DNA of 54,071 nucleotides from Endomicrobiaceae bacterium (lineage in GTDB: Bacteria > Elusimicrobiota > Endomicrobiia > Endomicrobiales > Endomicrobiaceae), in contig JAQVBD010000007.1 of the NCBI GenBank assembly GCA_028690485.1, positions 1 to 54,071 on the forward strand, given 5' to 3'. Shown in pieces: positions 1 through 54,071 of the stretch. The stretch's first letter is position 1, and the number at the start of each line of letters is the position of its first letter. The notes beneath the pieces were generated by a model. The model was not told the DNA's origin and did not search any database. It saw only the letters and a program-made list of their open reading frames with translations. The position numbers and the translations under genes were made by a program.

Positions 1-2
1 AT

Positions 3-647
3 ATGAAAAAAATATATTTGTTATTAGTATGTTTAATATTTATTATTTCTTGTAGTTCTGATAAATCAGTTGTTGTTAAAGAAGAACAACATTCTGGAAA
101 AGTAGAACAAGAAACTAAAAAATTGGAGAAAAAAACGATGAAAGCTGTAATTGAAACGTCTATGGGAAACATTGAAATTGAATTATTTGCAGATAAGGCA
201 CCTATAACTGTTGCCAATTTTGTTGGTTTAGCAGAAGGAACCAAAGAATTTACAGATTTAAAAACAGGGAAAAAAGTAAAAAGAAATTTCTATGAAGGAC
301 TTACTTTTCATAGAGTAATACCTGATTTTATGATTCAAGGTGGTTGTCCTCTTGGAACAGGGACAGGTGGACCAGGATATCAATTTGAAGATGAAACTAA
401 TAATGGTTTGAAATTCAATAAGCCTGGTATTCTTGCAATGGCAAATGCAGGTCCTAATACTAATGGTTCACAATTTTTTATAACTGAAGTTTCTACACCA
501 TGGTTAAATGGTCATCATACAATTTTTGGACAAGTTGTAAGTAATGATGATTTGCAGCTTGTCAAAAAGATATCTCATGTTGAATGTGATTTATCAAATG
601 CCCCTGTAGAACCAATTATTATAAATAAAATTACAATAGAAAAATGA
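3..647 (+). CDS. Cyclophilin-type peptidyl-prolyl isomerase, lipoprotein
   Basis: Catalyses cis-trans isomerisation of peptidyl-proline bonds, probably as a folding helper attached to a membrane facing the periplasm. Residues 1-16 are a hydrophobic lipoprotein signal ending in a lipobox (IISC), so Cys17 would be lipidated. A charged Lys/Glu linker follows to about residue 46, then a cyclophilin domain (about 47-214) with the family motifs [13 protein letters not shown], containing the catalytic Arg, and NTNGSQFFI. The length fits an exported single-domain cyclophilin. The stop overlaps the next gene's start by 4 bases, so the two are probably cotranslated. The promoter lies outside the window. 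Family and lipidation are well supported; client proteins are unknown. Confidence 0.93.
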
Positions 648-1150
648 AAAAAATCGTGTTTGTAGTTGCACCAAAAGTTTTCAGAGATGAAGAATATATA
701 GAACCTAAAAACATGCTTGAAAAAGCAGGAATAAAGGTAGTTACAGCAAGTACTGTTGTGGGTGACATATATGGCAAAATAAAAATTAAAGCAAGAAGCG
801 AAATGCTGGTTACTGATATTTCTGTTAATGATTATGATGCGATATTTTTTGTTGGCGGCGGTGGTTCATCAATTTATTTTAATGATAAGTTTATTCATGA
901 ATTAGCAAGAGATTTTTATAAGTCTGATAAAGTTGTAAGTGCAATTTGTAGTGGTTCTGTGATTTTGGCTAATTCAGGAATATTAAAAGGCAAAAGAGCT
1001 ACAGTTTTTCCAGGTGATGCACAGGTTTTGATTGAAGGTGGAGCAAATTATACTGCTAAAGATGTTGAAATTGATGGAAATATTATAACAGGTAATGGGC
1101 CATTAGCTGCAAAAGTTTTTGCAGAACAGTTGATAAAAGCACTTAAATAA
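644..1150 (+). CDS. DJ-1/PfpI family protein
   Basis: A 168-residue single-domain member of the DJ-1/PfpI superfamily, a class I glutamine amidotransferase-like fold. The nucleophile elbow is visible as AICSGS with Cys102. The residue after the Cys is Ser rather than the His found in the PfpI proteases, so protease activity is not expected; a deglycase, chaperone or stress role is possible. An acidic DEEYIEP segment near residues 15-21 and a GGGG stretch near 71-74 fit the DJ-1 active-site surroundings. It overlaps the cyclophilin gene by 4 bases, suggesting a two-gene protein-quality operon. It ends just before a strong hairpin. Family is confident, reaction is not. Confidence 0.88.
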
Positions 1151-1170
1151 TAAAAATTAATGATAAATTA

Positions 1171-1214
1171 AAAAAAGTCACAATCATATTAATATTTTGA
1201 TTGTGACTTTTTTT
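1171..1214. terminator. Bidirectional rho-independent terminator
   Basis: A perfect 16-bp inverted repeat (1171-1186 paired with 1199-1214) encloses a 12-base A/T loop. The arms begin with six A and end with six T, so the hairpin has a U-tract on either strand. It sits between the convergent ends of the DJ-1-like gene (+) and the ComF-like gene (-) and can serve both. Confidence 0.88.
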
Positions 1215-1224
1215 ATATGAATTT

Positions 1225-1746
1225 TCAATAATTTTGTAATATTAAAATTGCAATTGAAACATTTTGAATGTTGTTAATTGAGAAGGTTTTAATAATTTCT
1301 TGTAAAGTTGCACCTGAAGATAATACATCATCGACAATACAAACCCTTAAATTATTATTTAAATTAATTTTAAAAGCAGAATCTATTTCTTGTAGTCTTT
1401 CTTCTTGAGATAATGTTTTTAGTTTTTTAGTTTTTTTTATTTTTATTATGGCATTGTTTCTATAAGGTATATTTAATTCTTTTGAAAGTGTTTGAGCCAA
1501 TATTTTAGAATAATCAATTTCATTTGATTCATCTATAAATTTTGGGACACTTACAAAAATGTCAATATTGCTTTTTGATTGTTTAATCTTTTCTGCTAAT
1601 GAAAGAGATAGTTTATTAAATATTTTCATGTCTGATTTTATTTCTTTCATAAAAGAGCAGAATGTTTTGTTTTTATCATCGAAAGATTGAGCATAAAATA
1701 AATCTTTTATAGATGGAAAAGAGTTGTTAATGTTATCAATATTCAT
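1225..1746 (-). CDS. ComF-like phosphoribosyltransferase
   Basis: A 173-residue protein with the type I phosphoribosyltransferase PRPP-binding loop (CIVDDVLSSGAT) near residues 135-147. Before it comes a basic Lys-Thr-Lys-Lys segment leading to QEERLQEIDSAFKI, the arrangement seen in ComF-family proteins. The N-terminal zinc-ribbon cysteines of full-length ComF are absent, so this is a short, domain-only version. ComF proteins are linked to DNA uptake in competent bacteria, but their reaction is not established. It overlaps the end of rmlD by 11 bases as the last gene of the rhamnose operon and has no obvious functional tie to dTDP-rhamnose synthesis. A generic PRTase is the alternative. Confidence 0.75.
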   Translation of the reverse strand: MNIDNINNSFPSIKDLFYAQSFDDKNKTFCSFMKEIKSDMKIFNKLSLSLAEKIKQSKSNIDIFVSVPKFIDESNEIDYSKILAQTLSKELNIPYRNNAIIKIKKTKKLKTLSQEERLQEIDSAFKINLNNNLRVCIVDDVLSSGATLQEIIKTFSINNIQNVSIAILILQNY

Positions 1747-2587
1747 TTTGTTTTACCATTGCTGAAAAAAGTTTTAATGATTCTCTCCAATCAGGAATAT
1801 TAATATTTAATTCTTTTGATATTTTTTTATTTGCCATAGCTGTATAAAGAGGCCTTTTAACTTGTGATGGGAATGTTGACATAGGAACAGGTACTATTTC
1901 ATTGCTGAAATTCATTAAGCGAGCATATTCAAGAGCAAGTTCATATCTGGAAGCTTTAGATGAATTTGTTAAATGATATAACCCATTTAAGTTATTGTCT
2001 AATGCAATTAAAATATATTTTACTATATCAAATGTAAAACAAGGAACTGATATTTCATCATCTGAAACTTTTATAGTGTTATGTTCTTTTACCCAATTTG
2101 ACAGTTTGTAAAGGAAATTTTGTTGACCATTACCAATAACCCAACTTAGCCTGCATACTAAACTATTAGAATATTTTAATGCTTCTTCTTCTCCTGCTAG
2201 TTTAGTTTTTCCGTATTCATTTAATGGGTTTGGAATATCGCTTTCAGTATAAAAATCATTTTTTTTGCCATCAAATACATAATCTGTACTAAAGTGTATA
2301 AATTTAGCATTTATTCTTTTTGTTTCTTCAGTAAGATAAGATACAGATGTTTTGTTTATTAAGTATGCGGTTGTTGGATCTTGTTCTGCTTTTTCAACAT
2401 TTGTATAAGCTGCACAATTTATAATAAAATTAGGTTTATATTCAGTAAATATATTCGCAATTTTTGATTGATTTGTTATATCTAATTCTTGTTCAGTTGG
2501 TGCAAGATAGTCAATAGAATCCTTATTAAAAGTATTAATAAATGCTTTTGCAAGTTGACCGGAACTACCTGTTATAAGAAATTTCAT
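1736..2587 (-). CDS. rmlD: dTDP-4-dehydrorhamnose reductase
   Basis: Last step of dTDP-L-rhamnose synthesis: NAD(P)H reduction of dTDP-4-keto-L-rhamnose in the cytosol. The 283-residue extended SDR starts with the nucleotide-binding motif GSSGQLAKA. It has the family sequence NCAAYTNVEKAE, the catalytic segment HFSTDYVFDG and the YGKTKLAGE motif carrying the Tyr-x3-Lys pair. Length is typical. It overlaps the upstream rmlC by 4 bases and the downstream ComF-like gene by 11. rmlA is far away at the right end of the window, and rmlB is not in the window, so the pathway genes are dispersed. Confidence 0.94.
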   Translation of the reverse strand: MKFLITGSSGQLAKAFINTFNKDSIDYLAPTEQELDITNQSKIANIFTEYKPNFIINCAAYTNVEKAEQDPTTAYLINKTSVSYLTEETKRINAKFIHFSTDYVFDGKKNDFYTESDIPNPLNEYGKTKLAGEEEALKYSNSLVCRLSWVIGNGQQNFLYKLSNWVKEHNTIKVSDDEISVPCFTFDIVKYILIALDNNLNGLYHLTNSSKASRYELALEYARLMNFSNEIVPVPMSTFPSQVKRPLYTAMANKKISKELNINIPDWRESLKLFSAMVKQNEY

Positions 2588-3162
2588 TTAAATACCTTAT
2601 CTATAATTTTATATTCAAAATTGTGTTCAGCATCTTCAAATGATGGATAAATTGAATCTTTTGAAGAAAGTATTGGCTTTTCCGTATGCCATTTAATATT
2701 TAAAAAGGGATCATTGTATAAAATACCTCGTTCATATTCAGGAGCATATATATTTGAACAATAATATTCAAAATCTACCGTATCAGACAAAACTTCAAAT
2801 CCATGTGCAAAACCTTCCGGAATAAATAACATATTTTTATCATTCGGACTTAAAATTGCTCCAACCCATTTACCAAAAGTTTGTGAGCCTATTCTTAAAT
2901 CAACAGCAACATCATATATTGCTCCGGAAATCACTCTAACTAATTTTGCCTGTACAAAAGGGGATAATTGATAATGCAATCCTCTTAGGACTCCTTTTGA
3001 AGAGTGGGAAAAATTTATTTGTTTTATATTTAAATTAATTCCAAAATTAGTAAAATCAGGCACTTTAAATGCTTCTTCAAAAAAACCTCGTTCATCTTTA
3101 AACTTTATAGCTTCTATTTGAATAACATCTTTAATTGCCAATCTATTAAATTTAAATGGCAT
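2584..3162 (-). CDS. rmlC: dTDP-4-dehydrorhamnose 3,5-epimerase
   Basis: Epimerises dTDP-4-keto-6-deoxyglucose at C3 and C5. This cupin-fold protein shows the family motifs DERGFFEEAF, the catalytic-His segment RGLHYQ, and FIPEGFAHGFEVL. A longer reading from 3225 is possible, but the ATG at 3162 is preferred: GGAG lies 6 bases upstream, and the resulting 192 residues start (MPFKFNRL) as the family usually does. The ATG at 3165 is a near-equal alternative. The gene overlaps the end of the upstream exported-protein gene by 11 bases and the start of rmlD by 4, so it is translated within the same operon. Confidence 0.93.
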   Translation of the reverse strand: MPFKFNRLAIKDVIQIEAIKFKDERGFFEEAFKVPDFTNFGINLNIKQINFSHSSKGVLRGLHYQLSPFVQAKLVRVISGAIYDVAVDLRIGSQTFGKWVGAILSPNDKNMLFIPEGFAHGFEVLSDTVDFEYYCSNIYAPEYERGILYNDPFLNIKWHTEKPILSSKDSIYPSFEDAEHNFEYKIIDKVFK

Positions 3163-3667
3163 CATTTTCTCCTTTATATTTATATATAAAAGCTTCACCT
3201 TCATATAATTCAAAATTATTACCATTTGTATCCATAGAGATAGTTCCCATTAAAACTTTTAATGTTATTGTTGAATCAACATATTTAAAAGATATCTTTG
3301 CATCAGGTGAAAGTTCAGCTTTTGTAACTTTATCAAAAGCAATAGATATTGGTCCATTATTAGAATTTTCAACTTTTGCAATTACAAGTTCTTGCGTTAT
3401 TGGACTTTTAGCTACAAAAATACCTTGTCTGTTTTTTAAAATAATATCAACACAATAAAATGACATAATAACCATACCATAAGCAAATATTTTTGAAGCA
3501 TATTGTATTTCAGGTATTTCATCAATATTTGTATATGTTTTTTTATCACCATCCGGAGATATAATCTCAATACCTTTTGTTAAATATCGTGCATACAGTG
3601 GAATTTCTGCATAAGTCATAGAAATTGTTAATATAAAAATCAATAAATAAGTTGTAAATTTTTTCAT
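3152..3667 (-). CDS. Exported protein of unknown function
   Basis: I do not recognise this 171-residue protein. It has a clear signal peptide (residues 1-20, ending TYA before EIPLYARYL) and no membrane segment strong enough to be certain after it, although 41-56 is fairly hydrophobic. The rest is rich in alternating beta-type residues and Gly/Asn turns. The final 35 residues (TLKVLMGTISM to EGEAFIYK) vaguely recall the FecR-type 'G-x-V ... L-x-E-G-E' beta pattern, which is not enough for a call. It lies 9 bases after the phosphorylase stop, with AGAGGA before its ATG, and overlaps rmlC, so it belongs to this operon and may act in envelope glycan assembly. Confidence 0.7.
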   Translation of the reverse strand: MKKFTTYLLIFILTISMTYAEIPLYARYLTKGIEIISPDGDKKTYTNIDEIPEIQYASKIFAYGMVIMSFYCVDIILKNRQGIFVAKSPITQELVIAKVENSNNGPISIAFDKVTKAELSPDAKISFKYVDSTITLKVLMGTISMDTNGNNFELYEGEAFIYKYKGENDAI

Positions 3668-3676
3668 TAAGTCCTC

Positions 3677-6343
3677 TTAACCTAAAGTAACATCAATATT
3701 ATGATTTCCTGATTTAAAAGGAGTAACAATATTTCCTTCAATTTGCTTACCATCAACTAAAATTATTTTTGCAGATGTATTCTTTTTTAAAGAAGGATTT
3801 GCAAATTTTATATTATAAATAGCATTTCTGAAATTGATTTTTAAATAACATTCTTTAAAATCTTTTGTTGCCGGTAACTTAGGATCGATTGATAAACCTT
3901 CTAATACTCCTTTAACACCAAAAAAGAAATTTTGGAATACATATCTTGTCCATGCACAAGACCCGGTAAGAACAGGATATTCGCCTCTTCCTGCAATATT
4001 TGGATTATCCGATGAAACATAATATTCAGGTATCCAAGGACCTGTTCTTATAATTTCATGTTCGTGTGATAACGGGTTAATTCCTGAAAATACTTTATAT
4101 GCATCGTCCGGCATTCCTCTTTTTATTAATGCCCAAACAAAAAATAAATTTGCATGAGAAAAAAGAGCATTATTTTCTTTTGTTCCGGGAGCAAAACCTG
4201 TTATTCTTCCAATAGTTTTATCAAATTTTGTATAAGCAGGATAATTTAATTTTAATGCTCCAACTTTTTTATCAAGTAAATATTTAAAAACAGAATCTAT
4301 TACTTTGTCTGAAACATTAATTTTATCAGCACCACCAGAAACTAATGACCATGTTTGAGGCATTAACATCATCATAAAGTCATCTGATGTAGGATTTTTT
4401 TTATTTAATGCATTTTTCTTAAATATGGTATCAACTGGGTTTCCATTTGCAAAAATATAGCCTGAATAATAATTACCATTCCATGCTTTTTTATTTGTAT
4501 TATCAATTATCAGCTGTGCTTTGATGCGTAAGTCTTTAAGTATTTTTTCTATTTTTACTTTGACTTTTTTACCGGAGATGGTATCGTTTATTGTGTTTAG
4601 ATATTTTGTGAGAGTTTTAGTTCTAATATCACTTGATATATCTTTTGCTGAACTATTCCAATTTTCAATAAGTAAAGATAATTCTTCAAAAATTTCAACT
4701 TCTTTTATTTGTAATTGATTTGCAATTTTTTCTAATAAATCAGCAACTTCATTACAGTTTTGTGCAAGTGCAAAAGAAAAAGTTACATTTTCACCTCTTA
4801 CTTGGTCAACAGCATCATTCCAGTCAGCTCTTTTCTGTTTTAATAAATTATTTTTTCCAACATCATAAAACATTGTCATTATTTGAACAAGCAAATGTTC
4901 TAATACAGTTCCGGAATATTCTTTTTTATTAACAGTTCTTTGATTTTCTATATAACCTTTTGTCCATTTTTCATTTTTAGATTCACCTCTGTTTTGATAA
5001 CAGTCTTTGAAATAACCAATTCCTTCTTTAAATAAAAATTTTGGGTCACCTAAGAAATTAATTAATATCATCACTGTTTGTGCTGTCCAATATGGATGGT
5101 CACACCACAAACCATTAACTTCATCACTGCCGAATTCTTTTGTTCTTGCAAAAAATCTAGTAGCATTAGTGCCGTCAAGTCTGATACCTTCCAATGTTTT
5201 TATTGTTCTTTCTTCCAATCCTTTTGGGTCTATAACTGTTGCAGCCATCATATCTTGCCAGAAATCTCTCCAGCCTGCAAAGTCTGAACCGTAATCTGTT
5301 TGAGGATGAGCAGTATTTCCAAACCAATATCTCATTGATAGTTGATAACACCACCAAGTGTTCCATAAATTGTCAAAATCTTGATTAGCTGTTGTCATTC
5401 TAACTCTGTCTGTTCTTTCTGCCCAATATTTATTTAAATTATCAAAAGCTTTAACTGTATTTTTATATGAATATTTTTTAATTAATTTTTTTGCATCAAT
5501 ACTACCATTAAATACTATACCGTTTATAACAACAAAACTTACTGTTTTCCCTGCCGGAATATTTATTTTTTTAAATTCTATTGCTCCAACAGCTTCTTTG
5601 CCATAGCATTGTTTTTTTGGTTCAAGATTATTTAATATAGCATCAGGTTTTAACCACATTCCATTAGGTCCGAGAAAGGTTTCTCTGTCAGAATAAAATC
5701 TTGTTCCTTTTTTACCTGTTTGTGTTTCTGCACTCATAAAATAACATATATTGCTTGGATCAGTAAGCCCTTCTACCCATTCCAAACCAGGTAAAATTTC
5801 TATATCTTTATCAATTTTGCTTTTATTATACAGTCTAACAACATCTCTATGGTATTCCACATAAGCTCTACTGCCGCCATAGATAGGAACTGTAGGAATA
5901 AAATCAATTTCTTTAGTTTTATTAGAATTATTAGTGATATCAACTATCCATAACTCAGCCATTTCTTCTAATGGGACAAAAATAGTTGTTGAAACCTTTA
6001 ACTGCATTTTTTTTGATGAACCAGAAAATTTTACATATCCTAAACCCATTTCATATTTCGGATTTATTGTTTCAGTATTGGTTAAGTCATAATTATTCAC
6101 TAACCAAGTTTCTTTACCTTCTCTAATCCATATAAATCTTGCATTCCCTTTAGGAAAATTTGGGCCATCAAATTCTCCAAACATTCTTGTATAGTCAAAT
6201 CCGCTGTAACCTCTTAAAAAATTATCACAAATAGAAAAATATTTTGGGCAATTTGCTAGCATGTGTACTAAAGGTTGTTTCAATAATCTAGAATTTTCAA
6301 CTACACATTGTCCTTTCTCATCATAAGACCAAATCTTGTTCAT
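3677..6343 (-). CDS. GH94-like glycoside phosphorylase
   Basis: A large (888-residue) cytosolic protein resembling the GH94/cellobiose-phosphorylase group, which splits beta-glucosidic bonds with phosphate to release alpha-glucose 1-phosphate. Visible are an N-terminal beta-sandwich region (to about 290), then an alpha/alpha-barrel with GWRDFWQD at about 357-364 and RADWNDAVD, whose first Asp (about 507) matches the GH94 general acid. No signal peptide. I chose the ATG at 6343, which has GGAG 9 bases upstream. The upstream TTG at 6409 lies inside the -35 of the promoter. A helical stretch of about 100 residues after the DWND motif makes it longer than classic cellobiose phosphorylases, so GH149 or another relative is possible. 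The glucose 1-phosphate could feed dTDP-rhamnose synthesis by the following rml genes. Confidence 0.8.
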   Translation of the reverse strand: MNKIWSYDEKGQCVVENSRLLKQPLVHMLANCPKYFSICDNFLRGYSGFDYTRMFGEFDGPNFPKGNARFIWIREGKETWLVNNYDLTNTETINPKYEMGLGYVKFSGSSKKMQLKVSTTIFVPLEEMAELWIVDITNNSNKTKEIDFIPTVPIYGGSRAYVEYHRDVVRLYNKSKIDKDIEILPGLEWVEGLTDPSNICYFMSAETQTGKKGTRFYSDRETFLGPNGMWLKPDAILNNLEPKKQCYGKEAVGAIEFKKINIPAGKTVSFVVINGIVFNGSIDAKKLIKKYSYKNTVKAFDNLNKYWAERTDRVRMTTANQDFDNLWNTWWCYQLSMRYWFGNTAHPQTDYGSDFAGWRDFWQDMMAATVIDPKGLEERTIKTLEGIRLDGTNATRFFARTKEFGSDEVNGLWCDHPYWTAQTVMILINFLGDPKFLFKEGIGYFKDCYQNRGESKNEKWTKGYIENQRTVNKKEYSGTVLEHLLVQIMTMFYDVGKNNLLKQKRADWNDAVDQVRGENVTFSFALAQNCNEVADLLEKIANQLQIKEVEIFEELSLLIENWNSSAKDISSDIRTKTLTKYLNTINDTISGKKVKVKIEKILKDLRIKAQLIIDNTNKKAWNGNYYSGYIFANGNPVDTIFKKNALNKKNPTSDDFMMMLMPQTWSLVSGGADKINVSDKVIDSVFKYLLDKKVGALKLNYPAYTKFDKTIGRITGFAPGTKENNALFSHANLFFVWALIKRGMPDDAYKVFSGINPLSHEHEIIRTGPWIPEYYVSSDNPNIAGRGEYPVLTGSCAWTRYVFQNFFFGVKGVLEGLSIDPKLPATKDFKECYLKINFRNAIYNIKFANPSLKKNTSAKIILVDGKQIEGNIVTPFKSGNHNIDVTLG

Positions 6344-6380
6344 TTTATAAATCTCCGAAGTTTTTTTAGTTAACTCGCTG

Positions 6381-6409
6381 ATTATATGAAAATATACTTC
6401 ATTTGACAA
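6381..6409 (-). promoter_or_regulatory. Sigma70-type promoter of the phosphorylase-rml operon
   Basis: On the minus strand TTGTCA (6409-6404) and a perfect TATAAT (6386-6381) are separated by 17 bases. Transcription would begin near 6374, giving a leader of about 30 bases before the ATG at 6343. This explains away the TTG at 6409 as a start codon. Confidence 0.75.
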
Positions 6410-6432
6410 GGCAGTATATTTTTTAGTTTAAT
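6403..6432 (+). promoter_or_regulatory. Putative promoter of dCMP deaminase, overlapping the divergent one
   Basis: A perfect -35 hexamer TTGACA (6403-6408) and a TTTAAT -10 (6427-6432) are 18 bases apart. The expected start point, about 6438-6441, falls on or just before the ATG at 6441, and no Shine-Dalgarno is seen, so the mRNA may be leaderless. The -35 occupies almost the same base pairs as the minus-strand -35. Confidence 0.5.
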
Positions 6433-6440
6433 TTCTAATA

Positions 6441-6935
6441 ATGAAACCAATAAATAATAGTTTATCAAGACCATCGTGGAATGAATATTTTATGAAGTTG
6501 GCATGGCTAGTTGCAGAAAGATCTACATGCAAAAGACATCATGTTGGTGCTGTAGTTGTCAGAGATAAAAGGATTTTAACAACAGGTTATAATGGTGCAG
6601 CTTCTGGAACTAAAGATTGTTTAGAATTAGATTGTTTAAGAAATCAAATGCAAATTCCTTCCGGTACAAGACATGAGATATGTAGAGCAATACATGCGGA
6701 GCAAAATGCGATAATTCAAGCCGGAACTCATGGCATAAATATTAAAGGTGCAACTATATACTGTACACATTCTCCATGTATATTATGTGCAAAAATGTTA
6801 ACAAATGCAGGTATATCAAAATTTTTTATGTGTATTGAATATCCGGATGATTCATACAAATCTCTTTTTAAAGAAGCTAAAATAGAATTTACATCTATTC
6901 AAATACCTGAATTAACTATAACTCAGAAAAAGTAA
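6441..6935 (+). CDS. Deoxycytidylate (dCMP) deaminase
   Basis: Zinc enzyme that deaminates dCMP to dUMP, feeding thymidylate synthesis. In 164 residues it has the family start RPSWNEYFMKLAWLVAERSTC, HAE at 85-87 (zinc His and catalytic Glu), and SPCILC with zinc ligands Cys113 and Cys116. The TGYNG motif near 48-52 supports dCMP rather than cytidine as substrate. It resembles the ComEB-type proteins. No ribosome-binding site precedes the ATG; the promoter is so close that a leaderless transcript is likely. It appears monocistronic because a hairpin overlaps its stop codon. A separate cytidine deaminase is encoded at 49731. Confidence 0.93.
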   Translation: MKPINNSLSRPSWNEYFMKLAWLVAERSTCKRHHVGAVVVRDKRILTTGYNGAASGTKDCLELDCLRNQMQIPSGTRHEICRAIHAEQNAIIQAGTHGINIKGATIYCTHSPCILCAKMLTNAGISKFFMCIEYPDDSYKSLFKEAKIEFTSIQIPELTITQKK

Positions 6936-6954
6936 TTATACATAATTACTTTTT
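6927..6954 (+). terminator. Terminator overlapping the dCMP deaminase stop codon
   Basis: A perfect 12-bp stem (6927-6938 with 6943-6954) has a 4-base loop. The stem ends in five T and includes the TAA stop codon at 6933-6935. It separates the deaminase from the next transcription unit. Confidence 0.78.
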
Positions 6955-7002
6955 CTAAATAATTCATAAAGTAATATATTAATGATATGCCAATACGTTG
7001 TA

Positions 7003-7031
7003 TTGATTTTATAGTTAAAAGTTTGTAAAAT
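7003..7031 (+). promoter_or_regulatory. Promoter upstream of the smc operon
   Basis: TTGATT (7003-7008) and TAAAAT (7026-7031) are separated by 17 bases in the 131-base gap after the deaminase terminator. The next start codon is at 7067, with GGAGAG upstream of it. Spacing is ideal and the hexamers are moderate. Confidence 0.5.
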
Positions 7032-7066
7032 CTAACTGTTAAATTTTAATTGGAGAGTGTCAAAAA

Positions 7067-7513
7067 ATGGTAACAAAAAAAATTAAAAAAAATGTAAAGA
7101 AAGAAAGTTCTGAAAAAGATTGTTTAAAGAAAAAAACTGCTTCTAAAAGTGCAAAATCAAAACCTACAACAGTGAAAAAAGTATCTGCTAAAAAAGTAGT
7201 TATGGTTACGAATGTTGCTGAAAAAGAAGTGTTAAATAATAATAGTAATGCTTATGTAATTATTGATCATCCTTTTGAAAATGAAATAATTTCCTGTAAT
7301 ACCTATGTTATAAGAATAGGTGCATCATTTGATGGATATGTAGAGATATCTTTTAATGATGGAGAATGGCAACCATGCAGATTTGCTTCAGGATATTGGT
7401 GGTTTGATTGGATGTATTTTAAAGCTGGTAATTGTAAAATTTCTGCAAGATTAGTTGCTAATGATGGGACTATAATAAAACTTTCAGATATCAGGAAATG
7501 TAAGGTTTCATAA
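7067..7513 (+). CDS. Protein of unknown function with Lys-rich N-terminus and beta domain
   Basis: Not assigned to a named family. Residues 1-50 are dense in Lys, Ser and Thr with little hydrophobicity, like a disordered nucleic-acid- or surface-binding tail; there is no signal peptide. Residues 62-148 look like one compact beta-sandwich: a Pro-Phe-x-x-x-x-Ile start, then VEISFNDGEWQPCR, GYWWFDW, and a KISARLVANDG strand pair. This pattern (body of variable strands, Trp-rich centre, 'G...ARL.D..G' end) resembles bacterial Ig-like repeats that bind carbohydrate or protein, which is an inference only. It is the first gene of the transcription unit that contains smc. Confidence 0.7.
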   Translation: MVTKKIKKNVKKESSEKDCLKKKTASKSAKSKPTTVKKVSAKKVVMVTNVAEKEVLNNNSNAYVIIDHPFENEIISCNTYVIRIGASFDGYVEISFNDGEWQPCRFASGYWWFDWMYFKAGNCKISARLVANDGTIIKLSDIRKCKVS

Positions 7514-7515
7514 TT

Positions 7516-7695
7516 GTGTCTAACAATAAGAACGAATCTATTTATCAAACTCTTGGTAGAGTTATATCTGTTGTTGTGGTAGCTTTTTCTATTTTTACAA
7601 TAATTTCGACTATAATCTTAAAAGATAAAAAAAATATATCTCTAGACAGATTAAGAAAAGCTTACGATGGGTTATCTCCTCAGGATTATCAATAG
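7516..7695 (+). CDS. Small single-pass membrane protein (59 aa)
   Basis: A 59-codon frame starts with GTG at 7516, two bases after the preceding stop. AAGG (7502-7505) lies 10 bases upstream as a ribosome-binding site. The product has a polar N-terminus (SNNKNESIYQTLGR), one strong membrane helix (about 16-35, VISVVVVAFSIFTIIS) and a basic tail with LDRLRKAYDGLSPQDYQ. The end, a hydrophilic helix and a Ser-Pro turn, looks like a genuine conserved tail. Its fit between two genes with a plausible start supports it being real. Function unknown; it may anchor a partner such as the neighbouring gene products. Confidence 0.6.
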   Translation: MSNNKNESIYQTLGRVISVVVVAFSIFTIISTIILKDKKNISLDRLRKAYDGLSPQDYQ

Positions 7696-7723
7696 ATAAA
7701 ATAATATCTTGGAATAAATAATA

Positions 7724-10700
7724 ATGTATTTAAAGAAATTAGAACTTTGTGGCTTTAAGTCTTTTGCTGATAAAACTGTTCTCACTTTTGAACAGGGTGT
7801 TTCTTCTATTATTGGACCTAATGGTTGTGGAAAATCAAATATTTCAGATTCTATTCGTTGGTGTTTAGGTGAGCAAAGAGCTAAATCGATGAGAAGCAAA
7901 AATATGCAGGATGTTATTTTTGGTGGGACAAGAACAAGAGCAACAACTGGTATGTCTGAAGTAACTTTAACTTTTGATAATTCTCAAAATACTATTCCAA
8001 TAGATTATTCTGAAGTCGCAATAACTAGGCGATTATTTAGAAGTGGGGAAAGTGAATATTTTATAAATAAAGTTCAGTGTAGATTAAAAGATATTAAAGA
8101 TTTATTTTTAGATACAGGTATTGGAAGTGGTGGTTATTCAATAATTGAACAAAATAAAGTTGAAGAGCTTGTTATGGCTAATCCGGAAATTCGTAGAGAA
8201 TTTTTTGAAGAAGCTGCCGGTGTAGCAAAATATAAGGTAAGAAGAGAAGAAACAATACATAGACTTGAAAAAATTGAAGCAGATATGTCTAGATTGGATG
8301 ATTCTTTAAAAATATATGAAAATCAAATAAAGCAATTGGATATTCAAGCTAAAAAGGCAAAACAATATAAAAAATATCAGGAAGATCTTGCAAAATATGA
8401 AATCGCAGATATAGTAAATAATTTGGCAAGAGGATATGAACAATTATCAATATTAAAAAAAGATTTAGAACCAAAAATTAGGGAATTTGAAACATCAAAT
8501 ACTTTTTTAAATCAGATAGAAGCTGAAATTGAAGATTTAAGGCTTACTCAAGTTGAAAATAATGATAGATATGTGTCTTTAAATTCAGAATTGTCTGACT
8601 TTAAAACATCTATAGCTTTAGCTGATTCGAAAATTGCGAATTTAAGACAGAAAGATTCAGAATTAATTGCAGAACAAGAACGATTAAAAATAGAAATAGA
8701 GGATGCACAAAATAAAATTGTTAAGTATGAAAATGATATTGCTACAATAAATACAAATGATGATGGCATAGAAGATGAAGTTGCAAGACTAAAAGCAGAA
8801 TATTTAGATAAAGAAAATAAATATAATTCTATTAAAGAGCAAATATCAAATTTAGAAAAACAAGAAGATGAAATAAGAAAGAAATTAGAAACGTTAGATC
8901 AAGATAAAGATTCTTTAATTAATTCAAAAACATCTATTTTTCAAGAACAAGCTGATGCAAATGCAGAAGTTGGTTCAATTGATAGAAGTATTATAAGATT
9001 ACAAAGTGAAATAGAACCGTCATCTCAAGAAATAGAAAATTATAAACAAACTCTTTTACAATCTCAGACTTTGCTTGTAGAGTTGGAAGAAAAAGAATCA
9101 TCAACAAAACAAGTTGTATTAAATGTTGAAACTGAGATTGATAGTTTAAAAGAAAAAAGTATTGAATATAGCAAGAAAATAGCAGGTTTAGAAGGCAGAA
9201 TAAGTACTTTAAAAGAATTTGATTCACATGATCCAATAAGAGCTTCAATAAAATCTCTTATGGATTCAGGGTATATAAAAGAAACTGTAAGTAGTATCAT
9301 TTCCCCGGATATAGATAAAATAGAAATAGTTGCAAATGCTTTGGCTGAAAAATTAGATTATTTAATTTGTGCTACTATGCAACAAGCAGAAGAAGCTATT
9401 AAATTTTTACATGATAATAATTTATGCAAATTAACATTTATAGTCTTAGAAAAAATTCCAAATGATATACAGATTCAGCAAAGTGCAGATAATGCAATTG
9501 ACTTGTTTAAATTGTTAAATTGTTCTTCTGAATATGAAAAGGTTGGAAAATTTATATCATCTGGTATTTTTATAAATGATGATAAAGTTTATGGGCAAGC
9601 AATTATTTTTGGTGGTGGAAAAAATATTTCTGATAAACCGGTACTTGTTGAAGAACAGATTAAAAAGATGCAACAAGAAATAGGGTATATTCAACAGGAT
9701 TTGGAGAAAATAAATCAAGAAATAGACAAACAATCTGATATGAAGTTAAATATTAGTTTTGATAATCAAAAAAATTCAAATGAGAAAATTAGAATTAATG
9801 CACAAATAGAAAATTTTAACGAAGTAATAGCTCAAAAAAAAGCAGATATTTCAGATACAGTCAATGAAATTGAAAAATTAAAAAAAGATAAAGAAATTAA
9901 GCAACATATAGCAGATGGTGTAAACGAAAAAATTGCAAATATAGATCAACAACTTATTGATATAGAGACAGAATCAGCTATCCTAAGTGAAAATTTAAAT
10001 AAAGTAGAGTCAGATATTGATTCATTTAGAATTCAAGAAGAACCTTTCCATCAAGAGTATATGCAGCTGTCAGCTTCATTTGAAAGAAGAAAAAGTGATT
10101 TAGAACATAGACAACAGGGACAGCAGTATATTGTTGAAAATATAACAAATCTAAAAGTTCAGATAGAACAAAAAACAAATAGGTCTGCCGAAATTGAATT
10201 GCAATTACAGCAAGTTTTAACTGATCAAGAAACAGAAGCTATCAATATTCAAAAATATAATGAAGAATTAACTCAAAAAGAAACAGAAATACAAGTTATC
10301 TTTTCAAAAAAACAAGAAATCCAAACAAATATAGATAATAAAAGTAGTACTATTCATGAAACTAGAATCAAAGTTGAAGCTTTAAGAGATGAAGTAAGTT
10401 CTATGGAAGGTGATAAAAAAGGTTTTATTGCTCAAAAAGATTTACTGGAAACAAGAATTCGTGAAACATACGGAAAAACATTTGATGAAATAAAAGAACA
10501 ATATCTCGGAGTTGAAGTTAATCGAGAAGAAATAGATAGAATTAAAAAGAAAATGGAGAGTTTAGGACAGGTTAATTTAGCTGCTCAAGAAGAATATGAT
10601 CAACTTTCACAGAGATATAGCTTTATTCAAACACAGCAACAAGACCTATTAAAAGCAAAAAAAGATTTAGAAGAAGTTATCAAGAAAATAAATGAAACAA

Positions 10701-11203
10701 CAATAGAAAATTTTAGAAAAACATTTGATTTAGTCAGAGAAAATTTTAAAACTTTGTATAAAAAATTGTTTGGTGGCGGAGATGCAGACCTTTTATTAAC
10801 AGATGAAAATAATCTTTTAGAAAGCGGTGTCGATATTTTTGCTCAGCCGCCGGGAAAAGTTGTGAAAAACATTTTACAATGTTCGGGTGGAGAGAAAGCT
10901 CTTACAGCTGTTGCATTATTATTTTCTTTCTTTTTAGTTAAGCCTTCTCCATTTTGTATATTAGACGAAGTTGATGCACCACTGGATGATGCAAATATTG
11001 GTAGATATATTAATGTGATTAAAGAATTTGCACAAAAAACACAGTTTTTAGTTGTAACACATAACAAGAGAACTATGGAAATGGCTGATATATTATATGG
11101 TGTTACAATGGAACAGCAAGGTGTATCTAAGATTATATCTGTTAGAATGAATAGAGAAAGTGAAAAAGAAATAGACCAAATCCTTGTACAAAATAATGCT
11201 TAG
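7724..11203 (+). CDS. smc: Chromosome segregation protein SMC
   Basis: ATPase core of the bacterial condensin that loops and compacts DNA with ScpA/ScpB (not in this window). The 1159 residues have the standard order: ATPase head with Walker A GPNGCGKS (31-38), a long coiled coil rich in Glu/Lys/Gln, a globular hinge around residues 500-640 (containing the Gly-rich GGGKNISDKP), the returning coiled coil, and the C-terminal head with signature LQCSGGEKA and Walker B FCILDEVDAPLDDAN. Length and motifs are those of a full, intact SMC. It follows the small membrane protein by 28 bases and is followed after 7 bases by the DUF362 gene, an association whose meaning is unclear. Confidence 0.97.
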   Translation: MYLKKLELCGFKSFADKTVLTFEQGVSSIIGPNGCGKSNISDSIRWCLGEQRAKSMRSKNMQDVIFGGTRTRATTGMSEVTLTFDNSQNTIPIDYSEVAITRRLFRSGESEYFINKVQCRLKDIKDLFLDTGIGSGGYSIIEQNKVEELVMANPEIRREFFEEAAGVAKYKVRREETIHRLEKIEADMSRLDDSLKIYENQIKQLDIQAKKAKQYKKYQEDLAKYEIADIVNNLARGYEQLSILKKDLEPKIREFETSNTFLNQIEAEIEDLRLTQVENNDRYVSLNSELSDFKTSIALADSKIANLRQKDSELIAEQERLKIEIEDAQNKIVKYENDIATINTNDDGIEDEVARLKAEYLDKENKYNSIKEQISNLEKQEDEIRKKLETLDQDKDSLINSKTSIFQEQADANAEVGSIDRSIIRLQSEIEPSSQEIENYKQTLLQSQTLLVELEEKESSTKQVVLNVETEIDSLKEKSIEYSKKIAGLEGRISTLKEFDSHDPIRASIKSLMDSGYIKETVSSIISPDIDKIEIVANALAEKLDYLICATMQQAEEAIKFLHDNNLCKLTFIVLEKIPNDIQIQQSADNAIDLFKLLNCSSEYEKVGKFISSGIFINDDKVYGQAIIFGGGKNISDKPVLVEEQIKKMQQEIGYIQQDLEKINQEIDKQSDMKLNISFDNQKNSNEKIRINAQIENFNEVIAQKKADISDTVNEIEKLKKDKEIKQHIADGVNEKIANIDQQLIDIETESAILSENLNKVESDIDSFRIQEEPFHQEYMQLSASFERRKSDLEHRQQGQQYIVENITNLKVQIEQKTNRSAEIELQLQQVLTDQETEAINIQKYNEELTQKETEIQVIFSKKQEIQTNIDNKSSTIHETRIKVEALRDEVSSMEGDKKGFIAQKDLLETRIRETYGKTFDEIKEQYLGVEVNREEIDRIKKKMESLGQVNLAAQEEYDQLSQRYSFIQTQQQDLLKAKKDLEEVIKKINETTIENFRKTFDLVRENFKTLYKKLFGGGDADLLLTDENNLLESGVDIFAQPPGKVVKNILQCSGGEKALTAVALLFSFFLVKPSPFCILDEVDAPLDDANIGRYINVIKEFAQKTQFLVVTHNKRTMEMADILYGVTMEQQGVSKIISVRMNRESEKEIDQILVQNNA

Positions 11204-11210
11204 GTGACCT

Positions 11211-12371
11211 ATGCTTAAAACTATAATTTCTGCATATTATTGCGATAATTATGATGATGAAGATAATGTACAAAATCTTGTTGATAAAACAATAAAATCG
11301 CTTGGCAATATATCCGATATTATTAAGCCTAAAACAAAAATTTTGATCAAACCAAATCTTTTAAGTGCTTATACTCCAAATCAAGCAGTCACAACACATC
11401 CAACAATAGTCAGAGCAGTTGTCAGATTAGTTAAATCTTTAGGGGCAGTTCCTGTCATAGGGGATAGTCCCGGCAATTTGCTAAAAGGTGTTGAATATGT
11501 TTGGAAACAAACAGGAATGTTAGATTTAGCAAGAGAAGAGCAAGTTGAACTTATTAATTTTGAAACAGCAGGTTCTATAGAAGTTTCTATATCTCATCCA
11601 ACTATAAAATATTTACATATGACAAAAGCATTAATTGATTGTGATGGTATAATAAATATCCCAAAATTAAAAACACATACTTTTATGGGGTTTACATGCG
11701 GAATAAAAAATTTTTATGGCTGTATTCCTGGGGCAAGGAAAATAGAGTATCATAAATTAGCTCCAACGCAACAAGATTTCTCATATTTATTATCAGAAAT
11801 ATATAGGATGCTGAAGGAAAAAGTTTTATTTACACTTGTTGATGGTGTCATTGGTTTGGAAGGAAATGGTCCAAGTTTACATGGCGAAAAAAGAAAATTT
11901 AGTATTATTGCAGGAAGTTATGATACGGTTACACTTGATACATTTATTCTCAATGCATTTGGTGTGAAAAATAATGTTTTTCTTAAACCATTGAAAGAAA
12001 AACAACTTGGGAACACAGATTTGCATAACATTATATTTGTTGGCGATAAATTAACTAAATTTGATTTTAATAATATAAAATTCCCGGTAACAAGAATATT
12101 AAACATGATTCCAAGATGGTTGGCTGTTTGTATAGGAAAATATATTGGTAAATTATTCTGGTTGAAACCTTCTGTAGATAAGGAAAAATGTGTTGTTTGT
12201 TTGCAATGTGTAAGATCGTGTCCTGTAAAGGCAATATCAATAATAGAAGGGAGTATAAAACCTTTCGTTAATAGAGACAAATGTATATCTTGTTTTTGTT
12301 GCCACGAATTGTGTACCCATAAAGCAATAAATATCGACGAGAGTTTTTTAGCAAAAATTTTTATAAAATGA
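11211..12371 (+). CDS. DUF362 protein with C-terminal 2[4Fe-4S] ferredoxin domain
   Basis: A 386-residue protein. The N-terminal about 290 residues match the DUF362 family (motifs KILIKPNLLSAYTPNQAVTTHP, PVIGDSPG, INIPKLKTH, and GIKNFYG). The last about 60 residues carry two ferredoxin clusters: CVVCLQCVRSCPVKA and CISCFCCHELCTHKA. Such proteins are common in anaerobes and are presumed to bind iron-sulfur clusters and transfer electrons or reduce an unknown substrate; no reaction is established. It overlaps the following acyltransferase by 4 bases and follows smc by 7, so it is co-transcribed. The domain assignment is firm. Confidence 0.88.
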   Translation: MLKTIISAYYCDNYDDEDNVQNLVDKTIKSLGNISDIIKPKTKILIKPNLLSAYTPNQAVTTHPTIVRAVVRLVKSLGAVPVIGDSPGNLLKGVEYVWKQTGMLDLAREEQVELINFETAGSIEVSISHPTIKYLHMTKALIDCDGIINIPKLKTHTFMGFTCGIKNFYGCIPGARKIEYHKLAPTQQDFSYLLSEIYRMLKEKVLFTLVDGVIGLEGNGPSLHGEKRKFSIIAGSYDTVTLDTFILNAFGVKNNVFLKPLKEKQLGNTDLHNIIFVGDKLTKFDFNNIKFPVTRILNMIPRWLAVCIGKYIGKLFWLKPSVDKEKCVVCLQCVRSCPVKAISIIEGSIKPFVNRDKCISCFCCHELCTHKAINIDESFLAKIFIK

Positions 12372-13258
12372 AAAAAAATAAGAAAATACAACATTATATA
12401 GAGTATATATCACTTGTAATATTTATGTCTTTATTGCATTTGTTATCTGTTAATTTTGCAAGAAAAATAGGTCTTATCGTAGCAGAAATAGCATTTGTTT
12501 TTATACCTATTAGAAAAAAACATATTATAGACTCTCTTACTATTGCTTTTCCTAATAAAACATCTAGTGAAATAATTTCTATTGCAAAAGATGTATATAA
12601 ACAATTTACAAATACAATTGTTGAAATAATGTTTTTAAAGAAAATGTCGAAGCAACAATTAAAAGAAACAATAAATTTCCAAAATTTATATTTGATAGAA
12701 GATGCAAAGAAAAACGGCAAAGGAGCAATTTTATTATCTGCGCATTTTGGTAATTGGGAACTTCTTGCAATTTCGTTTGGGCAAAGATATCCACTGTCTG
12801 TAATAGTTGCTCAACAAGAAAATCTTTTAGTAGATAAAATGATAGATGATATAAGATCTGGTAAAGGATATAAAACAATTTACAAGGATAATATGGCTTT
12901 TAAATGGGTTTTAAAAGCATTAAAAAGGAATGAGTTTGTAGCAATATTAGCAGATCAAGATGCAGGGAAACAAGGCATTTTTGTTCCTTTTTTTGCAAGG
13001 CAAGCTTCAACTGCAAAAGGGCCGGCTATTTTTGCATTAAGAAGTGATTGTAAAATTTATACATCTTTTTGTATTCGCCAGCCAAATGGCAGATATGTTG
13101 CAACTTTTCAAGAAATAGAAAAACCAAATACAGGTAACGAAGAAAAAGATGTCGAAATTATAATGGCAAAATATAGTGAGATTTTGCAAAAAAATATAGA
13201 TGAAAATCCATCTAGTTGGTTTTGGTTTCATAGAAGATGGAAAACTAAAAAACAATAA
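12368..13258 (+). CDS. Lipid A-type lysophospholipid acyltransferase (HtrB/LpxL family)
   Basis: Inner-membrane enzyme of the late-acyltransferase family that adds a secondary acyl chain to lipid A precursor or a related envelope lipid. The 296-residue protein has an N-terminal hydrophobic segment (about 11-47) followed by the catalytic HX4E motif HFGNWE (His126, Glu131), then LADQDAGKQGIFVPFFARQAS and a C-terminal NPSSWFWFHRRWK, the typical end of the family. Its presence supports a Gram-negative outer membrane with LPS-like lipid. It overlaps the DUF362 gene by 4 bases. Acyl donor and acceptor cannot be read from sequence. Confidence 0.9.
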   Translation: MKKNKKIQHYIEYISLVIFMSLLHLLSVNFARKIGLIVAEIAFVFIPIRKKHIIDSLTIAFPNKTSSEIISIAKDVYKQFTNTIVEIMFLKKMSKQQLKETINFQNLYLIEDAKKNGKGAILLSAHFGNWELLAISFGQRYPLSVIVAQQENLLVDKMIDDIRSGKGYKTIYKDNMAFKWVLKALKRNEFVAILADQDAGKQGIFVPFFARQASTAKGPAIFALRSDCKIYTSFCIRQPNGRYVATFQEIEKPNTGNEEKDVEIIMAKYSEILQKNIDENPSSWFWFHRRWKTKKQ

Positions 13259-13332
13259 TGTCTTGTCAAAATATATTTTTTAGTTTATACTTAAACCATA
13301 GTTAAATATGTTGTTTCTTAAATGAGTTTGTA

Positions 13333-13362
13333 TTGCTTTTATTTGTAAAAATATGATATAAA
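13333..13362 (+). promoter_or_regulatory. Promoter of the hpf-PTS operon
   Basis: In the 131-base gap before hpf, TTGCTT (13333-13338) and TATAAA (13357-13362) lie 18 bases apart. A slightly shifted alternative pair is TTGTAT (13328-13333) with TATGAT (13352-13357), also 18 apart. The ribosome-binding site AAAGGAG precedes the ATG at 13390. No -24/-12 sigma-54 motif was seen. Confidence 0.45.
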
Positions 13363-13389
13363 AATAAGATAAATTCAAAGGAGAATATT

Positions 13390-13938
13390 ATGCAAATTAA
13401 TATTACAGCGAAGCATTTAAAGTTAACAGATGCTATTGATTCTTATGTTAAACAAAAAATTTCAAAAGCAGGTAAATTTTTCGATGGTGATGCTGTCAGA
13501 GCACATGTGATTTTATCTGTTGAAAAGAACAGGCAAATAACAGAAGTAACTTTTTATATAGAAGGGAAAGCTTTTAGAACAAAAGAAGAATCAGAAGATT
13601 TGTACTCGTCAATAGATTTAACAATCGATAAACTATCCAAACAACTTAGAAAACAAAAAGAAATATCAAAAATTCACAGAAAAGAAAATTTAAAAGTAGC
13701 AAAATCAAAAGAAATTAAAGCAGATGTTTTTTCTTATGATACAATGCATGATTCAAGAACAAAAATTGCAGAAATAAAGAGATTTGATGTTCATCCTATC
13801 TCTATAGAAGAAGCTATAATTGAGATGGATTCTTTAAATTACAGAGTTTATATGTTTTTAAATTCTTCTACAGATAAAATAAATGTTTTATATAGAAATG
13901 ATAGTGGTTCAATAGTTATGCTTGAACCTGAATTTTAA
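13390..13938 (+). CDS. hpf: Ribosome hibernation-promoting factor, long form
   Basis: Binds the 30S decoding region in starved cells and, in the long form, drives pairing of 70S ribosomes into 100S dimers. Residues 1-100 are the S30AE/YfiA-type domain (MQINITAKHLKLTDAIDSYV start; basic RKQKEISK helix near its end). A Lys-rich linker follows, and residues 125-182 form the C-terminal dimerisation domain (HPISIEEAIIEMDSLNYRVYMFLN). The 182-residue length is the long HPF class. It heads the carbohydrate-control operon; hpf-ptsN adjacency is also found in the rpoN clusters of Proteobacteria, but rpoN is not here. Confidence 0.94.
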   Translation: MQINITAKHLKLTDAIDSYVKQKISKAGKFFDGDAVRAHVILSVEKNRQITEVTFYIEGKAFRTKEESEDLYSSIDLTIDKLSKQLRKQKEISKIHRKENLKVAKSKEIKADVFSYDTMHDSRTKIAEIKRFDVHPISIEEAIIEMDSLNYRVYMFLNSSTDKINVLYRNDSGSIVMLEPEF

Positions 13939-13971
13939 TGAATATTTAAAATGCCATAGGAGGCTTACCAA

Positions 13972-14430
13972 ATGAATATTATGGATTTTTTGTGCCAAGA
14001 GGCAATTACCGTGGACTTAAAGGCACAAAACAAAAAAGAAGCTATTATTGAGTTGATTGAACTTTTAAAGTCTACAAAGAAAATCAAAAGAACAGATGAA
14101 ATTATTGAAATTGTTTTGGAAAGAGAAAAATTAGGTTCAACAGGTATTGGACAGGGTGTTGCTATTCCTCATGGAAAGACAGATGTATTAAGTGAACAAG
14201 TTGGTGTTCTTGGTATATCAAAAAAAGGCATTGAATTTAATTCATTAGACGGTGAGCCTGTATATATAATATTTTTATTAGTTGGGCCGGTAGAAGTTAC
14301 AGGACAACATTTAAAGGCACTATCAAGAATTTCAAGACTTTTTAAAGATAAATTTTTAAGACAAGCTATAAAAGATGCAGATACAAAAGAAGATATAGTT
14401 AAAATAATCCAACAAGAGGATGCCTATTGA
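13972..14430 (+). CDS. ptsN: PTS EIIA domain protein, PtsN (EIIA-Ntr)-like
   Basis: A stand-alone fructose/mannitol-type EIIA domain of 152 residues. His67 in AIPHGKT is the expected phosphorylation site, and the flanking STGIGQGVAIPHGKT sequence is characteristic of PtsN. PtsN proteins usually regulate rather than transport sugars, with targets such as potassium handling and metabolic enzymes. The ATG has a strong AGGAGG site (13959-13964). It is followed immediately by hprK, the same pairing seen in several Gram-negative groups. The phosphate donor here may be the HPr encoded in the same operon, as no separate NPr is present. Confidence 0.88.
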   Translation: MNIMDFLCQEAITVDLKAQNKKEAIIELIELLKSTKKIKRTDEIIEIVLEREKLGSTGIGQGVAIPHGKTDVLSEQVGVLGISKKGIEFNSLDGEPVYIIFLLVGPVEVTGQHLKALSRISRLFKDKFLRQAIKDADTKEDIVKIIQQEDAY

Positions 14431-15377
14431 TGAAAGTGCTAAATGTTGGCACTTTAATTGAAGAGAAATCTAGTGATTTTAAACTTGAGTTAATTGCAGG
14501 TTCCGGCGGTCTTGAACGTTTGATTACAGTTGCAGATACGAACAGGCCGGGTCTTGCATTTGCAGGATATTTTGACCACTTACCTTATGAAAGAGTTCAA
14601 ATTATAGGTATTGCAGAACATACCTATCTTCAAACATTAACATATGAAAAACAATGTGATATGTTGATGAAAATTTTTTCCCCAAAGCAAGTTCCATGTT
14701 GTATCATAACAAGGTCTTTTAGCCCATTGCCGTCAATGATTGAAATATTTAATAAATTGCAGGTTCCTCTTTTGAGTACAGTTTTAACATCAGCTCAATT
14801 ATTAGGTGATTTAGTTTATTACTTTGATGAAAAATTAGCCCCAACTCAAAAAGTTCATGGTGTATTATCAAATGTTTATGGGTTAGGTGTTTTTATAAGA
14901 GGTAAGTCTGGTATAGGGAAGTCTGAATGTGCATTGGAACTTGTTAAAAGAGGTCATATGCTTGTTTCTGATGATGTTGTTGAAATAACGAAGAGGTCAG
15001 GGCATATATTAATTGGCAAAAGTTCTGGAATTGTAAAACATCATATGGAAGTTAGAGGAATAGGTATAATTGATATAAAAAATATGTTTGGAATAGCAAA
15101 TATTTTAGATGAATCAAAAATTGAATTAGTTATAAATCTTGTAGAATGGAATGATGCAAAAAGATATGAACGTTTAGGTATAGATGAATATTATACAGAT
15201 GTTTTAGGGGTTAATGTTCCTGAACTTACTATCCCTGTTGGTCCAGGTAGAAACCTTGCTATTATAGTTGAAACAGCAAGTTTAAATCAAAGATTAAAAA
15301 ATAAAGGGTACTTTTCTGCCGTAGAACTAAATAATAAAATAATAGCTGAAATGAATGAACTCAAAAATGAAAAATAA
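14430..15377 (+). CDS. hprK: HPr kinase/phosphorylase
   Basis: ATP- or PPi-dependent kinase that phosphorylates HPr on Ser46, and phosphorylase that removes it, linking metabolic state to carbon control. The 315 residues have an N-terminal sensor-like domain to about 130 and the catalytic domain with P-loop GKSGIGKS (158-165), the acid/base SDD segment, and the HprK signature EVRGIGIIDI. I chose ATG 14430 over TTG 14427 because AGAGGA lies 9 bases upstream. It overlaps ptsN by one base. Its substrate, with Ser46 retained, is encoded 7 kb downstream in the same operon. Confidence 0.95.
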   Translation: MKVLNVGTLIEEKSSDFKLELIAGSGGLERLITVADTNRPGLAFAGYFDHLPYERVQIIGIAEHTYLQTLTYEKQCDMLMKIFSPKQVPCCIITRSFSPLPSMIEIFNKLQVPLLSTVLTSAQLLGDLVYYFDEKLAPTQKVHGVLSNVYGLGVFIRGKSGIGKSECALELVKRGHMLVSDDVVEITKRSGHILIGKSSGIVKHHMEVRGIGIIDIKNMFGIANILDESKIELVINLVEWNDAKRYERLGIDEYYTDVLGVNVPELTIPVGPGRNLAIIVETASLNQRLKNKGYFSAVELNNKIIAEMNELKNEK

Positions 15378-16224
15378 TTTTTTAATTATTTCAGGAATTT
15401 CTGGTGCAGGTAAAAGTCAAGTCTTGAATATTTTAGAAGATTTTGGTTTTACTTGCATTGATAATATGCCTTTAGAATTTGTTTTTGATTTTATTGATTT
15501 ATGTAAAAAAGATAGAAAGAAATATAAAAATGTTGCAGTAAGTATTGATATTAGAGCAGGGAAAAATATAAATAAAATAAACGGAATCTTATCTAAATTA
15601 AAAAAAGAAAGGATGAGTAATAAAGTTTTTTTTCTCAATGCAGATGATTCAACAATATTAAAAAGATATTCTGAAACAAGAAGAAAACACCCTTTAGGTT
15701 TACTTGTTAAAGATGGTATTTTAGAAGAAAGAAGAATGATGCAGGTTGTTAAAAATATTTCAGATCAGGAAATTGATACAGCTAATATGACAATAGGTGA
15801 ACTTAAGAATACATTGGGAAAATTAATTGGGTTATCATCTGATAAAAAACAATTACTTTTATCAATAATGTCTTTTGGTTTTAAATATGGAATTGCTAAT
15901 GAGGCGGATATTGTTTTTGATGTAAGATTTATTCCAAATCCAAATTATGTTAGTGGGCTTAAAACAAAAACAGGAAAAGACCTCGCTGTAGTAAAATATG
16001 TTGAGAAACAAAAAGAATATAATAAATTTTTTGATAAAATCTCAAATCTTTTAAAAGATTTATTACCAGGATATATTAAAGAAGGTAAAAGTCAGCTTAC
16101 TGTAGCAATTGGTTGTACAGGCGGAAGGCATAGGTCTGTTGCTACTGCAGAAAAATTAGCAAAATTTTTTATTAAAAACAAATATAAAGTAAAATTATAT
16201 CATAGAGATATAGCTCGTATTTAA
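15355..16224 (+). CDS. rapZ: RapZ/YvcJ-family nucleotide-binding protein
   Basis: A 289-residue P-loop protein with Walker A GISGAGKS near residues 14-21, FLNADDSTILKRYSETRRKHPL (RapZ family motif) and the C-terminal CTGGRHRSVATAEKLA. In Escherichia coli RapZ is an RNA-binding adaptor controlling amino-sugar synthesis; in Bacillus YvcJ is a GTPase linked to competence. The start is uncertain: the ATG at 15367 gives MKNNFLIISG, a more family-like N-terminus, and neither start has a clear ribosome-binding site. It overlaps the end of hprK and lies one base before yvcK. The three genes are often neighbours. Confidence 0.93.
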   Translation: MNSKMKNNFLIISGISGAGKSQVLNILEDFGFTCIDNMPLEFVFDFIDLCKKDRKKYKNVAVSIDIRAGKNINKINGILSKLKKERMSNKVFFLNADDSTILKRYSETRRKHPLGLLVKDGILEERRMMQVVKNISDQEIDTANMTIGELKNTLGKLIGLSSDKKQLLLSIMSFGFKYGIANEADIVFDVRFIPNPNYVSGLKTKTGKDLAVVKYVEKQKEYNKFFDKISNLLKDLLPGYIKEGKSQLTVAIGCTGGRHRSVATAEKLAKFFIKNKYKVKLYHRDIARI

Positions 16225-16225
16225 T

Positions 16226-17176
16226 ATGAAAAATAAGAAATATAAAATAGTTGCTGTTGGCGGTGGTACTGGACTTTCAACCCTTTTGAGGGGGTTAAAA
16301 CATTACGATGTTGATATTACCGCAGTTGTGACAGTTTCTGATGACGGTGGAAGTTCTGGAAGATTAAGAAATGAACTTGGAGTTTTACCACCTGGTGATA
16401 TAAGAAATTGTTTAGTTTCTTTGTCTGAAGAAGAAAGTTTGATGACAAAGTTGTTTAAATATAGATTCCCTAAAAAAGGTGCTCTTTCTAATCATTCTTT
16501 TGGTAACTTGTTTTTAACTGCATTATCTTCTGTATCTGGAGGGTTTGACAAAGCTGTTGCTAATGCCAGTGATGTTTTGGCAATTAATGGGAAAGTATTA
16601 CCAGTTTCACTTGATAATGTTAAATTAAAGGCAACACTTATTAATGGTAAAAAAGTTCAAGGTGAGAGTAAAATATCTAAAAGCAAAAGTGCTATTTCTC
16701 AGGTAGAAATTTACCCTAAGAATGCAAAAGTATCAAAGGATGTTATTGATTCTATTATTAATGCTGATTGTGTTGTTTTAGGACCTGGGTCATTATATAC
16801 ATCCGTAATAGTGAATTTGCTTTTTGATGGTTTTGTGACAGCTTTAAAAAAAACAAAAGCATTAAAAATATATATATGCAATATTATGACTCAAGTAGGC
16901 GAAACTACTGATTTTAATTTGACTGATCATATAAAAGCATTGGAAAAACATTCTTATGAGGGGATGATAGATATCGCTTTAGTGAATAACGGGAAAATAT
17001 CAGTACCAATAGTTAGAAGATATGCAAAAAAATGTTCAGTTCCAGTATATGTTGATAAAAAAAGCTATAATAATATTAAAATATTAAGAAAAAATTTTGT
17101 GTCAAAAACACAATATGCTCATCATGATTTTACAAAATTGGCAGAAACAATTTTTCAATTGGTAAGGGCGAAATAA
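16226..17176 (+). CDS. yvcK: YvcK/CofD-like gluconeogenesis factor
   Basis: A 316-residue member of the CofD-like YvcK family, required in Bacillus for growth on gluconeogenic carbon sources and for cell morphology, and known to bind UDP-sugars. Visible are GGGTGLSTLLRGLKHYD, then VTVSDDGGSSGRLR, and a GDIRNCLVSLS segment. It also has the GPGSLYTSVIVNLL motif and a full-length fold. It follows rapZ by one base and precedes the PTS genes by one base. The combination with hprK and HPr suggests a shared carbon-state control circuit; the precise biochemical role of YvcK is not settled. Confidence 0.93.
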   Translation: MKNKKYKIVAVGGGTGLSTLLRGLKHYDVDITAVVTVSDDGGSSGRLRNELGVLPPGDIRNCLVSLSEEESLMTKLFKYRFPKKGALSNHSFGNLFLTALSSVSGGFDKAVANASDVLAINGKVLPVSLDNVKLKATLINGKKVQGESKISKSKSAISQVEIYPKNAKVSKDVIDSIINADCVVLGPGSLYTSVIVNLLFDGFVTALKKTKALKIYICNIMTQVGETTDFNLTDHIKALEKHSYEGMIDIALVNNGKISVPIVRRYAKKCSVPVYVDKKSYNNIKILRKNFVSKTQYAHHDFTKLAETIFQLVRAK

Positions 17177-17177
17177 C

Positions 17178-17591
17178 ATGATAAAAATTTTGATAGTATC
17201 TCATTGTGGATTAACAGAAGAATTAATTAAAACAGCTGAAGTTATTGCAGGTAAACAAGAAAATTTATTTTCTATACAAAAAACTATAGATGATGATAAT
17301 CTTTGTAGTTTGCAGGAAAGAATTTCAAAAATTTTAGAAGAAATTAATGATGAAAAAGGGACTTTGATATTGACAGATATGTTAGGAGGAACACCTTGTA
17401 ATGCAGCTGTTCCTATGTGTAAAAAATTCAATATAGAAGTTTTAACAGGTGTTAATTTACCAATGTTGTTATCTGCTTTATTTACAAGCAGAACGGCAGC
17501 AAATGTGAAAGAATTAGCAGATAAAGTATTGGCTGATAGTAAAAAAAGCATAGTAAATGCAAAAGAATTATTACTTGCAAGATTAAAATAA
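17178..17591 (+). CDS. Mannose-family PTS EIIA component
   Basis: A 137-residue single EIIA domain of the mannose/sorbose/fructose-exchanger class. His9 in VSHCGL is the phosphorylation site, and LILTDMLGGTPCNAA is the characteristic Asp/Gly motif of the EIIA-Man fold. It would take phosphate from HPr and pass it to the EIIB encoded next. A 1-base gap follows yvcK. Encoded as a separate domain rather than fused to IIB as in ManX. Sugar specificity cannot be told from IIA. Confidence 0.92.
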   Translation: MIKILIVSHCGLTEELIKTAEVIAGKQENLFSIQKTIDDDNLCSLQERISKILEEINDEKGTLILTDMLGGTPCNAAVPMCKKFNIEVLTGVNLPMLLSALFTSRTAANVKELADKVLADSKKSIVNAKELLLARLK

Positions 17592-17604
17592 AAGAGGTGT
17601 GAAT

Positions 17605-18111
17605 GTGTCTATTGAAATAGTAAGAATAGATGATAGATTAATTCATGGACAAATAGTTCAAGGTTGGTTAAAAACTATTCATATTACTACAATTTTGGTA
17701 GTTTCAGATGAAGTTGCAGACGATCAAATGCAACAAGTTTTATTGTCTATGGCTGTTCCAAGTACAGTGAAATTAGCTATTAAAAATATTAAAGATGCAA
17801 GTTGTGAGATTTCAAACGATGTTTATGAAGAAGAAAAATTAATGATTTTATTTTCTAGTCCTCAAGATATTATTAAGATGATTGATAATGGAGTTAAATT
17901 CAAATCAATAAATATTGGTGGAATGCATTTTGCACATGGGAAAAAACAGTTATTATCAAATTTATCAGTTGATTCTGATGATGTAAAATCTTTTGTAACT
18001 CTTATATCCAATGGCATAGAATTAGAATCAAGAGCATTACCTCAGGATGATAGATATAATATTATGGAAGATATTAAAATAGAAGCAAGAAATTTAAATA
18101 TAATTGAATAA
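17605..18111 (+). CDS. Mannose-family PTS EIIB component
   Basis: EIIB-Man/Sor domain of 168 residues. The phosphorylation site is His14 in IVRIDDRLIHGQIVQGW, the hallmark of this class, and LVVSDEVADDQMQQ follows. Start choice: the GTG at 17605 has GAGG (17594-17597) 7 bases before it, whereas the GTG at 17599 would sit one base after that site. It transfers phosphate to the sugar carried by the IIC/IID membrane pair encoded after the GH57 gene. The class covers mannose, glucosamine, sorbose, galactosamine and fructose uptake. Confidence 0.92.
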   Translation: MSIEIVRIDDRLIHGQIVQGWLKTIHITTILVVSDEVADDQMQQVLLSMAVPSTVKLAIKNIKDASCEISNDVYEEEKLMILFSSPQDIIKMIDNGVKFKSINIGGMHFAHGKKQLLSNLSVDSDDVKSFVTLISNGIELESRALPQDDRYNIMEDIKIEARNLNIIE

Positions 18112-18114
18112 AAT

Positions 18115-20178
18115 ATGAATAAAATTAAATTTATTTTTGGAGTACATAATCACCAACCTATTGGTAATTTTGATTGGGTTTTTCAAAAAGGATATGATAT
18201 TGCATATAAACCTTTTATGGATATTATGCTCAAACATAAAACAATAAAATGGAATATGCATTGTAGTGGAATGTTATGGGAATTTTTTATGAAGGAACAT
18301 CCGTTACATATTAAAAATATAAAAAAGTTAATTTTAAAAGGAAATTTAGAAATTTTATCAGGTGGGTATTATGAACCTATACTATCAGTTATACCTGCTC
18401 AAGATAGAATAGGACAAATTAAGCAATTATCACAATTTATAAAAGATACTTTAAATTATGAATGTTCCGGAGCATGGATTGCAGAACGAGTTTGGGAACC
18501 TTCTTTAGTCGAAAGTCTCGTAGATGCCGGCATGAAATATACTGTTTTAGATGATGTGCATTTTTTATCAGCAGGGTTAAATGCAAAATCTTTAAATGGT
18601 TACTATACAACTGAAGATCAGGGAAAACATCTTAACATATTTCCAATAAGTCAAAGATTAAGATATCTCATACCATTTCAAGATGTTAGTGTATGTATAG
18701 ATTATTTTAAACAACTGGCAAGAGAAAATAAAGAAAATATTGTTGTAATGGCTGATGACGGTGAAAAGTTTGGTATGTGGCCGGGAACATATAAGCATGT
18801 TTATGAAAATTCTTGGCTTGATAATTTTTTAACAGCTCTTGAAGAAAATTCAGATATTGTTGAAACTGTTACTTTTAAAGATGTTTTGGAAAAGAATAAA
18901 CCATCCGGAAGAATATATTTGCCAACAAATTCTTATTTTGAAATGTCTGAGTGGACTTTACCTAGTGAAGTACAAAATGATTTTGAGATTCTTGTAAAAC
19001 AAAATGAAAATAATGAAAATCTTAAACCATTTATCAGAGGTGGTTTTTGGAGAAATTTTTTAACTAAATATGAAGAATCAAATAATATGCATAAGAAAAT
19101 GATGCGAGTCAGTAAAAAAATTCAAAATACTTTTAACGATGGAAAAGATAAACAACTTCAACAATTTCTATATGCAGGACAATGTAATTGTGCTTATTGG
19201 CACGGAGTTTTTGGAGGGTTATATTTACCTCATTTAAGAAATGCTGTTTATGAGTATCTTTTAAAAGCTGAAAATTTATACAATAAAAATGTAAAAATAG
19301 AAAATTCATGGCAACAAGTTGATTTTGATTGTGATAATGTTGATGAATTTCTATATGAAGATAAAAATAAAAATATATATGTTGATTCTGCTTCCGGCGG
19401 AACAATTTTTGAATTTGATATATTGTACAAAAATTACAATTTTTCAAATGTTTTAACAAGACATTATGAAAGTTATCATAAAAAACTTAAAGAAGCAATT
19501 GAAAATAATAAGGTAACTGCTTCTAAAGAGTTAACTTCAATACATACTGATATTGTTAAAGTTAAAGAAATAGGTCTTGAAAAATATTTATCATATGATT
19601 GGTATAGAAAAGCATCTTTAATTGATCATTTCTTTCATAATGATACTCAATATGATGAATTTTGTACTGTTAAATTTAGAGAACAAGGTGATTTCGTTTT
19701 AGGTGAGTATGAGCCAAAAATTGTTGATAATAAATTAGAATTAATAAGAAAAGGGCATGTGTGGTGTGGGGATTTACATTTACCGGTTGAATTAAAAAAA
19801 ACAATAAAGGCATTAAAACAAGAAGGTTATGAAGTTGCATATGAAATTAAAAATTTGTCAGATAATAAATTAAGTTTTACTTTTGGTGTTGAACAAGTTT
19901 TTTCATTTTCACAACAAACAATAAATGACAAAGAGGAATTAAAAGATATAAAATTATGGACTAGATATGATGATAATTTGGATATTTCATTGAGTATTGA
20001 AAGTTCAATAAATTGTGATTTTTGGATAGACACTATAGAAACAGTTTCAACTTCAGATGATGGATATGAAAGAACTTACCAAGGAACAACAGTTGTAAAT
20101 GTTTACAAATTTTCTTTAAATTCAAAAGAAGTATTTGCTTTTAAGTTAAAGGTAAATGCTAAGATGAGTAAAAAATAA
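18115..20178 (+). CDS. GH57 4-alpha-glucanotransferase / alpha-amylase
   Basis: Cytosolic glucan-processing enzyme that transfers or hydrolyses alpha-1,4-glucan chains, probably on glycogen or maltooligosaccharides. In 687 residues the GH57 motifs appear in order: HNHQP (11-15), GGYYEP, WIAERVWEPS with the nucleophile Glu at 124, and MADDGEKFG with acid/base Asp214. The last two numbers agree with those known for the Thermococcus litoralis 4-alpha-glucanotransferase. The YWHGVFGGLYLPHLRNAVYE block and a C-terminal beta domain also match that enzyme rather than GH57 amylopullulanase. No signal peptide. It interrupts the PTS between IIB and IIC with 3- and 1-base gaps, so it is transcribed and controlled with the transporter. 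Confidence 0.92.
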   Translation: MNKIKFIFGVHNHQPIGNFDWVFQKGYDIAYKPFMDIMLKHKTIKWNMHCSGMLWEFFMKEHPLHIKNIKKLILKGNLEILSGGYYEPILSVIPAQDRIGQIKQLSQFIKDTLNYECSGAWIAERVWEPSLVESLVDAGMKYTVLDDVHFLSAGLNAKSLNGYYTTEDQGKHLNIFPISQRLRYLIPFQDVSVCIDYFKQLARENKENIVVMADDGEKFGMWPGTYKHVYENSWLDNFLTALEENSDIVETVTFKDVLEKNKPSGRIYLPTNSYFEMSEWTLPSEVQNDFEILVKQNENNENLKPFIRGGFWRNFLTKYEESNNMHKKMMRVSKKIQNTFNDGKDKQLQQFLYAGQCNCAYWHGVFGGLYLPHLRNAVYEYLLKAENLYNKNVKIENSWQQVDFDCDNVDEFLYEDKNKNIYVDSASGGTIFEFDILYKNYNFSNVLTRHYESYHKKLKEAIENNKVTASKELTSIHTDIVKVKEIGLEKYLSYDWYRKASLIDHFFHNDTQYDEFCTVKFREQGDFVLGEYEPKIVDNKLELIRKGHVWCGDLHLPVELKKTIKALKQEGYEVAYEIKNLSDNKLSFTFGVEQVFSFSQQTINDKEELKDIKLWTRYDDNLDISLSIESSINCDFWIDTIETVSTSDDGYERTYQGTTVVNVYKFSLNSKEVFAFKLKVNAKMSKK

Positions 20179-20179
20179 A

Positions 20180-20815
20180 ATGGAACTTATAATTTGGTTA
20201 TCTGTAATTGGTGCTATATGTAGTGCAGATATAACAGCTTTTGGACAATTTATGATATCAAGACCAATATTTTGTGGTCCATTATTTGGTTATATATTAG
20301 GTGATGTCAATACAGGACTTTGGTTAGGATTAATTATTGAAATGATGTGGATAAATGCAATACCTATGGGAGTATCTGTTCCTGTTGATTTAACAATGAT
20401 GACAATATTATCCGTAGTTTGGGCATGCACCAGTTATCAAGGTAGTCAGGAAGCAGCAATATTTGCTTTAGCTTTGGCAATTCCTTTTGCATATTTGTAT
20501 AGTGAAATAGATAAAGGTGGCAGATTGTTTAATACTAAAATAATGCATTGGATAGAAAGAGGTATTGAACAAGGAAAAGAATATCGAATTACACAAGGAA
20601 TATTTTTCGGATTATTTTTGTTTCTTTTAAGAGCTAGCATAGCTTACTTTTTGTTTTTCTTGATTGGTGGAATTATTTTTAAACAAGTTTATTCGTTTTT
20701 ACCTTATGAAGTTATTTATGGTTTGAAAAAAGCATGGTATTATTTGCCTGTTTTTGGTTTTGGAGCAGTAATGTATAATTTTAGAAATATAAAAATTCCT
20801 TTTTTAAAGAAATAA
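20180..20815 (+). CDS. Mannose-family PTS EIIC membrane component
   Basis: A 211-residue integral membrane protein of the EIIC-Man/Sor family. It begins ELIIWLSVIGAICSADITAFGQFMISRP, contains GPLFGYILGDVNTGLWLGLIIEMMWINAIPMGVSVPVDLTM, the family signature around residues 30-75, and has further helices to the end. It is shorter than the about 260-residue E. coli ManY, mainly in the C-terminal part, but has a plausible complete C-terminus. With IID it forms the sugar channel. It starts one base after the GH57 stop and ends one base before IID. Confidence 0.9.
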   Translation: MELIIWLSVIGAICSADITAFGQFMISRPIFCGPLFGYILGDVNTGLWLGLIIEMMWINAIPMGVSVPVDLTMMTILSVVWACTSYQGSQEAAIFALALAIPFAYLYSEIDKGGRLFNTKIMHWIERGIEQGKEYRITQGIFFGLFLFLLRASIAYFLFFLIGGIIFKQVYSFLPYEVIYGLKKAWYYLPVFGFGAVMYNFRNIKIPFLKK

Positions 20816-20816
20816 A

Positions 20817-21602
20817 ATGATAAAAAGAGTTTCAACAAGATTATTTTTAAGAACATTTTTTATACAGTCTTTATGGAATTTTGAAAGACTGCAAAATATT
20901 GGATTTCTATATGTATTATATCCTGTATTTAAAAAACTTTATCCGGATAAAGATAAAAGAAAAGAAGTTTTGCTTAGACATATAGGTTTTTTTAATACTA
21001 ATCCCTATATGGCAAATATTATTTTTGCAATGGTTATAAATTCTGAAAAGGCTATTGCTAGCGGTGAAGATGTATCAATTAAAAAGCCTGAAATGATTAA
21101 GGCGATAATGTCTGGACCAATAGCTGCTATTGGTGATTCTTTTTTTTGGGGTACTTGGAGACCATTTGTTTCTTTCATAGCTATTTTACTTATAATATTA
21201 TCTGTAAATGTTTTTGATATTTTTTACATTTGGATAGCACCAGTTGCTTTTATTTTTTTATATAATATAGTACATTTAGTTTTTAGGTATTGGATATTGT
21301 TTATTAGTTTTAGATTGGATGACAAAATGATATCGTTAATTTCCAAACTCGAGATTTCATATTTAGGTGATATGTTTAGAGTTGTGGGGCTTGTTGTAAT
21401 AGTGACAGCAATATTTTTTTATTTTGAGTCTTTTGGTTTTATCCCTACGATGCATTTATATTTTTTTAATTATAATATGCCGGAGGCATTTATATATGGA
21501 ATTATATTATTATTAAGTTTCTTGTTTGGAAAATTTAGACCAGTAGTAATGTTTTATTGTGCCATTTTATTTAGTTTTATTTTAGGATATTTGGAGTTAT
21601 GA
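20817..21602 (+). CDS. Mannose-family PTS EIID membrane component
   Basis: A 261-residue EIID-Man family protein, partner of EIIC. The N-terminal RLFLRTFFIQSLWNFERLQNIGFLYVLYPVFKKLY region and the central block GPIAAIGDSFFWGTWRPF are diagnostic. Four to five membrane helices follow, with FGKFRPVVMFYCAILFSFILGY at the C-terminus. The usual conserved His-Leu-x-Phe-F-N-T-N-P segment is present as RHIGFFNTNPYMA. Adjacent to HPr with no gap. Confidence 0.9.
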   Translation: MIKRVSTRLFLRTFFIQSLWNFERLQNIGFLYVLYPVFKKLYPDKDKRKEVLLRHIGFFNTNPYMANIIFAMVINSEKAIASGEDVSIKKPEMIKAIMSGPIAAIGDSFFWGTWRPFVSFIAILLIILSVNVFDIFYIWIAPVAFIFLYNIVHLVFRYWILFISFRLDDKMISLISKLEISYLGDMFRVVGLVVIVTAIFFYFESFGFIPTMHLYFFNYNMPEAFIYGIILLLSFLFGKFRPVVMFYCAILFSFILGYLEL

Positions 21603-21872
21603 ATGACAGAAAAAAAATTAAAAATTGTAAACAAGCTTGGGCTTCATGCAAGACCAGCATCTCTTATTGTTCAAACCGCAATGAACTTTTCTTCGAATAT
21701 CTCTATTATAAAAGATGAATATACAATAGATGGTAAGAGTATTATGGGAATAATGATGTTAGCGGCTGGATGTGGTAGCGAGTTAATAGTCAGGATAGAT
21801 GGTTCTGATGAAAATAATGCAATGGATAAAATAGAAGAGTTATTTAATAATGGGTTTGGAGAAGAGATATGA
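21603..21872 (+). CDS. ptsH: Phosphocarrier protein HPr
   Basis: General PTS phosphocarrier of 89 residues. His15 in NKLGLHARPAS accepts phosphate from Enzyme I. Ser46 in DGKSIMGIMMLAA is the HprK regulatory site and is retained with its hydrophobic neighbours. This makes it a regulated, HprK-controlled HPr and not an NPr. Its start is directly after the EIID stop, and it overlaps Enzyme I by 4 bases (ATGA). Confidence 0.95.
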   Translation: MTEKKLKIVNKLGLHARPASLIVQTAMNFSSNISIIKDEYTIDGKSIMGIMMLAAGCGSELIVRIDGSDENNAMDKIEELFNNGFGEEI

Positions 21873-23626
21873 CAAATATTACAGATATTTCAAATAAAAC
21901 AAATATTATTTTGAATGGTGTCCCTGCTTCTGCTGGAGTTGCTATTGGAAAAGTTTTTATTCTGGAAGATGATGATTTTATTTTAATTGAAAAAGAAATA
22001 TCTGTTGATAAAATACAAGATGAAATAGTTCGTTTTAAAGAAGCAATAGAAAAAACGAGATTAGAACTTCAAGAAAATCATGCAAAACTTAATGATATGC
22101 TTGGTGAGAATTATGCAAAGATAGCAGATGCTCATTTATTAATATTAAATGATCCTATAATAAATAAAGAATCTTTTGAAATAATAAATAATGGCAATAA
22201 TGCAGAATATGCTATTTATAAAGTTGTAGAAAAAATTTCAAGATCTTTTGATTTAATAGATGATGAATATTTTAGAGAAAGAAAACATGATATCATAGAT
22301 GTTGCTAAAAAAGTTATAAGACATCTATTAGGCAAACAAAAAAAAACATTAGCAGATTTAGATGCTGATTCAATTGTAGTTGCAAAAAATTTGACACCTT
22401 CGGATACTATTGCAATGAGAGAAGTAATGGTCAGGGGGTTTGCAACAGATATCGGTGGAAGAACTTCTCATACTGCTCTCGTTGCTCAGAGTCTGGAAAT
22501 TCCTGCTGTTGTGGGATTAAAAAATATTTCTATACAAGCAAAACAAGGGATGCCGATTATTGTTGATGGGAATCAGGGGATTATTATTTTAAATCCATCA
22601 GATGAAACAATAGAAAATTATAAAAGAGAATATGAAATACAAATTTCAAATCAAAAATATTTGGAACAATTTAAAGATCTTACAGCTACTACATTGGATG
22701 GTAAGGATGTTACTCTTGCTGCAAATATAGAAAATCCTGAAGAAGTTCGCTCGGTTCTTAAACATGGAGCAAGCGGCGTAGGATTATACAGAAGTGAATT
22801 TATGTATTTATCAAGAAAAACTATGCCTACAGAAGAAGAGCATTATCAAAATTATAGTAAAGTTGCAAAAATGATGATGCCATATGAAGTTATTATCAGA
22901 ACTATTGATTTGGGTGGTGATAAAATATCTAAGCTTGGCTTAATGGATATTGGAAGAGAAGCAAATCCTTTTATGGGACTTAGAGCTATAAGATTATGTT
23001 TAAAATATCCTGAAATATTTAAGGTTCAGCTAAAAGGAATTTTAAGAGCATCAATGCATGGTAATATTAAAATAATGTATCCTATGATTTCAAGAGTCAG
23101 CGAAATTAAAGAAGCAAATGAAATTTTAGAGCAAGCTAAACAGGAATTAAGACAAGAAGGTAAAAAATTTAATGAAAGTATACAAGTTGGTGTAATGATA
23201 GAAGTTCCATCAGCAGCGGTAATTGCAGATATTATTGCAAAAGAAGTTGATTTTATGTCAATAGGAACAAATGATTTAATTCAATATACAATGGCAGTTG
23301 ATAGAATAAATGAAGATGTTGCACATCTTTATGACCCTTTACATCTAGCAATTTTAAGGCTTCTTAAGACTATTATTGATGCAGGGCATGCTGCAGGAAA
23401 AGAAGTTGGCATGTGCGGTGAAATGGCTGGTGACCCAACTTATTCTGTTGTATTATTGGGGTTAGGTCTTGATGAATTTAGTATGTCTGCTGCACAAATT
23501 CCTAAAATCAAAAAAATTATTAGAAATGTATCTAAAATAGAAGCAAAAGAATTAGTAGATGAGTTACTAAAATGCAGTACTGTTACTGAAATTTCCACTG
23601 TTATGAAGAAGTTTAAATACAGATAA
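21869..23626 (+). CDS. ptsI: PTS Enzyme I (phosphoenolpyruvate-protein phosphotransferase)
   Basis: First enzyme of the PTS, autophosphorylated by PEP. Among 585 residues, His201 in GGRTSHTALVAQ is the phosphorylated site, preceded by the HPr-binding helical domain (about 45-160). The C-terminal PEP-binding barrel shows GVGLYRSEFMY, RTIDLGGDKISKLG, GVMIEVPSAAV, FMSIGTNDLIQYTMAVDR and GMCGEMAGDP. Length and motifs are normal. It ends the operon, 12 bases before the terminator hairpin. Confidence 0.96.
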   Translation: MTNITDISNKTNIILNGVPASAGVAIGKVFILEDDDFILIEKEISVDKIQDEIVRFKEAIEKTRLELQENHAKLNDMLGENYAKIADAHLLILNDPIINKESFEIINNGNNAEYAIYKVVEKISRSFDLIDDEYFRERKHDIIDVAKKVIRHLLGKQKKTLADLDADSIVVAKNLTPSDTIAMREVMVRGFATDIGGRTSHTALVAQSLEIPAVVGLKNISIQAKQGMPIIVDGNQGIIILNPSDETIENYKREYEIQISNQKYLEQFKDLTATTLDGKDVTLAANIENPEEVRSVLKHGASGVGLYRSEFMYLSRKTMPTEEEHYQNYSKVAKMMMPYEVIIRTIDLGGDKISKLGLMDIGREANPFMGLRAIRLCLKYPEIFKVQLKGILRASMHGNIKIMYPMISRVSEIKEANEILEQAKQELRQEGKKFNESIQVGVMIEVPSAAVIADIIAKEVDFMSIGTNDLIQYTMAVDRINEDVAHLYDPLHLAILRLLKTIIDAGHAAGKEVGMCGEMAGDPTYSVVLLGLGLDEFSMSAAQIPKIKKIIRNVSKIEAKELVDELLKCSTVTEISTVMKKFKYR

Positions 23627-23638
23627 TTAAAATTTTGT

Positions 23639-23688
23639 AATAAAACTAGATAAAAGTCTTTAATAGATTTATCTAGTTTTATTTTTTT
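23639..23688. terminator. Bidirectional terminator after ptsI
   Basis: A perfect 16-bp stem (23639-23654 with 23668-23683) has a 13-base loop and is followed by five T. It is placed between convergent ptsI (+) and the last GGDEF gene (-). On the opposite strand the stem is flanked by AT-rich sequence and could end that operon too. Confidence 0.8.
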
Positions 23689-23718
23689 GTATTAAATTTA
23701 ATAGTAATTATATTTTAG

Positions 23719-25071
23719 TTAGATATCCATTACTATTTTATTTCTTCCGGATTGTTTTGCTTGGTAAAGAGCTTTATCTGCAATAGAAATCACATCATTT
23801 GATGAAGTATTATTTTGATATTTTGATATCCCGATACTTATTGTAACAGAAAAAGTAAAATTATTTTCGTTGAATCTCGTTTTTTGGACAGAAGACCTTA
23901 TAGTTTCAGCAATATTTAATACTTGTTCTTCTGATACCATTGGGAGTAAAACAATAAATTCTTCACCACCATATCTTCCTATTAAATCTCCAGGTCTTAC
24001 AGATTTTGAAAGAACTTTTGATATAGCTACAAGTACTTTATCTCCAACCAAATGTCCATAAGTATCGTTGATTTTTTTAAAAAAATCAATATCTAACATT
24101 AAAATATAAAAATCAGTTTTATATCTTTTTGATCTTTGGAATTCTGTATATAATCTTTCCATAAAGTATCTTCTCAAATATAATCCTGTTAAACCATCAA
24201 CCCTTGCTTTTTCTTGTAATTCTGCGAATAAACGGATTCTTTTTGTTCCCAAAATTAAATGAGGTAAAAATAAATGACCTCCTTCTAGATATGTTTGAAC
24301 ATAATCTTTTTCAACTACTAAAAAAACACAAGATATAAAAGTATTATCTATGACAATTGGCCAAGCTACTATAGGCTGATTCTCAATATAATTCATAAAA
24401 TTAACCATAGTTGGTTTTGTAAAATTAATTATTGTTTGATAATGGTCTTTTAAGGCAATATCCCATTTCTTTTTAATATCTGGTTTTTGTGTTGCTAGTT
24501 GTGTTGATATTATTGTTAAATGAGTCTTTTGCGGATATTTTACTACAACTAGTATATAAGAAATACCTGGTCTGGAAGATAATACGGTAGATAATGCGTT
24601 TGCACTGTCTTCTGCTGTTATATTTTTAGTTAAATCTTTAGAAATGATATAAAGTTGTATAATCCTTTCTAATTTTTTTTCTAATGATAATCTTGCTTGG
24701 TTAAGACTTTGCTCTTCATTTAATAATTCTTCTTTAAAAAATTTTAATTCATTATTTTTCTTTTGTAAATCCGGTGACTGTATTTTGTTAGGTTTAAAAA
24801 AACAACATAAAGTTGGTATTATAGATATAAATATTGAAGAGATAATAATAGTTAAATAATTAAATCCAAAAGTTATAATGGCAGAAATAACTGCTATTAA
24901 ACTAAAAATGACAATAGAACATCTATATACATAAGAAAATAATAAAGATATAGGCAATAAAAATAACAATAGAATATAATGTTCTATTTCGTTATTTACC
25001 ATATTGTATATGATAAAAAAACATATAAATATTAATGCGATTTTTAAATAAAATTTTATTTTAGTATTCAT
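23719..25071 (-). CDS. Membrane diguanylate cyclase (GGDEF) A
   Basis: Makes c-di-GMP from two GTP. Several hydrophobic segments span about residues 7-93 (membrane anchor), a coiled coil lies at about 100-140, and a GAF-like region at about 140-275. The GGDEF domain begins at DGLTGLYLRRYF and has a GGEEF active site (368-372), a common active variant. The upstream RPGD (359-362), spaced five residues before, is the product-inhibition I-site. It overlaps the partner gene by 4 bases and is the last gene of the minus-strand cluster. No EAL or HD-GYP domain is present. Confidence 0.9.
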   Translation of the reverse strand: MNTKIKFYLKIALIFICFFIIYNMVNNEIEHYILLLFLLPISLLFSYVYRCSIVIFSLIAVISAIITFGFNYLTIIISSIFISIIPTLCCFFKPNKIQSPDLQKKNNELKFFKEELLNEEQSLNQARLSLEKKLERIIQLYIISKDLTKNITAEDSANALSTVLSSRPGISYILVVVKYPQKTHLTIISTQLATQKPDIKKKWDIALKDHYQTIINFTKPTMVNFMNYIENQPIVAWPIVIDNTFISCVFLVVEKDYVQTYLEGGHLFLPHLILGTKRIRLFAELQEKARVDGLTGLYLRRYFMERLYTEFQRSKRYKTDFYILMLDIDFFKKINDTYGHLVGDKVLVAISKVLSKSVRPGDLIGRYGGEEFIVLLPMVSEEQVLNIAETIRSSVQKTRFNENNFTFSVTISIGISKYQNNTSSNDVISIADKALYQAKQSGRNKIVMDI

Positions 25072-26447
25072 TTATTTTCTGTATAGATACAAGTTTTATT
25101 TCTTCCAGTGTTTTTTGCTTTATATAATGCTAAATCAGCTTTTTGTATAATTTCATCAGTTGTCTTTTCTTTATTTAATTCTGCCAAACCAATACTAATA
25201 GTTTTTCTAATTTGTATTGGGTGATAACTCTCAACTGGAAGAAAAAATTTCTCATTTTCTATATTTTTTCTTATTTCCTCAAGTATTGCAAATCCATCAG
25301 TAATAGCAGTTTGCGATATAAAAATAGTAAATTCTTCACCACCATATCTTGCAATGATATCAATTTCTCTAAATCTTTTTCTTAAAATATCTGCAATTTG
25401 TCTTAAAAGCATGTCTCCTGCAATATGTCCATATTTATCATTTACTGATTTAAAATGATCTATATCTATCATAGCAATAACCATAGAAAGATTGTTACTG
25501 TTTGCTCTTTCAATTTCTTCTTGTAATCTTTCTATAAAGTATGTTCTTGTGTAAAGGCCGGTTAATCCGTCTGTTATTACAAGAGCAGATATTTTGTTGA
25601 AAAGTGAAGTATTATATAAAATAATACCTAATATATTAGATAGAACTGAAAGTAATCTTAAATCAGAATCATTAAATTTAATGTTTTTAATAATAGAAAT
25701 ACCTTCTATATATCCCCAATATAGACCTTCAACTTCTATAGGCATAACTATAATGGATGTTATATCTTTGTAATCATTATTAGAAAATCTTTTATCATCA
25801 GATGTATCAGTTATTAATAATGGGATTTTATTTGTTTTTACATACTCAATAAAAATATTCTTTTTAAAAAATCTTTTTGTTTTCCATTTGCCTTTACTGA
25901 TAAATTTACTTGTTAATTCTTCAATAAGTTTTATTAATTCATGTTCGTTCATAGAAGATTCTAATGAACTGATAATTTTTTCAAATTTTTGAAAATTTGC
26001 CATTCTTTGTATCAAAGCAGAACTTCTTTTTTCATTTTCTGTAATCGATGATTGTATTAAAGCAATATCTCTATCTAATACTTCATGCTCAACTTCTAAT
26101 TTCCTTTTTAAAGATATATATATATTACGATGATGTTCTAATCTAAAAAAGACGAATACCATCCATATAATTTCATATATGAGCATAATTTTATCATAAG
26201 AATTATCAATAATAGCTATTGCAAATAGTCCTGCAGATACTGTAAAAGCAAGTAAAACTCCGCCAAAAACAGGACCTGATAAAAAATAAATAATTAAAAA
26301 AATTATAAAAACTGTTGGAAAAGTTATAACTGGATATTGAAAAAAATAAAATATCCATATAACAAAACAAATCCCACCAAAGACTGGGAGAATGATAGTA
26401 GTTAATATATCAATAAAAAATCGTTTATATGCTTCAATATCTATCAT
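25068..26447 (-). CDS. Membrane diguanylate cyclase (GGDEF) B
   Basis: A 459-residue relative of the previous gene. Hydrophobic segments occupy about residues 13-105, a coiled coil about 112-165, and a GAF-like domain about 165-285 (SIIVMPIEVEGLYWGYIEGIS). The GGDEF domain starts at DGLTGLYTRTYF with GGEEF at 369-373. An intact I-site REID (360-363) precedes it by five residues. The shared architecture and tandem, overlapping placement suggest a duplication, although the sensory parts have diverged. It overlaps the SpoVG-like gene by 4 bases. Confidence 0.9.
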   Translation of the reverse strand: MIDIEAYKRFFIDILTTIILPVFGGICFVIWIFYFFQYPVITFPTVFIIFLIIYFLSGPVFGGVLLAFTVSAGLFAIAIIDNSYDKIMLIYEIIWMVFVFFRLEHHRNIYISLKRKLEVEHEVLDRDIALIQSSITENEKRSSALIQRMANFQKFEKIISSLESSMNEHELIKLIEELTSKFISKGKWKTKRFFKKNIFIEYVKTNKIPLLITDTSDDKRFSNNDYKDITSIIVMPIEVEGLYWGYIEGISIIKNIKFNDSDLRLLSVLSNILGIILYNTSLFNKISALVITDGLTGLYTRTYFIERLQEEIERANSNNLSMVIAMIDIDHFKSVNDKYGHIAGDMLLRQIADILRKRFREIDIIARYGGEEFTIFISQTAITDGFAILEEIRKNIENEKFFLPVESYHPIQIRKTISIGLAELNKEKTTDEIIQKADLALYKAKNTGRNKTCIYTENK

Positions 26448-27022
26448 TGTAATATACCTTTATTTTTCTTTTGGTGATAGAGTTTCAAAATTTCTTTTTC
26501 TAAATTATATTCCAAATTTGAATCTTTAATTATAAATAATTTCTTCCATTTGTTATTTTGTTTTTCAGATGGCCATTGTACCCATAATCCATATTTACCA
26601 TTTAAAATAGTACATTGAACCTCAAGTAAATTATTAAATATCACAGATACAAATGCTTTCGCTTTTGATGGATTATCTATAATATTAAATTTATTTATTT
26701 TATAATCGATATTTTGGTAATCTTTTTTATAAATTTTTTTATTTGATTTTATTTCGGCGATTATACTATCTTTGAATTGTCTATCTAAGAACGAAAAATA
26801 AACATATTGATTTCTTTTACTTTTATAATAAGGACTTATTAATAAATCTTTATCATCAGCTACTTCTAATTTTAATCCATGTAATTCTATCGTATTATTA
26901 AATTCTATTGAAATATCTGATAGATTTTTATTGTCAATAAAAGAAATATCAAAAGTTTGGCAGTAACCTATTTGACAAAAAAACAATAACAAGAAACTAA
27001 ATACAAATTTGTATATATTCAT
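26444..27022 (-). CDS. Exported protein with two SpoVG-like repeats
   Basis: Chosen start is ATG 27022, giving 192 residues; a TTG at 27067 would add 15 residues that lack an obvious ribosome-binding site. Residues 1-21 are a signal peptide (hydrophobic core FVFSFLLLFFC; the IGYC end is not a standard lipobox). Residues about 120-185 (KAFVSVIFNNLLEV, ILNGKYGLWVQWPSEK, a WKKLFIIKD strand, then an acidic helix) align by eye with SpoVG, a small cytosolic nucleic-acid-binding regulator. Residues about 38-93 follow the same layout (IEFNNTIELHGLKL, KDLLISPYYKSKRNQ, YFSFLDRQFKD). The repeat reading is mine, not proven. Its function outside the cytoplasm is unknown. Confidence 0.55.
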   Translation of the reverse strand: MNIYKFVFSFLLLFFCQIGYCQTFDISFIDNKNLSDISIEFNNTIELHGLKLEVADDKDLLISPYYKSKRNQYVYFSFLDRQFKDSIIAEIKSNKKIYKKDYQNIDYKINKFNIIDNPSKAKAFVSVIFNNLLEVQCTILNGKYGLWVQWPSEKQNNKWKKLFIIKDSNLEYNLEKEILKLYHQKKNKGILQ

Positions 27023-27070
27023 AATAATAACACTAATAATTCTAACACAAGTTAGGCAAATATACAATGA

Positions 27071-28078
27071 TTACTTGTGAAAAAATTTAAAAAATTTCTC
27101 TGCATTAAGATTTTTATCATTACCAAGATAAAAACAATATACTTGTTTGTTTTTTATTAGTAACATTATACAAGCATATAATCTTAAAATAATTAGATAA
27201 GATTTTTGAATACTGTCTTTAAAACCTCCTATTAAAAAATATTCTATAACTTGAGGTAGCCCAAATCCAATAATACAGTTTTTAAATAATTCTTGAAATG
27301 CACAAAATCTATTTTTTTTAACAATTTCTGATGTGTTAGAAAAAAATCTTTTACCATAAAGAATTATAGTTGGTAATTTTCTTGTTTCAATTCTGTCCTT
27401 AAAAAATTCATAACTGATAAGTTTTTTTTGACCAAATTTTCTTCTGTTAAAAATAGTAATAAATTTTTCCGGTATATAATTTGTTTGAATATCATTACAT
27501 AGTCCAATTCTGATAGGGAAAGGATAAATATATCCATTTTTGTCAATAAAGGGCGTATCATCTGAAAGCAATTTTACAGTATCGTTTTTTAATAGTTCCA
27601 TAAGTAATGTGCTTTTGCCTCCGCCTTGTGGCAACATGCAAATATATATTTTATCTTCGAATGAAAATGCACAACTATGAATTCTGTGAAATCCTTTCAT
27701 ATCAAGCATTTCTCCGACCCTTGAATGTACAAAAAGATATGTAATTTCATACAGTAAGTCGGGAGATAATGAAAATATATCAGCTTGATTTTCATTTATA
27801 TTATAAATAACAAGAGCTTTTCCAAGATAGTCAACATATCTTATTCCATTTTTATCGTAGCTTATGCAATCTGTTTTATACATTGAAGCAGTAATTTCTG
27901 GAATTTTTTCATAAGGTGGAGGGAAAATATTAATATTTAAAGATAGATCGATAGTTCTATTGGTATTATTACTGTTAAAATATGCGAAATCAGATAATAT
28001 TTTAGCTACAACATCATTAGTACCATTGATTAATACATTTATCCCATAAATATCTAAAATATCTTTTTTATTTTCCAT
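27071..28078 (-). CDS. HprK-like P-loop kinase of the biosynthetic cluster
   Basis: A 335-residue protein distinct from the PTS HprK encoded at 14430. The P-loop is QGGGKST (151-157) followed by LLMELLKNDTVKLLSDDTPF, i.e. the P-loop plus Ser-Asp-Asp (172-174) pair of the HPr-kinase fold. N-terminal 130 residues resemble a substrate-recognition domain and lack the HPr kinase N-domain. Such kinases occur in exopolysaccharide and peptide-modification loci, where their substrates are mostly unknown. It overlaps the preceding glycosyltransferase by 25 bases, so it is translationally linked. Whether it phosphorylates a protein, a peptide or a sugar carrier cannot be told. Confidence 0.7.
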   Translation of the reverse strand: MENKKDILDIYGINVLINGTNDVVAKILSDFAYFNSNNTNRTIDLSLNINIFPPPYEKIPEITASMYKTDCISYDKNGIRYVDYLGKALVIYNINENQADIFSLSPDLLYEITYLFVHSRVGEMLDMKGFHRIHSCAFSFEDKIYICMLPQGGGKSTLLMELLKNDTVKLLSDDTPFIDKNGYIYPFPIRIGLCNDIQTNYIPEKFITIFNRRKFGQKKLISYEFFKDRIETRKLPTIILYGKRFFSNTSEIVKKNRFCAFQELFKNCIIGFGLPQVIEYFLIGGFKDSIQKSYLIILRLYACIMLLIKNKQVYCFYLGNDKNLNAEKFFKFFHK

Positions 28079-29046
28079 ATAGTTCCTTGTATTATTCCTG
28101 TTATAAAACCAATACCATACGATAAATGAGATATAAAAGTAATAACCAACATCAATGCAATATCATATATATTTATATTATACAATATTGCAGTAAAAAG
28201 AACATTATAAAGGGAAACTAAAAGATAGATAAATAATAGAATAAATGTCATTTTACCAAAATATAAAGCAATCAAATAAAAAATAAAAATAGATGGTAAT
28301 AAATGGAATAATCGTAAACTGGAAGGTATAAAAAAAGTCATAAGAGCTCTTCCTTTTCCTGAATAAAAAACTTGTAAAGAAAAAGGAAGCAAAGAACTTC
28401 TTCTATGATGATATACTGATAAATCAGGAGAATATAATATTTTTACATTATTATTTTTAAGTTCTTCTAATAGTAAATTTTCTTCATTATAATGTAATAA
28501 CTTTTCAAATTTTAAATTATATTTTGTAAATAAATCTTTTTTAATTGCTAAGTTACAAAGTATTAATTCTGAGTCATCTGTATATCTGTCTTTGCCAATA
28601 CTTACATATCTATGGCTCATTTTCCAAGATAATAAATATGTAGATAACATAATACCGCTGATTTTTTCAAATTTTGTTGAATTTATAGGTGTTAAATTAG
28701 GACCGCCAATAACACCAAGTAAAGGATATGTTTCAAATTTTTCTTGTAATATCTGGATATTGTTTTTATCAATAAAAGCATCATCATCTAGAAAATAAAT
28801 TAAATCTGTGTTTATATTTTCCACACCAACATTTCTTGCATCTGATTTATTAATTTTATCATGCAGTATTGTAAAATTCATATATTGGTATTTTAATTTT
28901 ATTTCTTCTAAAAAAATTACAATTTCATTATTGAATCCATTAACTACAATGAAAATGTTGCTATTGAATTTCATTAAAGAATAAATGGTTTCTTTAAGAT
29001 AATCATATCTCTTATTTGAAATGATAAGTGTTGTAATTGTAATCAT
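28054..29046 (-). CDS. GT2 family glycosyltransferase, membrane-anchored
   Basis: A 330-residue inverting GT-A glycosyltransferase. The N-terminal domain has TTLIISNKRYDYLKETIYSLM, VVNGF, ARNVGVENINTDLIYFLDDDAFID (the DXD-type metal site near 91-94) and an SDARN loop. A GGPNLTP motif follows. The last about 100 residues contain three to four hydrophobic segments, anchoring it in the inner membrane. Acts probably on a lipid-linked glycan or glycoconjugate. The radical SAM/SPASM gene precedes it with a 4-base overlap. Donor and acceptor are unknown. Confidence 0.85.
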   Translation of the reverse strand: MITITTLIISNKRYDYLKETIYSLMKFNSNIFIVVNGFNNEIVIFLEEIKLKYQYMNFTILHDKINKSDARNVGVENINTDLIYFLDDDAFIDKNNIQILQEKFETYPLLGVIGGPNLTPINSTKFEKISGIMLSTYLLSWKMSHRYVSIGKDRYTDDSELILCNLAIKKDLFTKYNLKFEKLLHYNEENLLLEELKNNNVKILYSPDLSVYHHRRSSLLPFSLQVFYSGKGRALMTFFIPSSLRLFHLLPSIFIFYLIALYFGKMTFILLFIYLLVSLYNVLFTAILYNINIYDIALMLVITFISHLSYGIGFITGIIQGTIWKIKKIF

Positions 29047-30170
29047 TTTATATTTGTTTTAAATTTTTGAGCAATGTATAAATTTTTACCTGATTTTATA
29101 GCATCTTCTAACATATTTCCATTGGTACATGTGAGCCAACAATGGCATTGCTTTGAATTAAAAAATTTTCTAATATCATTTGCCTGTTTTGAGTTCCACA
29201 AAGTATCAAAAGAATCTTTTCTTAAATCTCCTGCAAATTTATCCTTATAAACAGGACAAAAATATACTTCACCGAAAGGATTAATCATTGCATATTTTTC
29301 GCCGCAAGGACAATTCGGAAAGTATCTTTTTTGGTTGTTTATATATTTTATAATGTAGTATAAAGATAAAAATTGAGATGTTAATCCTTCATTTGATAAA
29401 AAAGTATCCTCATTAAATTCTTTAATGCCACATTCATTTGCCATTTTTGTTGTTATTATATTAATTTGTTCTTCTATAATATTTAAAATATTATTTTGCC
29501 AAACAAATTGCTGTGTTTCTTTTTTTTGTACAAACATTTGAAAAGAGACATGGTATTTGTTTTGCTTACACCAATCATAAACTTCAACAATTTTATTACA
29601 GTTATCAGGTAAAATTGTATAATTTAAACTTAAATAAATTTCCGGGAAATCTTGTTTCAAAAGTTCAAGATTTGATACCAGATTGTTAAAAGCTCCTTCT
29701 TGCCCTCTTATTTTATCATGATCTTTTCCAATGCCGTCAATAGAAGAACCTATAGAAATTTTTTGTAAGCCTACTTCTTTTTTTATTGAATTTAATTTGT
29801 TAACAATAAGTTTTTTATCAAACAAATTAGATAAAATTAATATTTCAGTTATTGGGTAATAACTTCTTAAAAATTTAACAATATCAACTAAATCGTTTCG
29901 AAGAAGAGCTTCTCCGCCGCTTAATACTATAAATTTTATATTTTTTAAATATTGTGATGTTTGTATAAAGGTTTTAATTTCTTCAAAACTTATTTCTTTG
30001 TTGTTTTTGTTTTTTAAATGCTTTAAATTACACATAATACATGCAGTATTGCAATTATATGTTAATTCAAAGTGTAACTCATCTGGTGGAACACAATCTA
30101 TATCTTTTGGAATAGTTGTTTTTTCTATAAAAGCTCCAAATTTGTAAATAAAGTCTTTAAGTTCTTTCAA
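29043..30170 (-). CDS. Radical SAM/SPASM domain protein
   Basis: A 375-residue radical SAM enzyme. The cluster motif is CNTACIMC (Cys40, 44, 47), and the barrel contains LSGGEALLRNDL. The C-terminal SPASM-like region has GEVYFCPVYKDKFAGDLRKD and CHCWLTCTNG, giving Cys residues for auxiliary Fe-S clusters. This combination typically modifies peptides or acts in cofactor and glycan maturation. TTG at 30170 is the start; GAGG lies 7 bases upstream. It overlaps both neighbours by 4 bases. No candidate precursor peptide is encoded beside it. Confidence 0.85.
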   Translation of the reverse strand: MKELKDFIYKFGAFIEKTTIPKDIDCVPPDELHFELTYNCNTACIMCNLKHLKNKNNKEISFEEIKTFIQTSQYLKNIKFIVLSGGEALLRNDLVDIVKFLRSYYPITEILILSNLFDKKLIVNKLNSIKKEVGLQKISIGSSIDGIGKDHDKIRGQEGAFNNLVSNLELLKQDFPEIYLSLNYTILPDNCNKIVEVYDWCKQNKYHVSFQMFVQKKETQQFVWQNNILNIIEEQINIITTKMANECGIKEFNEDTFLSNEGLTSQFLSLYYIIKYINNQKRYFPNCPCGEKYAMINPFGEVYFCPVYKDKFAGDLRKDSFDTLWNSKQANDIRKFFNSKQCHCWLTCTNGNMLEDAIKSGKNLYIAQKFKTNIK

Positions 30171-31771
30171 GATAGTGCCTCTAATTCTTTTTCATATTTA
30201 ATTTTAAAATTGATATCTTCTTCTTCTTGTGCAATAAAAATTAATTTCTTACAAATTTCTTTAGATTTATATTCTGTTTCGAATGATTTTTCAAAACAAT
30301 CTTTAGCTTTTGAATAATTTCCATCATAAAAATAATATTCACCAAGCAAAAACCATTTATCAGGTTTAACAGCACTAATGCCGGAAGTTTCCGGATATTT
30401 TAATTTTAGTGCTAAATTGCAAAATTTTTCATAGCGTTCAAATCTGGTTGGATAATCGTTATCTTCTGATTTCCAAAATAGATGATGATTTGAATTTATT
30501 ATTCCGAATTTTTCAGGATGTTTTTTGATATAAGTTCCTTTCTCTAATGTAAAAAAAGATTGGCTGGCAAGTATAGAATCTACATAAGGTCTTACAGAAG
30601 TTAAAAATTTTAAAGTTTCGCAAAAATCTTCTTCTGTTTCAATTGGGAAACCGCACATCATATTTATTTGAAAAGATATTCCGGCTTCTTTTGTGTTTTT
30701 AAACAAATCAATAGCTTTTGATACAATAAAATTTTTATTCATTGCATCTAAAACTTTTTGTGAGCCGGATTCTATTCCATAGCCAACCCATCCGCATCCT
30801 GCTTTTTTCATTTTCGTTAATAATTCTAAAGACATATCATTTCTAACGACAGCTTGTCCTGCCCAAGAAATTTTTATATTGTTTTCTATAATTAAATCAC
30901 AAAAAATTTCTAAATTTTTTAAATTGCCATTTAATAGTAATCCGTTAAAATAAAAATAATTTATTTGTGGGAAAGTTTGTATGTGTTTTACAATTTGTTC
31001 AAATAATTTTTGTCCGCTTATAATTCTGTATTTTGGCCAGAATAGTCTTTCATAACAAAAATGACAAGCATTAATACATCCTCTGCTGTCTAATAAATCC
31101 AGCCTATTAGGCTGAGAATATTTATTGTTTAAAATATCATCTTTAAAATCAGAATAATCTGGAATTGGTAAAGAATCTAAATCTTGGATAAATTCACCTT
31201 GTCCGCAATCTATAACATTTCCATTTTGTTTCATTAAAAAACCTTTACACTGTGGTAAGTTATGTACATCAAATTTTTTGTCTAACTTTTCTAAAAGATT
31301 TTTAATGGGGATATCAGCTTCACTATAGCAGACATAATCAATAAACTTTTGTTCTGCAAAATCATAAGCCATTTGAGTTTTACTTGCTTTATGCCCAATA
31401 AAAATAATAATAGAGTCTGATTTTAATTGTTTAATTTTTTTAGCTATAGCATAACTGATATTAACAGATGGCGTATGAGTATCAAAAATAAATACTTGTG
31501 AGTTTGTATCTAAAATATCTTGTATTGATTTATTTGCATTTGAAATTTGTAAAATAGTATCTGTAAATGTATTATTTTCCCAAACAGAATAAAAATCTCT
31601 ATTATCCCAATATTTTTTGTTTTCATTATTACATTGATGATAAAAAATGTTATTCAAATCAAAACAAAAAGTTTGATGTCCAAATTGTTTTAAATATGTT
31701 GAAAAATAAGCCAATATGTATGGGGGACAATATCTTACCCACCAAGGGGCTTTAATTAAAGCAATTTTCAC
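30167..31771 (-). CDS. B12-binding-type radical SAM protein with TPR-like tail
   Basis: A 534-residue protein starting at GTG 31771 with a GAGGA site 9 bases upstream. Residues 1-190 resemble a B12-binding domain (KAPWWVRYCPPYILAYFSTYLKQFGH start), though no clear Asp-x-His-x-x-Gly cobalamin motif is visible (nearest is IFDTHTPSVN). The radical SAM motif is GCINACHFCYE (Cys232, 236, 239), followed by GYGIESGSQKVLDAM. Residues about 463-530 form two helical TPR-like repeats (WFLLGEYYFYDGNYSKAKDCFEKSF). Enzymes of this class carry out methylations or rearrangements. It lies 2 bases after the next radical SAM gene. Confidence 0.85.
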   Translation of the reverse strand: MKIALIKAPWWVRYCPPYILAYFSTYLKQFGHQTFCFDLNNIFYHQCNNENKKYWDNRDFYSVWENNTFTDTILQISNANKSIQDILDTNSQVFIFDTHTPSVNISYAIAKKIKQLKSDSIIIFIGHKASKTQMAYDFAEQKFIDYVCYSEADIPIKNLLEKLDKKFDVHNLPQCKGFLMKQNGNVIDCGQGEFIQDLDSLPIPDYSDFKDDILNNKYSQPNRLDLLDSRGCINACHFCYERLFWPKYRIISGQKLFEQIVKHIQTFPQINYFYFNGLLLNGNLKNLEIFCDLIIENNIKISWAGQAVVRNDMSLELLTKMKKAGCGWVGYGIESGSQKVLDAMNKNFIVSKAIDLFKNTKEAGISFQINMMCGFPIETEEDFCETLKFLTSVRPYVDSILASQSFFTLEKGTYIKKHPEKFGIINSNHHLFWKSEDNDYPTRFERYEKFCNLALKLKYPETSGISAVKPDKWFLLGEYYFYDGNYSKAKDCFEKSFETEYKSKEICKKLIFIAQEEEDINFKIKYEKELEALS

Positions 31772-31773
31772 TG

Positions 31774-32601
31774 TTATCTTTCCTCATCGACAATCCATTT
31801 ATATTCATCACAAGGACAAGTTTCAGCTTCACAAGGCATAGGTTTATCGTGTAATTTAAAATTAGGATCAAAAATATTTCCTATTGGTTTATTGCTTAAA
31901 GGTCCGCATCTTGTTACTGTACCATCTGCTTTAATTGATGCGTATATGTGTCCGGCACGACATAATTTGCCTTTAGTTTTTCTTCCTTCTAAATGATATT
32001 TTTGTCTATCCATATCTCCAAGATATGGTAACATCATTTCTCTTTCTTCTTTTGTATATGCATCAGGATAATGTTTTCCGCCGTATTCACCATGGAAAGC
32101 AGCAAGAGCCATTACAATACCATGTTTTTTAAATATATCATCATAATATTGTATTTTGTCCATGTTTGGTGGATAAGCGAGGTAACAAACACCTCCTTTA
32201 AATCCATATTTATATAAATATAGAACTTTTTTTATAAAAGGTTCTAATTTGCTTTCTAATGGATGAAAATTCATATCCAATCTTACTCTTTCAGGATTCA
32301 GTTTTCTTGCAAAAGTAAACATATCACCTGAAAGTTGGCAAGTAACTTTTACAGTATGTTTTTTTGATATTGCTTCTATTAATTCTATAAAGTTTGGATA
32401 GAGCATAGGTTCTCCGCCTGTAACCATTAAATGGCATTCTCCATACATATCATATAATCTATCCCATAAAGCTATCATTTCAGTTAATGGAGGATATTTA
32501 TTTAATTTATCCATCTCATCCCAAGTTTTATCAAACCAGCAATAAGGACATCTAAAATTACATCTGTAATGAGAGTCCCAAACAAAATTAACTTTTTCCA
32601 T
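31774..32601 (-). CDS. Radical SAM protein, small
   Basis: A 275-residue radical SAM enzyme with the motif CNFRCPYCWF (Cys14, 18, 21) and MVTGGEPMLYPNF. C-terminal cysteines sit in GKLCRAGHIYASIKADGTVTRCGP and PCEAETCPCDEYKW, a SPASM-like or auxiliary-cluster tail. Start: ATG with AAGGAAA upstream. It follows the DUF5989-like gene by 17 bases and precedes the B12-type radical SAM gene by 2. Its placement beside an ABC exporter is consistent with modification of an exported product; the substrate is unknown. Confidence 0.85.
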   Translation of the reverse strand: MEKVNFVWDSHYRCNFRCPYCWFDKTWDEMDKLNKYPPLTEMIALWDRLYDMYGECHLMVTGGEPMLYPNFIELIEAISKKHTVKVTCQLSGDMFTFARKLNPERVRLDMNFHPLESKLEPFIKKVLYLYKYGFKGGVCYLAYPPNMDKIQYYDDIFKKHGIVMALAAFHGEYGGKHYPDAYTKEEREMMLPYLGDMDRQKYHLEGRKTKGKLCRAGHIYASIKADGTVTRCGPLSNKPIGNIFDPNFKLHDKPMPCEAETCPCDEYKWIVDEER

Positions 32602-32618
32602 AATATTTCCTTTTATAA

Positions 32619-32771
32619 CTAAAATAAAACATATACAAATGGAACAACAGCACTACTTTTTGCAAAAACTATTAGAAGACCTAGTATCAAAAAGACTAAG
32701 AACATTGGAATTAACCACCATGCTTTCTTTTCCCAAAAGAATTCCCAAAAATCTTTAAAAAAAGATTTCAT
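32619..32771 (-). CDS. DUF5989-like small membrane protein (50 aa)
   Basis: A complete 50-codon gene starts with ATG at 32771, with AGGAG 6 bases upstream, and stops with TAG. The product has a polar aromatic N-terminus (KSFFKDFWEFFWEKKAWW), one strong membrane helix (LIPMFLVFLILGLLIVFA), and the end SSAVVPFVYVLF. This layout (charged FW-rich head, WW-L-P before the helix, conserved 'SAV-P-F-Y-L-F' tail) matches the DUF5989 family as I recall it; such proteins occur in surface-polymer loci. A 9-base gap separates it from the upstream ABC ATPase gene. Function unknown. Confidence 0.78.
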   Translation of the reverse strand: MKSFFKDFWEFFWEKKAWWLIPMFLVFLILGLLIVFAKSSAVVPFVYVLF

Positions 32772-32780
32772 TGATATCTC

Positions 32781-33521
32781 CTAAACTTTCATTTTCCGTT
32801 TATACATATCTTCAACTTCGTTAATTGGTCCAAAAGCGATTTGTTGCCCATGATCAATATATAGTGCATTTGTACAAATCTTTTTTATATCTCCGATCCC
32901 ATGAGAAATAAATAAAACAGTATGCCCATCTTCTATGACTTTTTCAAAAGCTTGGGTACATTTTTTTTGGAAAGCAATATCTCCAACAGCCAAAACTTCG
33001 TCTACTAAAATTATTCCTTGAATTGTTTGTATTACTGTAGCAAAAGCAAGTCTTGCTATCATACCAGATGAAAATTCTCCAAGTCTTGCACCCATAAAAT
33101 TACCTAATTCTGCAAATTCAACGATAGCATCCATTTTATTATCTATTTCTTTTCTTGTTATTCCATGCAATGCCCCATATAAATAAACATTTTCTAAAGC
33201 AGTAAATCTCAGATTGAATCCAAGTCCTAATTCAAACATACAAGAAATACCTTCAGTAATGTTGAAAGTTCCGGCAGTTTGTTTCATTATTCCAGATAAT
33301 ATTCTAAATAGAGTAGTTTTTCCTGCTCCATTGTGACCTATAACAGCTATCATCTCACCTTTTTTTGCAGAAAAATTTATATCTTTTAGTGCCCACAATT
33401 CTTTTTCTGGAAATTGACCACTAAGTTTGTATCTAAAAGAAGTAAAAAAAGTTAACCTTTCTTTAGTTCCTATTTTAAATTTTTTAGATAAGTTGTTTAC
33501 TTCTATAACAGTTTTATTCAT
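32781..33521 (-). CDS. ABC transporter ATPase, Wzt/TagH-like
   Basis: ATPase of a polysaccharide-type ABC-2 exporter, 246 residues. Walker A GHNGAGKTT (62-70), signature FSSGMIARLAFA, Walker B GIILVDEVLAVGD and switch His in FISHGIGD are all intact. The N-terminal TSFRYKL-PEKELWALKDINF lead-in is the Wzt/TagH pattern. It lacks the C-terminal carbohydrate-binding domain present in many Wzt proteins, suggesting that export does not depend on a chain-end cap recognised by this ATPase. It overlaps the permease gene by 4 bases. Confidence 0.92.
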   Translation of the reverse strand: MNKTVIEVNNLSKKFKIGTKERLTFFTSFRYKLSGQFPEKELWALKDINFSAKKGEMIAVIGHNGAGKTTLFRILSGIMKQTAGTFNITEGISCMFELGLGFNLRFTALENVYLYGALHGITRKEIDNKMDAIVEFAELGNFMGARLGEFSSGMIARLAFATVIQTIQGIILVDEVLAVGDIAFQKKCTQAFEKVIEDGHTVLFISHGIGDIKKICTNALYIDHGQQIAFGPINEVEDMYKRKMKV

Positions 33522-34285
33522 TGTATTTTTTCTACAAAATAACCTTCAAATTTTTTAAATAATATATAACCGACAATTGTAAATATAGTAGCTAATATAA
33601 ATACATACAATAATCCTTGAAATTCAGGACATTTTCCATCAAGTAAAATAGTTCTGGATGCTTGAATTATATGTGTCATTGGATTTAACATAATGACATT
33701 CTTTTTAAATGGAGATAACATATCTAAACTATAAAATATTGGTGTTAAAAAGAATCCCATAGTCATAAGTAAAGACCAAATCCTTCCCATATCTAAGAAA
33801 TATATCCCTATTAATGAAAGCAACAGAGAAACACCAATAATTAAATATATAGTTAAAAACAATATAGGGATTAAGAAGATAACATAAATAGAAATAAATC
33901 CTTTCATTATTGAACAAAAGATAATTAATATAAATAATTCTAATATATATGAAAACAAAACGGCAAGGATAGATGCTAGTACAATACATTCTTTAGGGAA
34001 AGATATACTTTTGACAAAGTTGCTATATCTCATAATTGATGTTATTGATGAACTTGTTGCATTTGAAAAAAAATTCCACTGTACCATACCAATAAGTAAA
34101 TATAGTGGAAAATCTTTTATTGTTTTCATCCAATCAGCAAAGATTGTATACAATATACAAAAGAAAATTAACGGGTATAATAAAGTCCAGGTAAATCCTA
34201 AAATTGTGCCTTGATCTCTCATTCTAAAATCAGAGAAAGCCAATTCCCAAATCATTAACCAATATTTTCTTATATTTTTTTTCAT
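33518..34285 (-). CDS. ABC-2 permease, Wzm/TagG-like
   Basis: Membrane subunit of the exporter. I chose ATG 34285 (255 residues). The TTG at 34348 lies in the -35 of the promoter, so the longer form is unlikely. The protein begins MKKNIRKYWLMIWELAFSDFRMRDQGTILGFTWTLLYPL, the start of Wzm-like permeases, and contains about six helices with the short C-terminal loop and helix ending FEGYFVEKIQ. It first gene of the minus-strand cluster. Substrate is probably a lipid-linked glycan or a modified polymer made by the following genes. Confidence 0.9.
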   Translation of the reverse strand: MKKNIRKYWLMIWELAFSDFRMRDQGTILGFTWTLLYPLIFFCILYTIFADWMKTIKDFPLYLLIGMVQWNFFSNATSSSITSIMRYSNFVKSISFPKECIVLASILAVLFSYILELFILIIFCSIMKGFISIYVIFLIPILFLTIYLIIGVSLLLSLIGIYFLDMGRIWSLLMTMGFFLTPIFYSLDMLSPFKKNVIMLNPMTHIIQASRTILLDGKCPEFQGLLYVFILATIFTIVGYILFKKFEGYFVEKIQ

Positions 34286-34319
34286 TATTATTAAACCAAG
34301 AGTAATATTTATCTTTGTA

Positions 34320-34348
34320 ATTATAATATTATTAGCCACTAAATGCAA
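34320..34348 (-). promoter_or_regulatory. Promoter of the ABC-radical SAM-GGDEF cluster
   Basis: Minus strand: TTGCAT (34348-34343) and a perfect TATAAT (34325-34320), 17 bases apart. Expected start near 34313 gives a leader of about 28 bases. This single promoter could serve all 11 genes. Confidence 0.7.
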
Positions 34349-34408
34349 ACTTAGAATTATTGAAAATTTTCATATGTATATTATGTTAGTAAATATTGTA
34401 TTTGTCGT

Positions 34409-34437
34409 TTGATTTATCATATTAAATCTTGTATCAT
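34409..34437 (+). promoter_or_regulatory. Promoter of the tpiA-led operon
   Basis: TTGATT (34409-34414) and TATCAT (34432-34437), 17 bases apart, precede tpiA. Its ATG at 34494 has an AAAAGGAG site. Both divergent promoters lie within the 208 bases between the two start codons. Confidence 0.55.
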
Positions 34438-34493
34438 ATTTAGAAAATTAATAAGTAAATTATAAAATTATAAATAAAAAGGAGAAGTATGTT

Positions 34494-35246
34494 ATGAGAA
34501 GACCATTAATGGCTGGAAATTGGAAGATGCACAAAACTATAGCAGAAGCAGTTGCTATGGTAAATGAATTAAAGGGTAAAATAGCAGATGTTAAAGATGT
34601 AGATGTTTTAATTTGTCCTACCTTTACATCCCTTTATTCTTTATCTAATGAAGCAAAAGGTTCAAATATAAAAATAGGTGCTCAAAATTTATTTTGGGAA
34701 CCAAAAGGTGCTTTCACTGGTGAAATTTCAGCAAATATGATAGTTGATGCAGGATGTTCTTATGTTATAATCGGACATTCAGAAAGAAGACAATATTTTG
34801 GTGAAACAGATGAAACAGTAAATAAAAAAACAAAAGCAGCACTAAATGCAGGATTGATTCCAATAGTTTGTGTTGGCGAAACTTTAAATGAAAGAGAAAT
34901 GAATGTTACTTTTAAAGTAATTGAGAAACAAGTTAGAGATGGTATAAAAGGTTTAACATCTGATGAAGCTTCAAAAATAGTTATAGCTTATGAGCCTGTA
35001 TGGGCAATAGGAACTGGGAAAACAGCTTCTCCAGAGCAAGCACAAGAAGTTCATGAATTTATTAGAAAAGTATATTCTGAAATGTATGGTTCTATTTCTG
35101 AAGGAACAAGAATACTTTATGGTGGATCTGTAAAGCCGGATAATGTTGCAGAATTAATGAAAAAAACAGATATTGATGGTGGTTTGGTTGGAGGAGCAAG
35201 TTTGGAAGCTTCTTCTTTTGAAAAACTTGTAAAATTTAGTAAGTAA
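34494..35246 (+). CDS. tpiA: Triosephosphate isomerase
   Basis: Interconverts glyceraldehyde 3-phosphate and dihydroxyacetone phosphate. The 250-residue TIM barrel has Lys11 in AGNWKMHK, His95 in VIIGHSERRQYFGE and catalytic Glu167 in AYEPVWAIGTG, all at their normal positions, and the phosphate loops LYGGSVKPDN and GLVGGASL. It heads the long plus-strand operon. Its product link is to DeoC and transketolase, which release glyceraldehyde 3-phosphate. The ATG is fixed by the GGAG site. Confidence 0.97.
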   Translation: MRRPLMAGNWKMHKTIAEAVAMVNELKGKIADVKDVDVLICPTFTSLYSLSNEAKGSNIKIGAQNLFWEPKGAFTGEISANMIVDAGCSYVIIGHSERRQYFGETDETVNKKTKAALNAGLIPIVCVGETLNEREMNVTFKVIEKQVRDGIKGLTSDEASKIVIAYEPVWAIGTGKTASPEQAQEVHEFIRKVYSEMYGSISEGTRILYGGSVKPDNVAELMKKTDIDGGLVGGASLEASSFEKLVKFSK

Positions 35247-35256
35247 GGACTTAAAC

Positions 35257-35841
35257 ATGCAAAATAATAGAGCTAGTAAACCAATTATAACAAATATATC
35301 AAATAGGCATATTCATTTATCAAAAGATATTATGGAAGTTCTCTTTGGTAAAGATTATCAATTAACAAAAACAAAAGATTTAATGCAACCAGGTGAGTAT
35401 GCTTGTAATGAGACACTTACATTGGTTGGTCCAAAAAATTCTATAGAAAGAGTTAGAGTTTTAGGCCCAATAAGAAAACAAACACAAGTAGAAGTATCTG
35501 TATCAGATGCAATAAAATTAGGTATTGCTGTAAATATAAGGCTATCCGGAGATTTAGCTGGTTCACAACCAATTAAGTTAGTTGGTCCAAATGCGAGTGT
35601 AGATTTAAAAGAAGGTTGTGTCGTTGCAAAAAGACATATCCATTTCTCAACTAAAGATGCAGAATTTTATGGTATTAAAGATAAAGAAAGTTTATCATTG
35701 AAAATAGAAGGAGAAAGAGGACTTGTCTTTAACAATGTAATAGCAAGAGTTAGTGATAATATGATTTCGGAATGTCATTTAGACATTGAGGAAGCAAATT
35801 CAGCTGGTGTAAAAAATGGCACAATGGCAATACTTTTATAA
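35257..35841 (+). CDS. pduL: PduL-type phosphotransacylase
   Basis: Converts acyl-CoA and phosphate to acyl phosphate and CoA, here likely acetyl-CoA to acetyl phosphate for ATP formation. The 194 residues hold the two duplicated His-containing halves: SNRHIHLS (about 17-24) and AKRHIHFS (about 125-132), plus VLGPIRKQTQVEVS and SGDLAGSQPIKLVGPNASVDL, typical of PduL. The N-terminal extension before the first His motif is only about 16 residues. No microcompartment shell gene is in the window, so it probably acts free in the cytosol. Lies 10 bases after tpiA. Confidence 0.92.
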   Translation: MQNNRASKPIITNISNRHIHLSKDIMEVLFGKDYQLTKTKDLMQPGEYACNETLTLVGPKNSIERVRVLGPIRKQTQVEVSVSDAIKLGIAVNIRLSGDLAGSQPIKLVGPNASVDLKEGCVVAKRHIHFSTKDAEFYGIKDKESLSLKIEGERGLVFNNVIARVSDNMISECHLDIEEANSAGVKNGTMAILL

Positions 35842-35853
35842 TAAGGTATATAA

Positions 35854-36309
35854 ATGAAAATATCATTAGGAACAGATCATGCTGGTTTTTTAATAAAAAA
35901 TAAAGTAATAAATTTCTTACAATCTTTGGGTCATGAAGTTGTTGATTATGGGACAAATTCTGCTGAAAGTTGTGATTATCCTGATTTTGCTTATAAAGTT
36001 GCTTTAGATGTTTCCAGTAATAAATCACAAAAAGGTGTTTTAATTTGTGGAACTGGTATTGGTATGGCAATTTCAGCGAATAAAGTGCCAAATATTAGAG
36101 CAGGTGTTTGTTGGAGTAAAGAAACAGCACAATTAATATCTTTGCATAATGATGCTAATATTATTTGCGTTGGTGCAAGATTTGCAAGTTTTGAAGATAT
36201 TTGTGATTGGATTAAAATTTTTCTTGAAACAAAATTTGAAGAAAGACATTCTAAAAGAATAAATAAAATTATACAAATAGAAAAAGATTTTTGTACAAAT
36301 AATAAATGA
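35854..36309 (+). CDS. rpiB: Ribose-5-phosphate isomerase B
   Basis: Interconverts ribose 5-phosphate and ribulose 5-phosphate. In 151 residues the LacA/RpiB motifs are GTDHAGF, DYPDFA, LICGTGIGMAISANK with Cys65 as the catalytic base, and RAGVCW. HNDANIICVGAR completes the active-site loop. The gene lies 12 bases after pduL and overlaps the lipoprotein gene by 4. It gives the ribose arm of nucleoside breakdown access to transketolase. Confidence 0.94.
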   Translation: MKISLGTDHAGFLIKNKVINFLQSLGHEVVDYGTNSAESCDYPDFAYKVALDVSSNKSQKGVLICGTGIGMAISANKVPNIRAGVCWSKETAQLISLHNDANIICVGARFASFEDICDWIKIFLETKFEERHSKRINKIIQIEKDFCTNNK

Positions 36310-36875
36310 AAAATATTCTAATTTTGGTTACTATGTTTTTTTTATCTTCATGTGTTTCTGTAGTGCCTGTATATAGACAAGATTATGATTTTTCAAAAAT
36401 AAAAACCATTTATGTTGAAGATTCCGGAGATACGAATATTGGCAAAACTATACAAAATGCTGTAATAAAACAGTTAATGGTAAAAGGTTTTGATATACGC
36501 AGTACTTATAATAGTAGTGATGATATTGATATTATTGTTTCTGTTTCTGTTTCTCAATACCAACCTTCTAAAACCTATCTCGTAAGAGAACATATTAATA
36601 GTCCTAATGTAGTAGTTTATAATGATGACCCTTTTGAACTTAGTGGATCAACTATTTATAATTCAGGTAGTGCTTTTGGGATGAATGATACAAAGTTATT
36701 TTCTAGTACAGCTGCCGTAGGCCTTTCAATTTCTATGCGAGATCCTGTAAACAATGAAATAATATGGACAAGTTCTTATACATACGAAGGTTTTGATATT
36801 GATTCATCAATAGATGGTGCAGTCAAGTATATACTTAAATCATTTCCACCTCAACAATTAAATAAAGGGGAATAA
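36306..36875 (+). CDS. Lipoprotein of unknown function
   Basis: A 189-residue lipoprotein. A short signal ends in FFLSSC, with Cys16 to be lipidated. The mature part starts DFSKIKTIYVEDSGDTNIGKTIQNAVIKQLMVKGFDIR, a pattern of strand-helix-strand seen in periplasmic DUF4136/CsgG-neighbour type lipoproteins that scan an assembly, though I cannot assign a family. The middle repeats short beta strands (SVSVSQYQPS and SISMRDPVNNEIIW). It sits between rpiB and the DUF4139 gene, out of keeping with the metabolic genes around it. A 4-base overlap and a 3-base gap show that it is cotranscribed. Confidence 0.75.
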   Translation: MKNILILVTMFFLSSCVSVVPVYRQDYDFSKIKTIYVEDSGDTNIGKTIQNAVIKQLMVKGFDIRSTYNSSDDIDIIVSVSVSQYQPSKTYLVREHINSPNVVVYNDDPFELSGSTIYNSGSAFGMNDTKLFSSTAAVGLSISMRDPVNNEIIWTSSYTYEGFDIDSSIDGAVKYILKSFPPQQLNKGE

Positions 36876-36878
36876 ACT

Positions 36879-38279
36879 ATGAGAAAAGTTTTTTTATCAA
36901 TGTTATTGATTTGTTTATTTGTTCAGTTTGTTTTTGCTGTATCTATTACTGTATATAATGATGATTTGGCACTTGTAAGGGATATAAAGGATGTTATTTT
37001 GTATAAAGGTGAACAAAAAATAGAAATAGATGATGTTTCTTCTAAAATAGATCCTACAAGTGTTTTACCAAAGTTTTTGTCTGATGCAGATAAAATTGAT
37101 ATATATGAACAAAATTTTGATTTTGATTTAGTAAATACAAATAAATTATTACAACAATATATTGGTAGTAATATTGAAATAGAAAAACAACTTCCTAATT
37201 CTTCGAAAGAAAAAATTGCCGCAAAACTTTTGGCAGTAAATGGTGGGATAGTAGTTCAATCAAATGATAAAATTATTCTTAATCCGGAAGGGGAGATATC
37301 ACTTCCTAAATTGCCTGAAGGTGTTAGATTAAAACCAACGCTTTCATGGTTAGTAAATAGTAAAATTATAGGTAAAAGACAATTGGAAGTTACATATCAA
37401 ACAAGTGGATTATCATGGATGTCTGATTATATTGTGATTCTTGATAAAGATGATAAAAACTTAGATATTAATGCTTGGGTTACTATAAATAATTTGTCAG
37501 GAACTACATATAAAGATGCAAATTTAAAATTAATAGCCGGTGATGTTAATATTGTAAAAAACAATATTGGTCCAAAAAGACTTCTTATGGCAAAATCAGG
37601 TTCTTTTGATAGTGCTAATGAATCTTTTCAGGAAAAATCTTTTTTTGAATATCATATGTATGAGCTAGGGAGAAAAACAACAATAAAAAGTGATGAAAAA
37701 AAACAAATAGAATTTGCATCAGCTCAATTAATTCCAATAAATAGAAAGTATACATATAATGGCAGTCAAATGGATAATTTTTCATTTAGTAAATATAGCA
37801 AAACTACTAAAGATTTTTGGCAACAATCAAATAAAAAAGTTAGTATTGATATAGAATTTAAAAATGATAAATCATCTAATTTGGGTATTCCTTTGCCGAA
37901 AGGAAAGATGAGAGTTTATAAAAATGATGGACAATCAATAGAATTTGTTGGCGAAGATACTATAGACCATACACCAGAAAACGAAATAATAAGTTTAAAT
38001 TTAGGAAATGTTTTTGATGTTGTAGGTGATAGAACACAAACAGAGTTTATATTGGGTGATAAATCTGCTCAAGAAACTTTTTCTATTTCTTTAAGAAATT
38101 CAAAAGATGAAGAAATTGAAGTGGAAGTAATTGAACCATTATATAGATGGTCAACTTGGAGAATTTTATCAACAACAGATAAATATATAAAGAAAGATTC
38201 CCAAAATATCGTTTTTAAAGTAAAAGTTCCTGCAAAAGGTGAAAAGAATATAACATATACGGTTAAATATAAATGGTAA
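36879..38279 (+). CDS. Exported DUF4139 domain protein
   Basis: A 466-residue exported protein. The signal peptide covers residues 1-20 (KVFLSMLLICLFVQFVFA). An N-terminal part, VSITVYNDDLALVRDIKDVILYKGEQ, and the large C-terminal beta-domain (LEVTYQTSGLSWMSDYIVILD, KNDKSSNLGIPLPKGKMRVYKN, ending PAKGEKNITYTVKYKW) match DUF4139 proteins, which have an all-beta fold and no agreed function. It forms a pair with the preceding lipoprotein. It overlaps deoC by 7 bases. Possibly an envelope or adhesion protein. Confidence 0.85.
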   Translation: MRKVFLSMLLICLFVQFVFAVSITVYNDDLALVRDIKDVILYKGEQKIEIDDVSSKIDPTSVLPKFLSDADKIDIYEQNFDFDLVNTNKLLQQYIGSNIEIEKQLPNSSKEKIAAKLLAVNGGIVVQSNDKIILNPEGEISLPKLPEGVRLKPTLSWLVNSKIIGKRQLEVTYQTSGLSWMSDYIVILDKDDKNLDINAWVTINNLSGTTYKDANLKLIAGDVNIVKNNIGPKRLLMAKSGSFDSANESFQEKSFFEYHMYELGRKTTIKSDEKKQIEFASAQLIPINRKYTYNGSQMDNFSFSKYSKTTKDFWQQSNKKVSIDIEFKNDKSSNLGIPLPKGKMRVYKNDGQSIEFVGEDTIDHTPENEIISLNLGNVFDVVGDRTQTEFILGDKSAQETFSISLRNSKDEEIEVEVIEPLYRWSTWRILSTTDKYIKKDSQNIVFKVKVPAKGEKNITYTVKYKW

Positions 38280-38935
38280 ATATATCTAGTATAATTGATC
38301 ATACTTTACTATCTCCAACTGCATGTTTTCTTGATTTTAAAAAATTGTGTGAACAAGCTGTTGAAAATGGATTCTATTCTGTATGTGTGCCTCCATATAT
38401 GGTTGAAAGTTGTAAGAAGGCATTACTTAAAACGGATATCAAAGTATGTACAGTTATTGGTTTCCCATTTGGGTATAATCATTACTTAACTAAAATTGTA
38501 GAGGCAAAGGAAGCTATTTTATTTGGGGCTGATGAAATAGATGCTGTTGTGAATATTTCTGCTATTAAATCAAAAGATTTTAAATTTGTTAATAAGGAAA
38601 TTGAATGTTTAAGAAAAACAACAAATAATAAAATTTTAAAAATAATAGTTGAAACAGCATATTTAACAAAAGAAGAAAAGATAGAAATTGCTAAAATAAT
38701 TTTAAATAACAAAGTTGATTTTATAAAAACATCAACAGGGTTTGCTCCGGCAGGAGCAAATGTAGATGACATTATATTGTTTAAATCAATACTTAAAAAT
38801 AATGTAAAAATTAAGGCTTCAGGTGGTATTAGTACTTATAAACAAGCTGAAGACATGATAAAAGCAGGGGCAAGCAGAATAGGAACTTCAAAATCAATTG
38901 ACTTAATTAAGAATAATGAAAAAAATAATAATTAA
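38273..38935 (+). CDS. deoC: Deoxyribose-phosphate aldolase
   Basis: Cleaves 2-deoxyribose 5-phosphate to acetaldehyde and glyceraldehyde 3-phosphate. In 220 residues it has IIDHTLLSP at the N-terminus, the Schiff-base Lys152 in VDFIKTSTGFAP and the phosphate-loop IKASGGIST. Length and motifs are normal. It overlaps DUF4139 by 7 bases and the GAF protein by 20 bases. It uses the deoxyribose 5-phosphate made by DeoB further down the same operon. Confidence 0.95.
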   Translation: MVNISSIIDHTLLSPTACFLDFKKLCEQAVENGFYSVCVPPYMVESCKKALLKTDIKVCTVIGFPFGYNHYLTKIVEAKEAILFGADEIDAVVNISAIKSKDFKFVNKEIECLRKTTNNKILKIIVETAYLTKEEKIEIAKIILNNKVDFIKTSTGFAPAGANVDDIILFKSILKNNVKIKASGGISTYKQAEDMIKAGASRIGTSKSIDLIKNNEKNNN

Positions 38936-40634
38936 ACATATACTTTTTGTATTTTTATTTACGGTAATTCTTCTTTCTTTATGGTTTTTGTTTATTTTTG
39001 AATTTTTTAATAATGAATTAAAAAAGTCTGTTTATCCGATAATACAGGATTCAAAACAAGAATTGGCAGAATTAGTAACTAAAGATTTTGCTAAAGATAA
39101 AGTTATTTCTTTTTTAAAGGATTTAAAAGAAAGTAAAGAAATTTTAAATTTAACTTTATCAAATAAAGATAAAAAGATTTACTCTCTTAATAATTTTCAA
39201 GGAAAAGAAACAATATTATCTTTTTTAAAATTTTCATACCATATTAAAAAAGATGATAAAATTGTTGGATGGATAGATATATATCCTTCTTACGAACTCT
39301 TTATTACAACTATTCTTCAAGACAAAACTTTAATAGTTTTGTTAATCTCAATCATAATTATTTTATTAATTGTTATCTTAGCATCATATATATATATTAC
39401 AAAATATATTATTTATCCTTTTGAGCAAATGACTAAAATAATAAATGGGATATCTTCAGAAACTAATTCCGAGATTAAGTTGTTGCCAGAAAAGGGAATG
39501 TGGAAAGATATATTTATTGGATTAAAAAAACTTAATACAAAAGTTATAGATGTTAATACAACAATGAAATTGTTGTTTTCTGCTACAAGTGTGATAACAT
39601 CTGACTTAGAGTTGACACATTCAATACATTTGATTTTTAATATAATACAAAAAAAAATAGATAATGCTGTATGTGCATTATTTATGCCGTCAGAAGATGG
39701 ACAGTTAAAAGTGATTGCAAAAAAGGGGTTTTCGTCACGTGATATAAAATCAATATCATCACAATCAAATAGTCCTATTTTACAATGCTACAAAAAAAGT
39801 GAGCCAATTATAATCCAAGATATTTCTTTATTATCACGAGATAGTTTTGATATCTTTATGGATGAAAATATAGTTATGCAAATGAATATGCCATTAACTG
39901 ATGAAAATCATAATTGTATAGGTGTTCTTAGTATTAGCAGTAGAAATAAAAATTCTTTTGATGATGATTCAGAAGAAACAATAAGAATAGTTTCTAAATA
40001 TTTGGCAGCATTAATAGTTCATGTTCAAGATTATAAAAGAGTTAAAGAAGCTAATAGAAAACTTGAAGCAGAAATACAGATGACATCAAAAGAGTTAATA
40101 AATACAAATGCAATGTTAATTAAAAAAGTAAGAGATATAAAAGCAATTTCAGATATATCCGCATATGCTTCTGCACAATTTGATATGGAAGATATTGTAA
40201 AATACATTATAGAAAAGACAAAAGAAATATTATCTGTTGAAACTGCCGGAGTTTTTTTATATAGCAATATAAGAAATGAATTTTTTTCAGTAGAAGGATC
40301 TTTTGGAATTTATGATATAATAAAAGTTAAGAATATTGATAAAAATATTTTTAATAAAATATTTTTGAGTAAAAAATCTATTATTGTAAAAGATAGAGAA
40401 GAGTTAAAAAAGTGTTGTCTTGAATTGTTAGAAAAAGTAAATGTTAATTCTGCTGTATTTTCTCCTGCAAAGGCTGATAATAATATAGCAGCAGTAATTG
40501 TGGCAATAAATAAAATTGGGATGGACTTTACAGAATCAGATATGAAAGTTTTGGAACATATTTCAATAGTTGTTTTAAGTATAATAGAAAAAATAGAGTT
40601 ATATTCTAAAATGAAAGCGGATTTTACAAAATAA
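38916..40634 (+). CDS. Membrane protein with HAMP and two GAF domains, no output domain
   Basis: A 572-residue sensor-like protein. One helix lies at about 9-29, a periplasmic stretch of about 105 residues follows, then a second helix (about 138-160), a HAMP-like segment (about 160-200), a first GAF domain (about 225-375), a coiled coil (about 375-405) and a second GAF domain (about 410-565). It ends without histidine kinase, GGDEF, EAL or phosphatase motifs. The partner that reads it must be encoded elsewhere. It overlaps deoC by 20 bases and precedes the transketolase genes by about 24. Ligand unknown. Confidence 0.8.
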   Translation: MKKIIIKHILFVFLFTVILLSLWFLFIFEFFNNELKKSVYPIIQDSKQELAELVTKDFAKDKVISFLKDLKESKEILNLTLSNKDKKIYSLNNFQGKETILSFLKFSYHIKKDDKIVGWIDIYPSYELFITTILQDKTLIVLLISIIIILLIVILASYIYITKYIIYPFEQMTKIINGISSETNSEIKLLPEKGMWKDIFIGLKKLNTKVIDVNTTMKLLFSATSVITSDLELTHSIHLIFNIIQKKIDNAVCALFMPSEDGQLKVIAKKGFSSRDIKSISSQSNSPILQCYKKSEPIIIQDISLLSRDSFDIFMDENIVMQMNMPLTDENHNCIGVLSISSRNKNSFDDDSEETIRIVSKYLAALIVHVQDYKRVKEANRKLEAEIQMTSKELINTNAMLIKKVRDIKAISDISAYASAQFDMEDIVKYIIEKTKEILSVETAGVFLYSNIRNEFFSVEGSFGIYDIIKVKNIDKNIFNKIFLSKKSIIVKDREELKKCCLELLEKVNVNSAVFSPAKADNNIAAVIVAINKIGMDFTESDMKVLEHISIVVLSIIEKIELYSKMKADFTK

Positions 40635-40658
40635 ATATAGCGGATTTGGGGGATGCAA

Positions 40659-41480
40659 ATGGAAATAGCTGATTTAAAAATAATATCAGCATCAGTAAGA
40701 AAGGATATTTTAACGATGTTGGAGTTAGCAGGGTCTGGTCATCCTGGTGGAAGTTTGTCTGCTGTTGAGTTGATGGTTGATTTATATTTTAATCATATGA
40801 AAATTAATGCTAAAAATTTCAATGATCCAAAAAGAGATTATTTTATATTGTCAAAAGGTCATGTTTGTCCTGTATTATATTCAGTTTTGGCACAAATGGA
40901 ATGTATTTCAAAGGAAGAATTATGTACTTTAAGGAAAATTGGCAGTCGTCTTCAAGGCCATCCGGCAAAAGATAAAAATATTCCGGGGATAGAAATTTCA
41001 ACAGGTTCTTTAGGGTATGGACTTTCTATTGGTGTCGGTGTTGCCAAAGGAATGAAGACATTAAAACAAGACAATAGAGTTTATGTTCTTATGGGAGATG
41101 GTGAACAACAAGAAGGCTCTATTTGGGAAGCAGCTATGGCAGCTTCACATTTTAAATTAGATAATTTATGTGCAATTGTTGATTGTAATGGATTGCAGAT
41201 TGACGGACCAGTTGATAAAGTTTTAAATATTAATCCAATAACTGATAAATACCAATCTTTTGGTTGGAATGTTATATCCATAGATGGGCATAACCTTAAC
41301 GAAGTAGATTCTGCATATACACAAGCAAATTTACAAAAAGATAAACCAACAGTTATAATTGCAAAAACAGTTAAAGGGAAAGGTGTTTCTTTTATGGAAA
41401 ATAATGCAGATTGGCACGGTAAAACACCAACGAAAGAACAATTAATACAGGCTTTTAAAGAAATTGATGCAACTCTTTAA
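40659..41480 (+). CDS. Transketolase, N-terminal (ThDP-binding) subunit
   Basis: First half of a split transketolase. The ThDP motif GDGEQQEGSIWEAAMAASHFKLDNLCAIVDCNG and SGHPGGSLSAVELMVDLYF are in place; KTVKGKGVSFMENNADWHGK ends the protein. I chose the ATG at 40659 because GGGGG lies 6 bases upstream, whereas ATG 40653 overlaps it. Length 273 residues. The partner subunit starts 34 bases later with its own AAGGAAA site. The pair transfers C2 units between pentose and triose/hexose phosphates. Confidence 0.93.
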   Translation: MEIADLKIISASVRKDILTMLELAGSGHPGGSLSAVELMVDLYFNHMKINAKNFNDPKRDYFILSKGHVCPVLYSVLAQMECISKEELCTLRKIGSRLQGHPAKDKNIPGIEISTGSLGYGLSIGVGVAKGMKTLKQDNRVYVLMGDGEQQEGSIWEAAMAASHFKLDNLCAIVDCNGLQIDGPVDKVLNINPITDKYQSFGWNVISIDGHNLNEVDSAYTQANLQKDKPTVIIAKTVKGKGVSFMENNADWHGKTPTKEQLIQAFKEIDATL

Positions 41481-41514
41481 AAAATTAATTTTATAAGTAA
41501 AAAGGAAAATAGTT

Positions 41515-42462
41515 ATGGTTAAAGTTTTTGGTAATAAAGCAACAAGATTTGGTTTTGGAGAAAGTCTTGTGGAACTTGGTACAAAAGATGATAAAATTTT
41601 TGTTTTAGGTGCAGATACAGTATCTTCAGTAGCTATTAATGGTTTTCAAGATAAATTTCCGGACAGATTTGCAAATGTTGGTATTGCTGAATCAAACTTA
41701 TTAGGTATGGCAGCAGGGCTTGCTATTTCAGGTTTTATACCGTTTGTATCAACTTATGGTGTATTTGCATCTGGTAGACCTTGGGAACAAATTAGGACGA
41801 CTATATGCTATTCAAAATTAAATGTAAAGATAGGTGGTTCTCATTCCGGCCTTATGGTTGGTCCTGACGGGGCAACACATCAAGCATTAGAAGAAATTGC
41901 TATAATGAGATGTCTTCCAAATATGACAGTTCTTGTGCCATGTGATGCTGTAGAAACAAAAAAAGCCACAATAGCAGCCGCATACCATAAAGGACCTGTT
42001 TATATTAGATATGGGAGAGAAAATGTTCCTACTATAACAGAGGAATCTACTCCATTTGAAATTGGCAAAGCACAAGTAATGAAAGAAGGTAAAGATGTTT
42101 GTATTATGGCTTGTGGGTCTATGGTATACGAGTCATTGGTAGCAGCAGATATATTAGAAAAAGAAGGAATAAATGCAAAGGTTTTAAATATTCATACAAT
42201 AAAACCTATAGATGAGAAAGCTATTATTGAAGCAGCTAAAGAATGTGGAGCAATTGTGACAGCAGAAGAACATCAAAAATTTGGTGGTTTTGGATCAGCT
42301 GTTGCAGAAGTAGTAGTGAGAAATTCTCCGGTTCCTATGGAATTTGTTGCTGTCAATGATACTTTCGGAGAATCAGGTAAACCATCTGATTTGATTGCAA
42401 AATATGGGTTGAAAGATATTAATATAGTTGCTGCTGTTAAAAATGTATTAAAAAGGAAGTAA
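41515..42462 (+). CDS. Transketolase, C-terminal subunit
   Basis: Second half of the split transketolase (315 residues). It has the Pyr-binding domain motif GIAESNLLGMAAGLAISGFIPFVSTYGVFASGRPWEQIRTT, in which Glu and Phe interact with the ThDP of the partner, followed by a C-terminal transketolase domain (GKDVCIMACGSMVYES). The close homologue is also DXS-like, but the neighbours and motif set fit transketolase. RBS AAAAAGGAAAA. A 66-base gap separates it from deoB. Confidence 0.93.
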   Translation: MVKVFGNKATRFGFGESLVELGTKDDKIFVLGADTVSSVAINGFQDKFPDRFANVGIAESNLLGMAAGLAISGFIPFVSTYGVFASGRPWEQIRTTICYSKLNVKIGGSHSGLMVGPDGATHQALEEIAIMRCLPNMTVLVPCDAVETKKATIAAAYHKGPVYIRYGRENVPTITEESTPFEIGKAQVMKEGKDVCIMACGSMVYESLVAADILEKEGINAKVLNIHTIKPIDEKAIIEAAKECGAIVTAEEHQKFGGFGSAVAEVVVRNSPVPMEFVAVNDTFGESGKPSDLIAKYGLKDINIVAAVKNVLKRK

Positions 42463-42528
42463 TTGTCGTAATAGTTAGTTTGACATTTTTATGTTTTTTA
42501 ATGAATATAGAGATAGAATGGAGAAAAA

Positions 42529-43779
42529 ATGTCAGATATAAATAAAATTATTATAATTGTTTTAGACAGTTTAGGTGTTGGTGAATTACCTGATGCTGAA
42601 AAATATAATGATGTTGGTTCTAATACATTAAAACATATTTTTGAGAACATGGATAATGATTATGTACTTGAAAATCTTGGGAAATTAGGACTATACAATA
42701 TAGTACCATCGCCTTATGGATATAAACCAAATGATGTTATTGGTAATTATGGAAAGATGGCAACTTTATCACCTGCAAAAGATACCACGGCCGGACATTG
42801 GGAACTTGGCGGTGTCGTTTTAGAGAAACCTTTCCCAACATATCCAAATGGATTTCCACAAGAATTAATAGAAGAATTTGAAAAGAAAATTGGTCGCAAA
42901 GTTTTAGGAAATTGTACTGCTTCAGGGACAGAAATTATTCAAAGGCTTGGTAATGAACATTGCCAGACTGGGTATCCAATAGTTTATACTTCAGCTGATT
43001 CAGTATTTCAAATAGCAGCTCACGAAACTCCGGATAAATTTGGGGGTCTTAAAGAGTTGCATGACATTTGTAAAATAGCAAGGGATATGTTAGTAGGTGA
43101 AAATGCAGTTGGCAGAGTTATAGCTAGACCTTTTATAGGCGAAAGTGGAAATTATATAAGGACTGCCAATAGACATGATTATTCTTTATCTCCAACAGAT
43201 AAAACTGTGCTTGATAAAATCCAAAATATTGATGGTAATGTTATTGCAATAGGTAAAATCCAAGATATTTTTAATAATCAAGGTATTAATGTTTCCTATC
43301 ATACAAAAGGAAATAGTACCGGAATAAAATATACGATTGAATCTATAATAGACCCAAAACAAGCTATATATTCACCATCCGGACATATAGATATATCTTC
43401 AGATATGGATCCATTTCACAAACATTTAATTTTCACAAATCTTGTAGATTTTGATATGTTGTGGGGACATAGAAGAGATGTTGATTCTTATGCTCAGGGT
43501 TTAAAATATTTTGACAGACAATTACCAAATATAATAGATGCTATGGCTGATAATGATTTGCTTATAATTACAGCTGATCATGGATGTGATCCTACCTATA
43601 CAAAACACACAGACCATACAAGAGAATATGTTCCATTACTTGTATATGGGAAAAATTTAAAACAAAATGTTAATCTTGGAACAAGAAAAACTCTATCAGA
43701 TGTTGCTCAAACAATAGCAGATATTTTTGAACTTACTCCTATGAAAAATGGAACAAGTTTTAAGGATGATATATTGTGA
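42529..43779 (+). CDS. deoB: Phosphopentomutase
   Basis: Interconverts (deoxy)ribose 1-phosphate and 5-phosphate. The alkaline-phosphatase-fold protein of 416 residues has the metal-binding start [30 protein letters not shown], the phosphothreonine region [11 protein letters not shown], and [18 protein letters not shown] plus [24 protein letters not shown], all DeoB-specific. It is slightly longer than many family members. A 4-base overlap joins it to the purine nucleoside phosphorylase that makes its substrate. Confidence 0.95.
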
Positions 43780-44603
43780 AAACAGAAGATATTTTACAAT
43801 TATTAGAAAAAAGTAAGAAATATATACAAACTAGAAAAAATTGTAATCCTAAAATTGCCATTATAGTTGGTTCCGGACTGAGTAATATAAAAGAAAGTAT
43901 AAAAAATTCTAAAGTTATTGAATACAATAAAATTCCATATTTTAAGAAAACAACGGTTGAAGGTCATAAAGGTGAACTTATATTCGGACAATTAAACTCA
44001 ACTGATGTTGTTTTATTAAATGGACGATTACATTATTATGAGGGATATTCAATGCAGGATATTTCATATCCTGTAAGATTAATGAAATATTTAGGAATTG
44101 AAACTATAATTATAACTTGTGCAGTTGGTGCTATAAATACAAATTATAATGTTGGGGATATAGTTGTAATAAAAGATCATATTAACTTTATATTTAACAA
44201 TCCTTTAATTGGTCAGCATCATAAAGAATTTGGTGAAAGATTTACAGATTTAACGAATCTTTATGATAGTAAGTTGATACAAAAAATAATAAAAATATCT
44301 AAAAAAAATAAAATAAGAATATATGAAGGAATATATTTTGCGGTTAGCGGTCCATCTTATGAAACTCCTGCAGAGGTATCGGCCTTCAGAAAGTTAGGAG
44401 GAGATGTTGTAGGGATGTCTCTAATAGCTGAATCTATTGTTGCAAAGCAAATGAATATGAATGTTTTGGCATTAACATATGTTTCAAATAAAGCAAGTGG
44501 AATATCAACTGAAAAATTATCCCACAAAGAAGTATTAACACTTGGTAAAAAAGCAAGTGTTTCTATGGAGAAAATAATTTCTAATATTTTGAAGGAAGTT
44601 TAG
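43776..44603 (+). CDS. punA: Purine nucleoside phosphorylase (trimeric type)
   Basis: Phosphorolyses purine nucleosides to base and ribose 1-phosphate. The 275-residue protein begins with GTG (AAGGA about 10 bases upstream). Motifs [48 protein letters not shown] and [29 protein letters not shown] are typical of the low-molecular-mass trimeric class. The Asn in [10 protein letters not shown] keeps the guanine/hypoxanthine contact. It overlaps deoB and abuts the pyrimidine phosphorylase gene. Confidence 0.92.
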
Positions 44604-45904
44604 TGAGAGCATACGATATTATTTATAAAAAAAGAAATGGCGAAAAATTAATAAAAGATGAAATATCTTTTTTAATTGAAGGTTATAATAATTCAACAAT
44701 TGCAGATTATCAAATATCTGCTTTTTTAATGTCTGTATATTTTTCTAATTTAGATGATCAAGAAACATTTTATCTTACCGAAGCAATGGCAAAGTCAGGT
44801 GAAATCTTAGATCTAAGTTTTTTGGATGGACCAACTGCTGATAAACATTCAACCGGCGGTGTTGGTGACGGGACATCTCTTGTTATAGCTCCAATTCTTG
44901 CAAGTTGTGATATATATGTTCCTATGATGTCAGGAAGAGCATTGGGACATACAGGTGGTACTTTAGATAAATTAGAATCAATACCAAATTTTGATGTAAA
45001 TTTAGAAATTAACCAATTTATAGATGTATTGAAAAAAAATAAGTTTGCTATGATAGGTCAAACAAAAGAAGTTGCTCCCATTGATAAAAAAATGTATGCA
45101 TTGAGAGATGTTACGGCAACAGTAGAATCGATACCTCTTATCTGTTCCAGTATTATGTCAAAAAAAATTGCAGAAGGTGCAAAAAATATTTTGTTAGATG
45201 TAAAAACTGGTAATGGTGCATTTATGTCATCTTACAAAGATGCTAAAACTTTAGCACAAAAAATGGTCAATGTCGGTAAATTGTTTGGCAGACAAATGAT
45301 TGCTGTTATTTCTGATATGGATAATCCATTAGGTAATGCTGTTGGTAATTCTTTGGAAATTATACAAACAATAGAAGTTTTAAAAGGAAATATTAAAAAT
45401 GATTTTTATACTTTATGTATAGAATTATCTGCTCTTATAATTTTGCAAACCGGAAAAGCAAAAAATATAGAAGAAGCAAAAAAATTTGCTGATGAAAAGA
45501 TTTCATCAGGAGAAGCATTAAATAAATTTATCAAAATGATAGAGTTGCAAAAAGGCAATGCAAATGTAATAGAAGATTATTCTATGTTTGGGAAAGCAAA
45601 AAATAGTTATAATATAAAAGCAAAAAAAACAGGTTATATAAATTCAATAAAGACAAGAGACATCGGAATATCTTCTTGTATGCTTGGCGCCGGAAGGCTT
45701 AAATCTGAAGATAGTATAGATTATACAGCCGGAATAATAATTTATAAGAAACTTGGTGATTATGTTAAAGAAGGTGAAACAATTGCTCAGTTGCAATATA
45801 ACAATAGACCGGTAGATCAAATAATAAATATTGTACAATCAGCATATAGTATTTTGGATATAGAACCACAAAAAATAAAATTAATAAAAGATATAATAAT
45901 ATAG
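44603..45904 (+). CDS. Pyrimidine-nucleoside / thymidine phosphorylase
   Basis: Phosphorolyses thymidine, deoxyuridine or uridine to base and pentose 1-phosphate. It starts with GTG at 44603. The 433-residue protein has the signature SGRALGHTGGTLDKLESIPNF and the phosphate-binding KHSTGGVGDGTSL (about 80-92). The small alpha and large alpha/beta domains have normal length. Whether it is DeoA-like or Pdp-like cannot be told. It supplies deoxyribose 1-phosphate to DeoB and thymine/uracil to salvage. Confidence 0.94.
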   Translation: MRAYDIIYKKRNGEKLIKDEISFLIEGYNNSTIADYQISAFLMSVYFSNLDDQETFYLTEAMAKSGEILDLSFLDGPTADKHSTGGVGDGTSLVIAPILASCDIYVPMMSGRALGHTGGTLDKLESIPNFDVNLEINQFIDVLKKNKFAMIGQTKEVAPIDKKMYALRDVTATVESIPLICSSIMSKKIAEGAKNILLDVKTGNGAFMSSYKDAKTLAQKMVNVGKLFGRQMIAVISDMDNPLGNAVGNSLEIIQTIEVLKGNIKNDFYTLCIELSALIILQTGKAKNIEEAKKFADEKISSGEALNKFIKMIELQKGNANVIEDYSMFGKAKNSYNIKAKKTGYINSIKTRDIGISSCMLGAGRLKSEDSIDYTAGIIIYKKLGDYVKEGETIAQLQYNNRPVDQIINIVQSAYSILDIEPQKIKLIKDIII

Positions 45905-45912
45905 AGGGCTCA

Positions 45913-47922
45913 TTGCAACAAAATAAATGGTTACTTCATGAATCTAATAAAGAAAAAATATATTCTCTAACAGAACAAATAGATTTGCCGGATGTAGTGG
46001 CAAAGATTTTGCTAAATAGGGGATTTTCTAATGTTGAATCTATAAGAGAATTTGTTTATGTCAGTAAACAAAATCTAATAAATCCTTTTTTATTAGATGA
46101 TATATATAAAGCTGTTATTAGAATAAAAAAAGCTATTGAACAACATGAAAAAATTCTTATTTATGCTGATAGAGATGTTGATGGTATTACTTCGCTTGTG
46201 ATTTTATTTAACACCATTCAAACTTTAGGCGGAGATGTTGTTTGGTATATTCCTTCTGATGAGGGATACGGTATTTCTAATCTTGTATTAGATAAATATC
46301 ATAAATTAAACATTAAATTGATAATAACAGTAGATTGCGGAATATCTTCTGTTCAAGAGGTTAAATATTCAAATGAGTTAGGTATGGATATTATTGTGAC
46401 AGATCATCACGAACCTCCAATTGATGCATTACCTGATGCTTATGCTATTGTAAATCCTAAGAAAACAACATGTAAATATCCATTTAAAGAATTGGCAGGT
46501 TGCGGAATATCTTTTAAAGTTTCTCAGGCTTTAATGCAAACTTATGGTAAAGATTTTGATAAAGAACTTTTGATTGTCGCTTTAAAGAAAGAAAATAATG
46601 TTAATAATACTTATATTTTAAAAGTTGTAAATGAAATTATTATTGAAGAAAAAGAATTTTCATTCATTGATGAAAATAAAAAATCATTTTATTGTTTATT
46701 AAAAGATAAGAAAATTGTTACTTGTAATAATGATATTTTTTGCGATGTTGACAATGAAATAAAATTCATTGATATAGTTACTTCTGTTGAAAAGAATTTG
46801 AAAGATATTGCTTATGATATATTTAATCAATATAAGAAAGATGAAATAATAAATGATGGCAGAATGGCAGAATTTTTTGATAATAATGTTGATTTGCTTG
46901 CTCTTGGAACAATAGCGGATATAGTTCCTCTTGTAAGCGAGAATAGAATACTGGTTAAAAGTGGCTTGCAAATTTTGAATAGCAATCCTTCAAAAAGATT
47001 CGGATTGTTTAATATAATAGAAGAATATTTAAAGGATAAAAATAATATATCTGCAAAATCAATATCATGGTTTATAACGCCTGTTTTAAATGCAGCCGGA
47101 AGAATGGCTAAAGCTGATATATCGGCAGAATTACTTCTTGCAGATGATAAATATAAGGCTAACGATTTTTTTGTTGAATTAAAAAAACTAAATAATGAAC
47201 GAAAACAATTACAAAATGAAAATATAAAGCAGTTTGAAAAAAAATTAAAAGAACAATGTGATGTTGAAAAAGATAAGATATTTATAGTAGTTGTAAATAA
47301 TTTACCACATGGAGTAACAGGTATTGTCGCTTCCCAAATTGTTAAATTATATTCAAGGCCGACTATACTGTTTATTTCAGATGGGCAATTTGCGGTTGGA
47401 GCATGCAGATCAATAGAGGGTTTTGATATTGTATCAGCATTAGATAAAACAAAAGATTTGCTTGTCAAATTTGGGGGGCATTCTCAAGCGGCAGGTCTTA
47501 CCATTGAAACATCTAAAATAGATGAGTTGAGAAAGAGATTGAAAGAAATAGCTGAAAATTCAATATCCAACGAGATGGTAATTAAAAAAATAAATATTGA
47601 CTGTGAATTAAAAATATCCGATATAAATAGAAAGACATTAGATAATTTAATGTTACTAGAACCTTTTGGATGTGCGAATTTAAATCCGATTTTTTTGATA
47701 AGAAATGTTGAGTTTAAAGAAGTTGTTGTTATCGGACAAACAGAAGAACATTTAAAATTAAAAATTTCTCAAAATGGCGGGAACCATGTTAATGCAGTAT
47801 TTTGGAATGGAGCAGAATTTAGACATAGTATGCAATACAAAGATAAATTTGATATTCTTTTTAACTTAGAACTTAATAGAGATTTAATACAAATATCAAT
47901 AATAGATATAAAAAAAATATAG
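45913..47922 (+). CDS. recJ: Single-stranded-DNA-specific exonuclease RecJ, with insertion
   Basis: A 5'-3' ssDNA exonuclease used in recombination and mismatch repair. It starts with TTG at 45913 with GAGGG 4 bases upstream. DHH-family motifs are YADRDVDG (Asp86, 88, 90), TVDCGISS, TDHHEPP (164-166), and LALGTIADIVPLV; the DHHA1 part has GGHSQAAGL. Between SQAL (about 206) and DLLALGT (about 328) lies roughly 110 residues where most RecJ proteins have a short linker, mostly Lys/Ile/Glu-rich and not recognised as a domain. It lies 8 bases downstream of the phosphorylase and 8 before the MTA phosphorylase gene, linking DNA degradation with nucleoside use. Confidence 0.92.
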   Translation: MQQNKWLLHESNKEKIYSLTEQIDLPDVVAKILLNRGFSNVESIREFVYVSKQNLINPFLLDDIYKAVIRIKKAIEQHEKILIYADRDVDGITSLVILFNTIQTLGGDVVWYIPSDEGYGISNLVLDKYHKLNIKLIITVDCGISSVQEVKYSNELGMDIIVTDHHEPPIDALPDAYAIVNPKKTTCKYPFKELAGCGISFKVSQALMQTYGKDFDKELLIVALKKENNVNNTYILKVVNEIIIEEKEFSFIDENKKSFYCLLKDKKIVTCNNDIFCDVDNEIKFIDIVTSVEKNLKDIAYDIFNQYKKDEIINDGRMAEFFDNNVDLLALGTIADIVPLVSENRILVKSGLQILNSNPSKRFGLFNIIEEYLKDKNNISAKSISWFITPVLNAAGRMAKADISAELLLADDKYKANDFFVELKKLNNERKQLQNENIKQFEKKLKEQCDVEKDKIFIVVVNNLPHGVTGIVASQIVKLYSRPTILFISDGQFAVGACRSIEGFDIVSALDKTKDLLVKFGGHSQAAGLTIETSKIDELRKRLKEIAENSISNEMVIKKINIDCELKISDINRKTLDNLMLLEPFGCANLNPIFLIRNVEFKEVVVIGQTEEHLKLKISQNGGNHVNAVFWNGAEFRHSMQYKDKFDILFNLELNRDLIQISIIDIKKI

Positions 47923-47930
47923 GGGGAAAA

Positions 47931-48815
47931 ATGATAAAAAAAATTGAACCGGTTAAAATTGCAGTTATTGGTGGAAGTGGAATTAGTGAGATTAGCGGAA
48001 TAGAAAATGTTTTAGAAATTGATATAGAAACACCTTTTGGAAAACCTTCAGCAAGTATTACAATAGGAACTTTAGATGGTGTAAGAGTAGCTTTTTTGCC
48101 TAGACATGGAAAAGGTCATGTAATTCTTCCATCAGAAATAAATGTCAGAGCAAATATTTATGCTCTTAAATCTATAGGTGTTGAACAAATTATTGCTTTA
48201 ACAGCTGTTGGTTCATTACAAGAAAATATAAAACCAAAAGATTTTGTTATTCCGGAACAAGTTTTTGACAGAACAAAAAACAGAATAAATACTTTTTTTG
48301 GTAATGGTATAGTTGCCCATATCGGATTTGCAGATCCTTTTTGTAATGATTTAAGAGATATTATTCATAAATCTGTTACAGAACTTGCAATAGAACATCA
48401 TTTTAGCGGAACAACCTATGTTTGTATTGATGGTCCTCAATTTTCTACTAGGGCAGAGTCAAAAGTTAATAGAGAAAACGGTTTTTCTATTGTAGGTATG
48501 ACTGCTATTCCAGAGTCAAAACTTGCAAGAGAAGCAGAAATTTGTTATGCAAATATTTCTTTAGTAACTGATTATGATGTTTGGAAAATAGGAGAAGAAG
48601 TTGGTGTTGAAAAAGTTTTAGAAGTAATGGCTGCAAATGCCAATACCTGTAAAAAACTTATTAAACATATAATACCAAAACTTGCTCAAAGAGAAATAAA
48701 ATGTGAATGTCATAATGCTTTAAAATTTGCTGTTCAATCATCACAGGAAACTGTAAAACAATCTCCTGCATATGCTTCATTAAGTTTGTTTTTAGATAAA
48801 TATTTTTCGAAATAA
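47931..48815 (+). CDS. mtnP: S-methyl-5'-thioadenosine phosphorylase
   Basis: Phosphorolyses methylthioadenosine, a by-product of polyamine and radical SAM chemistry, to adenine and methylthioribose 1-phosphate. The 294-residue protein has IGGSGIS, LPRHGKGHVILPSEINVRANIYALK, TAVGSLQENIKPKDFV and the MTAP block GFADPFC. The last motif and a short C-terminus differ from PNP. The three radical SAM proteins of the adjoining region do not directly need it, because 5'-deoxyadenosine would also be a possible substrate. Follows recJ by 8 bases. Confidence 0.9.
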   Translation: MIKKIEPVKIAVIGGSGISEISGIENVLEIDIETPFGKPSASITIGTLDGVRVAFLPRHGKGHVILPSEINVRANIYALKSIGVEQIIALTAVGSLQENIKPKDFVIPEQVFDRTKNRINTFFGNGIVAHIGFADPFCNDLRDIIHKSVTELAIEHHFSGTTYVCIDGPQFSTRAESKVNRENGFSIVGMTAIPESKLAREAEICYANISLVTDYDVWKIGEEVGVEKVLEVMAANANTCKKLIKHIIPKLAQREIKCECHNALKFAVQSSQETVKQSPAYASLSLFLDKYFSK

Positions 48816-48826
48816 TAGGTGAAATA

Positions 48827-49726
48827 ATGGCAATTCTAATAGTTGGTTCTGTTGCTCTTGATACTATTGAAGCGAACAATAAGAAAATTAAAGATGCTCT
48901 TGGCGGGTCAGCGATGTATTCGGCAATGTCTGCTTCATATTTTACTAAAACATCTGTTGTTGCTATTGTAGGAAACGATTTTCCGTGCAAATATATCCAT
49001 CTGCTGAATCATCATAAGATAGATACATCAGGGCTTGCTGTTAGTGCAGGGAAAACTTTTAGATGGATGGGAAAATATTCTTGTAATTTAAACCAAGCAA
49101 AAACAATCAATACAAAATTGAATGTTTTTTTAGATTTTGCACCTGTATTATCTACAGAACATAAGAATTCGAAATATTTATTTTTGGCGAATGTTGATCC
49201 GGATATACAAAACAATGTCCTGAATTTAGTAAAAAAACCTAAATTAGTTGTGCTTGATACAATGAATTTATGGATATCAACAAAATTATCAAAACTTAAA
49301 TCTGTTTTAAAAAGAGTAGATTTATTGCTTATCAATGAAGATGAAGCAAAACAGTTATCAAAAGAAAATAATATTATTAAATCTGCAAAAGTTATAACAA
49401 AAATGGGACCGGAAATTCTCGTTATCAAAAGAGGAGAATTTGGGGCAATGCTTTTCCATAAAGACAATATATTTTCAATACCGTCTTATCCATTAGAAAG
49501 TGTAGAAGATACAACTGGAGCCGGAGATACTTTTGCAGGAGGTTTTATTGGGTATTTATCTTCTTGTAATAAATTAACTTTTGAAACATTGAAGAAAGCA
49601 ATGGTTTATGGAAGTATAATGGCATCATTTAATGTTGAGTCTTTTAGTTTAGAAAGGCTTAGTTCTTTGACTAAAAAAGAGATAACTAATAGATTTAAGA
49701 TGTTTAAAAAATTTACGGAGTTTTAA
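48827..49726 (+). CDS. PfkB-family carbohydrate kinase
   Basis: A 299-residue ribokinase-like sugar or nucleoside kinase. The N-terminal GGSAMYSAMSASYF and the C-terminal DTTGAGDTFAGGFIGYL (anion hole and catalytic Asp) are clear. LINEDEAKQLS (about 165-175) is a family motif. The pairing with MTA phosphorylase is common in bacteria, so methylthioribose- or ribose-related substrates are possible, but the sequence alone gives no answer. Follows mtnP after 11 bases. The ATG at 48827 has AGGTGA upstream. Confidence 0.85.
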   Translation: MAILIVGSVALDTIEANNKKIKDALGGSAMYSAMSASYFTKTSVVAIVGNDFPCKYIHLLNHHKIDTSGLAVSAGKTFRWMGKYSCNLNQAKTINTKLNVFLDFAPVLSTEHKNSKYLFLANVDPDIQNNVLNLVKKPKLVVLDTMNLWISTKLSKLKSVLKRVDLLLINEDEAKQLSKENNIIKSAKVITKMGPEILVIKRGEFGAMLFHKDNIFSIPSYPLESVEDTTGAGDTFAGGFIGYLSSCNKLTFETLKKAMVYGSIMASFNVESFSLERLSSLTKKEITNRFKMFKKFTEF

Positions 49727-49730
49727 TAAT

Positions 49731-50135
49731 ATGGCTGAAAAAAAAGAAATATATAAAGAACTTTTATCTTTTGCAAAACAATCAGTTGAAAATTCGTATA
49801 GTCCGTATTCAAAGTTTCAAGTAGGTGCTGCTGTTTTATGCCAAGATGGTAAAGTATATTGCGGAACAAATATTGAAAATGCTTCTTATGGGTTATCAAT
49901 ATGTGCGGAAAGGGTAGCCATTTTTACGGCAGTTTCTAATGGCTCTAAAAATATCAAAGCAGTAGCTGTTTATTCAAAATGTGGCAATGTTACTCCTTGT
50001 GGAGCTTGCAGACAAGTCATATCAGAATTTTCTCAAAAAGCAGATATTATTTATAATGATAAAAATAACAAAATTAAAGTAGAAAAAATAATGTCTTTAT
50101 TACCAAAATCTTTTAATAAACAATCATTAAAATGA
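49731..50135 (+). CDS. cdd: Cytidine deaminase
   Basis: Deaminates cytidine and deoxycytidine to uridine and deoxyuridine, feeding the pyrimidine phosphorylase. The 134-residue homotetrameric-type enzyme has NSYSPYSKFQVGAAVLC, the CAE motif (Cys58, Glu60) and PCGAC (Cys90, Cys93). It starts 4 bases after the kinase gene and overlaps the transporter gene by 4 bases. Motifs and length are normal. Confidence 0.95.
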   Translation: MAEKKEIYKELLSFAKQSVENSYSPYSKFQVGAAVLCQDGKVYCGTNIENASYGLSICAERVAIFTAVSNGSKNIKAVAVYSKCGNVTPCGACRQVISEFSQKADIIYNDKNNKIKVEKIMSLLPKSFNKQSLK

Positions 50136-52177
50136 AAATAAAAAATATTTTACTTTCTTTTTTATTTATTTTTATATCAACAGTTTGTTTTTCTCAAGAA
50201 ATATCATTAGTTAAAATTTCTGGAGATAAGCAGCTTGGTATTAGAGGAATAGGTTTAAAAAATTCTTTTGTTGTTCAATTACTTGATTCTGACAAAAATA
50301 GTTTAAAAAATGTAAAAATTAATTTTTCAGTAGTAGAAACTTCTAACTTATCTAATAATAAAAACTCTTCTTATATCCAAATATCAAATAATGTTCTGAC
50401 AGATGATAATGGGTATGCTTCTGCAAAGCTTATTGTAGGTAAAAAAGCTGAAGATAAAATAACTGTTATTGTTAATGCGGATGTCTTTTGTGACCCGATA
50501 TATTTTACAGTTTCTGTATTAAATAAAAATTGGATGTTAATAATGCTGGCAGGTATTTTAGGAGGGGCTGCATTACTCCTTTTTGGAATGTTTAAAATTA
50601 ATTTGTCATTTCAAAAAATGGCAGGACAAAACATAAGAGTAATACTAACAAAATTTACATCAACAAGATTTAAAGGTTTTTTAACAGGTTTGGGTATTAC
50701 ATGCTTAAATCAATCTAGTACAGCTACTCTCTTATTGCAAATTACACTTGCTAGTGCGGGTGTTTTAACCTTTTTTCAATCAATGTCTGTATCTGTTGGA
50801 GCATCAGTAGGCTCAACAATTACAGGACAACTAGTTGCTTTTAAACTTGTAGATTATGCTTTAATCATTATAGCCGTAGGATATTTTTTATCTTTCTTTT
50901 CTACAAAAAAGAGAATAGCCGATTTAGGAGATGCTATTTTTGGTTTTGGATTGCTTTTTTTTGGTATGAAAATAATGTCAGATGCAATGTTACCTATAAC
51001 TCTTAATAATGAACTATTAGAACTAGTTGCTAGTGTAAAATCACCAATTTTTTCAATATTAGTCGGGTTGTTTTTTACAATGCTTATACAAAGCAGTGGA
51101 GCAACAGTAGGTATAGTAATTGTCTTAGCATCAGCAGGAATACTTTCTTTAACACAAGGTATTTGTATTTGTTTAGGTGCACAGATAGGAACATGTATAA
51201 CTGCTGTTGTGGCATCAATCAATCAACCACGAAGTGGCAAAAATGTAATGCTTTGGCATTTAAGCTATCAAATTTTCGGAGTCTTATTGATTTTGCCTTT
51301 TATATCGTTTATCCATTATCATGGAGAATCTGCCTGGATATATTTCGTTAAATTTTTTACAGGAAAAATAATTTTATCAACAGATATTGCAAGAGAAATT
51401 GCAATGTCACATACACTTGTTACTTTATTTGCAGCAATGATAATTTTACCTATTATTCCATTATTTTATAAATTAATTTTATTTATTTTTCCAAGTACTT
51501 CTTGTCAGGAACGATTTGGTCCGGTATTTATAGATCAGAAATATATTAAAGAACCTGACAAAGCATTTGAACTGTCAAAACAGGAAATTTCAAGATTATC
51601 AGAAATAGTTTTAGAAATATTAAAAGAATCTATAAATGCTTTAAAAACTAGGCATGAAATAGTTGCAGAAAAAACAACTTATAAATCTTTACAAGTTACT
51701 AATTTAGCTAATAGAATTGTGCCTTATATTACAAAAGTTGGACAAAATCAGTTGACGACGAAACAATCACAAAATGAAATAGCATTATTGTATATTGTTG
51801 CTGATTTTGAGCAGATTTCAGATATTATTGATAGAAATTTGATTTACATTTCTCATGAAAAAATAAAAAGACATTTAAGATTTTCAGATGAAGGATTAAG
51901 CGATATTAAATATTTACATAATATTATTTATACAAATTGTTCTAAAATAATAGATGCTTTTGTAAATGACGATATAGCTGTTGCTCATGAAATATCAACA
52001 TCTGTAGATAAATTGCATGCTATTGTTCATAAATTAAAAAAGAAGCATATTTCAAGATTGCATGCAGATTTAAAAGAATCAATAGAAACTTCAGGACTTC
52101 ATATGGATGTTCTTGACCAATATACAAGAATAAATGATATCTTATCTGATATAGCTATCAATATAATGGATAAATAA
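50132..52177 (+). CDS. Na/Pi-cotransporter-like protein with N-terminal Ig-type and C-terminal PhoU-like domains
   Basis: A 681-residue membrane protein. A signal peptide (1-21) precedes an extracytoplasmic Ig-like domain (about 22-130, resembling a Big_1 fold: VQLLDSDKNSLKNVKINFSVV and TDDNGYASAKL). The transporter core follows with the QSS repeats NQSSTAT (193-199) and LIQSSGATVG (319-328), typical of NptA-type Na/Pi carriers. The C-terminal about 200 residues resemble PhoU (helical, ELSKQEISRLSEIVLEIL). An Ig domain on the extracellular side is unusual. Phosphate uptake would suit a phosphorolytic operon. It overlaps the deaminase gene by 4 bases. Confidence 0.85.
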   Translation: MKIKNILLSFLFIFISTVCFSQEISLVKISGDKQLGIRGIGLKNSFVVQLLDSDKNSLKNVKINFSVVETSNLSNNKNSSYIQISNNVLTDDNGYASAKLIVGKKAEDKITVIVNADVFCDPIYFTVSVLNKNWMLIMLAGILGGAALLLFGMFKINLSFQKMAGQNIRVILTKFTSTRFKGFLTGLGITCLNQSSTATLLLQITLASAGVLTFFQSMSVSVGASVGSTITGQLVAFKLVDYALIIIAVGYFLSFFSTKKRIADLGDAIFGFGLLFFGMKIMSDAMLPITLNNELLELVASVKSPIFSILVGLFFTMLIQSSGATVGIVIVLASAGILSLTQGICICLGAQIGTCITAVVASINQPRSGKNVMLWHLSYQIFGVLLILPFISFIHYHGESAWIYFVKFFTGKIILSTDIAREIAMSHTLVTLFAAMIILPIIPLFYKLILFIFPSTSCQERFGPVFIDQKYIKEPDKAFELSKQEISRLSEIVLEILKESINALKTRHEIVAEKTTYKSLQVTNLANRIVPYITKVGQNQLTTKQSQNEIALLYIVADFEQISDIIDRNLIYISHEKIKRHLRFSDEGLSDIKYLHNIIYTNCSKIIDAFVNDDIAVAHEISTSVDKLHAIVHKLKKKHISRLHADLKESIETSGLHMDVLDQYTRINDILSDIAINIMDK

Positions 52178-52206
52178 GCCATATTATAAAAATTTGAAAA
52201 AAATTA

Positions 52207-52235
52207 TTGTACTAATCTTCCACAAATTATATAAT
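52207..52235 (+). promoter_or_regulatory. Promoter upstream of the UXS-rmlA genes
   Basis: TTGTAC (52207-52212) and a perfect TATAAT (52230-52235) lie 17 bases apart in the 88-base gap after the transporter gene. The ATG at 52266 has a GAGGAT site. It suggests an independent transcription unit for the sugar-nucleotide genes. Confidence 0.65.
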
Positions 52236-52265
52236 ATACAAATGTTTATAATTTGAGGATAAATA

Positions 52266-53204
52266 ATGAAAATTCTTATCACTGGTGGAGCAGGTTTTTT
52301 AGGTTCACATCTTTGTGATTTGTTTATTTCAAAAGGACATTCTGTTATAGCTGTTGATAATTTTTTAACAGGCAAACATGATAATATTAAACATCTTTTA
52401 AAAAATAAAAAATTTAAGTTAAAAGAAATAGATATAACAAAAAAATTTAATATATCCGAAAAAATAGATGTCATTTTACATTTTGCATCACCGGCAAGTC
52501 CTATAGATTATGTAAAATACCAGATAGAAACTTTACAAGTTGGTTCAATTGGAACATTTAATATGTTAAATTTGGCAAAAAAAAATAAAGCCAAATTTTT
52601 ATTTGCTTCAACTAGTGAAGTTTATGGTGATCCATTAATAAGTCCACAAGTAGAAACTTATTGGGGAAATGTTAATCCCGTTGGTAAAAGAAGTATGTAT
52701 GATGAAGCTAAACGATTTTCAGAAGCATTAATTATGAGTTTTCATAATATATATAAATTGGATACAAAAATAGTTAGAATTTTTAACACTTATGGCCCTA
52801 GAATGAATATAAACGATGGCAGAGCAGTTCCGGAATTTATATATCAAGCTCTTAATAATAAACCGGTTACTGTTTTTGGTAAAGGAACACAAACTAGAAG
52901 CTTTTGCTTTGTAAGTGATTTGATAAGAGGTATATACAATCTTTTGATGTCTAGGGAGCATACACCGATTAATATAGGTAATCCTCATGAAATAACTTTA
53001 AATGAACTTGCTAAAACAATAATAAAACTTACTAAAAGTAAGTCAAAAATTGTTCGTAAATCATTACCTGAGGATGATCCTAAAAGAAGAAAACCGGATA
53101 TTACAAAAGCAGTAAAAATATTAAAATGGCAACCGGAAGTTCAACTTGAAGAAGGTTTAAATAAAACGATAAAATATTTTCAATTATTAGAGGTAAAGAA
53201 ATGA
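52266..53204 (+). CDS. UDP-glucuronate decarboxylase / UDP-xylose synthase-like
   Basis: NAD-dependent extended-SDR sugar-nucleotide enzyme of 312 residues. [14 protein letters not shown] binds [26 protein letters not shown] and [10 protein letters not shown] (Thr/Ser/Glu 116-118) and SMYDEAKR (Tyr145, Lys149) form the active site. [17 protein letters not shown] is the UXS hallmark. It would make UDP-xylose from UDP-glucuronate, a surface-glycan precursor. An alternative, dTDP-glucose 4,6-dehydratase, is less likely because of the SPASP and NDGR motifs. It overlaps the next gene by 4 bases. Confidence 0.87.
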
Positions 53205-54071
53205 AGAAAACAAAAGGGATTATTCTTGCCGGTGGTAAAGCAACAAGACTTTATCCAATAACATCAGTTATATCTAAACAGTTATTGCCTGTATATAATA
53301 AACCAATGATATATTATCCCTTATCTGTTCTTATGCTTGCAGGTATAAAAGATATACTGATAATTTCAACTTCAGATACTTTGCCAAAGTTTCAAGAATT
53401 ATTTCAATCAGGGGAGCGTTTAGGTATAAATATATCTTATAAAATACAAGATAATCCAAATGGACTTGCTGAAGCTTTTTTAATAGGTGAAGATTTTATT
53501 GGTGATGATAATGTTGCTTTAGTTTTAGGCGATAATATATTTTATGGACATGGTTTACCTGAATTGCTGTCAAATGCAGTAAATAAAGAAAAGGGTGCAA
53601 CAATTTTTGGCTATTATGTCGATGATCCTCATCGATATGGTATTGTGGAAATAGATAAAAATAAACAGCCTGTATCAATAGTTGAAAAACCACAAAATCC
53701 AAAATCAAATTGGGCTGTTACCGGATTATATTTTTATGATAACGAAGTTATAAAAATTGCAAAAATGATAAAGCCTTCTGAACGAGGAGAGCTTGAAATT
53801 ACAGATATAAATCGAATTTATTTAGAACACAATAATTTATCGGTTCAGCTTTTTGGCAGAGGTTTTGCATGGCTTGATGCGGGAACATATAATTCTTTAT
53901 TAGATTCAGCCTTGTTTATCAGAACAATAGAAGAAAGGCAAGGAATAATGGTCAGTTGCCTTGAAGAAATCGCATATAGAATGAATTTTATAGATAAAAA
54001 TCAGTTAATAGAAAATGCAAAAATGTTTAATTCAGCATATGGTAAATATTTGTTAAAAGTGGCAAATGAAT
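53201..54071 (+). CDS. rmlA: Glucose-1-phosphate thymidylyltransferase (partial, cut by window end)
   Basis: Makes dTDP-glucose from glucose 1-phosphate and dTTP. The frame is open to the last base, with 290 codons visible; the family's usual length is about 290, so only the end is lost. [16 protein letters not shown] (usual GGSGTRL replaced by GGKATRL), [26 protein letters not shown] and [19 protein letters not shown] are present, then [10 protein letters not shown]. It uses the ATG at 53201, overlapping the UXS stop (TGA) by 4 bases. It completes, with rmlC and rmlD at the left end, three of the four rhamnose-pathway genes; rmlB is not in the window. Confidence 0.92.

Follow-up and report, generated by a model that had tools for sequence, protein, structure and literature searches.

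An exporter and radical SAM gene module beside a SpoVG and diguanylate cyclase module in an Endomicrobiaceae genome

Do eleven closely packed genes of an uncultured gut-type bacterium (Endomicrobiaceae, Elusimicrobiota) form one system, or have two units come to lie side by side? The genes occupy positions 23719–34348, on the minus strand, of a window of 54,071 nucleotides, which is the whole stretch of DNA analysed and belongs to contig 35 (C35) of a 1.63-Mb genome (G000). A first-pass annotation, made from the sequence letters, had read them as a single transcription unit under one promoter, making and exporting a modified surface product with cyclic di-GMP (c-di-GMP) signalling built in. 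The eleven genes are present in the order it gave, as judged by open reading frames, Pfam and curated family models, and its interpretation as a whole is partly supported. It had also described nearly all genes as linked by overlaps or gaps under 20 bases; the genes do overlap or stand no more than 20 bases apart at every junction but one, which has 48 bp between the hprK-like gene and the likely start of the SpoVG-like gene. We refer to the eight genes on one side of this gap (permease, ATPase, DUF5989 protein, rSAM1, rSAM2, rSAM3, GT2 and HprK-like protein) as module A, and to the three on the other (a tandem-SpoVG protein and two diguanylate cyclases) as module B. The region consists of two modules with different histories, old neighbours rather than one operon.

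Gene order and promoter-like elements of the two modules

Recurrence of the set in the same order had been named as a check of the first proposal, and it was found: all eleven genes are collinear in G000, in G001 (same genus, the closest relative searched) and also, apart from an extra carbamoyltransferase gene, in G038, a member of another family. The eight genes of module A keep the window's order in G001, G007 and G017. The order also holds, interrupted by further genes, in G038, where the carbamoyltransferase comes after the ATPase and before DUF5989, and in G040, where the insertions include a PMT-like gene; G305 and G037 keep it for the most part. Genes added to the module in relatives include a carbamoyltransferase, a PMT-like glycosyltransferase, a GNAT protein and an SGNH-TPR protein. 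In G007 and G017, no module B gene follows hprK. There the 3′ end of module A adjoins housekeeping genes (in G017 ZapB/ZapA-like by weak matches, MgsA, 5-FTHF cyclo-ligase and RNase Y), and module B lies elsewhere in the genome, in G007 some 360 kb from module A on one contig.

Module B ranges across the phylum, for the most part at a distance from module A. Its SpoVG-like exported protein was found in the majority of the Endomicrobiaceae searched as well as in other classes of the phylum, and in many genomes the same pair of GGDEF genes comes after its gene without the exporter and radical SAM core alongside. Five members of genus g10 have module B convergent with the EI/HPr/EIID/EIIC genes exactly as in the window, again without module A. 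Trees of the SpoVG-like and first GGDEF proteins broadly follow taxonomy, and the copies linked to module A form no clade. Independent occurrence of the two gene sets, an outcome that the first-pass annotation had itself named as refuting, is thus seen in many genomes, and a single unit with c-di-GMP signalling built in is not supported.

A second line of evidence comes from promoter-like elements, which are sequence predictions and not mapped starts. Upstream of the permease, TTGCAT-17-TATAAT (34320–34348, minus strand) is kept in G001 and altered in G007 and G017, where footprint comparison finds TTGCACTT..TATCAT at a similar distance from the permease start codon. The near-consensus promoter of the first-pass annotation thus survives as an element conserved in the closest relative, although its raw match is unremarkable in this AT-rich region; we set the raw promoter scan aside as uninformative, since it returned 85 promoter-like sites against 87.6 expected by chance. 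Within the 48-bp gap, directly before the SpoVG-like gene, stands another element, TTGTAT-17-TAGAAT with an extended −10 (TGT), at 27039–27067 (minus strand), near-identical in G001. Unlinked module B copies carry similar ones, TTGCAT-18-TAGAAT/TAAAAT in G017 and G007 and TTGTCT-17-TAGAAT in G010, even though module A is not upstream in any of the three. Summed over 12 genomes, which are related and do not amount to 12 independent tests, the best scores for the module B element reach 109 against 95.8 ± 3.4 for shuffles, and none of 300 shuffles reaches 109; in G184, G026, G030 and G013 the best match before the SpoVG-like gene is a different element. Starts of internal core genes, checked in four genomes, have mostly weaker matches at unconserved positions, apart from a weak one at rSAM2. 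Since such an element stands directly before module B, and recurs ahead of copies that are not linked to module A, the claim that all eleven genes share one promoter is not confirmed but contradicted on sequence grounds; a separate start within the region was the other refuting outcome that the first-pass annotation had named. The same elements bear on start codons. The mechanically called TTG starts of the permease (34348) and the SpoVG-like gene (27067) are probably wrong, as in both genes the TTG coincides with the −35 box of one of these conserved elements; ATG 34285, giving 255 aa and favoured by the footprint, and ATG 27022 are likelier.

What speaks for one integrated, c-di-GMP-controlled export system of eleven genes is the identical order in G000 and G001, its persistence in G038, the run GT2-HprK-SpoVG-GGDEF-GGDEF on a contig of G009, and the occurrence of PilZ proteins in the G000 genome. 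Set against the many genomes in which the modules lie apart, the separate element before SpoVG and the taxonomic signal of module B, such a system is distinctly improbable. The eleven-gene collinearity in G038 nevertheless favours some link between A and B and tells against two wholly separate units: because that order is found in another family despite the separations, the linkage either goes back far and was lost repeatedly, or arose on several occasions. Given their adjacency in two families, the modules may be functionally linked, and c-di-GMP may control module A. The hprK-like gene also lies beside the SpoVG-like gene in G034. There the rSAM1 gene (C170, locus L039) is interrupted by stops, which suggests that module A is decaying; a collinear GT2 remnant upstream of hprK (tblastn E = 7) is suggestive only. 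Taken together, two transcription units, one for biosynthesis and export of a surface glycoconjugate and one for c-di-GMP sensing from its own promoter, are the account we hold somewhat likelier to be right than wrong.

An exported SpoVG protein and two diguanylate cyclases

The protein that the first-pass annotation called an exported repeat protein (26444–27022, minus strand) has a signal-peptide-like N-terminus, as read from its sequence, and the repeat can now be specified as two SpoVG-like domains. PF04026 matches at 35.2 bits, over its cut-off; the two halves are homologous to each other (hhalign P = 8e-5); and Foldseek aligns the protein with SpoVG structures 2ia9 and 2i9x at a probability of 1.00, with TMt 0.7–0.76 and E of about 0.008. 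The likeness to SpoVG, a septation and RNA/DNA-binding regulator, thus rests on both Pfam and fold. The SpoVG domain is known from cytosolic regulators, so that tandem copies behind a signal-peptide-like N-terminus are in an unusual place; SpoVG itself is a cytosolic, single-domain regulator, whereas here two domains stand in tandem and the neighbouring genes encode diguanylate cyclases. In relatives, short SpoVG-like genes exist separately from this one.

Both neighbouring enzymes have a hydrophobic N-terminus and carry GGEEF, in agreement with the GG(D/E)EF active-site motif, together with RxxD. The first (25068–26447, minus strand; PF00990, 143 bits) also has a weak GAF domain, which at 21.6 bits falls slightly under the cut-off of 22.4; the second lies at 23719–25071 on the same strand (PF00990, 169 bits). 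Module B, with its two membrane diguanylate cyclases, would then be a conserved sensing unit of Elusimicrobiota that makes c-di-GMP and is transcribed from its own promoter. On the same contig just past the window, at G000 C35:58599–58898, lies a gene for a PilZ-domain protein, a possible c-di-GMP receptor.

Components and probable product of module A

The exporter is of the Wzm/Wzt kind, combining an ABC-2 permease with a Wzt/TagH-type ATPase. The Wzm-like permease of 255 aa (33518–34285, minus strand, as are all features below) matches PF01061 at 50.8 bits, over the cut-off, and a galactan permease model at 48.9 bits, below that model's cut-off. The ATPase of 246 aa (32781–33521; PF00005) matches PDB 6amx and 8dku and TarH/TagH at 3e-48 to 1e-35, and it ends at 246 aa, compared with 404 aa for the Wzt of 8dku, without a C-terminal glycan-binding extension. 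Such a carbohydrate-binding domain is present on Wzt in some systems only. A small membrane protein of 50 aa (32619–32771), absent from the list of open reading frames owing to its 80-aa limit, is confirmed as DUF5989 (PF19451, E = 1.2e-18) and is 86–96% identical in G001, G007 and G017. In G038, the DUF5989 gene comes after the carbamoyltransferase, as in known DUF5989/carbamoyltransferase gene pairs; the window cluster differs in having no carbamoyltransferase, and none was matched in the loci of G001, G007 and G017. The GT2 glycosyltransferase (28054–29046) has a hydrophobic C-terminal region and matches PF00535 at 50.6 bits and an HpsN-like model at 42 bits, below cut-off. The cluster recalls Wzm/Wzt and TagGH glycan export in that it unites the same permease and ATPase families with a membrane glycosyltransferase; it departs from those systems in having an ATPase without the C-terminal glycan-binding domain and no initiating transferase, and in its additional genes for radical SAM enzymes, three in number, and for a protein of the PEPCK/HprK fold. 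Within the locus there is one GT2 gene, and no gene for an initiating sugar-phosphate transferase, a polymerase or nucleotide-sugar synthesis, which speaks against the glycan reading.

All three radical SAM enzymes match PF04055, and since none reaches the curated cut-off of a named family, their chemistry is not assignable. rSAM1 (31774–32601) is STM4011-like (87 bits, cut-off 200), and its CxxxCxxC motif and C-terminal cysteines are conserved. rSAM2 (30167–31771) has an HpnJ/BchE/B12-type layout and a C-terminal TPR, scoring 95–113 bits against the rSAM_ocin_1, HpnJ and BchE models, all below cut-off; the window protein has no Pfam match for a B12-binding domain, and Omnitrophota paralogs match PF02310. 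rSAM3 (29043–30170) carries a SPASM domain (PF13186), and its nearest solved structure is SkfB (E = 6e-14), with YydG also among the nearest.

The resemblance of rSAM2 to HpnJ (110 bits), and more weakly to a ladderane B12-rSAM model (54 bits), both below cut-off, might point to a hopanoid-like or ladderane-like lipid as the molecule modified and exported. Yet the window cluster has no terpene or fatty-acid genes, and the closest counterparts of the exporter move glycans, which makes a lipid of this sort very improbable.

The eighth gene (27071–28078) encodes the protein that the first-pass annotation named a P-loop HprK-like kinase. It has no Pfam match at 0.001, Hpr_kinase_C included, and no PDB match at the sequence level, alone or as a profile. 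Its predicted structure (pLDDT 88) finds ATP-dependent PEPCKs as best Foldseek matches (E about 1e-9), and the motifs P..GGK.T/S (P-loop) and SDDT are largely invariant in nine orthologs; on predicted fold, P-loop and DD motif, it belongs to the PEPCK/HprK structural superfamily. The fold part of the name is thereby upheld, and the kinase part may be taken as probable function. It shares fold, P-loop and acidic DD motif with HPr kinase/phosphorylase, HprK-related kinases A and B, ScmC and lasso peptide kinases, but differs from this group in having no Hpr_kinase_C match and no PqqD partner, and it scores 13–22 bits against the HprK-related A and B models (cut-offs 200). Nor is the locus a SynChlorMet cassette: the ScmC model reaches 12–14 bits against a cut-off of 125, and does so in distant homologs only, and there is no PqqD. 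Canonical HprK is a separate gene of the window (14427–15377) and holds the genome's only PF07475 match (14829–15338); HPr and PTS EI also lie in the window (21603–23626), apart from the HprK-like gene. Action of the HprK-like protein on the neighbouring HPr is disfavoured, as canonical HprK exists and module A is not beside PTS genes in G007 and G017.

Pathways for ribosomally synthesized, modified peptides (RiPPs) are likewise characterised by radical SAM/SPASM enzymes and by HprK homologs, which counts against a glycan. The radical SAM enzymes might thus modify a ribosomal peptide encoded elsewhere, which the HprK-like protein would phosphorylate and the ABC transporter export. SkfB and YydG are the solved structures nearest to rSAM3, the best model for rSAM2 is a RiPP C-methyltransferase (below cut-off), and HPr kinase homologs phosphorylate lasso peptides (PMC8498205). 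The compact cluster, however, contains no precursor, PqqD/RRE or peptidase gene: the only small open reading frame upstream on the operon strand has 24 aa and overlaps tpiA, and no PqqD match was found in the cluster. The exporter is moreover of the Wzm/Wzt/TagH type and not a peptidase-containing peptide exporter. In distant Elusimicrobiota families, HprK-like loci keep glycosyltransferases and the exporter, and the three radical SAM genes are mostly absent. A GT2 homolog is present at 12 of the 14 such loci fetched (sometimes on the opposite strand) and a Wzm-like permease at 7, as against 0 of 31 unlinked module B loci for both, a comparison between loci of 4–20 kb and of 7–14 kb, neither set being independent samples. 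It is mainly for this association of HprK-like genes with GT2 and the Wzm-like permease that we prefer a glycan, and a peptide product appears unlikely.

Our best reading is accordingly close to the glycan or lipid-linked substrate first suggested from the missing precursor-peptide gene: module A would make a surface glycan or glycolipid, alter it by radical chemistry and probably by phosphorylation, and export it. The Wzt/TagH type of the ATPase, the genes added to the module in relatives and the PEPCK/HprK fold also speak for this reading. GT2 would add a sugar to a substrate that is lipid-linked or polymeric; the radical SAM enzymes, of which rSAM2 resembles B12-type enzymes, may carry out demanding chemistry on the glycan, on its lipid part or on the units from which it is built; the PEPCK/HprK-fold protein would probably phosphorylate a hydroxyl of the product or of a partner protein; and the Wzm/Wzt-type transporter would export the product without an end-recognition module.

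Radical SAM arrays and wider meaning

Strong rSAM1 orthologs were found in Elusimicrobiota only among the genomes searched, and the one contig scan with N-terminal motifs returned Elusimicrobiota and Omnitrophota only. The 10 Omnitrophota genomes searched hold no real HprK-like ortholog (two weak 18-bit matches in one genome), and a search of genome contigs with the single HprK-like protein as query found nothing. Paralogs of rSAM1 and rSAM2 form tandem arrays elsewhere, in G000 (C95 and C70), G001 (C2), G007 (C23), G160, G037 and Omnitrophota contigs. The arrays in the first three genomes run on one strand, some members having TPR or SPASM domains; that of G001 comprises at least 10 consecutive radical SAM genes and adjoins a gene for a 1297-aa NosD-like beta-helix protein. 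Some proteins of the Omnitrophota arrays have two radical SAM stretches, and one such locus (L030) also has methyltransferase-SPASM, SGNH-TPR, GT2 and PMT genes. The core permease gene of G040 shares 4 bases with an rSAM1 paralog that overlaps it. Radical SAM matches number 49 in G000, 62 in G001, 42 in G038 and 82–86 in G007 and G017, against 16–22 in five relatives in which no intact core locus was seen, two of which (G009 and G034) are incomplete assemblies, the G009 contig being cut inside GT2 so that its core may be intact.

It is tempting, if speculative and with a rather small chance of being right, to see in these paralogs, from core loci and from arrays of at least ten members, an assembly line of Elusimicrobiota and Omnitrophota for a new class of radical-modified, phosphorylated, exported glycan or peptide, with the HprK-like protein as a new kinase family acting on it.

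The literature searched, in titles and abstracts with partial coverage, yielded no description of DUF5989, radical SAM enzymes in Elusimicrobia, or Endomicrobium SpoVG or diguanylate cyclase in this connection, nor of the arrays, and no described system with this gene set, in line with the first-pass annotation. Modules A and B are thus conserved and apparently undescribed. Should our reading hold, radical SAM chemistry would be connected with the export of surface glycans in phyla of which few members are in culture; PEPCK/HprK-fold proteins would gain a phylum-wide branch linked to glycosyltransferases; and an exported SpoVG protein with diguanylate cyclases would be defined as a signalling unit.
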